Source of the DNA: Prevotella sp.
GTDB taxonomy: Bacteria > Bacteroidota > Bacteroidia > Bacteroidales > Bacteroidaceae
DNA length: 34,795 nucleotides
Reading direction: 5' to 3'
Assembly: GCA_017509155.1 (NCBI GenBank)
Contig: JAFWQE010000226.1
Location: 1-34,795 of the forward strand
Shown piece after piece: positions 1 to 34,795 of this stretch (position 1 is its first letter; every line of letters starts with the position of its first letter). The notes under the pieces were generated by a model that saw only the letters and a program-made list of their open reading frames with translations, made no database searches and was not told the origin of the DNA. Both the position numbers and the translations under genes were made by a program.

Positions 1-213
1 CTTCATCTCTCGTGCCGCCTTGTTAGTGAACGTCAGAGCGAGAATGTTCCACGGCTTAACACCTAGTTGCAACAGATATGCTATTTTATAAGTCAAAACG
101 CGGGTCTTTCCTGAACCAGCACCAGCAATAACCAGCGACGGTCCTTCTGTACACATAACTGCCTCTCGTTGACTATCGTTCAGTTGTGATAATATGCTGT
201 CAGAATCAATCAT
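1..213 (-). CDS. uvrD: UvrD/PcrA-family DNA helicase, N-terminal fragment
   Basis: The first 71 codons of a superfamily 1A helicase; the rest lies beyond the left edge. Visible motifs are the Q-motif-like LNDSQREAV (residues 11-19), Walker A GAGSGKT (31-37) and motif Ia [11 protein letters not shown] (60-70), the standard N-terminal order for UvrD/PcrA/Rep. Such enzymes unwind DNA 3'-5' in repair and replication restart. The start ATG sits one nucleotide after the stop of mtgA, so the two are probably cotranscribed. An AGGAGG-like purine run lies 17 nt upstream (231-236), inside the end of mtgA; this is long for a Shine-Dalgarno spacing, and Bacteroidetes use such sites weakly. UvrD versus PcrA cannot be settled from the fragment. 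Confidence 0.9.
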
Positions 214-214
214 A

Positions 215-946
215 TTATTTTTTATATATTCCTCCTTTAACTGTATTCTTGTCTATATCCTCATTCTCCGCTGGGAATTTGGGTATGTATTTCATGTTCG
301 TTTCTATTTTATGCTTCCTGCCAATGATATATTTGCTTGGCTTCAGCGATGAATATTTTCTCGGATTAGGCAGAGTCGCAGCTATGAGAGCACACTCGGC
401 GCGTGTTAGTTCCTTTGCCGGCTTGCCAAAATGCAGTCTAGCCACAGCCTCCACTCCATAGATTCCGTCACCTGTCTCAATGGAGTTTAAGTACACCTCC
501 ATTATGCGTTGCTTGCTCCACAGCAATTCTATCAATGCCGTGAAGTATGCCTCAAAGCCCTTTCTCACCCATGTGCGTCCTGGCCATAAGAAGACATTCT
601 TCGCAGTCTGTTGTGTGATGGTGCTTGCACCAACTTTCTTACCGCCTGCGGCATTCTGCCGTGCGGCATGCTCTATTTGCTTAAAATCGAAACCATGATG
701 AAGAAGAAATCGTGCATCTTCGCTGCCCATCACCGCCACCGGCATACTTGGAGACATGTCTTCAAGACTAATCCACTTGTGCTCCACGCGAGGCGAATGA
801 CCATCAGCTATTTGCTCAACGCAACGGATAATCATCAGCGGCGTGACATATACAGGCAGAAACTTATATGCGACAACAGCCAGGATAGTGGAAACGAAAA
901 ACGTCACTATCACTATTCGCAAGAAATTCCTAATCTTCTTCCACAT
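215..946 (-). CDS. mtgA: Monofunctional biosynthetic peptidoglycan transglycosylase
   Basis: A 243-residue GT51 glycosyltransferase that polymerises lipid II into glycan strands at the outer face of the inner membrane. One N-terminal membrane anchor spans about residues 9-28. The GT51 motifs appear in order: [12 protein letters not shown] (catalytic Glu76), [12 protein letters not shown] (107-117), RKG..E (128-132), and [16 protein letters not shown] with the second conserved Glu140, followed by [10 protein letters not shown]. No transpeptidase domain follows, and the length fits stand-alone MtgA. It lies one nucleotide upstream of the helicase gene and downstream of the ompA-like gene, with a terminator between those two. 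Codon usage is more AT-rich than in genes beyond 3 kb. No clear promoter of its own was found. Confidence 0.93.
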
Positions 947-960
947 TTGTCTTTATGCGT

Positions 961-992
961 AAAAAAGAGGGCGACATATTATAATCGCCCTC
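961..992 (-). terminator. Rho-independent terminator of the ompA-like gene
   Basis: On the minus strand an 8-bp perfect stem (985-992 pairs with 967-974, GAGGGCGA/TCGCCCTC) is followed by six or more T residues (966-961). It lies between the stop of the OmpA-like gene and the start of mtgA, which separates the two transcripts. Confidence 0.85.
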
Positions 993-1016
993 CTTGTAAT
1001 ATGAGTTTGTAAAAGA

Positions 1017-1712
1017 TTACTGAAGAGTACCAGCTTCTGCGGCTTTAATCATAGCCTCGCTTGCGTACATGTAAACCTCTACACGGCGGTTCTGCTGCTG
1101 GCCTGCAGCTGTGCTGTTGTCAGCAACAGGATTCTCCTCACCGAAACCGTCGCAAGACTTAATCTGTCCGTAGCTAACACCCTGAGATGTCAGGTAGTTA
1201 GACACACTCTGTGCGCGCTTCAGAGAGAGGTCCTTGTTCTTCTGATAGCTCTGCTCAGCTGTAGAGTTACGCCATCCCTGATTGTCGGTATAACCCTGAA
1301 TAGCAACATCGGTGTCGTTGTATGTCTTCAGCACACCAGCGAAATCGCTAAGAGCCTGCTTTGCAGAAGCCTGAAGGTCAGACTTACCTGTGTTGAAAAG
1401 AATACCGCTATCGAAAGAAACCTTAACAGCCTTCAAGCCGTTAGCATCGGTAACTTCCTCAACCTTTGCATTCTCAATCTCTGCAGCTGCAGCTGCAGCC
1501 TTATCCATCTTCTTGCCAATCAGCGCACCAGCACCAGCACCTACAGCACCACCAACGGCAGCACCAACTGCTGTGTTACCTGCTATCTTACCAACGATTG
1601 CACCAAGGAGTGCACCACCGCCAGCACCAATCAAAGCGCCCTTACCTGTGTTGTTACAACTAACGAGCACAGCAAGACACATAGCGAATGTCAAAAACTT
1701 AAATCTTTTCAT
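1017..1712 (-). CDS. OmpA-family lipoprotein with glycine-zipper region
   Basis: A 231-residue envelope protein. A lipoprotein signal ends at LVSC (lipid Cys19). Residues about 24-70 are a Gly/Ala-rich glycine-zipper segment, typical of membrane-inserting or oligomerising stretches. Residues about 95-218 form an OmpA C-terminal peptidoglycan-binding domain, with the conserved Asp in GYTDNQG, the Arg in LSLKRAQSV and the final NRRVEVYM. The expected role is to tether the outer membrane to peptidoglycan (Pal/YiaD-like architecture). It is monocistronic: a promoter lies about 75 bp upstream and a terminator follows directly. A poly-Ala tract of about seven residues joins zipper and OmpA domain. 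Confidence 0.92.
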   Translation of the reverse strand: MKRFKFLTFAMCLAVLVSCNNTGKGALIGAGGGALLGAIVGKIAGNTAVGAAVGGAVGAGAGALIGKKMDKAAAAAAEIENAKVEEVTDANGLKAVKVSFDSGILFNTGKSDLQASAKQALSDFAGVLKTYNDTDVAIQGYTDNQGWRNSTAEQSYQKNKDLSLKRAQSVSNYLTSQGVSYGQIKSCDGFGEENPVADNSTAAGQQQNRRVEVYMYASEAMIKAAEAGTLQ

Positions 1713-1786
1713 GTTTCAATAGTTTTAAATGTTAATATTAAGATATCCTATTATCAAATAAGTAAGTCAAATCACATAAACTGTTG

Positions 1787-1817
1787 CAAATATAATTCTT
1801 TTTTTTGAATAACACAA
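1787..1817 (-). promoter_or_regulatory. Bacteroidetes-type promoter of the ompA-like gene
   Basis: On the minus strand a -7 box TATATTTG (1794-1787) is preceded by TTG (1817-1815) with a 20-bp spacer, matching the -33 TTG / -7 TAnnTTTG consensus of Bacteroidetes sigma-ABfr. The spacer is A-rich, with eight consecutive A. Confidence 0.75.
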
Positions 1818-1900
1818 TTTATACCAAGTTTTTTTAGTAACTTTGGTAAAATTAGCATTTTTTCTTTTTACGAAAAACACTACATATTATATATTATGTG

Positions 1901-1930
1901 CAAAGATACCACCCTTATTTATGCCCCCAA
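1901..1930 (-). promoter_or_regulatory. Possible second upstream promoter, minus strand
   Basis: TATCTTTG (1908-1901 on minus) with TTG (1930-1928) 19 bp further upstream. It could give a longer leader (about 190 nt) for the OmpA-like gene. It is weaker evidence than the proximal promoter because of its distance from the gene. Confidence 0.4.
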
Positions 1931-2037
1931 AGAATTATGTATTATGATATGGTTACATTTCTTGCATGGGTTCTACTATCTTTTTGCAAATTAATAAAAA
2001 AACGGAGAGATGATGCATGTATATCACTAATAATTCA

Positions 2038-2045
2038 TATCTTTG
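2038..2045 (+). promoter_or_regulatory. -7 box for the small membrane protein gene
   Basis: TATCTTTG lies 41 bp before the ATG at 2087. No good TTG was seen at the expected -33 distance. Its position argues against the upstream in-frame ATG at 1898 as the real start. Confidence 0.5.
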
Positions 2046-2086
2046 CAGATGATATTGACAATATAGTAAACGACAAATCGGGATTT

Positions 2087-2584
2087 ATGGAAGAGATTAG
2101 GATATATCATTCAATTTGGAAAAACATAGGCTTGATAGCTATATGTTTTGTGTTTGTGGCAATGGGAATTCTAATGCTTCTGCGTGGAGAACAATCATTC
2201 ATTGCATGGACAGGCATCTTATTCTTTGGCGGAGGTGGACTTTTCGTCTTATTCCTCATACTGAGAGAAAGAATCAGTCACAAAGCCTATTATATCATAA
2301 CAGACGAATCTGTTTCGATGGATAGCGGAATGAAGAAACGGGAGGTCCGTTTTGCAGATGTGGAAGAATTCTATCTGATCAATGTGTCGTCATCTAAGCA
2401 GATAGGCATAAAATATAAGAAAGAAGTAGAGTTTCAGAAGATGAATGATGCAAGTAGCGCTGGTCGCACCATTCGGAAGTTGAATGAACGTTTAGCAGGG
2501 GTTCAGGAATCCTTGCCAGCGGATGGTCTCAACATAAAGCCGCAGGAATTGTGTGATTTGCTTAACATGAGGCTGACAAGATAA
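2087..2584 (+). CDS. STM3941-family small membrane protein
   Basis: A 165-residue protein. An N-terminal pair of membrane segments (about residues 12-34 and 40-60, separated by LRGEQSFIAW) is followed by RERISHKAYYIITDESVSM and a cytoplasmic part with KREVRFADVEEFYL. This resembles the PH-like membrane proteins annotated as the STM3941 family; function unknown. The start at 2087 (MEEIRIYHS) was chosen because the -7 box at 2038 would lie inside any longer reading frame, and the 63 codons upstream look noncoding. It is monocistronic, divergent from the OmpA-like gene, AT-rich in codon use, and ends 4 bp before a repeated element. Confidence 0.7.
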   Translation: MEEIRIYHSIWKNIGLIAICFVFVAMGILMLLRGEQSFIAWTGILFFGGGGLFVLFLILRERISHKAYYIITDESVSMDSGMKKREVRFADVEEFYLINVSSSKQIGIKYKKEVEFQKMNDASSAGRTIRKLNERLAGVQESLPADGLNIKPQELCDLLNMRLTR

Positions 2585-2587
2585 TTT

Positions 2588-2754
2588 CCAATTTATGTGC
2601 AAGCTGAGCGCAGAGCCAAGTTTGCTTGAACTATGCCGAGGCGAAGCCATAAATCTGATATGAAAAATCCAATTTATGTGCAAGCTGAGCGCAGAGCTAA
2701 GCTTGCTTGAGTTATGCTGAGGTGAAGCCAGAAATCGGATAAATTCCAATTTAT
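2588..2754. repeat. Two 68-bp direct repeats plus a truncated third start
   Basis: Copies lie at 2588-2655 and 2669-2736, both beginning CCAATTTATGTGCAAGCTGA and ending GAAGCCA.AAATC, with roughly ten differences. A third start (CCAATTTAT) at 2746-2754 is cut short. The element begins 4 bp after the stop codon of the preceding gene. Confidence 0.85.
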
Positions 2755-3097
2755 CTTTATCAATAAGCCCTCCATCGCGAAACAAATTCAGTCCAAGTTT
2801 TCCACCTTTCGCGGACAAATGGCGGGAAAAACATACATCAGTCGCACCGGGAATGCCGTGTTTAGGCGGTTTTCTGGTGCGATTGGCATAATAGGAGCAT
2901 GATAATACCTATCTTATCATCTTAGGAAACGTGCATTCCGATGATAGTTCGTTGGGCAAAAAAGATACAGACATTGATAGGCGCTGCTGAATACGGGGGC
3001 TGGTCAAAGAGGCTTTTTACGGGGGACATGGGGAAGGGAGTTGCATGAGGACGTGGAAAATATTGAATAATTGCGTCAGTATATCGTGAAAAAGTTG
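2755..3097. other. Intergenic region without a recognisable gene
   Basis: No open frame with coding character, RNA gene or clear terminator was seen. Base composition changes here from AT-rich (left) to GC-rich (right). Confidence 0.6.
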
Positions 3098-3105
3098 TAA
3101 CTTTG
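3098..3105 (+). promoter_or_regulatory. -7 box of the sufCD operon
   Basis: TAACTTTG lies 27 bp before the sufC ATG. The nearest upstream TTG (3071-3073) is 24 bp away, longer than ideal. Its position rules out the in-frame TTG at 3103 as a start. Confidence 0.6.
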
Positions 3106-3132
3106 CAACCCAAATCAGAACGAAAGAAGAAT

Positions 3133-3888
3133 ATGCTTGAAGTACGCAACCTGCACGCCAAGATTGGCGACAAAGAGATATTGAGGGGCATCGACCTCGT
3201 GATACAAGACGGCGAGACGCACGCCATCATGGGTCCCAACGGCTCGGGAAAGTCAACGCTGAGCGCCGTGCTCGTGGGCAATCCGCTCTATGAGGTCACA
3301 GAGGGTGAGGCCTTCTTCAACGGAAAGGACCTGCTGGCGATGAAGCCCGAGGAGCGGGCCCACGAGGGACTGTTCCTGTCGTTCCAATATCCCGTGGAGA
3401 TTCCTGGTGTTTCGATGACCAACTTCATGCGCGCCGCCATCAACGAAAAGCGCAAGGCGCAGGGTCTGGACCCGATGAACGCGGCCGAATTCCTGAAACT
3501 GATGCGCGAGAAGCGCAAGGTGGTGGAGCTGGACGCGAAGCTGAGCAACCGCTCGGTGAACGAAGGCTTCAGCGGCGGTGAGAAAAAGCGCAACGAGATT
3601 TTCCAGATGGCTATGCTGGAACCCACGCTCAGCATTCTCGACGAGACCGACTCGGGCCTCGATGTCGACGCCATGCGCATCGTGGCCGAGGGCGTCAACA
3701 AGCTGCGCACTCCAGAGACCTCGTGCATTGTCATCACTCACTACGACCGTCTGCTCGAGATGATTCGTCCGCAGTTTGTGCACGTGCTCTACAAAGGCCG
3801 CATCGTGAAGACCGCCGGACCGGAACTGGCCAAGGAGATTCAGGAGCATGGCTACGACTGGATTAAGGAAGAGGTAGGCGAGGACTAA
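3133..3888 (+). CDS. sufC: Fe-S cluster assembly ATPase SufC
   Basis: A 251-residue ABC-type ATPase of the SUF system, which drives conformational change in the SufBCD scaffold. Walker A is GPNGSGKST (34-42); the SufC-specific signature is FSGGEKKRNEI; Walker B and the following residues read LSILDETDSGLDVDA, diagnostic of SufC; the H-loop is VITHYDR. The ATG at 3133 is preferred because an upstream in-frame TTG overlaps the promoter. sufD begins 19 nt after the stop, with a purine-rich AGGAAGGAG in the gap. It appears to be the first gene of its operon; the usual Bacteroidales neighbour sufB is not upstream. Codon usage is GC-rich, unlike the genes to the left. Confidence 0.96.
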   Translation: MLEVRNLHAKIGDKEILRGIDLVIQDGETHAIMGPNGSGKSTLSAVLVGNPLYEVTEGEAFFNGKDLLAMKPEERAHEGLFLSFQYPVEIPGVSMTNFMRAAINEKRKAQGLDPMNAAEFLKLMREKRKVVELDAKLSNRSVNEGFSGGEKKRNEIFQMAMLEPTLSILDETDSGLDVDAMRIVAEGVNKLRTPETSCIVITHYDRLLEMIRPQFVHVLYKGRIVKTAGPELAKEIQEHGYDWIKEEVGED

Positions 3889-3907
3889 GCAGGAAGGAGC
3901 AGCAGCC

Positions 3908-5269
3908 ATGAACAGCGAACAGCAATACATAGACCTTTTCAGCCAGTGCCGCGAACTGATAGACAGCCACTCATCGGCCGTGATGAACAGCGCTCGCGAC
4001 GAGGCCTTCGCCGCTTTCTGCGCGAAGGGCTTCCCCACGCGGAAGGTGGAACGCTACAAGTATACCGACATAGCGGAACTGATGGCGCCCGACTACGGAC
4101 TCAACCTGAAACGTCTGGAAATCAGCGCCGACCCCTACGAAGCCTTCCGCTGCGACGTTCCCAACCTGTCGACGTCGCTCTACTTCGTGGTCAACGATGC
4201 CTTCCACACCAAGGCACTGCCCAAGAGCCTGTTGCCCGAGGGCGTCATCGTGGGCTCACTTCGCGAAGTGTCTGAGACCAACCCAGAGATTGTCGAGAAG
4301 TACTACGCACGCATCGCAAAGTCACAGGACGACGGTGTGACGGCTCTCAACACGATGCTGGCACAGGACGGACTGCTGGTCTACGTTCCGAAAGGCGTGG
4401 TGGTAGACCGTGCCATCCAGATTATCAACATCCTGAAGTCGCCTTTCAAGACTCCGGAAGTGTCGTCGCTCATGGTCAACCGCCGCGTTCTCATCGTCGT
4501 CGAGACGTGTGCCGAGGTGAAGCTGCTCTTCTGCGACCATGCTGCCGACGACCATGACTTCCTGACCACACAGGTCATCGAAGCCTATGTGGGCGACAAT
4601 GCCTCGCTCGACCTCTACTGTCTGGAGGAGACGCACGCCAAGAACGTGCGCATCAGCAATGTCTACGTGGAACAACAGCAGAACAGCCGGCTGAACCACA
4701 ACGTCATCACGCTCCACAACGGCACCACCCGCAACAGCCTCGACCTGCACTTCCGCGGTGAGGGCGCAGCGTGCCAGTGCAACGGATGCGTCATTGCCGA
4801 CAAGCACCAGCACATAGACAACAACACGCTCATCACCCACCACGTGGCCCACTGCGAGAGCCATGAGCTCTACAAATACGTGCTCGACGAAGAGGCCACC
4901 GGTGCCTTCGCCGGCAAGGTGTATGTGGCTCACGGTGCACAGAAGACGGTTTCGCAGATGACCAACCAGAACCTGACGGTCACCAATGCCGCACGCATGT
5001 ACACCCAGCCCATGCTGGAAATCTATGCCGACGACGTGAAATGCGCCCACGGCTCTACGGTCGGCCAGCTCAACGACGCCGCCCTCTTCTACATGCGACA
5101 GCGCGGCATCAGCGAGCGCGAGGCACGCATCCTCCTCCAGCAGGCCTTCATCAACGAGGTCATCGACAGCATCAAGCTCACCCCCCTGCGCGACCGGCTT
5201 CACCATCTTGTCGACAAGCGCTTCCGCGGAGAGCTCAACAAATGCGAAGGATGCAGACTCTGCAAATAG
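3908..5269 (+). CDS. sufD: Fe-S cluster assembly protein SufD
   Basis: A 453-residue SufB/SufD-family beta-helix protein that pairs with SufB and SufC as the SUF scaffold. It is SufD rather than SufB by length and by the C-terminal block DDVKCAHGSTVGQLND (equivalent to the SufD His360 region), LFYMRQRGIS, REARILLQQAF, and the Cys-containing tail KCEGCRLCK common in Bacteroidales SufD. The N-terminal helical part includes KVERYKYTDI, another SufD hallmark. It follows sufC closely and is followed by a strong terminator, so sufCD forms a two-gene transcript. The partner SufB must be encoded elsewhere. Confidence 0.95.
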   Translation: MNSEQQYIDLFSQCRELIDSHSSAVMNSARDEAFAAFCAKGFPTRKVERYKYTDIAELMAPDYGLNLKRLEISADPYEAFRCDVPNLSTSLYFVVNDAFHTKALPKSLLPEGVIVGSLREVSETNPEIVEKYYARIAKSQDDGVTALNTMLAQDGLLVYVPKGVVVDRAIQIINILKSPFKTPEVSSLMVNRRVLIVVETCAEVKLLFCDHAADDHDFLTTQVIEAYVGDNASLDLYCLEETHAKNVRISNVYVEQQQNSRLNHNVITLHNGTTRNSLDLHFRGEGAACQCNGCVIADKHQHIDNNTLITHHVAHCESHELYKYVLDEEATGAFAGKVYVAHGAQKTVSQMTNQNLTVTNAARMYTQPMLEIYADDVKCAHGSTVGQLNDAALFYMRQRGISEREARILLQQAFINEVIDSIKLTPLRDRLHHLVDKRFRGELNKCEGCRLCK

Positions 5270-5301
5270 ACCGCCACGTTTGCGGCCAAGTTCATTTTAT
5301 T

Positions 5302-5334
5302 CCGGAGCCGCTTGCGGTGTCCGGATTTTTTTTT
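5302..5334 (+). terminator. Rho-independent terminator of sufCD
   Basis: The stem CCGGA.CCGC / GCGG..TCCGG (5302-5324) has a TT loop and is followed by a run of nine T (5326-5334). Confidence 0.85.
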
Positions 5335-5347
5335 GTTTTTCAACTAA

Positions 5348-5452
5348 TACAGGCGTTCAGAAGTTCTCTATGACTTTGGCTCCATTTAAAAGATGAAGCG
5401 CTAAAAGCATCGTCTGAAACGCCTGTAACTCATGAAACGCCTGCAACTCCCA
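5348..5452. repeat. Imperfect inverted repeat, CAGGCGTT / AACGCCTG type
   Basis: The 10-bp arms TACAGGCGTT (5348-5357) and AACGCCTGTA (5418-5427) are followed by a second AACGCCTG.AACTC copy (5436-5449). The right part (CATCGTCTGAAAC.CCTG.AACTC) recurs at 14944-14967, so it is a dispersed element. Confidence 0.6.
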
Positions 5453-5538
5453 ATCATTGTGACTTGATGGTTTTTCAAAAAAAGGAGAGAATGATGTCAC
5501 AAAACTGAGGAGCGTGCGTCAATAGGATAAAACGAAGA

Positions 5539-6033
5539 ATGCAGCAAATGGATATTGAGGCGTTTATAAAGGAACGGGAAGACGTGAGGCCGATGCTCAT
5601 CGACGTGGCACGCAGCATCGTCGGCAACGCAGAAGAAGCCGAGGATGTGGTGCAAGACGTGATGGAAAGGCTGTGGCGCATGCGCGACGAACCGGTGCGC
5701 AATCCGGCAGGACTGGCACGGGTGATGGTGCGCAACGCCAGCATCGACCTCGTCAGACGACGCGAACCGACCGTTCAACTGGAATCGCTCAACGCGCTGC
5801 CTTCTGCACCCGCAACCGAGAACACCGACGACGACGCCCTGCTGCGCACGGTTTTCCACCTGATGAGCCAGCTGCCCGACATGCAGCAAACCGTGTTCCG
5901 ACTGCGCCACATAGAGGGAATGACGATGAGCGGCATCGCACAGCTGCTCGGCATCACCGAGATGGCCGTCCGACAGTCGCTCAGCCGCGCCCGTCGATCC
6001 TTGCTCAGAAAACTCAATGAAACAAACTCCTGA
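5539..6033 (+). CDS. ECF-type RNA polymerase sigma factor
   Basis: A 164-residue sigma-70-family extracytoplasmic-function factor. Region 2 spans about residues 15-75 (LIDVARSIVGNAEEAEDVVQ, then ERLWRM and RNASIDLVRRRE). Region 4 is a helix-turn-helix at about 122-160 (LRHIEGMTMSGIAQLLGITE, then VRQSLSRARRSLLRKL). It should direct RNA polymerase to an envelope-stress or signal regulon. It is followed after 6 nt by a putative membrane anti-sigma factor and then a lipoprotein that overlaps that gene, forming a three-gene operon. The start could also be the ATG at 5548 (MDIEAF). No reliable promoter was identified. It lies between sufD and sufS, which does not by itself imply control of iron metabolism. 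Confidence 0.93.
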   Translation: MQQMDIEAFIKEREDVRPMLIDVARSIVGNAEEAEDVVQDVMERLWRMRDEPVRNPAGLARVMVRNASIDLVRRREPTVQLESLNALPSAPATENTDDDALLRTVFHLMSQLPDMQQTVFRLRHIEGMTMSGIAQLLGITEMAVRQSLSRARRSLLRKLNETNS

Positions 6034-6039
6034 ACGACC

Positions 6040-6513
6040 ATGACAATGAAGACAAAAGACATAGAAGAACTGACCGAGCGCTTCCTCGACGGCGAGACGA
6101 CGCTCGAGGAAGAGCGCCTGCTCTACGACTACTTCAGCCGGCAGGACATCGACAGCAGCCTGCTACCCTACGCCACCTTGTTCCGCGGACTGGCTAAGGC
6201 TGCGCAGTCGGGCTCCCAGCCTGCAGCTGCCGTTTCGCAACCCTCCAGAGTCATCCCGCTCTGGCTGAAGATATGGCGCACGGCATCTACGGCTGCCGCC
6301 ATCTTCCTCCTGGGAGTTCTCGTGGCCACCAACCTGAGACAACCCTCCGCACAGGCGCAGACGGCGAGCGTGCAACAGACGCCGGTCGCCATGCCGGAAT
6401 GTCCTTCTGGCCTGACTCTTCGCGAGAAAGCGCTCTGCTACATCCAGCATCGCGAGGCCCATCGTTCGATTTTCAAACAACTAAAACAACAATACAATGA
6501 AAGCCATCGATAA
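6040..6513 (+). CDS. Putative membrane anti-sigma factor
   Basis: A 157-residue single-pass protein. The N-terminal part, KDIEELTERFLDGETTLEEE followed by RLLYDYF, resembles the short cytoplasmic domain of Bacteroidales proteins encoded next to ECF sigma factors. A membrane segment spans about residues 81-97 (TASTAAAIFLLGVLVAT). About 60 periplasmic residues follow, including PSGLTLREKALCYIQHREAH. By position and topology it should bind and hold the upstream sigma factor at the inner membrane. The ATG at 6040 is used; ATG 6046 is equally possible. Its last 17 nt overlap the next gene, suggesting translational coupling. Confidence 0.75.
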   Translation: MTMKTKDIEELTERFLDGETTLEEERLLYDYFSRQDIDSSLLPYATLFRGLAKAAQSGSQPAAAVSQPSRVIPLWLKIWRTASTAAAIFLLGVLVATNLRQPSAQAQTASVQQTPVAMPECPSGLTLREKALCYIQHREAHRSIFKQLKQQYNESHR

Positions 6514-7660
6514 ACTCCTCATGCTGTCGGCCACGGTGTGGCTGCTGGCATCGTGTGGCAACAAGAGCGCCACCATGCGGACCATCGTCAACACTGACGG
6601 AAGCTGCGAGCGCGAGATTACGACCGCTCCCGACCGCTCCGAAGGAACGACCGTCTCCGACTCCTCCGAAGATGGGGATAAGGAAGTGGAGAAAGTGCTT
6701 CTGATTGACTCTACCTGGACGGTTGGGTGGGCCTATCGCGGTGACACAGTGGTGCATCATGAGCCGTTGACCGCAGCACGCTACGACTCCATCCAGCGCG
6801 ACTTGCAGCGGCAGCACATCGACAAGCAGGTGAGCGACACCATTGTTGTGCATGCCCGCCGCCACTTTGCCTCGGTCGAAGAAATGGCGCAGTCGTCGCC
6901 TTTCCGTCTCAACGGCAAGCCCCTCTGCCCCACCATCACGCTGGAAAAACACTTCCGTTGGTTCTACACCTATTATTATTATAAGGAGACGTACCCCAGT
7001 CAGGCGTCGCTGTTCAGCCTACCTGTCACCGACTACATGAGCGAGCGTGAGGCGCAGTTCTGGTTTTGCGGACAGCCCGACCTGTCGGCAGGCGAGAGCG
7101 GAGCCGAGGCGAAGGCCCGACTCGACGAACTGGAAGATCGCATGGTGAAATGGCAGAACGCCAACCTGATGTACGAAACCTGCGAGGCCATCGCCCGCCA
7201 TTACGACGCCATACCATCCAACTCCGTCAGCAAGGCGCAGTTCCTGGCCGTCCGCGACTCGCTGGTGCGCCAGACAAGCGAGGCCGGTTTCCCCATGGAT
7301 GAAGAAAAGATGGCGGCACTGCTGCGCGACGCCTTCCACATCGATGTCTTCACTCCCCTGCTATCCGACACGTCCGTCGTCGGAAGCGAGATGGCGCAGA
7401 AGACCAACGCCTATCTGCAGCTGATCATGCTGAAGGCCAACTGCGAGGTGGTGATGCCGGGCCGCATCGTTGGCGGCAACGCGCTGAGTTTCGATGACAA
7501 CAGCGCCCGCTTCCGCCTGACAGGCGAGCGCCTCATCCCCGGCGACTACACGCTCGAGGTGGTCTCGCGCGACAGCCATATCTGGGCATTCCTGCTCACG
7601 GGCCTCATCGTAGTGCTGACCATCGCCAGCTATTTCTGGCGCGGACGGCGACGCGGCTGA
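6497..7660 (+). CDS. Lipoprotein with C-terminal membrane helix, sigma-operon member
   Basis: A 387-residue protein of unknown function. It has a lipoprotein-type signal ending at LLASC (Cys20), a low-complexity Ser/Glu/Asp segment (about 45-65), a long soluble region rich in charged helices, and a hydrophobic helix near the C-terminus (about 364-381, FLLTGLIVVLTIASYF) followed by WRGRRRG. An inner-membrane anchor at both ends is unusual and would suit a periplasmic sensor acting on the anti-sigma factor. The start overlaps the anti-sigma gene by 17 nt. I do not recognise the family; the sensor role is inferred from the operon only. Confidence 0.75.
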   Translation: MKAIDKLLMLSATVWLLASCGNKSATMRTIVNTDGSCEREITTAPDRSEGTTVSDSSEDGDKEVEKVLLIDSTWTVGWAYRGDTVVHHEPLTAARYDSIQRDLQRQHIDKQVSDTIVVHARRHFASVEEMAQSSPFRLNGKPLCPTITLEKHFRWFYTYYYYKETYPSQASLFSLPVTDYMSEREAQFWFCGQPDLSAGESGAEAKARLDELEDRMVKWQNANLMYETCEAIARHYDAIPSNSVSKAQFLAVRDSLVRQTSEAGFPMDEEKMAALLRDAFHIDVFTPLLSDTSVVGSEMAQKTNAYLQLIMLKANCEVVMPGRIVGGNALSFDDNSARFRLTGERLIPGDYTLEVVSRDSHIWAFLLTGLIVVLTIASYFWRGRRRG

Positions 7661-7713
7661 AAAAGAAAAATCCGGACATCATGCCGGACTCATCTTTCAG
7701 AAGTGTTGGAGCG

Positions 7714-7838
7714 TTTCCATCTGTGCGCAGCCAATCCCCTCCCATTTTAGGGGAGGGGCGCAAGGGTGGGGTGAACGTACCCCTTGCTCACGAAAGACCT
7801 ATACCCCACCCCTACCCCTCCCCTAAAATGGGAGGGGA
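7714..7838. repeat. G/C-rich inverted repeat downstream of the sigma operon
   Basis: After TTTCCATCTGTGCGCAGCC (7714-7732, found again at 34542-34560), the arms 7736-7771 and 7804-7838 are inverted copies built from CCCCTCCCATTTTAGGGG-type palindromes and GGGTGGGG / CCCCACCC ends. It could act as a bidirectional terminator. The 54 bp before it hold only a weak 5-bp hairpin (7671-7688). Confidence 0.8.
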
Positions 7839-7886
7839 GTGGCTACGCCGACATTTTGCACAGAAACTTCCCTCCTTCTTAGGGAA

Positions 7887-8281
7887 CTAATCTTTATACA
7901 CATCTGTATAGGCAATACAATTGGCAACGAATGCAACGCTTTCGATACTTAGCGGAGAAGACGGCCTGAAGGGCCAGCAGCAACCAGCCCAGGGCAACGC
8001 CCTGGGTATTATATGATGGCCTATGTACGCCCCGAAGGGGCAAAAGAATTGATTATCTTCATCTGGAAAAACGCTTTTGCCCTTCTAGGGCGTTAGTAAC
8101 ACACGACCATAGTACCCAGGGCGCTGCCCTGGGCTGGTTGCTGCTGGCCTTCCAGGCCGATTATTTCAGATGTGTATAAAGAGTAGTCCCTTCTCCTGGC
8201 TGGCCGTCTTCTCCACTAAGCATTGAAAGCGTTGCCTTCGTCGCCGATTGTGTTGATTATACAGATGTGTATAAAGATTAG
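7887..8281. mobile_element. MITE-like nested palindromic element, no coding capacity
   Basis: The ends are 24-bp perfect terminal inverted repeats (7887-7910 and 8258-8281, outermost CTAATCTTTATACACATC). Subterminal arms of about 50 bp continue the symmetry (GGAGAAGACGGCC on the left, GGCCGTCTTCTCC on the right). The core is a second palindrome: GCAGCAACCAGCCCAGGGC appears at about 7977 and again inverted at about 8146, each next to a GCCCAGGGC..CGCCCTGGG hairpin. An internal TIR-like end lies at 8167-8186. The 10-mer TCTTAGGGAA flanks the element (7877-7886 and 8286-8295), but the right copy is 4 bp away, so target duplication is uncertain. No transposase is encoded. Confidence 0.7.
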
Positions 8282-8429
8282 CCCATCTTAGGGAAAGGGC
8301 AGGGGTGTGGTTTTATGTCGTAGGAACCTCGGCAATCCTTTCAGTCGCAAAATGTTCAATTCTTGTCTGCACAGATACATGATTTCCGCCGGACGGCCAA
8401 ACTTTTTCAGGACTTTTCCTCACCATCAC

Positions 8430-8460
8430 TTTGTGGGCAAAAGAAAAATGCGTACTTTTG
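8430..8460 (+). promoter_or_regulatory. Bacteroidetes-type promoter of sufS
   Basis: TTTG at 8430-8433 and TACTTTTG at 8453-8460, with a 19-bp spacer, lie 61 bp before the sufS ATG. sufS therefore has its own transcript, separate from sufCD. Confidence 0.7.
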
Positions 8461-8470
8461 CAACGACAAA

Positions 8471-8491
8471 GCAGGAGCCCTACACTCCTGC
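8471..8491 (+). promoter_or_regulatory. Hairpin in the sufS leader
   Basis: GCAGGAG (8471-8477) pairs perfectly with CTCCTGC (8485-8491) around a 7-nt loop, inside the predicted 5' leader of sufS. It has no T-run, so it is more likely an mRNA structure than a terminator. Confidence 0.4.
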
Positions 8492-8521
8492 AATCGCTTT
8501 GCAACCTAATCTTTGCAATAT

Positions 8522-9736
8522 ATGATGTACGACATAGAAAAGGTGCGCGCGGACTTTCCTATCCTTTCGCGCGAGGTGTATAAGAGGCCACTGGTCTATC
8601 TTGACAACGGGGCGACGACGCAGAAACCGCTGTGCGTGCTCGACGCCATGCGCGAGGAATATCTGAATGTCAACGCCAACGTTCACCGCGGTGTGCACTA
8701 CCTGTCGCAGCAGGCTACCGACCTGCATGAGGCAGCCCGAGAGCGGGTGCGCCTGTTTGTGAATGCGCGCAAGACGGAGGAAATCGTCTTCACACGCGGC
8801 ACCACCGAGAGCATCAACCTCGTGGCATCGTCGTTCTGCGAAGCAATGATGAAGGAGGGCGACGAGGTGCTCGTAAGCGACATGGAGCACCACTCGAACA
8901 TCGTGCCGTGGCAGTTGCAGGCGCAGCGCCGCGGCATCGTCGTGCACCACCTGCCCATCACCGACGACGGACGGATCGACCTGAGCCTGCTGCCCTCCCT
9001 GCTGACGGAGCGCACCCGACTGGTGAGCATCACCCACGTGAGCAACGTGCTGGGCACTGTCAACCCCCTGGCCGACATCATCCGCCAGGCTCACGAGCGC
9101 AACATACCCGTTTTGGTGGACGGCGCACAGGGAGCGCCCCACCAGCGCGTCGACGTGCAGCAGCTGGACTGCGACTTCTACGCCTTCAGCGGTCATAAGA
9201 TGTACGGCCCCACGGGCATCGGCGTGCTCTACGGCAAGGAGGAGTGGCTCGACCGGCTGCCGCCCTATCAGGGAGGCGGCGAGATGATCGACCGCGTGAC
9301 GTGGGAGAAGACCACCTTCGAGCGCCTGCCGTTCAAGTTTGAGGCCGGCACACCCGACTACGTGGCCACCCACGGTCTGGCCACCGCCATTGACTACATG
9401 GAACGCCTGGGCATGGAAAACATCGTGGCCCATGAGCACGACCTCATCGGCTATGCCCTGGAACGACTGGCCGAAGTACCCGACATCCGTCTCTATGGCC
9501 CACGCGAGCGCGACGCCGTGGTGAGCTTCAACGTGGGCACCATCCACCACCTCGACATCGGCACCCTGCTCGACCGCCTCGGCATCGCCGTCCGCACCGG
9601 CCACCACTGCGCACAGCCGCTGATGGCCCGACTGGGCGTTCAGGGCACCGTGCGCGCCTCCTTTGCGCTCTACAACACACGTCAGGAGGTGGACACACTG
9701 GTGGAAGGACTCATCCGCGTGAGCCGAATGTTCTGA
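8522..9736 (+). CDS. sufS: Cysteine desulfurase SufS
   Basis: A 404-residue PLP-dependent class V aminotransferase-fold enzyme that removes sulfur from cysteine for Fe-S cluster assembly. The PLP lysine lies in SGHKMYGPTG (Lys226 from this start); the catalytic cysteine is in RTGHHCAQPLM (Cys363), the SufS/CsdA arrangement rather than IscS. YLDNGATTQKP and HRGVHYLSQQATDLHEAARE are typical SufS blocks. The ATG at 8522 (or the adjacent one at 8525) fits the family start; an in-frame TTG at 8513 is unnecessary. It has its own promoter and lies 3.2 kb from sufCD, separated by the ECF operon and a repeat field. No SufE/SufU gene is nearby. Confidence 0.96.
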   Translation: MMYDIEKVRADFPILSREVYKRPLVYLDNGATTQKPLCVLDAMREEYLNVNANVHRGVHYLSQQATDLHEAARERVRLFVNARKTEEIVFTRGTTESINLVASSFCEAMMKEGDEVLVSDMEHHSNIVPWQLQAQRRGIVVHHLPITDDGRIDLSLLPSLLTERTRLVSITHVSNVLGTVNPLADIIRQAHERNIPVLVDGAQGAPHQRVDVQQLDCDFYAFSGHKMYGPTGIGVLYGKEEWLDRLPPYQGGGEMIDRVTWEKTTFERLPFKFEAGTPDYVATHGLATAIDYMERLGMENIVAHEHDLIGYALERLAEVPDIRLYGPRERDAVVSFNVGTIHHLDIGTLLDRLGIAVRTGHHCAQPLMARLGVQGTVRASFALYNTRQEVDTLVEGLIRVSRMF

Positions 9737-9825
9737 GGCATCTGCAACATCGGCGACTCAAAAGCGCAGATTTCCGACAAGTAAACCGTCAATGTTACGC
9801 CTTCAATCTGCCGTTTTTCCGAAAC

Positions 9826-9935
9826 AAATCCATTGATTTTGTCGAACAATTCCATTGATTTCGTTCAACGATTCCATTGACTTCGTTCAACGATTCCATT
9901 GACTTCGTTCAACGATTCCATTGACTTCGTTGCTC
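9826..9935. repeat. Tandem array of five 22-bp units
   Basis: Units start at 9826, 9848, 9870, 9892 and 9914. The consensus begins GATTCCATTGACTTCGTTCA and ends AC; units 3 and 4 are identical and the outer ones diverge. The array lies between convergent sufS and the acid phosphatase. It is preceded by a short leader (CTGCCGTTTTTCCGAAACAA) that also precedes the related array at 20843. There are no unique spacers. Confidence 0.95.
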
Positions 9936-10000
9936 GAAAACGCCAGAAAAGGCCTTGGAAAGTGCTGGTTTTCAGGCCCGATTCTGCCATATTGCTACCA

Positions 10001-10030
10001 TAAGAAAAGGGCGGATACGCCGATCCGCCC
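10001..10030 (-). terminator. Rho-independent terminator of the acid phosphatase gene
   Basis: On the minus strand an 8-bp stem (10030-10023 with 10016-10009, GGGCGGAT/ATCCGCCC) is followed by TTTTCTTA. It lies 40 bp after the phosphatase stop. Confidence 0.75.
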
Positions 10031-10071
10031 CTACATTTCATTAGCATAAATGATTCCTTGAACAGGAAGTC

Positions 10072-10926
10072 TTACTTGACAACGACCTTCTGACCGTTCT
10101 CTATGACCACGCCGCGCGTGCTTTCAGTGGCCTGCATACCGTCGGTTCGGTAGGCGCGTGTGGCGGGATGCTCCACGACGACTGCACTCTGTACGTTGCT
10201 GCCCTGCCCGGTCTTCTCGGCATATTCGGCCTGTGCCTTCTTCATCTGTGCGATGAACTCGGGGCTGCCCTGCAGTGCGCAGAAGCCGATGCTGGCGGCA
10301 GTGCGGCTGGCATCAACGTCGCTCTGCCAGTGAGCGCCCACGATGACGCGGCTGTTGCAGTAGTCCCATCCACGGCTGAAGACGAGTTCGGCGCGCTGCG
10401 GTGCTATCTGAGCCAGGAGAAGCGAGATGGTCCATCCGCGCAGACTGTGGCCCGAGGGATAGCTACCCTCTCCGCGCAGTTCGTCTTCCTCGTGGGAAGG
10501 CATCGAGTCGTCAAAACGCTCGAAGGGGCGCTGACGGTGATAGAAGGCCTTGGTTTCCTTGCGCATGGGGTCGGTGGTGGCCAGACTCGACTCCATCAGC
10601 TTCCAGATTTCGGGCGTATTGGTGGGGTTGATCTCCAGTCCGAAGGCATCTTTCCACTGCAGGAAGAGCTTGGCATGGTCGTCCCACTCAGCATCGGCGA
10701 TGGCCAATGCCACACGGTCGGGGTCCTGGCGCTGCTGCTTTCCCCAGCCATAGCGCACCACATCGTTGGCAAACTCTGGGCTGTCGAAGGCGGGCGGGGC
10801 GGGCATAATGTCAATCAGTTTTGGCAGCTGGTCGAGCTGCAGATAAGGAGTCGCGGTGTCGTCCTGTGCCCAACTGCTCATGCTCATCAAGGCAGCTGCG
10901 GCCATCATCAATAATTTCTTCATCAT
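10072..10926 (-). CDS. Class A non-specific acid phosphatase (PAP2 superfamily)
   Basis: A 284-residue secreted phosphatase with a cleavable signal peptide (about residues 1-20, ending SSWA). The three-part PAP2 signature is complete: KxxxxxxRP at Lys126-Pro134, PSGH at 157-160 (in GSYPSGHSLRG, the class A form), and SRxxxxxHxxxD at Ser192-Asp203. It should hydrolyse phosphomonoesters in the periplasm or at the surface. After the catalytic domain a tail of about 24 residues (TDGMQATESTRGVVIENGQK and VVVK) resembles the end of Bacteroidetes sorting domains. Two adjacent ATG codons occur at the start. It has its own promoter and terminator, and is convergent with sufS. Confidence 0.93.
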   Translation of the reverse strand: MMKKLLMMAAAALMSMSSWAQDDTATPYLQLDQLPKLIDIMPAPPAFDSPEFANDVVRYGWGKQQRQDPDRVALAIADAEWDDHAKLFLQWKDAFGLEINPTNTPEIWKLMESSLATTDPMRKETKAFYHRQRPFERFDDSMPSHEEDELRGEGSYPSGHSLRGWTISLLLAQIAPQRAELVFSRGWDYCNSRVIVGAHWQSDVDASRTAASIGFCALQGSPEFIAQMKKAQAEYAEKTGQGSNVQSAVVVEHPATRAYRTDGMQATESTRGVVIENGQKVVVK

Positions 10927-10972
10927 TGCTTTCTTTTTTCTTAGAGTTAACCTTACTGTTTGTTATAATCTG

Positions 10973-11003
10973 CAAAGGTACGAATAATCCGCGTAACCGG
11001 CAA
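10973..11003 (-). promoter_or_regulatory. Bacteroidetes-type promoter of the acid phosphatase gene
   Basis: On the minus strand TACCTTTG (10980-10973) has TTG (11003-11001) exactly 20 bp upstream. The predicted leader is about 40 nt. Confidence 0.8.
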
Positions 11004-11135
11004 GCGTTTTCGGAAGATTAACACATGCAACGGCCCGCGCTCAAGTGAAGAAGTTGCAGAGAACTCCTGCTCATGGCCAAGCTCACAAGACACTGGACGC
11101 TCTGCTTGCTGAGAACTCCCGAAAGCAAAGCAAAC

Positions 11136-11171
11136 AAAAACCGCCGAGACAACACAGAGCTGTCTCGGCGG
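11136..11171 (-). terminator. Terminator of the toxin-antitoxin operon
   Basis: A perfect 11-bp stem (CCGCCGAGACA / TGTCTCGGCGG, 11141-11151 and 11161-11171) is followed on the minus strand by TTTTTG (11140-11135), 26 bp beyond the toxin stop. Confidence 0.9.
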
Positions 11172-11196
11172 ATGCTTTTGTATGAGGACATGAGTG

Positions 11197-11469
11197 TCAG
11201 AATAAGTCGGAATGAGTGCCTGTCTGCAAGAAGAGCAACGTCAGTTCCATGTCATTCTGCTGCCACGTCATCAGCCAGTTAGGCTGTATATGACATTCCC
11301 ATGTTTCGACCTTTTGGTTGGTCAGTTTGTGGGGATGGTACTTTGGGGGAAGCGTTCCGCTAGTGGCGAGGAGGGTCACTACATCCTTTATCAGCTGTAT
11401 GTCCAGCCCACGTTTTTTACACCGTTTCAAGTCCTTTTCGAAGCGTTTCGTGTAGCCGATACGATACAT
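11197..11469 (-). CDS. YafQ-family mRNA interferase toxin, one catalytic residue changed
   Basis: A 90-residue RelE/YafQ-fold protein that would cleave mRNA on the ribosome. Family features visible are YTKRFEKDLKR, the YHPHKLT segment (His45, His47), ECHIQPNW (His60) and the ending TGTHSDLF (His86). Aligned with E. coli YafQ (His50, His63, Asp67, His87), the position equivalent to Asp67 is Asn64 (PNW instead of PDW), which may lower activity. The ATG at 11469 is 1 nt after the antitoxin stop and matches the family start; a longer frame would overlap the antitoxin. The antitoxin-first order and tight coupling are typical. Confidence 0.88.
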   Translation of the reverse strand: MYRIGYTKRFEKDLKRCKKRGLDIQLIKDVVTLLATSGTLPPKYHPHKLTNQKVETWECHIQPNWLMTWQQNDMELTLLFLQTGTHSDLF

Positions 11470-11470
11470 G

Positions 11471-11701
11471 TTAGCCGAGGATTTGATTGAACATATCATC
11501 CACGTTGTCCGCATGGAACACACGTCCACACTCTACATCGTCAAGCGCTTCACGGAATGCAGTCGTCTTGCTGATGTCAGACTTTTGGGGTTTTGATTCC
11601 TTCTGAATCTTCACCGACGCAACACCTACAAGCATCTTGCAGGCCTGCTTCACCTTAGATACAAGGCTCTCGTCGGGAACGTGTAAGACTATCGTTGCCA
11701 T
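11471..11701 (-). CDS. Antitoxin partner of the YafQ-like toxin
   Basis: A 76-residue acidic protein directly upstream of the toxin, with a 1-nt gap. The N-terminus MATIVLHVPDESLVSKVKQA resembles a short beta-strand plus helix dimerisation region, as in the small antitoxins found with YafQ in Bacteroidales (DUF2683-like). The C-terminal part (EALDDVECGRVFHADNVDDM) is acidic and likely wraps the toxin. No clear DNA-binding motif is seen; autoregulation is assumed only from the family. A -7 box lies 31 bp upstream. Confidence 0.8.
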   Translation of the reverse strand: MATIVLHVPDESLVSKVKQACKMLVGVASVKIQKESKPQKSDISKTTAFREALDDVECGRVFHADNVDDMFNQILG

Positions 11702-11731
11702 GGCTATCCTTTCTTTTTATTGTTTCGTGTG

Positions 11732-11739
11732 CAAAGTTA
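11732..11739 (-). promoter_or_regulatory. -7 box of the toxin-antitoxin operon
   Basis: TAACTTTG on the minus strand, 30 bp before the antitoxin start. No convincing TTG at -33. Confidence 0.5.
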
Positions 11740-11837
11740 GAAAAAAAGAACGAAGTATGAAACATGAAGCATGAAGTATTTTCTAAAATACACTTTTTTT
11801 AGAGATCATCGGCGACCAAAATACCAACTTTTGAGTA

Positions 11838-11868
11838 TTGCGCGGCTTTCGCGAAAGGCGTACCTTTG
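11838..11868 (+). promoter_or_regulatory. Bacteroidetes-type promoter of the porin/imelysin locus
   Basis: TTG (11838-11840) and TACCTTTG (11861-11868) with a 20-bp spacer. The leader is about 95 nt and contains a purine-rich stretch (GATGAA/GGATGAA, 11890-11925) that is the complement of the CATCCTTCATCC repeats at 13382-13513. Confidence 0.8.
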
Positions 11869-11970
11869 CAGCCGCATTCATCCATTAACGATGAAGAACG
11901 AGGATGAAAAAGGAAGGATGAAAGAGGACTTGTTTAAAGTATACATAATTATATAAGAAAGAAAGACAAG

Positions 11971-13293
11971 ATGAAAATGAATAAAAAAGCACTTGCTCAC
12001 GACGCACGATTCTCTCTCATAGCTTTGCTGATGCTCGCTGCGCAGACACTGAATGCGCAGACCCATGCCGTCGACAGCGTCATGGAACATGCGGGCGGAC
12101 ACCGGCTGAGCGTGGGCGGATATGGAGAAGTGGGCTTCACACGCAACTTCTTCAGCGACCACGTGAGCCGCTACAGTCAGCCCGAGGAGCACAAGGACGA
12201 CCCCAGCCACGGCAAGTTCGACCTGCCACACGTGGTGGTTTACCTGGGCTATGACTTCGGCCACGGCTGGACAATGGGCACAGAGATAGAGTTCGAACAC
12301 GGCGGCAACGGACTCGCCTACGAGAAAGAAGACGAGGAAGGCGGCGAATGGGAGCAGGAAGTGGAGAAAGGCGGCGAGGTGGAACTGGAGCAGTTCTGGA
12401 TTCAGAAGTCGTTTTCGAGGCAGCTGAACCTGCGCCTCGGCCACATCGTGGTGCCCGTTGGACTGAACAACGCCCACCACGAACCCCTGAACTTCTTTAC
12501 CGTATACCGTCCCGAAGGCGAGAACACCATCATGCCGAGCACGTGGCATCAGACGGGCGTAAGCCTGTGGGGACGCACCGGAAGCTTCCGTTATGAGGCA
12601 CAGCTGCTGGCAGGTCTCAACGCCGATCAGTTCACCAATACGGGCTGGATTCACAAAGGACACAAGAGTCCGCTGGAATACGACGTGGCCAACAAATACG
12701 GTGTGGCCGCCCGCATTGACAACTACAGCATTGCCGGACTGCGCATCGGCCTGAGCGGATACTATGGCCACAGCATCGGAAACACCTATCCCGCCGAGAA
12801 AAACGGCGCAAGTGCCACCTATAAAGGGCGAGTGGCCATCGGTGCCTTCGACTTCACCTACAACGCCCACAACTGGATTGTGCGCGGTCAGGCGGACTAT
12901 GGCTACCTGGGCGACGCCGAACAGCTGAAATATATGTACAACCGCAAGAACTCCAAATCGCCCTTCAAGCACTCGGCCTTTGTCAGCGGCAACGCCTACG
13001 CCTTGGGCATTGAGGCCGGCTACGACGTGTTCTCGCAGATCGCACAGATGAGGGCTGCGCAGAAAAAGCTCTATGTGTTCGGACGCTTTGAGAGCTACAA
13101 CCCCTACGCATCCGACACGAAGGGCGTGAGCTACGACTACACTTCCGTGAAGCGAATGGCCGCCGGCGTGAACTATTATCCGGTTAAACAGATAGCCATC
13201 AAGGCAGAATACAGCCACCGGTTCCTCAAGAGCAAGTACAACGATGAGCCATCGGTGAGCATCGGAGTGGCCTACGAAGGGTTCTTCCTCTGA
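11971..13293 (+). CDS. Outer-membrane porin-like beta-barrel protein
   Basis: A 440-residue protein with a signal peptide (cleavage likely after TLNAQ, about residue 30). GGYGEVGFTRNF at about 49 marks the first strand. Alternating strands follow throughout, and the protein ends with a strand terminating in Phe-Leu (VGVAYEGFFL-like), as in outer-membrane barrels. RLGHIVVPVGLNNAHHEP resembles phosphate-selective porin O/P-type proteins. It probably lets small solutes or metal ions pass the outer membrane. A Glu-rich extracellular-type loop (EKEDEEGGEWEQEVEKGGEV) and many His residues (YSQPEEHKDDPSHGKF) could bind metal, which is inferred. It is first in a locus with an imelysin lipoprotein, a di-haem protein and a cytochrome c synthase. 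Confidence 0.8.
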   Translation: MKMNKKALAHDARFSLIALLMLAAQTLNAQTHAVDSVMEHAGGHRLSVGGYGEVGFTRNFFSDHVSRYSQPEEHKDDPSHGKFDLPHVVVYLGYDFGHGWTMGTEIEFEHGGNGLAYEKEDEEGGEWEQEVEKGGEVELEQFWIQKSFSRQLNLRLGHIVVPVGLNNAHHEPLNFFTVYRPEGENTIMPSTWHQTGVSLWGRTGSFRYEAQLLAGLNADQFTNTGWIHKGHKSPLEYDVANKYGVAARIDNYSIAGLRIGLSGYYGHSIGNTYPAEKNGASATYKGRVAIGAFDFTYNAHNWIVRGQADYGYLGDAEQLKYMYNRKNSKSPFKHSAFVSGNAYALGIEAGYDVFSQIAQMRAAQKKLYVFGRFESYNPYASDTKGVSYDYTSVKRMAAGVNYYPVKQIAIKAEYSHRFLKSKYNDEPSVSIGVAYEGFFL

Positions 13294-13300
13294 GGCGTTT

Positions 13301-13321
13301 CCCTGCGGAAATACCGCAGGG
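13301..13321 (+). promoter_or_regulatory. Intercistronic hairpin after the porin gene
   Basis: CCCTGCGG (13301-13308) pairs with CCGCAGGG (13314-13321) around AAATA, 8 bp after the porin stop. There is no T-run, so it may stabilise the upstream mRNA or attenuate read-through. Confidence 0.5.
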
Positions 13322-13381
13322 CACGGGACCAGACGGAAGAAAGAGACGGACAACGCCCCCTCTTGCATCCTCCATCCCTCA

Positions 13382-13513
13382 AAAGTAACAAGCCATCATC
13401 CTTCATCCATCACCCTTCATCCAACAAAGTAACAAGCCATCATCCTTCATCCATCACCCTTCATCCCCCAAAGCAACAAACCCTCATCCTTCATCCATCA
13501 TCATTCATCCAAC
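13382..13513. repeat. Three 44-bp tandem units rich in CATCCTTCATCC
   Basis: Units begin at 13382, 13426 and 13470 with AAAG.AACAA.CC.TCATCC, then CATCA.. and TTCATCC. The first two are nearly identical. They fill the gap between the porin and imelysin genes and end about 40 bp before the imelysin ATG. Confidence 0.85.
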
Positions 13514-13553
13514 AACCCCCCAAGCATTCATCATCAATTACAATATCAAAGAA

Positions 13554-14876
13554 ATGAAAAAGTATTTAATCTTTCCGATGGCCCTTCTGATGGGCACACT
13601 GTGTTTCACGTCGTGTAGCGACGATGACGACGAAAAAGAAAACAACAGCGAGTTCAGCATCATCACCACGACTCCGCTCGTTGATGAGGACTCTTACGCC
13701 GCCAACACTGTAGAAGCCAACTACAGCAACAAGCAATTTGGCAACGCTTCCATGGACGCCTGCGACGACCTGGCCAGCCAGCTTGTCAGGGCCAACAGCA
13801 TTATTGCCTCGTCGAAACTCACCGACAAGCAGCAGGAGTATCTCTACAAAGTGCTTGAGAACCTGGTGAGCAACGTGATTGTTCCCACCTATACAAAGCT
13901 GGCCGACGAGACGGAAGCCTTGGAGAAGACACTCAACGGACTGACCGTGAGCAGCATCACGCAGGCACAGATCAACTCGGCATGTGCCGACTTTAAGGAA
14001 GCCCGCAAGTACTGGGAACGCAGCGAAGCCTTCCTGGGCGGAGCAGCTGCCGACTTCGATATTGACCCGACCATCGACTCATGGCCACTCAACCGTTCGC
14101 TGCTTCTCGACTATTTCAACAACGGAATGAACGACGAGATGCTTGAAGACGCCACCATCCTGGGCTTCCACGCACTGGAGTTCATCCTCTTCCGCAACGG
14201 TCAGCCCCGCAAGGTGGCCGAGTTCCAGGGCAACGACACATACGTCAACTTCGAGAAAATCAGCGGAGAGCAGGAGCTGCGCTACGCCCAGACCATCTGC
14301 AAACTGCTGAAGGAGCGCACCTTCCAGCTCCAAGTGGCATGGGAAGGCGAGAAGAATGCCAGCCGCGCTGCCGTGGTGAAGGCCGCCAAACTCGACTATA
14401 CCACCGAGAACGGACTGTCGTTTGGCGACAATCTTACACAGGCCGGCAAAAACAGCAAGAGCTCCTTTGCCACGCTCGAAGCAGCCATTGCCCAGATCCT
14501 TAGCAACGATGAGGGCAGCTGCTTCGGCATCTGCAACGAGGTGGGAACGGCAAAGATTGCCAACCCCTTCGCCAATGCCGACATCGCATACGTGGAGTCG
14601 CCCTACAGCTATAACTCCATCACCGACTTCAGCGACAACATCCGCTCCATCCGAAACATCTGGCTCGGCTCCACCGACAAGAAGGCCAGCGCCTACAGTT
14701 TCCACACATTCTTTGCCAGCGTCAGGAACGATGCCGTGAACAATGCCGTGGAGAAAGCCTATGTGGACGCCATTGCCGGCATCAGCAACATGCCGTCGCC
14801 CTTCGTAAAATACTGCAGCGTGGTGTGGGGAAAGAGCTTCGATGACCCCGACAACTGGGAGTCTATCACCGAGTAA
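13554..14876 (+). CDS. Imelysin-family (M75-like) surface lipoprotein
   Basis: A 440-residue protein of the imelysin/EfeO-like family. The lipoprotein signal ends at FTSC (Cys21), directly followed by SDDDDEKEN, the acidic lipoprotein export signal that sends Bacteroidetes lipoproteins to the cell surface. The family motif GxHxxE is present as GFHALEF (His206, Glu209). Other family blocks are ARKYWERSEAFLGGAAADFD and IDSWPLN. Known members are implicated in iron or haem-related metal binding; the peptidase activity implied by the M75 name is doubtful. It lies between an outer-membrane porin and a di-haem lipoprotein, supporting a surface metal-uptake or redox role. The start at 13554 is preceded by an AT-rich leader. 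Confidence 0.92.
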   Translation: MKKYLIFPMALLMGTLCFTSCSDDDDEKENNSEFSIITTTPLVDEDSYAANTVEANYSNKQFGNASMDACDDLASQLVRANSIIASSKLTDKQQEYLYKVLENLVSNVIVPTYTKLADETEALEKTLNGLTVSSITQAQINSACADFKEARKYWERSEAFLGGAAADFDIDPTIDSWPLNRSLLLDYFNNGMNDEMLEDATILGFHALEFILFRNGQPRKVAEFQGNDTYVNFEKISGEQELRYAQTICKLLKERTFQLQVAWEGEKNASRAAVVKAAKLDYTTENGLSFGDNLTQAGKNSKSSFATLEAAIAQILSNDEGSCFGICNEVGTAKIANPFANADIAYVESPYSYNSITDFSDNIRSIRNIWLGSTDKKASAYSFHTFFASVRNDAVNNAVEKAYVDAIAGISNMPSPFVKYCSVVWGKSFDDPDNWESITE

Positions 14877-14907
14877 TAGACCGCGGCTGAAGTCCCCGAC
14901 GGGGAAA

Positions 14908-14967
14908 GAGTTGCAGGAGTTCAGAAAGTTCAGAAGCCTGAGACATCGTCTGAAACTCCTGCAACTC
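14908..14967. repeat. 14-bp inverted repeat between imelysin and di-haem genes
   Basis: GAGTTGCAGGAGTT (14908-14921) and AACTCCTGCAACTC (14954-14967) are perfect complements. It is the same family as the element at 5348-5452. There is no T-run. Confidence 0.75.
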
Positions 14968-15027
14968 CCGCGCTTCTGCGGTTCCATATACAAAACATTG
15001 TGCAATCTCTAATCAATAACAATTATC

Positions 15028-16842
15028 ATGAAGACCATCCATCTCTCAAGAACAACGCTGGCGGCACTGCTCATGGTGTCGCTCTTCAGCGCATGTAGGG
15101 ACGACAACGGCGACCCGAACGAAGGTCTGGGTCCACTGACTCCCTCGGAAAACGTATTCGGAAAAGCCAACGACACCTTCTCGGCCGAGGAATGGTATCC
15201 CGGCGGCGAGCTGGGAACCACCGACAAGGCCAGCTATTCAGCGGCCGCTCCTGCCGTAGAAAGGGTGCCTGGCATGGAGAACGACTTCAACGTGGGTGAA
15301 GATTTCTTCGAGCATCTCTACACCTTTGAACAGCAGCCCCGAAAAGGTCTCGGTCCGGCATGGGTGAGAAACAGCTGCATCGCCTGCCATCCTTCCTACG
15401 GGCATGGGAAGCGACAGACCGAGTATCGCGCCAATACCATCGGCAACGGCTACCTGCTTGTGGTCTACCATCCCAACGAAGCCTTCACCTCAGATGGCGT
15501 GCGCTACACCGTGGCGCCGTCGTCCTACATCTCTGAAGTGACCGGCATGCCGCAGACAGCCGCCATGAATCCCTTCAAGGCTCCGATAGACGAGAAGCAG
15601 ATAAGCATTGAATGGAAGAACGTAAACTCCATGCCCAGCGGACTCGCCATGGCGTTTCCCGACGGCGAGAAATACGAGCTTATCTACCCCGAAGTGAACA
15701 TTCCCGTGTCGGCCTTCAACACCAATCCGAAGCCAACGAACTATGAGGTGCGACTGGAGTCGACCATCGGACTCTACGGAACCGGCCTCATCGACGCCAT
15801 CAGCGACGAAGACATGCGCGAGCAATACCGGGCAGAGGCCGCCGCAGGTGTACAGCTGAACCCAGCCATGTGGGACAAAGCCGCCAACGACTTTGCGCCG
15901 ACAGCCTACTACAGCGCCCCCTACAACGACCTGGGAACCTTCCGCGGAAGCCACGGACCGGTGAAGAAGTTCACCTATGCCATGACACGCGGCTCGCTGC
16001 AAGACGGAGCCGGCGCCAACGCTATATGGAATATCACCAACGTGACCCGCAGCGACCGCCACTGGCTCTACACCACTCCGGCATGGGCCAAGGCACAAAG
16101 CGAGGACCAGGATGTCATCAGCTACATCAAGGAACACGGTTCGGCCGAGACCAGCATACTGCATCCCTACTATGCCGACGGCACCAACGAGGGCATCGCA
16201 CAGCGCGTGAACGAACTGCTGAGTACGTCGAGCATCGCCAAGAAAGAGACTTTCGAGAACTACCTGCTGAAGGGCTGGCCCTACAATGGTGAGGAAGAGA
16301 TGACCGACAAACAGTACTATCAGTTCATGGTTTGGCACCGCGGACTGGCCGTTCCCGCCGCCCGCGACCTGGACAAGGAGAACGTGAAGCGCGGCAAGAA
16401 GCTCTTCACCGAACTGGGTTGCACCTACTGTCACCGCTCGTCGTGGAAGACCGGCGACGACAACATGTGGGTGGACGCCGCCACAAAAGCCTATGCCGAT
16501 GCCAACGGACTGGCAAAGGACGGCGACTACACCAGGCTTTTGCCCAAGTACGCCTACCAGACTATCTGGCCCTATACCGACATGGTGCAGCACCGTTTGT
16601 TTATGATTAACGACATCCGCACTGGCTGGTGCCGCACCACTCCGCTGTGGGGACGCGGCCTTTCGCAACTGCTTACCGGCGCGAGCGACCGCCTTCACGA
16701 CTGCCGCGCACGCAACGTTGTGGAGGCCATCATGTGGCACGGCTACTCGAAAGACAGCGATGCCTACCGAAGCACGCTGAAGTTCTACAACCTGCCGAAG
16801 GAAGACCGCGACGCCGTGGTGGCCTTCATTGAGGCCATTTAG
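15028..16842 (+). CDS. Di-haem oxidoreductase-family (DUF1111) lipoprotein
   Basis: A 604-residue protein of the di-haem oxidoreductase / putative peroxidase family (MauG/CcpA relatives). The lipoprotein signal ends at FSAC (Cys23), followed by RDDNGDPNEG, an acidic probable surface-export tail. Two covalent haem motifs are present: CIACH (Cys117-His121) and CTYCH (Cys465-His469). The C-terminal family block TPLWGRGLSQ and the following GASDRLHDCRARNVVEAIMWHG are intact. It should move electrons or reduce peroxide outside the inner membrane. It depends on cytochrome c maturation, and the next gene encodes such a synthase. It follows the imelysin gene by 151 bp containing a hairpin, probably in one transcript. 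Confidence 0.93.
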   Translation: MKTIHLSRTTLAALLMVSLFSACRDDNGDPNEGLGPLTPSENVFGKANDTFSAEEWYPGGELGTTDKASYSAAAPAVERVPGMENDFNVGEDFFEHLYTFEQQPRKGLGPAWVRNSCIACHPSYGHGKRQTEYRANTIGNGYLLVVYHPNEAFTSDGVRYTVAPSSYISEVTGMPQTAAMNPFKAPIDEKQISIEWKNVNSMPSGLAMAFPDGEKYELIYPEVNIPVSAFNTNPKPTNYEVRLESTIGLYGTGLIDAISDEDMREQYRAEAAAGVQLNPAMWDKAANDFAPTAYYSAPYNDLGTFRGSHGPVKKFTYAMTRGSLQDGAGANAIWNITNVTRSDRHWLYTTPAWAKAQSEDQDVISYIKEHGSAETSILHPYYADGTNEGIAQRVNELLSTSSIAKKETFENYLLKGWPYNGEEEMTDKQYYQFMVWHRGLAVPAARDLDKENVKRGKKLFTELGCTYCHRSSWKTGDDNMWVDAATKAYADANGLAKDGDYTRLLPKYAYQTIWPYTDMVQHRLFMINDIRTGWCRTTPLWGRGLSQLLTGASDRLHDCRARNVVEAIMWHGYSKDSDAYRSTLKFYNLPKEDRDAVVAFIEAI

Positions 16843-16863
16843 TGATAGGATGTGTCGGGGGAA

Positions 16864-16990
16864 TCGGGAGTTTGGGAGTTTTGGAGTGTGGGAGTTTGGA
16901 CGTTAGTCCGGTACATGACAAGCCTTCACGGGAAGAAACAATCGTCCAGACTCCCAGACTTCCAAACACCTAAGCTCCCAAACACTGCCA
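16864..16990. repeat. Long imperfect inverted repeat of GGGAGTTTGGAG type
   Basis: The left arm (about 16864-16901) holds repeated GGGAGTTT and GGAGTGTGGGAGTTTGGA; the right arm (about 16944-16986) holds TCCAGACTCCCAGACTTCCA and CTCCCAAACA. They fold into a long hairpin with a central loop of about 40 nt between the di-haem and cytochrome c synthase genes. Confidence 0.7.
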
Positions 16991-17039
16991 CCCACACATT
17001 CCCTACAGTCTAATAGAATCAACAAATAACAAAAGCATT

Positions 17040-19337
17040 TTGAGATACACAAAGCACATAGTCGCCGTTCTCTACACGCTGATCATAGTGTGTATGGGAG
17101 CGGCGACTATCATTGAGAAGTACAAGGGCACCGGCTATGTGGCCGAGAACGTCTATGGTGCCTGGTGGTTCATTGCCCTCTGGGCACTGTTGGTGGCCGC
17201 CGGTGTGACCTGGATGCTGCACCGGCGCATGAAGAAGGCGTCGGCCGTGGTGCTCCATCTCTCCTTTGTGGTCATCCTCGCCGGGGCTTTGCTCACCCAT
17301 CTGACGTCGCATCAGGGCACCGTCCACCTGCGTCTGGGCGAGACCACCACGACCTATCTCGCCACCGACGGCCACACCTACGTCGAGCGCCCCCTGCCCT
17401 TCCCCCTGCGGCTCGACACGTTCCGCATCAGCTATCACGAGGGAACGCGCGCCGCCGCCGACTACATCAGCCGGTTCAGCATCATGACCAACGACGGAGA
17501 ACAGACCGGCATGGTGTCGATGAACCGCATCTTCAGCCACGCCGGCACGCGCTTCTACCAGAGCAGCTACGACGAAGACCTGCGCGGCAGCTATCTCTCC
17601 ATGAACAGCGACCCGTGGGGAATCCCCGTCACCTACACCGGCTACGCCCTGCTCTTCGTGGGTCTGCTGTGGATGCTTCTGGACCCCAAGGGCGACTATC
17701 GCCAGCTGTTGCGGTCGCCGGGTCTGCGGCGCGGCGCGCTGATGGCGACGCTGCTGCTGACCAGCGGCCATCTGTCTGCGAGCGCCGAAAGCCAGACGAC
17801 GCCGCCCACGCTGTCGACAGAGTCGGCCAGACTCTTCGGACAGCTCTACATGGACTACAACGACCGCATCTGTCCCGTGCAGACTTTCGCGCTCGACTTC
17901 ACCAAGAAGCTCTGCGGAAAGCGCAGCTATCGCGGACTGTCGGCCGAACAAGTGCTGGCCGGCTTCATCTTCTGGAGCCACGAATGGAGCCGCGAGCCCA
18001 TCATCAAGGTGAAGAGCGGCGAACTGCGCGAGGCCGCACAGCTGGCGCCGTTCTGCTCGGTCGACGACCTCTTCAGTGCGGCTGACGGCTACAGGCTCGG
18101 CCCGATGCTCGGAGAGTATTATCGGGGCAACCACGACAAACTGCACCAGGAGGTGATGAAGATGGACGACCGTCTGCAGCTCATCATGCAACTGCGCCAG
18201 GGACCGCCGCTGCGCCTGTTTCCCGCCACCGTCAGTCTGCCCGGCGACTCGCTCACCGCGGGCCACGGCAAACAGCTGTCGTGGTATGCGCCAACCGACG
18301 ACCTGCCCGCCACGATGGAGCCCGAACGGCGACAGTACATACAGAGCATCTTCGGCATCATGACCGAAGCCGCCCGTCAGGGAAACACCGCCCGCCTCGA
18401 CGAAGCGCTCGCCAAGCTGCAGCGATACCAGAAAACCTACGGCGGAACGTCCATCCCCTCGCCCACGAAGACGCAGGCGGAGCACCTCTACAACGCCATT
18501 CCCTTTGCCACCATCCTCTTCATGGTGAACCTCACGCTGGGACTGCTGCTGCTCTTCTACTTCATCCGCCAGGCCATAACGAGGCCGGAAGCCCAGCCAG
18601 CAGCAAAGTCCTCGCCATTGTCATTCCGTCGCATCGCATCCTTTCTGCTCTGTCTTTCGTGGCTGGCACTGACGCTCTGCCTGGCGCTCCGCTGGATCAT
18701 CTCGGGCACCATCCCCATGAGCAACGGCTACGAAACGATGCTCCTCATGGCGTGGTTCATCATGTTGGTGAGCCTGTTCACCCAGCGTCACTTCCCCATC
18801 ATACTCTGTTTCGGCTTCCTCATGTCGGGATTCTTCCTGCTGGTGAGCCACATTTCGCAGATGGACCCGCAGATCACCCACCTGATGCCCGTCCTGTCGT
18901 CGCCCTTGCTCACCATCCACGTGAGCATCATCATGATGGCTTTCGCCCTGCTGGCCCTGACCTTCATCTGCGGACTCACGGCATTGCTGCTCTCCATGTT
19001 CACCGCCCACCGGTCGCGTCTTGCGTCTCACCTCGCGTCGCTCGCCCTGCTCAGCCGCCTGTTCCTCTATCCTGCCCTCGCCTGACTGGGGTTCGGCATC
19101 TTCATCGGTGCCATCTGGGCCAACGTGTCGTGGGGCACCTACTGGAGCTGGGACCCGAAGGAAACGTGGGCGCTCATCACCTTCATGGTCTATGCCGTGG
19201 CTGTTCACGACCGCTCCCTGCCTTTCCTGCGCCGCCCCATGGGCTATCATCTCTACGTCACCCTGGCCTTCCTCACCATCCTCATGACCTATTTCGGGGT
19301 GAACTACTTCCTCGGCGGCATGCACTCCTACGCGTAA
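17040..19337 (+). pseudogene. Fused ResB/CcsA cytochrome c synthase with internal TGA
   Basis: A CcsBA-type synthase that carries haem across the inner membrane and attaches it to CxxCH cytochromes. The N-terminal ResB-like part has segments at about 9-25, 39-58 and 66-86 (VVLHLSFVVILAGALLTHL) and a large periplasmic domain. The C-terminal CcsA-like part has multiple helices and the conserved SNGYETMLLMAWF. A TGA at 19083-19085 (codon 682) interrupts the frame, and the same frame continues for 83 codons with WANVSWGTYWSWDPKETWAL, the WWD haem-handling motif. Both sides are in frame, so this is a nonsense codon rather than a frameshift. The start is TTG at 17040, since no ATG fits. Truncation would remove WWD and should inactivate the enzyme, unless TGA is read through or is an assembly error. 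Confidence 0.85.
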
Positions 19338-19416
19338 TGGCGCTCGTTTCCAACAAGTCTTTGTCCCCACTTTTTCCGTCTCCTCCCACAGGTTTTTCCC
19401 TTTCAAACCGGCAAAG

Positions 19417-19485
19417 TTGAAAATCTTGGGAGTTTTACATTGAAAATCTTGGGAATTTTATGTTGAAAATCATGGGAATTTTGTA
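19417..19485 (+). repeat. Three 23-bp direct repeats in the ATPase promoter
   Basis: Units lie at 19417, 19440 and 19463, each starting TTGAAAATC.TGGGA.TTTT. They have two to five differences. The last one runs into the -7 box, so they look like operator-type sites. Confidence 0.85.
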
Positions 19486-19491
19486 TCTTTG
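19484..19491 (+). promoter_or_regulatory. -7 box of the AAA/DUF4143 ATPase gene
   Basis: TATCTTTG, 19 bp before the ATG, with a TTG (19463-19465) 18 bp upstream inside the third direct repeat. Confidence 0.65.
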
Positions 19492-19510
19492 CACCCAAAA
19501 CAGCAACATT

Positions 19511-20776
19511 ATGTATTATCAAAGACTCATAGAAAAGGAAATAGAACTGAAACTGAGGACATCGGGAGCCGTGGTCGTTGCCGGGCCAAAGTTCTGCGGA
19601 AAGACGACAACCTGTATGCGCTATCAGAAGAGTTTCGTCAAGCTCAACACGAGGCAAGCCATCAACATGGCACGAATGGACTCAAAGGCCGTGCTGAACG
19701 GAGAAAAGCCAAGGCTGATAGACGAATGGCAAAAGGCTCCAGACATCTGGAACCAGATTAAAGACGACCTGGATTTCGACTACCAGTTCGGCAAATACAT
19801 TCTGACCGGAAGTTCCACTCCGGCCGACAAAACGGAAGTACATCACAGTGGAGCCGGCAGAATCACCCCGATAAAAATGCGTCCTATGTCCTTGTGGGAG
19901 TCAAAAGAGTCGAAGGGAACGGTGTCGCTCGCCAGCCTTTTCGATGGAGGCTCGGACTTTCCTTGGGACATGAACACCGAGTTTACGTTAGACGACGTGG
20001 CATTTCTCGTATGCCGAGGCGGATGGCCGATTTCAGTTCTCGCCCCCAAGGACATTGCGCTGGAAGTGACAAAGAACTACTATAGCAGCCTGTTCGTTTT
20101 TGAAGACAGCGAGAACGAACGGTTCCGAAACAAGCGCCCCGAGGTGATGAGGATGATTCTCAGAAGCTATGCGCGGAACATTTCCACCGAAGCAGCCGTC
20201 TCGACGATTATTTCTGACGTACGCCAAAGCAACGAACGCACGATGGACACAAAGACTTTCGACGACTACATGGAAGCGCTGAAGGACATCTATATCATCG
20301 AGGACATGGAGGCTTGGAACCCAGACATCAGGTCGAAGACCTCCATCAGGAGCACGCCGACAAGGCATTTCGTCGACACCTCTATAGCCTGCCGCTCACT
20401 GGGTGTTGGCCCCGAGGACCTGAAAAAAGACCTGGAAAGCTTTGGCCTGTTCTTCGAGGACTTCGCCGTCAGAGACCTCTCCGTCTATGCCAATACGCTG
20501 GGTGGCACCGTGAAGCACTACAGAGACAATGCAGGGCTGGAGTGCGATGCGGTGGTACATCTGGAAGACGGAAGATGGGGCGGCATAGAAATAAAACTTG
20601 GCGGTGACCACCTGATAGAAGAAGGAGCAAAGTCGCTGAAAAGGCTTCGCGACAAAATTGCAGAGAAGAGCAACGAGAAAGCCCCCTCATTCATGATGGT
20701 GCTCACTGCCGTAGGTGGCGCCTACAAACGGGAAGACGGCGTGTTTGTCGCACCAATCAACCTGCTGAAACCTTAG
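19511..20776 (+). CDS. AAA_14/DUF4143-family ATP-binding protein
   Basis: A 421-residue protein of the common but poorly understood AAA_14 plus DUF4143 family. Walker A is GPKFCGKTT (25-33), Walker B is the RLIDEWQ segment (about 69-75), and sensor-1 is YILTGSS. The C-terminal domain has ECDAVV and, after about 12 residues, GIEIKLGG: an acidic residue followed by E-x-K, as in PD-(D/E)xK nuclease folds. The start at 19511 (MYYQRLIEKEI) is typical; the frame is open further upstream but through promoter and repeats. It is a single-gene unit, probably accessory. Proposed roles for such proteins (antitoxin-like or defence) are unproven. Confidence 0.9.
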   Translation: MYYQRLIEKEIELKLRTSGAVVVAGPKFCGKTTTCMRYQKSFVKLNTRQAINMARMDSKAVLNGEKPRLIDEWQKAPDIWNQIKDDLDFDYQFGKYILTGSSTPADKTEVHHSGAGRITPIKMRPMSLWESKESKGTVSLASLFDGGSDFPWDMNTEFTLDDVAFLVCRGGWPISVLAPKDIALEVTKNYYSSLFVFEDSENERFRNKRPEVMRMILRSYARNISTEAAVSTIISDVRQSNERTMDTKTFDDYMEALKDIYIIEDMEAWNPDIRSKTSIRSTPTRHFVDTSIACRSLGVGPEDLKKDLESFGLFFEDFAVRDLSVYANTLGGTVKHYRDNAGLECDAVVHLEDGRWGGIEIKLGGDHLIEEGAKSLKRLRDKIAEKSNEKAPSFMMVLTAVGGAYKREDGVFVAPINLLKP

Positions 20777-20842
20777 GAAACCGGCGGATTGGAAGCGGTA
20801 ACTTGCCGCTTTCCCGCCTTCATTTCGCCGTTTTCGAGAAAC

Positions 20843-20930
20843 AAGGCCAATGGATTCGTTCAACGATTCCATTGATTTTGTTCAACAAATCCATTGGTTT
20901 TGCTGAACGATTCCAATGGATTTGTTTCAG
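20843..20930. repeat. Tandem array of four degenerate 22-bp units
   Basis: Units lie at 20843, 20865, 20887 and 20909, of the same family as the array at 9826 (GATTCCATTGATTTTGTTCA and relatives). They are preceded by CGCCGTTTTCGAGAAACAA, matching the leader of the other array. It lies 66 bp after the ATPase stop. Confidence 0.9.
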
Positions 20931-22640
<1,710 letters not shown>

Positions 22641-22674
22641 GAAAGGGGGAAACCCACAACGGGACGACCTAACA

Positions 22675-22800
22675 CCCACCCCGGCCCTCCCGAAGGGAGG
22701 GAGTTCTGAGGCGGGAAAACACACCCCGACCCTCCCAAAGGGAGGGAGTGCAAAGGCGGGAAAACCCACCCCGGCCCTCCCGAAGGAGGGAGCGCAAAGG
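22675..22800 (+). repeat. Hairpin repeat block A (three units) after eno
   Basis: Three units of about 45 bp of the form CCCACCCCGGCCCTCCCGAA then GGGAGGGAG..C..AGGCG. Each forms a CCCTCCC/GGGAGGG hairpin. The third has lost one G. The block starts 34 bp after the eno stop. Confidence 0.9.
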
Positions 22801-22891
22801 CGCAGGGGACGGTTTGGACGTCTTAGAGTGAAAGGAGGAAAAATGAAAAGCGTGTTTTTAATTAGGCGCTAAATATTAATTATGCACAAAG

Positions 22892-22928
22892 AAGGTCACA
22901 TCCTGTATTAGGGTGTGACCTTTTTATA
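22892..22928 (+). terminator. Rho-independent terminator between repeat blocks A and B
   Basis: AAGGTCACA (22892-22900) pairs with TGTGACCTT (22914-22922), followed by TTTTATAT. It lies 250 bp past the eno stop, so block A would be in the eno transcript. Confidence 0.85.
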
Positions 22929-22937
22929 TAGTTAAAA

Positions 22938-23146
22938 CCCACCCCGACCCTCCCAAAGGGAGGGGGCGCAATGGCGGAAATACCCACCCCGACCCTCCCG
23001 AAGGGAGGGAGCGCAATGGCGGAAATACCCACCCCGGCCCTCCCGAAGGGAGGGGGCGCAATGGCGGAAAAACCCACCCCGACCCTCCCAAAGGGAGGGA
23101 GCGCAATGGCGGAAAAACCCACCCCGGCCCTCCCGAAGGGAGGGGG
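22938..23146 (+). repeat. Hairpin repeat block B (five exact-period 45-bp units)
   Basis: Units begin at 22938, 22983, 23028, 23073 and 23118. Each reads CCCACCCCG.CCCTCCC.AA, GGGAGGG.GCGCAATGGCGG and A-rich ends. The complementary strand has GGGAGGG..GGGGTGGG. The period is a multiple of three, so three frames stay open on the minus strand, but there is no coding character. Confidence 0.95.
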
Positions 23147-23213
23147 CAAGGGGGCAAAAGGGCCATGAAAGGATGAGTTTCGGGAGTCCCAGAATCACAT
23201 TTCCGGCACGGAT

Positions 23214-23466
23214 CTCCCTCCCTGTGGGAAGGCTAGGATGGGTGTTAAAGCTTTTGCCTCCCTCCCTTTGGGAGGGTTGGGGTGGGTATGAAGGCTTCTG
23301 AACTCCCTCCCTTCGGGAGGGTTGGGGTGGGTTTAGGGCTTCTGAACTCCCTCCCTTCGGGAGGGTCGGGGTGGGTTTAGGGCTTTTGAACACCCTCCCT
23401 TCGGGAGGGTTGGGGTGGGTTTTCCCGCCTCTGAACTCCCTCCCTTTGGGAGGGCCGGGGTGGGTG
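23214..23466 (-). repeat. Hairpin repeat block C (six units, inverted orientation)
   Basis: Six units in the opposite orientation to blocks A and B, for example CTCCCTCCCTTCGGGAGGGT then TGGGGTGGG on the plus strand. They run up to one nucleotide before the stop codon of the RDD gene. The leftmost unit is the most degenerate. Confidence 0.92.
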
Positions 23467-23467
23467 T

Positions 23468-24190
23468 CTACACCGCATTCATATCATAATAGTAGTAATC
23501 GTGAAGGACGGTGTAGAGGAAACGCTCGTCGGAGACGGGGGAATCGATGGCGAGGAGCTGCTTCACCTTGGCGGCAAGCTGCGAGATGCGCTCCATGCGT
23601 TCGGCAGACTGAGGGTCGAGAGTGTTGGCAATGACCTCGGCCTGACGCTCGCTCAGGTCGGCAGCCTGCGGAAACGTGGGGCGGTAGTCGGCGGTGAGGT
23701 AGCTGTATTCCTCCAGACTCACCTCCAGGGCATGGTACTTGGCGCGCTTGATGACCATGGTGCCGGCCGCCATGTCGCCAAAGCGCTGCGTGTGCTCACT
23801 CAGCAACATGGGCAGCAGTCCGAGGCATCCCGTGGTGGGACCTTCCACCAGAAACACCAGCCAGCGCAGCAAGTAGGCACCAATGCCGGGCATGGAGCCG
23901 TCGGCCTTCACCACGCGGAGGCCCATGAGATACTTGCCAAGCGACTGCCCGTTGTTGAAAGTCTCCCACAGAAGGTCGTAGAGCAGCACCGGCAAAAAGA
24001 GGATGAAGCCTATCCACATCTCCGTCGACGAGTTCATATAGGGAAGCATTCCCATCAGGTAGAAATAGCCCACGAGGTAGATGACGACCACCACGCTGTC
24101 GACGATGCGCGCCACGATGCGCTCCCAGATGCTGGCGGGCGTCTGGGCAATCCTCACATACTGGCCGGTAACGATGTTTTTGTCTGCCAT
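23468..24190 (-). CDS. RDD-family membrane protein
   Basis: A 240-residue membrane protein. The RDD domain covers about residues 15-150: ERIVARIVDSVVVVIYLV (first helix, with Arg and Asp), helices at about 58-74 and 104-130, the conserved NNGQSLGKYLMGLRVVK, and QRFGDMAAGTMVIKR. A cytoplasmic helical tail of about 80 residues follows, ending in YYYYDMNAV. RDD proteins are often transport-related, but no substrate can be assigned. It is divergent from the SpoIIM-like gene with both promoters in a 157-bp gap, a pairing conserved in the MoxR/DUF58 clusters of Bacteroidetes. The start at 24190 is preferred over longer frames, which would contain the promoter at 24213. Confidence 0.9.
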   Translation of the reverse strand: MADKNIVTGQYVRIAQTPASIWERIVARIVDSVVVVIYLVGYFYLMGMLPYMNSSTEMWIGFILFLPVLLYDLLWETFNNGQSLGKYLMGLRVVKADGSMPGIGAYLLRWLVFLVEGPTTGCLGLLPMLLSEHTQRFGDMAAGTMVIKRAKYHALEVSLEEYSYLTADYRPTFPQAADLSERQAEVIANTLDPQSAERMERISQLAAKVKQLLAIDSPVSDERFLYTVLHDYYYYDMNAV

Positions 24191-24212
24191 TTCTTTTTTC
24201 CAAAATTTTCTG

Positions 24213-24251
24213 CAAAGATAATGCATTTCTGATAATTTTTTCTTACTTTTG
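24213..24251. promoter_or_regulatory. Divergent -7 boxes for the RDD and SpoIIM-like genes
   Basis: On the minus strand TATCTTTG (24220-24213) for the RDD gene; on the plus strand TACTTTTG (24244-24251) for the SpoIIM operon. They are 23 bp apart, so the two transcripts likely start back to back. Neither has a clear TTG at -33. Confidence 0.6.
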
Positions 24252-24347
24252 CACGAAATTATCTGAATCTTTTCTCGCCACGTCAAGAACCCTGCGCACC
24301 CGCCTTGACCCTGGCCCGATGGGAAAGCACTTTTTCCGCCGACTGAA

Positions 24348-25349
24348 ATGAAAGAAGTGAACTTCATACGCCGCCACATTGAAAAATGGCGCTACATGGA
24401 ACAGGCCGTCGACCACACCTTTCACCTGACGCCCGACGAGCTTGCCGAGGCCTACACAGAGCTGACGGCCGACCTGGCTTTTGCCCAGACGCACTTCCCG
24501 CAGTCGCGCATCACGCTCTATCTGAACAACCTTGCCGGTGCGCTCCACAACGAAATCTACAGCAACAAGCGCGAGAAGCGGTCGCGCATCGTGACATTCT
24601 GGACGCGCGAGGTTCCCCAGACCATGTGGGAATCGCGCCACCTGCTGCTCGTGTCGTTTGTGATTTTCGTGCTGAGCGCATTGGTTGGCGTGGTGTCAAC
24701 CATCGGCGACCCGGAGTTTCCGCGCATCATTCTGGGCGACGGCTATGTGGACATGACGCTCGACAACATCGCCCGCGGCGAGCCGATGGGCGTCTACGGC
24801 AGCGACGGCGAGACAGAGATGTTCCTTCAGATTACGCTCAACAACGTCCTGGTGTCGTTCCGCTGCTTCGCCATGGGACTGTTCACGTCCATCGGAACGG
24901 GGCTGGCGCTCTTCTACAACGGCATCATGGTGGGCAGTTTCCAGGAGTTTTTCCGCCAGCACGACCTGCTCTGGGAGAGCTCGCTGGCCATCTGGCTGCA
25001 CGGCACCATCGAGATTTCGAGCATCGTGGTGGCGGGAGCCGCCGGCCTGTCGCTCGGCAACGGCTTCCTGTTTCCCGGCACCTACAAGCGCATGGAGTCG
25101 TTTCGTCGCGGTGCGCTCCGCGGCATGAAGATTGTGGTGGGCACGGTTCCGCTGTTCATCATTGCCGGATTCATCGAGAGCTTCATCACCCGCCACACCG
25201 ACATTCACGACATGGTGCGCTTCACCGTCATCATTCTGTCGCTTGCATTCGTCCTCTACTACTTCGTATGGCTGCCGCGCCGGCTCTACGGACCGCAGAA
25301 GGGGCAGACAGACACTAACCATCAAAAAGAAAAAGAATTAGAGATATGA
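24348..25349 (+). CDS. SpoIIM-like (DUF95) membrane protein
   Basis: A 333-residue integral membrane protein of the stage II sporulation M superfamily, here in a non-sporulating Bacteroidales. It has a cytoplasmic N-terminus of about 95 residues (FIRRHIEKWRYMEQAVDHTF), then helices at about 100-118, 168-195, 215-240, 262-283 and 290-310. The conserved WLHGTIEISSIVVAGAAGL block is present. In Bacillus, SpoIIM takes part in peptidoglycan remodelling at the septum; in these clusters its role is unknown. First gene of a six-gene operon, it overlaps the next gene by 4 nt (ATGA). Confidence 0.9.
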   Translation: MKEVNFIRRHIEKWRYMEQAVDHTFHLTPDELAEAYTELTADLAFAQTHFPQSRITLYLNNLAGALHNEIYSNKREKRSRIVTFWTREVPQTMWESRHLLLVSFVIFVLSALVGVVSTIGDPEFPRIILGDGYVDMTLDNIARGEPMGVYGSDGETEMFLQITLNNVLVSFRCFAMGLFTSIGTGLALFYNGIMVGSFQEFFRQHDLLWESSLAIWLHGTIEISSIVVAGAAGLSLGNGFLFPGTYKRMESFRRGALRGMKIVVGTVPLFIIAGFIESFITRHTDIHDMVRFTVIILSLAFVLYYFVWLPRRLYGPQKGQTDTNHQKEKELEI

Positions 25350-26320
25350 ACATCTACAACGAAAAGCCCAAGATTGTGTTCTACCGTCAGCGTAGCTTCG
25401 GCGAGCTGATCAACGTGACGTTCGACTTCATCCGCGAGAACTGGAAGCCGCTGCTGCGCTTCATCACCTATCTGATTTTGCCCGTTGCACTCCTTCAGGG
25501 CGTGTCGTTTGGGTCGTTTCTCGACGACTACATGGGGACGATTGCCGATGCCGCCAATGGCAGCGAGGACAACCCGCTGGCCCTGTTCGGCGTGTCCTAT
25601 CTGTTCACCATCCTCTTCATGTTCGTGGGCTACTTCATCGTAACCACCGTCACCTACGTGCTGATGCAGCTCTACGACGAGAGCCCTCAGCGCCTGAAGG
25701 GCATCACGTTCGATGACCTGAAGCCGCGGTTCTGGCACGTCATGGGCCGGGTGCTGGTCACATTCCTCATTGCCGTGGCCATAGGTGTGGCAGCCATCCT
25801 GCTCATGGTGGCCGTGTCGGTGGTGGCCACACCGCTTCTGCTCTTCATCCTGATTCCCGCAGGAGCCGTTCTTGCCATTCCCTACAGCTTGGTGACGCCG
25901 CTCTATGTCTTCGAAGACTGCTCCGTCGGCGAGGCGCTTCAGCGAGGCTATCGGCTGGGGTTCAAGTCGTTCTGGCTCATCATCGGCCTGTCAATCCTGC
26001 TGAGCATCATCGTGCAGTTCATATCCGGCGTCGTCAGTCTGCCCATATCCATCTTCATGGGTGTGAAGGGGTTCCTCGGCGTACAGGGAGACAGCGCCGC
26101 CAACGGTCCCGTCATGACCATCCTCAGCTTCCTCCTTTCCTCCGTCTCGGCATACGTCACCTTTCTCGTCACTCCCATCATGACCATCGGACTGGCCTAT
26201 CTCTACAGCCACACCGTGGAGAAGGAAGACGGACTGACCAACAGTCGCGACATTGCGAACTTCGAACAGATGACCATGCCAAGGCACACCGACATCGACA
26301 ACTTCGACCAGCTGGTCTGA
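25346..26320 (+). CDS. Multipass membrane protein of unknown function
   Basis: A 324-residue protein with about six hydrophobic segments (roughly 34-52, 80-106, 133-162, 165-190, 210-240, 258-290). The N-terminal FYRQRSFGELINVTFDFIRE and the SLVTPLYVFEDCSVGEALQR block resemble membrane proteins found between SpoIIM and DUF4129 genes in Bacteroidales. A polar C-terminal tail ends DIDNFDQLV. Position 4 nt inside the previous gene implies tight coupling. I cannot assign a biochemical function. Confidence 0.8.
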   Translation: MNIYNEKPKIVFYRQRSFGELINVTFDFIRENWKPLLRFITYLILPVALLQGVSFGSFLDDYMGTIADAANGSEDNPLALFGVSYLFTILFMFVGYFIVTTVTYVLMQLYDESPQRLKGITFDDLKPRFWHVMGRVLVTFLIAVAIGVAAILLMVAVSVVATPLLLFILIPAGAVLAIPYSLVTPLYVFEDCSVGEALQRGYRLGFKSFWLIIGLSILLSIIVQFISGVVSLPISIFMGVKGFLGVQGDSAANGPVMTILSFLLSSVSAYVTFLVTPIMTIGLAYLYSHTVEKEDGLTNSRDIANFEQMTMPRHTDIDNFDQLV

Positions 26321-26392
26321 CCAACGTTCGCTCGTTCTTCGCTTCAGGCTACACATATTATATAATAATCAGACACACAGCGCCAATCATCT

Positions 26393-27130
26393 ATGGCTCC
26401 CATCGTCACCGATACACTCCGTCTGGACTCCGCCGCCATCAACGCATGGCGGCAGAATGAGGATTTCGACTACGACCGTGAGCTGATGAGGCCCACCAAA
26501 AACATCCTGGAATGGCTCTGGGAGGGTTTCAACGACCTGATGAAGAAGCTGCTGCCACACAACATGCCCGAAGGGACCGAAACCGCCATCGACGTGTTCT
26601 GCGTCCTGGTGCTGATAGGCCTGCTGGCGTGGTTCATCATCAAGCTCAAGCCAAGACTGTTTGCCCACAAGGACGATGTGGACAGGAGCTTCACGCTGGA
26701 AGACGACAACATCTACGGCATCGACTTCGACAGGCTCATCGCCGAGGCGGAGAGCCAGCACAACTACCGTCAGGTGGTGCGCCTGGTGTATCTGCAGACG
26801 CTGCGCCGCCTGGCCGACGCCGGTCGCATCAACTGGCAGCCCTACAAGACACCGATGCAATACACGAAGGAGTTCTCTGCCGCACCCTTCTGGCAGATGA
26901 CCCAGCATTTCCTGCTCATCAGATACGGAAACGGCGAGGCCAACGCCGACATGGCCAGCGAGATGGTGCAGAAGCAGCAGGCCATCATCAGGCAGCTGGA
27001 GGCCGAGGCCGGCAACATACCCTCGCCAGAGCCCCAGAACACCCGCCCCGCCGCCGCCCCGGCCGCCGTGTCAGACGCATCTCCGTCTGACCAACAACCA
27101 CCACAGCCGCAGAAAGGAGGTGAAGCATGA
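26393..27130 (+). CDS. DUF4129-domain membrane protein
   Basis: A 245-residue protein with one membrane helix (about 66-84). The N-terminal part is probably extracytoplasmic (an acidic stretch at RQNEDFDYDRE). The cytoplasmic DUF4129 part includes YRQVVRLVYLQTLRRLADAG and INWQPYKTPMQYTKEF. The Pro/Ala-rich tail (about 210-243, PSPEPQNTRPAAAPAAVSDA) is disordered. DUF4129 proteins are almost always next to MoxR and DUF58 genes; function unknown. It overlaps the next gene by 4 nt. No signal peptide is seen, so topology is an inference. Confidence 0.88.
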   Translation: MAPIVTDTLRLDSAAINAWRQNEDFDYDRELMRPTKNILEWLWEGFNDLMKKLLPHNMPEGTETAIDVFCVLVLIGLLAWFIIKLKPRLFAHKDDVDRSFTLEDDNIYGIDFDRLIAEAESQHNYRQVVRLVYLQTLRRLADAGRINWQPYKTPMQYTKEFSAAPFWQMTQHFLLIRYGNGEANADMASEMVQKQQAIIRQLEAEAGNIPSPEPQNTRPAAAPAAVSDASPSDQQPPQPQKGGEA

Positions 27131-28380
27131 AAGGGCGCAATCTGTACTTCTTCTGCATCGGGGCTTTCGTCGTGCTGGTCATCACCCTGCTGTTCCTGCG
27201 GCCCGTTCCGTTCTCCTGGAATCCCACTTTCGGCGCTCGCGACAAGAATCCCTTCGGATCCTACGTCTTCGACAGTCTGCTTCGCCAGGCCATGCCTGCA
27301 GGCTACAAGGTGAGAAACCTCAGCTGGCACGAGATAAAGACCGACAGCACGGCACGCCGGTCAAACCTTTTGTTCACCGAAGTGAGCTTTAGCGTGGACG
27401 AATCGGAAATGGGCGACCTGCTGGAACTGGTAGACAGCGGCATGAACATCTGCATAGCCGCCGACTACGTCTGCTACTCGCTCACCGACACGCTGGACCT
27501 GAAGACGCCCTGGTCCTACATCTCGACCACCGGCCTGCGCACTCTTCTGGCCAACAGACAGGTGCGCGACACCCTCTACTGGGAACAAGACAACCTGTTT
27601 GACTCGCGCTCGTTCGTCGTGAACGACGGTATGACGGGCGGCATGATCTGCAGCGACAGCGTCGGCTCTATGCCCATCTGGCAATATCATGCCTTCTTCC
27701 TGAACGACGAAGAATACGGTCCGTGCGTCATCAGCCATCGCGTTGGCCGCGGCAAACTGGTCTTTGTCATGTGTCCGCTTCTCTTCACCAACTACGGCAT
27801 GCTGAACCGTGACAACGCGCAGTTTGTGCTTCGAGCGCTGTCGCTCCTCGACCTTCGCCGGCCCACCATCCGCATCACCGACACCGTGAGCCGGTATTCG
27901 GCCGACGGCGACCAGATAAAGCCCGACACGCCCCTGCAGTTCTTCGTCATGAACAAGCCATTGCGCTGGGCCATCTACCTGGCCTTGGGCCTAGTAGCTG
28001 TCTTTATGCTGCTCCACCTGCGTCGCCGTCAGCGCGCCATTCCGGTGGTGAAGGAGCCCGAGAACAAGCAACTGGAGTTCGCACAGCTCATCGGAACACT
28101 CTATTATCAGAGAGGCGACCACGCCGACCTGCTGAGAAAGAAATACAACTATTTCGCCGAACACCTGCGGCGCGAGCTGTTTGTCGACATCGACAACGAG
28201 GCCGACGACCGCGACAACTTCCAGCGCATCGCCCTGATGACGTCGATTGACGAGCGCACCATCTCCGGCAGCATTCGCGCCATCCGCCAGACGGTTGCAG
28301 AGGAAGACCCGTTCCTCACCACCGAAATGCTACAAATGTACGTGGATACGATGAACAAAATCATCCGCGCCATCCAATAA
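27127..28380 (+). CDS. DUF4350-domain membrane protein
   Basis: A 417-residue protein with an N-terminal helix (about 8-24), an extracytoplasmic domain, and a second helix at about 279-297 (WAIYLALGLVAVFMLLHL) followed by basic RRRQR. The DUF4350 region has FGSYVFDSLLRQ and, after about 75 residues, a glutamine-amidotransferase-like fold fragment, and the GRGKLVFVMCPLLFTNYGML block that is typical of this family. The C-terminal cytoplasmic helical part has LIGTLYYQRGDHADLLRKKY. It probably forms a complex with the DUF4129 and MoxR partners. It lies 26 nt before the MoxR gene. Confidence 0.88.
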   Translation: MKGRNLYFFCIGAFVVLVITLLFLRPVPFSWNPTFGARDKNPFGSYVFDSLLRQAMPAGYKVRNLSWHEIKTDSTARRSNLLFTEVSFSVDESEMGDLLELVDSGMNICIAADYVCYSLTDTLDLKTPWSYISTTGLRTLLANRQVRDTLYWEQDNLFDSRSFVVNDGMTGGMICSDSVGSMPIWQYHAFFLNDEEYGPCVISHRVGRGKLVFVMCPLLFTNYGMLNRDNAQFVLRALSLLDLRRPTIRITDTVSRYSADGDQIKPDTPLQFFVMNKPLRWAIYLALGLVAVFMLLHLRRRQRAIPVVKEPENKQLEFAQLIGTLYYQRGDHADLLRKKYNYFAEHLRRELFVDIDNEADDRDNFQRIALMTSIDERTISGSIRAIRQTVAEEDPFLTTEMLQMYVDTMNKIIRAIQ

Positions 28381-28406
28381 AAGAACCATCTCAACCCCTA
28401 CAGAAC

Positions 28407-29384
28407 ATGGAACAACCAACCATTCCCGCTCCCGAATCGCTACAGGCCTTTGCCGAGAAGGCGAATACCCTGCGCCAGCAGATTGCCCAGGTCATAGTGG
28501 GCCAGCAGACAGCCGTCGACCTGCTTCTGACAACCATCCTCGCCGGCGGCCACGTGCTCATCGAGGGCGTGCCCGGCGTTGCCAAGACGCTGCTGGCAAG
28601 GCTCACGTCGAAGCTCATCGGCGCCGACTTCAGCCGCGTACAGTTCACGCCCGACCTCATGCCCAGCGACGTGCTCGGCACCAGTGTCTTCAACATGCAG
28701 AACGGCACGTTCAGCTTCCACGCCGGCCCCATCTTTGCCGACCTTGTGCTCGTGGATGAAATCAACCGCGCGCCGGCCAAGACGCAGGCAGCCCTCTTTG
28801 AAGTGATGGAAGAACGACAGGCCACCATCGACGGAGAGACGCACCCCATGAGCCCGCTCTACACCATCATCGCCACGCAGAACCCCGTTGAGCAGGAGGG
28901 AACCTACAAACTGCCCGAGGCACAGCTCGACCGTTTCCTCATGAAGATATCGATGGGCTATCCCACCGTTGACGAAGAGGTGGCCATCCTTGAGCGCCAT
29001 CAGCAGAACGCACGGCTCACCGCGCTCGACGACATCGTGCCGGTGGTCACCAAGGACGACATCCTGGAGATGCGACAGCTGCTCACGCAGGTCTACGTGG
29101 AGCCGTCGCTGCTGCGCTACATGGTGGAACTGGTGCAGCAGACGCGCCAGAGCCGCGCCGTCTTCCTGGGCGCCTCGCCGCGTGCCGCCGTCGCCATCCT
29201 GCAGGCATCCAAGGCGTTTGCACTGCTGCAAGGAAGGCTCTTCGTGAGTCCCGACGACATCAAATTCGTCACTCCTTGCATTCTCCACCATAGAATCATG
29301 CTCACGGCCGAGGCCGAAATGGAGGGATACACACCCTGGAAAGTCACGCTCAGGCTCATCGACAAGGTGGAAGTGCCGAAGTGA
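28407..29384 (+). CDS. MoxR-family AAA+ ATPase
   Basis: A 325-residue AAA+ protein. Walker A is GVPGVAKT (54-61), Walker B is LVLVDEIN (113-120), followed by RAPAKTQAALFEVMEERQ; sensor 1 is IIATQNPVEQEGTYKLPEAQ, and the LDRFLMK arginine-finger segment is intact. The C-terminal lid spans about 200-320. MoxR ATPases act as chaperones that assemble or activate partner complexes, often with VWA or DUF58 proteins. Here no VWA (Bat-type) gene is present; the partners are DUF58, DUF4129 and DUF4350 proteins. Confidence 0.95.
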   Translation: MEQPTIPAPESLQAFAEKANTLRQQIAQVIVGQQTAVDLLLTTILAGGHVLIEGVPGVAKTLLARLTSKLIGADFSRVQFTPDLMPSDVLGTSVFNMQNGTFSFHAGPIFADLVLVDEINRAPAKTQAALFEVMEERQATIDGETHPMSPLYTIIATQNPVEQEGTYKLPEAQLDRFLMKISMGYPTVDEEVAILERHQQNARLTALDDIVPVVTKDDILEMRQLLTQVYVEPSLLRYMVELVQQTRQSRAVFLGASPRAAVAILQASKAFALLQGRLFVSPDDIKFVTPCILHHRIMLTAEAEMEGYTPWKVTLRLIDKVEVPK

Positions 29385-29540
29385 TGCTGGGCGTTGGGTG
29401 ATGGATGACTGGTGTTGGTGGTTAGATGAAACGCTGCACGGCGACTAGCCACCATCCGCTTCAACAACCCATCATCACCCATCGCCTATCGCCCAACAGC
29501 TTCGCACCCTACCATCACCTACCATTAACCCCCATCACCC
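29385..29540. repeat. CATCACC-rich gap with imperfect inverted repeat
   Basis: The 156 bp between the MoxR and DUF58 genes hold GGGCGTTGGGTGATGGATGA on the left and complementary CACCATC, CAACCCATCATCACCCATCG and CGCCCAACAGC on the right. It is similar in style to the CATCC repeats at 13382. No gene is seen; the operon probably continues across it. Confidence 0.55.
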
Positions 29541-30875
29541 ATGCTACTCACCAACCGCTTCTACATAGCAGGTGCCGCCCTGGTGTTCGTTCTTGCCGCC
29601 GGCTACTTTGTGCCGCCATTGTTCATCATTGGCGTCGTGTTGCTGTGCGTTCTGGCATTGCTCACCCTGGCCGACTTCATCCTGCTGTACCACCGTCGGG
29701 GCATGCGGGCCGAGCGCATCATTGGCAACCGCCTGTCAAACGGCGACGACAACGATGTGCGCATCCGTTTGGAGAGCAGCTATCCGTTTGCCACGCGCAT
29801 AGAGGTCATCGACGAGGCGCCGTTCATCTTCCAGCGCCGCGACATCAGCTACCGCTTCCCTCTGGCCGCGCGCGCCGACACCACGCTGGTCTATCAGCTG
29901 CGCCCCACGCGCCGCGGCGTATATGGCTTCGGCCGCATCCGCGTGTTCGTCTGCACAAGACTCGGGCTGGCCGAGCGCCGTTTCACACAGGGCGAACCCG
30001 TCGACGTCGCCGTCTACCCGTCGTTCCTGCGACTGCGCCAATACGAACTGCTGGCCATCAGCGACAACCTCACCGAGACGGGAGCCAAGCGCATACGCCG
30101 CGTGGGCAACCAGACGGAGTTTGAGCACATCGAGGAATACACACCGGGCGCCGATTTCCGCACCATCAACTGGAAAGCCTCGGCACGTCGACATCAGCTC
30201 ATGGTCAACATCTACCAGGACGAACGGTCGCAGCGCGTCTACAGCATCATCGACAAAGGGCGCGTCATGCAGCAGGCGTTCCAGGGCATGACGCTGCTCG
30301 ACTACAGCATCAACGCCGCACTGGCACTGTCGTTTGTGGCCATGCGCAAGATGGACAACGCCGGTCTCATCACCTTCCATCAGCAGTTCGACAGCTTCGT
30401 GCCGGCCGACCGCCGCAGCAACCACATACAGACACTCATGGACACCCTGTACAGCCAGCAGACCACCTTTGGGGAAACCGACTTCTCGGCCCTCTGCACC
30501 TCGGTGAGCCGCCACATATCGCGGCGCTCGCTGCTGGTACTCTTCACCAGCTTCGGCTCCATGTCGGCCATGCAGCGCCAGCTTCCCTACCTGCGCCAGC
30601 TGTCGCGCCGCCACTGCCTGCTCGTGGTGTTTTTCGAGGACGACGACCTGCGCGCCTTTGCCAATCCGCCATCTACCAACACCCCTCACCCAGCACCCGA
30701 CTCCATCGAGACGCTCTATCAGCGCACCATCGCCGAGAAATTCGAATACGAGAAACGCCTCATCGTCTCGACGCTTCAGCAAAACGGCATCTACGCACTG
30801 CTCACCTCACCATCGCGGCTTTCCATAGCCGTCATCAACAAATACCTTGAACTCAAGTCGCGCAACGTGCTCTGA
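29541..30875 (+). CDS. DUF58-domain membrane protein
   Basis: A 444-residue protein. Two N-terminal helices (about 7-23 and 27-46) anchor it; a periplasmic-like beta region is followed by the DUF58 core YTPGADFRTINWKASAR (200-216) and a vWA-like C-terminal half (VYSIIDKGRVM, LLVLFTSFGSM). DUF58 proteins accompany MoxR ATPases in envelope-related operons. A Pro/Thr-rich segment, PPSTNTPHPAPDS (about residues 376-388), interrupts the usual C-terminal region and is encoded by repeat-like CACCC DNA. Last gene of the operon; a terminator stem overlaps its final codons. Confidence 0.93.
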   Translation: MLLTNRFYIAGAALVFVLAAGYFVPPLFIIGVVLLCVLALLTLADFILLYHRRGMRAERIIGNRLSNGDDNDVRIRLESSYPFATRIEVIDEAPFIFQRRDISYRFPLAARADTTLVYQLRPTRRGVYGFGRIRVFVCTRLGLAERRFTQGEPVDVAVYPSFLRLRQYELLAISDNLTETGAKRIRRVGNQTEFEHIEEYTPGADFRTINWKASARRHQLMVNIYQDERSQRVYSIIDKGRVMQQAFQGMTLLDYSINAALALSFVAMRKMDNAGLITFHQQFDSFVPADRRSNHIQTLMDTLYSQQTTFGETDFSALCTSVSRHISRRSLLVLFTSFGSMSAMQRQLPYLRQLSRRHCLLVVFFEDDDLRAFANPPSTNTPHPAPDSIETLYQRTIAEKFEYEKRLIVSTLQQNGIYALLTSPSRLSIAVINKYLELKSRNVL

Positions 30876-30892
30876 GCGTTGCGCCTTTTTTA
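30861..30892 (+). terminator. Terminator of the MoxR/DUF58 operon
   Basis: CGCAACG (30861-30867) pairs with CGTTGCG (30877-30883), followed by CCTTTTTTAT. The left arm lies in the last codons of the DUF58 gene and the stop codon is in the loop. Confidence 0.8.
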
Positions 30893-30975
30893 TATCCTTT
30901 TCGCACTTTTTGACAACACAGAAAGAGCAAACCACTTCTTTTTTTTGAAAAAAGTATAATATTCATGACAAAGAT

Positions 30976-31006
30976 TTGTCAGATAATTTTATTTTCTTTA
31001 ACTTTG
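30976..31006 (+). promoter_or_regulatory. Bacteroidetes-type promoter of the secreted protein gene
   Basis: TTG (30976-30978) and TAACTTTG (30999-31006) with a 20-bp spacer; AT-rich surroundings; leader about 80 nt. Confidence 0.8.
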
Positions 31007-31094
31007 CCGCGCTTTTGCAGCACTTTTTGACAGGATTGTAGAAGAATATTCACTCGAATCATATTAAAATAACAATTATAACAATCTTAATCAC

Positions 31095-34000
31095 ATGAAG
31101 AAAATCAACTTTTTCTTTGCGTTGTTGCTCACGTTTATTGGGGCGACAACATCAAATGCTGAAGAACTGACCGTATGTGAAGGTTCTGCAAGAAACTCTT
31201 ATGTACCTGTCTATGGTTACTGGGCCGACACGCAGGGTCAGAAAAGCGAGTTCATTATTACCGCTGACAAACTGAGCGCCATGGCAGGCGCTACCATCAA
31301 TCAGATGCAGTTCCATCTGTATTCTTCTGCTTCCAAAGCCTGGCAAGCCACTTACGAAGTTTTTCTAAAAGAAATCGAAGAGAGTGAGTTCTCCGTAACA
31401 TCAAGCTACAATTCTTCAACTGCAAATGCCGTTGGAAAGGAAGGAGCCACAATAGTATATACGGGTAATCTGGATGCTACTGGTAGTACCATGACCATTG
31501 ATTTCAGTGAGGAGTTCAATTATGAAGGCGGTAACCTGTTGGTGGGTATTTATATGACAAACAAAGGTTCAAACTGTCCGGATGCAATCTTCAAAGGTAT
31601 AGAGTCTGAAAACGGCTCTTGGTACTATACATCTTCTTCAGGTAACAAGCCTCAAAACTTTATTCCACAGACCACTTTCAGCTATATTTCCTCTGACGGC
31701 CCTGCTCTCCGTGTAAAAGACTACAAGGATGGGGACACCTTCTCTTTCGGTATGGTGAACCCACGCACGCAGAAAACCATCACGCTGACGAATCCTGGAA
31801 CAGAGGAAATCACGGTGAACATCTCCACTACAGGCGATTTCACTGCAGACGCCACGAAGACCATCGCCGCCAAAGGTGAAGAAACCGTGACAATTACTGC
31901 GCCCGATGCCACCAGCAACGGCACCATTACTTTCACGCCGACCGACGATAATGTCGATGCCATTACGCTCAACCTTAGTTGCATCATCAAGGATCCCGAC
32001 AAGTTCTTTGAGGATTTCTCTGGCAATGCTCTTCCCGATGAATGGGAGACCGTTGGTATAGGCAGCTATACTAGTTATTCTGGATATGAGTGGTCTTTCA
32101 CAGAAGGGTTTGCCACGTACAAGAAGAGCTCATCCTCTGAAAGCTATCTCACCAATTACTATCATTCACTCATCACGCCAGAGCTTACCTTTACAGAGGG
32201 TGAAAAGCTGCTGTTTAAACTGAAGAAAAACACTGAGTATTCTTCTTCTGTAGGCAGCCTCTACGTGGAGTATTCCACAGACAAGAATACTTGGACAACA
32301 GCTACCGACGGCCACTTCAGCGCCAGCACCATCACTGAAAACTGGGCTGATTGCGAAGTTACAATCCCTGCCTCGGCCAAGTTTATCCGTTTCCGCGCTT
32401 GTGGTGTTTCTATCGACGATGTCTACGGTGGCACACCGTCTCAGGCTCCCCGTATGGTGGTAACTGCCGAGGACCACAACTTTGGCTTCGTCGTTGCTGA
32501 CGCAACCTATACCTTCAACGTAAGGAATGCTGGAAAGTCTGAGCTGACAGGCATCCAGATAACTTCAAGCAGCGAAGCTTTCACCATTGCTAGTGCCCCC
32601 GAGACACTCGCTGCAGGCGCTGGTTCCGATGTCACCGTAACGTTGGGCACCGCTACCAAGGGAGCCCAAAGCGGAGTTATCACCATTACAGCACCCGACC
32701 AAACCGAGATTACACTCAACGTAAACGGCTACGTAGGCGACGACACCAAGCTCTTCGTTGACTTTAACGACAATGCAGCTCCAGAAGGTTGGACCAACAA
32801 GGGTTGGACTTTCAGTAATGGAGCCGCTGTGGGTGGTTATGTCTCTGGCAATAAGGATAGCGACGCGAACCTTATTTCGCCTGCCATCACCGTTGCTGAC
32901 GGCGATGTCATGGCCATCGAAGCGATGGGTACATCTTCCATGGCAGAGCTTCGCGTTTACAAAAGCACCGACAATGGCGCCACTTGGGAGCTTGCAAAGA
33001 ACTTCGACTCGGAGGTGCAAGCCAATACCACAAACTTCACTGTTGTAACTCTCGACAAAATTGCCGAAGGCAACTACCTGCTGATGTTCGTGGGCTATGC
33101 TGTAAAAGTGAACACAATCAACGGCTTCAATCTCGCAGCTCTTGACCACGACATAGCCATCACCGACAGCAACATCCCCACTGAGGGCTACGAAGGCGAG
33201 GAATACACAGCTTCCGTCACCGTGCAGGAGAAGGCCGGCAAGGTCGAGACCATCACCGCCAAGCTCTACATCGACGGAACCGTAGTGGCCGAGCAGGAGC
33301 AGAACGTAGCCGCCAACGAGACGGCCACCATCCAGGTTTCCTTCACGCCGACAGAGCCCGTCAGCTACAAGAAGGCCTACATCGAGGTCAGCTATGGCGA
33401 CAACAGCACGGTGAAGACCGATGAGACAACCATCAGCATCAACACCATGCTCGTCATCGACGAGGCCACGGCCAACACCTTCGAGACGTACTCTGGCAAG
33501 GTGAAACTCAACTACACCGTCTACGACGGCTGGAACACCATCGCCCTGCCCTTCATGGTCAGCGACCTCAGCGTCTTCGGAACCGGCGCCAAGGTCTACT
33601 CGCTGACGGGCTACAACAACGGAAGCCTGCAGCTCACATCGGCTACATCAATGGCCTCAGCAACTCCCTACGTGCTCTACGTAGAGACGGCAACCACCGA
33701 GCCCATCGTCTTCAACAACGTGAGCATCTACTCTGCCACCGCTGCCGAGTCAGAGTGCCGCACGGCCCAGGGCGGCGCTACCTTCCAGGGAACCTATAAG
33801 CCGATTGAAGCCGGTTCGATGAACATCACCTGGTACGGCGTCACGGGCGAAGGCAAGATTATGAAGGCAGGCAGCGGCGCCTCCATCAAGGCCATGCACG
33901 CCTACTTCACGCTGCCCGAAGGCGATGAGGCCAAGACCATTGCCTACGACGGCATCGTTGCTGGCGACGATGGCACCGCCACCGCCATTAACGCACTGCT

Positions 34001-34109
34001 CAACGGCAACTCTCAGGGCGAACTCTACGACCTGAGCGGACGTCGCGTCGAAGGAAGTGTCAAGGCTGGCATCTACGTGAGAAACGGAAAGAAGATTGTC
34101 ATCAAGTAA
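31095..34109 (+). CDS. Large secreted multidomain protein with C-terminal sorting tail
   Basis: A 1004-residue secreted protein. Signal peptide 1-22 (ending TTSNA). An uncharacterised beta domain (about 23-200) is followed by an ASH/Hydin-like immunoglobulin domain (about 208-298), a jelly-roll-type domain (about 306-440, starting EDFSGNALPDEW), a second ASH-like domain (about 452-548), a second jelly roll (about 552-683, VDFNDNAAPEGW), a CARDB-like Ig domain (about 684-790), and a WNTIALPF domain (from about 812). The end, YDLSGRRVEGSVKAGIYVRN then GKKIVIK, resembles the type IX secretion sorting domain. It is probably surface-exposed or adhesive. The 5' two-thirds is visibly less GC-rich in codon use than the 3' third. 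No catalytic motif seen. Confidence 0.85.
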   Translation: MKKINFFFALLLTFIGATTSNAEELTVCEGSARNSYVPVYGYWADTQGQKSEFIITADKLSAMAGATINQMQFHLYSSASKAWQATYEVFLKEIEESEFSVTSSYNSSTANAVGKEGATIVYTGNLDATGSTMTIDFSEEFNYEGGNLLVGIYMTNKGSNCPDAIFKGIESENGSWYYTSSSGNKPQNFIPQTTFSYISSDGPALRVKDYKDGDTFSFGMVNPRTQKTITLTNPGTEEITVNISTTGDFTADATKTIAAKGEETVTITAPDATSNGTITFTPTDDNVDAITLNLSCIIKDPDKFFEDFSGNALPDEWETVGIGSYTSYSGYEWSFTEGFATYKKSSSSESYLTNYYHSLITPELTFTEGEKLLFKLKKNTEYSSSVGSLYVEYSTDKNTWTTATDGHFSASTITENWADCEVTIPASAKFIRFRACGVSIDDVYGGTPSQAPRMVVTAEDHNFGFVVADATYTFNVRNAGKSELTGIQITSSSEAFTIASAPETLAAGAGSDVTVTLGTATKGAQSGVITITAPDQTEITLNVNGYVGDDTKLFVDFNDNAAPEGWTNKGWTFSNGAAVGGYVSGNKDSDANLISPAITVADGDVMAIEAMGTSSMAELRVYKSTDNGATWELAKNFDSEVQANTTNFTVVTLDKIAEGNYLLMFVGYAVKVNTINGFNLAALDHDIAITDSNIPTEGYEGEEYTASVTVQEKAGKVETITAKLYIDGTVVAEQEQNVAANETATIQVSFTPTEPVSYKKAYIEVSYGDNSTVKTDETTISINTMLVIDEATANTFETYSGKVKLNYTVYDGWNTIALPFMVSDLSVFGTGAKVYSLTGYNNGSLQLTSATSMASATPYVLYVETATTEPIVFNNVSIYSATAAESECRTAQGGATFQGTYKPIEAGSMNITWYGVTGEGKIMKAGSGASIKAMHAYFTLPEGDEAKTIAYDGIVAGDDGTATAINALLNGNSQGELYDLSGRRVEGSVKAGIYVRNGKKIVIK

Positions 34110-34127
34110 TAAACAATAATCATACGG

Positions 34128-34177
34128 TTGCCAATGCTTCGCACGGCGACAGCGCTTCATCTGCTAAGCATTGGCAA
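34128..34177 (+). promoter_or_regulatory. 12-bp stem-loop between the secreted protein and the 47-codon gene
   Basis: TTGCCAATGCTT (34128-34139) pairs perfectly with AAGCATTGGCAA (34166-34177) around a 26-nt loop. No T-run follows, so it may be an mRNA processing or stabilising structure rather than a terminator. Confidence 0.65.
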
Positions 34178-34195
34178 TCAAATAACAAAACCACA

Positions 34196-34339
34196 ATGAA
34201 AAAGATTTATAACGAACCCCGCATCAAGGTCATCAAGATAGAAGTGACATGCCTCAGCGCCGCTTCAGAACTCGACTCGAAAGAGAGCCAGCAGGAAGTG
34301 GCACCCACCAAGGAGGAGTACAACGGCATCTTCAGATAA
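34196..34339 (+). CDS. 47-residue small protein downstream of the secreted protein
   Basis: An ORF starting MKKIYNEPRIKVIKIEVTCL and followed by SAASELDSKESQQEV, ending NGIFR. The pattern, a basic MKK.Y..P..KV start, a short hydrophobic Leu/Ser/Ala-Ala-Ser turn, then a polar acidic tail, matches many unnamed small Bacteroidales proteins that I recall next to secreted or surface proteins. It lies 86 bp after the large gene's stop and before a strong terminator, probably in the same transcript. It has no signal peptide or membrane helix. A peptide-precursor (RiPP-like) or small regulatory role is speculative. One Cys, at position 19. Confidence 0.65.
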   Translation: MKKIYNEPRIKVIKIEVTCLSAASELDSKESQQEVAPTKEEYNGIFR

Positions 34340-34406
34340 GCATTCCGTCGGTTCACTGAACCAAATACGCAGGCACGCGCTGACAAAAGCGCCGCCTTGA
34401 CGATAG

Positions 34407-34467
34407 AAAATCTAGGTTTCTTTCTTCAATATCGCCAGATTAGAAGAGAAAAACCTAGATTTTTTTT
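34407..34467 (+). terminator. Strong terminator after the small gene
   Basis: AAAATCTAGGTTT (34407-34419) pairs perfectly with AAACCTAGATTTT (34451-34463), a 13-bp stem with a 31-nt loop, followed by further T. It probably ends the transcript of the secreted protein and small protein. Confidence 0.8.
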
Positions 34468-34541
34468 GTAACAATATAGCAGTTGGCACCTCCACACAAT
34501 TAAGAGAGGAATGAAGTATCGTATTCCGTTTTAAATGTGTC

Positions 34542-34795
34542 TTTCCATCTGTGCGCAGCCCCTCCCCTCCCATCTCACTACTCTTTATACACATCTGAAA
34601 TAATCGGCCTGGAAGGCCAGCAGCAACCAGCCCAGGGCAGCGCCCTGGGTACTATGGTCGTGTGTTACTAACGCCCTAGAAGGGCAAAAGCGTTTTCCAG
34701 ATGAAGATGATCAATTCTTATGCCCCTGCAGGGGCGTACATTGGCCATCATATAATACCCAGGGCGTTGCCCTGGGCTGGTTGCTGCTGGCCTTC
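34542..34795. mobile_element. Second copy of the palindromic MITE-like element (truncated by window end)
   Basis: The flank TTTCCATCTGTGCGCAGCC (34542-34560) is the same as at 7714. The element end CTACTCTTTATACACATCTG (34578-34597) follows, then 34598-34795 reads as the reverse complement of about 7962-8166, with only a few differences over about 220 bp. It contains the two inverted GCAGCAACCAGCCCAGGGC blocks with a loop between. No coding. Confidence 0.8.

What the first reader, a model, noticed from the sequence alone, without database searches (positions are those of the whole stretch)
17040..19337. In-frame TGA just before the WWD motif of a cytochrome c synthase
The frame is open and conserved on both sides of a single TGA (19083-19085). 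The 83 codons after it carry WANVSWGTYWSWDPKETWAL, essential in CcsA. TGA serves as a normal stop for other genes here (for example sufS and the lipoprotein ending at 7660), so global recoding is unlikely. The gene sits beside a di-haem protein that needs it. Either this is a recent inactivation, a population polymorphism, an assembly error, or local read-through.
Basis: partly seen in the sequence, partly recalled or inferred. Interest (0 to 1): 0.75.

Follow-up and report, generated by a model that had tools for sequence, protein, structure and literature searches.

The report
Recently broken heme-attachment gene
A gut-type bacterium's gene for attaching heme to proteins is cut short by one in-frame stop codon; this looks like an ordinary fresh mutation or an assembly error in a gene that relatives often lack, not a special way of reading the code.

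Summary
A fused CcsBA cytochrome c synthase gene (17040-19337) has one in-frame TGA at 19083-19085, and 83 conserved codons follow. The truncated product loses the WWD motif and two of the four essential histidines.

TGA is a true stop here: 9 of 22 other window genes end in it, RF2 is present, and selB reaches its cut-off in 0 of 398 same-genus genomes, so selenocysteine and recoding are out. The position is not conserved; the seven closest relatives have cysteine. The tail shows no decay (0 of 116 near-invariant columns altered), so the stop is very young, an assembly error, or read through.

It is ordinary in context. Another species has a TGA elsewhere in the gene. Of 175 good same-genus genomes, 60 lack a strong match, and 25 of those keep the neighbouring di-haem protein with a second-type CcsA. 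A second open ResB/CcsA pair is also in this assembly, so the claim that the di-haem protein "needs" this gene is not supported.

Best reading: a very recent null allele (about 0.6) in a locus like an iron-starvation locus of Bacteroides. Main rival: a consensus error in a fragmentary, slightly contaminated genome (about 0.28). Functional read-through is not excluded but has no positive evidence.

The parts
17040..19085 (+). ccsBA, part before the stop (681 codons, TTG start): ResB/CcsB part and first half of CcsA, with conserved His 73 and 627 (TM-His1 and P-His1; names recalled)
19083..19085 (+). in-frame TGA, codon 682, just before the WWD motif
19086..19337 (+). in-frame remainder, 83 codons plus TAA: WWD motif, conserved His 723 and 762 (TM-His2 and P-His2; names recalled)
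15028..16842 (+). di-haem oxidoreductase family protein (DHOR), open, two CXXCH motifs (CIACH, CTYCH)
13554..14876 (+). imelysin / peptidase M75, open; same locus
11971..13293 (+). protein of 440 aa without a Pfam match, open; found in 62 of the 78 loci

Best explanation
An ordinary fused CcsBA (System II cytochrome c synthase) in a conserved imelysin - di-haem protein - CcsBA locus has acquired one very recent nonsense mutation. Translation stops at codon 682. The product keeps the CcsB part and half of CcsA but lacks the WWD heme platform, TM-His2 and P-His2, so it should not attach heme. Shown: the stop, what lies after it, no other damage at near-invariant columns, no selenocysteine machinery detected, and a second open ResB/CcsA pair in the same assembly. 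Inferred: that the stop is real in the cells, that it is null, and that the second pair (or simple dispensability of the locus) lets the cell tolerate it. It may be a polymorphism of the sampled population.
For: TGA is a working stop: 9 of 22 other window genes end in it, and prfB/RF2 is over its cut-off. The four histidines and the WWD motif are all required in the studied CcsBA (PMC6299221, passages read; alignment to H. hepaticus 7s9y). The gene is loss-prone: of 175 good genomes 115 have a strong match (E up to 1e-30), 43 only a weak one and 17 none (recount). Another TGA interrupts it in G343/L043; L018 and L094 are frameshifted, L020 has stops in an extra stretch, L088 has an internal gap, and L079 keeps only a C-terminal part. 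A second open ResB + CcsA pair lies on contig C23; its CcsA has 77% and 73% relatives in the near relatives G249 and G195. The other 22 window genes (8339 codons) have no internal stop and neither do 17 SusD-family matches, so the assembly is not generally error-ridden. Before the stop the window differs from most of nine relatives slightly more than L003 does, a weak hint of relaxed constraint.
Against: No trace of decay: 0 of 116 near-invariant columns are altered, and tail dN/dS against L003 is about 0.08. This fits an error or read-through equally well. No reads and no second genome of the same species were available. The genome is fragmentary, 82% complete and 6% contaminated, with at least one contig that looks foreign. 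The C23 pair could come from such a contaminant: its composition fits the window, but so does that of another species, G249. G343, with its own TGA, shows no strong second-type CcsA (77% complete).
Confidence: 0.6

Rival explanations
1. Assembly or consensus error: the cells carry a sense codon and the gene is intact.
For: One codon affected, no other lesion, 0 of 116 near-invariant columns altered. The genome is incomplete and contaminated. In-frame stops turn up now and then in the draft genomes searched: 2 of 150 printed matches for this protein, 1 among the printed rows for the second CcsA.
Against: 22 other genes of the contig (8339 codons) and 17 SusD matches show no internal stop; none of the printed DHOR rows does either.
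Confidence: 0.28
2. Leaky or programmed read-through: a fraction of ribosomes decode the TGA, giving enough full-length CcsBA and a truncated form as well.
For: The tail is fully conserved and no faster evolving than in L003. TGA was the leakiest stop in E. coli reporters, context-dependent, up to 80% under stress, most often decoded as Trp (5 of 10 cases) and once as Cys (PMC11126739, passages read). The affected position tolerates several residues.
Against: Not conserved: none of 117 other distinct tails has a stop at this codon. The fold after the stop is no stronger than in shuffles (z -0.7) and weaker than in L003 (z -2.0). No Rfam element of note. Tail conservation is expected anyway for a young stop.
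Confidence: 0.09
3. Selenocysteine or reassigned TGA.
For: The seven closest of 92 distinct relatives have cysteine at this column.
Against: selB over cut-off in 0 of 398 same-genus genomes and not in the own genome. selD and tRNA-Sec not over cut-off in the own genome. RF2 present. TGA ends 9 of 22 window genes. The cysteine is not conserved further out.
Confidence: 0.01

Closest known systems
CcsBA, System II cytochrome c synthase (Helicobacter hepaticus, PDB 7s9y/7s9z)
   Same: Same fused CcsB-CcsA layout, conserved histidines and WWD; E 5.6e-100 with the read-through sequence.
   Different: The window copy has a stop before the WWD motif.
B. thetaiotaomicron BT2473-BT2482 iron-starvation locus (PMC10434189, passages read)
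   Same: CcsA, thiol oxidoreductase, peptidase M75 and a porin in one locus; 69- to 324-fold up under iron limitation in the text (its table gives 62.7 as the lowest). Imelysin and DHOR are both in 61 of 69 loci that had about 4 kb before ccsBA.
   Different: That 'thiol oxidoreductase' means DHOR is my recall of an older naming. Iron regulation was not tested for the window organism.
Nonsense pseudogenes / null alleles of dispensable bacterial genes
   Same: A single stop in an otherwise intact gene; the gene is often missing in sister species.
   Different: No decay yet, so age and fixation are unknown.

Membership tests
CcsBA cytochrome c synthase | ResB/CcsB and Cytochrom_C_asm domains in one frame | tested here: met
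   Met only across the TGA: ResB and the first part before it, the rest after it
CcsBA cytochrome c synthase | Four conserved histidines and the WWD motif | tested here: met
   His 73, 627, 723, 762 and WANVSWGTYWSWD present in the DNA; the last two His and WWD lie after the stop, so the normally terminated product does not meet it
CcsBA cytochrome c synthase | Heme attachment activity | not testable with these tools
   Needs expression
Selenoprotein | selB, selD, tRNA-Sec in the genome | tested here: not met
   None over cut-off in the own genome (genome 82% complete); selB in 0 of 398 same-genus genomes
Selenoprotein | SECIS-like stem-loop just after TGA | tested here: inconclusive
   A 60-nt fold is no better than shuffles, z -0.7, and Rfam shows nothing of note; no dedicated SECIS search was run
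Genetic code with TGA = sense | TGA not used as stop, RF2 lost | tested here: not met
Pseudogene / null allele | Stop present in the cells, not only in the assembly | not testable with these tools
   No reads or second assembly of the species
Pseudogene / null allele | Relaxed selection after the stop | tested here: not met
   Tail still conserved; a neutral period longer than roughly 10-20% of the branch since the split from L003 is unlikely (rough estimate), so at most very recent

The most novel reading that the evidence does not exclude
The TGA is a functional leaky stop that sets a low, stress-dependent dose of full-length CcsBA, linking heme attachment in an iron-limitation locus to translation accuracy.
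Probability: 0.03. Interest if true: 0.65.

Novelty: new member of a known kind. Interest (0 to 1): 0.13.

Why it matters
As it stands it matters little: it is one more young stop, or one more assembly error, in a gene that relatives often lack. It is a caution that a conserved tail after a stop does not by itself argue for recoding, because a young stop looks the same. The useful by-product is the genus-wide pattern. The di-haem family is found in 0 of 17 good genomes with no match to CcsBA, and in 25 good genomes it persists with a strong second-type CcsA and only a weak match to this one. This suggests that the two synthases can stand in for each other.

Tried and rejected
Selenocysteine, attractive because the nearest relatives have Cys at the column, was rejected. 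Global recoding was rejected. A separate downstream gene starting at GTG 19125 (listed) was set aside: it would lack the stretch just before the WWD motif, and no other distinct tail has a stop at this codon. A whole-assembly error rate was attempted by comparing the own-genome stretches (20, three of which read N, plus L110 and the window) with ORFs from G249 and the other fetched loci. By my reading it gave only about 20 real sense-gene pairs, in which ccsBA was the only clear internal stop; the other flagged rows were antisense frames or alignments running past a gene's end. That is too small to use. NrfA as a haem partner was not found in the own genome. Literature: (Prevotella, cytochrome c biogenesis, CcsA, rumen) listed one paper, not on this case; (MAG stop codons) had no hits; (any two of CcsBA, premature stop, pseudogene) found 2,480 papers, of which only five were listed and none of those holds 'CcsBA', so it says little. 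No claim is made that this is not in print.

Rows dropped or double: five loci (L002, L096, L102, L106, L109) were left out before the codon count, and its rows repeat some genomes, the window included. One search uses 92 distinct of 103 aligned relatives, chosen for long open frames, so it cannot show other broken copies; one search recounts 117 distinct tails without that choice (six loci left out, L110 as well). The 175-genome tallies were made by hand from the printed tables, recounted, and agree with the printed totals (158 and 138); the 17 genomes without a match follow from those totals. The limit of 1e-30 for a strong match is mine.

Full report
Observation. The frame that starts at TTG 17040 runs 681 codons to TGA at 19083-19085 and continues in the same frame for 83 codons to TAA 19335-19337. 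Both parts belong to one gene: ResB and positions 1-117 of Cytochrom_C_asm lie before the TGA, positions 134-212 of the same 212-position family after it. Read through with X at the stop, the sequence matches the solved H. hepaticus CcsBA (7s9y/7s9z, E 5.6e-100) up to query residue 765 and a CcsA entry (25vk, 5.2e-98) up to 764.

What is lost. Five histidine columns are at least 90% conserved: 73 and 627 before the stop, 723, 737 and 762 after it. Aligned to 7s9y, four of them are the positions known as TM-His1, P-His1, TM-His2 and P-His2 (naming recalled). Mutagenesis showed that the four histidines and the WWD motif are all required for cytochrome c maturation (PMC6299221, passages read). 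A product ending at residue 681 should be inactive.

Where it sits. The window is contig C12 of an unnamed draft genome of 3.44 Mb in 229 contigs, 82% complete and 6% contaminated, most likely a MAG (inference). Its nearest named relatives are Prevotella MAGs; L003 and the G195 locus L118 gave identical figures and are taken as the same genome, 72% identical in protein. Upstream lie an open di-haem oxidoreductase gene with two CXXCH motifs and an imelysin/peptidase M75. Both are in 61 of 69 loci that had about 4 kb before ccsBA (presence in the locus was tested, not order). A locus of similar make-up in B. thetaiotaomicron, BT2473-82, rises 69- to 324-fold under iron limitation (PMC10434189, passages read).

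TGA is a stop here. Of 22 other genes in the window, 9 end in TGA, 9 in TAA and 4 in TAG, with no internal stop in 8339 codons. RF2 is over its family cut-off. selB is over cut-off in 0 of 398 same-genus genomes and not in the own genome; selD and tRNA-Sec are not over cut-off in the own genome. The fold just after the TGA is ordinary (z -0.7), and Rfam has nothing of note. Selenocysteine was worth testing because the seven closest of 92 distinct relatives have cysteine at the column, but the column as a whole is T 37, L 22, C 17, A 11, F 5. Without choosing for open frames, 117 other distinct tails give T 42, L 32, C 20, A 13, F 8, S 1, I 1 and no stop (the S row, L018, is out of frame here). 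That is not what a catalytic residue shows.

Age of the stop. The window has no change in any of 116 columns that are at least 95% conserved in 103 aligned relatives. Against L003 the tail has dN 0.052 and dS 0.65; the part before the stop has dN 0.232 and dS 0.736. Against nine other relatives the window's tail differs at fewer sites than L003's in each case (6 v 9, 7 v 10, 14 v 15, 12 v 14, 14 v 17, 8 v 12, 9 v 10, 11 v 13, 9 v 12). Before the stop the window is a little more diverged than L003 against most of the nine (for example 237 of 668 v 204 of 659) and less against one (L006, 296 of 661 v 314 of 654), which could be weak relaxation or mere rate variation. A rough Poisson bound puts any neutral period of the tail at no more than about a tenth to a fifth of the branch since the split. 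So the stop is very young, or not real, or read through; conservation alone cannot choose.

How unusual it is. In 398 same-genus genomes, 330 have some match. Of the 150 printed matches two carry an in-frame stop: this one, and G343/L043, where TGA falls at the second W of YWSWDPKE. L018 and L094 are frameshifted, L020 has stops in an extra stretch, L088 lacks about 350 residues in frame, and L079 keeps only a C-terminal part; some of these may be assembly faults. Among 175 genomes at least 90% complete and at most 5% contaminated, 115 have a strong match (E up to 1e-30), 43 only a weak one and 17 none (recount). The gene is dispensable on an evolutionary scale.

Does the di-haem protein need it? 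The same assembly has an open ResB (469 aa) + CcsA (273 aa) pair on contig C23. Its CcsA has close relatives in G249 (77%) and G195 (73%), so the pair is expected in this lineage. Its composition fits the window, but stretches of G249 fit about as well, so composition does not prove that C23 belongs to the same organism. In the 175 good genomes the di-haem family is present in 110 of 115 with strong CcsBA, 28 of 43 with a weak match and 0 of 17 with none (sum 138 as printed). Of the 28, 25 have a strong second-type CcsA (E up to 1e-40); G118, G203 and G300 do not. So a synthase of some kind seems usual, but not this one.

Conclusion. Most likely this is a very recent null allele of an ordinary CcsBA, tolerated because the locus is conditional (inference) and a second synthase is present. 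A consensus error is the main rival. Functional read-through is possible, since TGA can leak strongly in E. coli (PMC11126739, passages read), but nothing here speaks for it. Reads would decide between the first two; peptides or a reporter would decide the third.

Noticed in passing
window 16870-16983: Between the di-haem gene and ccsBA: a 30-nt imperfect inverted repeat (80%) made of about 8-nt GGGAGTTT-like units; RNA fold of 16855-17010 is -65.9 kcal/mol, z -5.5. Possibly a terminator or a repeat element.
   Followed up: partly
window 19417-19485: Three tandem 23-nt copies (TTGAAAATCTTGGGA...) just upstream of, and running into, the start of an AAA_14/DUF4143 gene.
   Followed up: no
L043, ccsBA (G343): Another species has a TGA at the second W of the YWSWDPKE motif of its ccsBA.
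   Followed up: partly
L088 (G007): CcsBA apparently lacking about 350 residues between residues 234 and 587, frame kept.
   Followed up: no
L168 (own genome, contig C100), 2285-3012: A second partial enolase gene, 83% identical in DNA to the window's enolase: probably foreign DNA in the assembly.
   Followed up: partly
window 17040: ccsBA begins with TTG; the nearest relatives have ATG three codons further on, where the window has a non-start codon.
   Followed up: partly
G206:C4:54990-55754: In-frame TAA in the second-type CcsA of another species.
   Followed up: no
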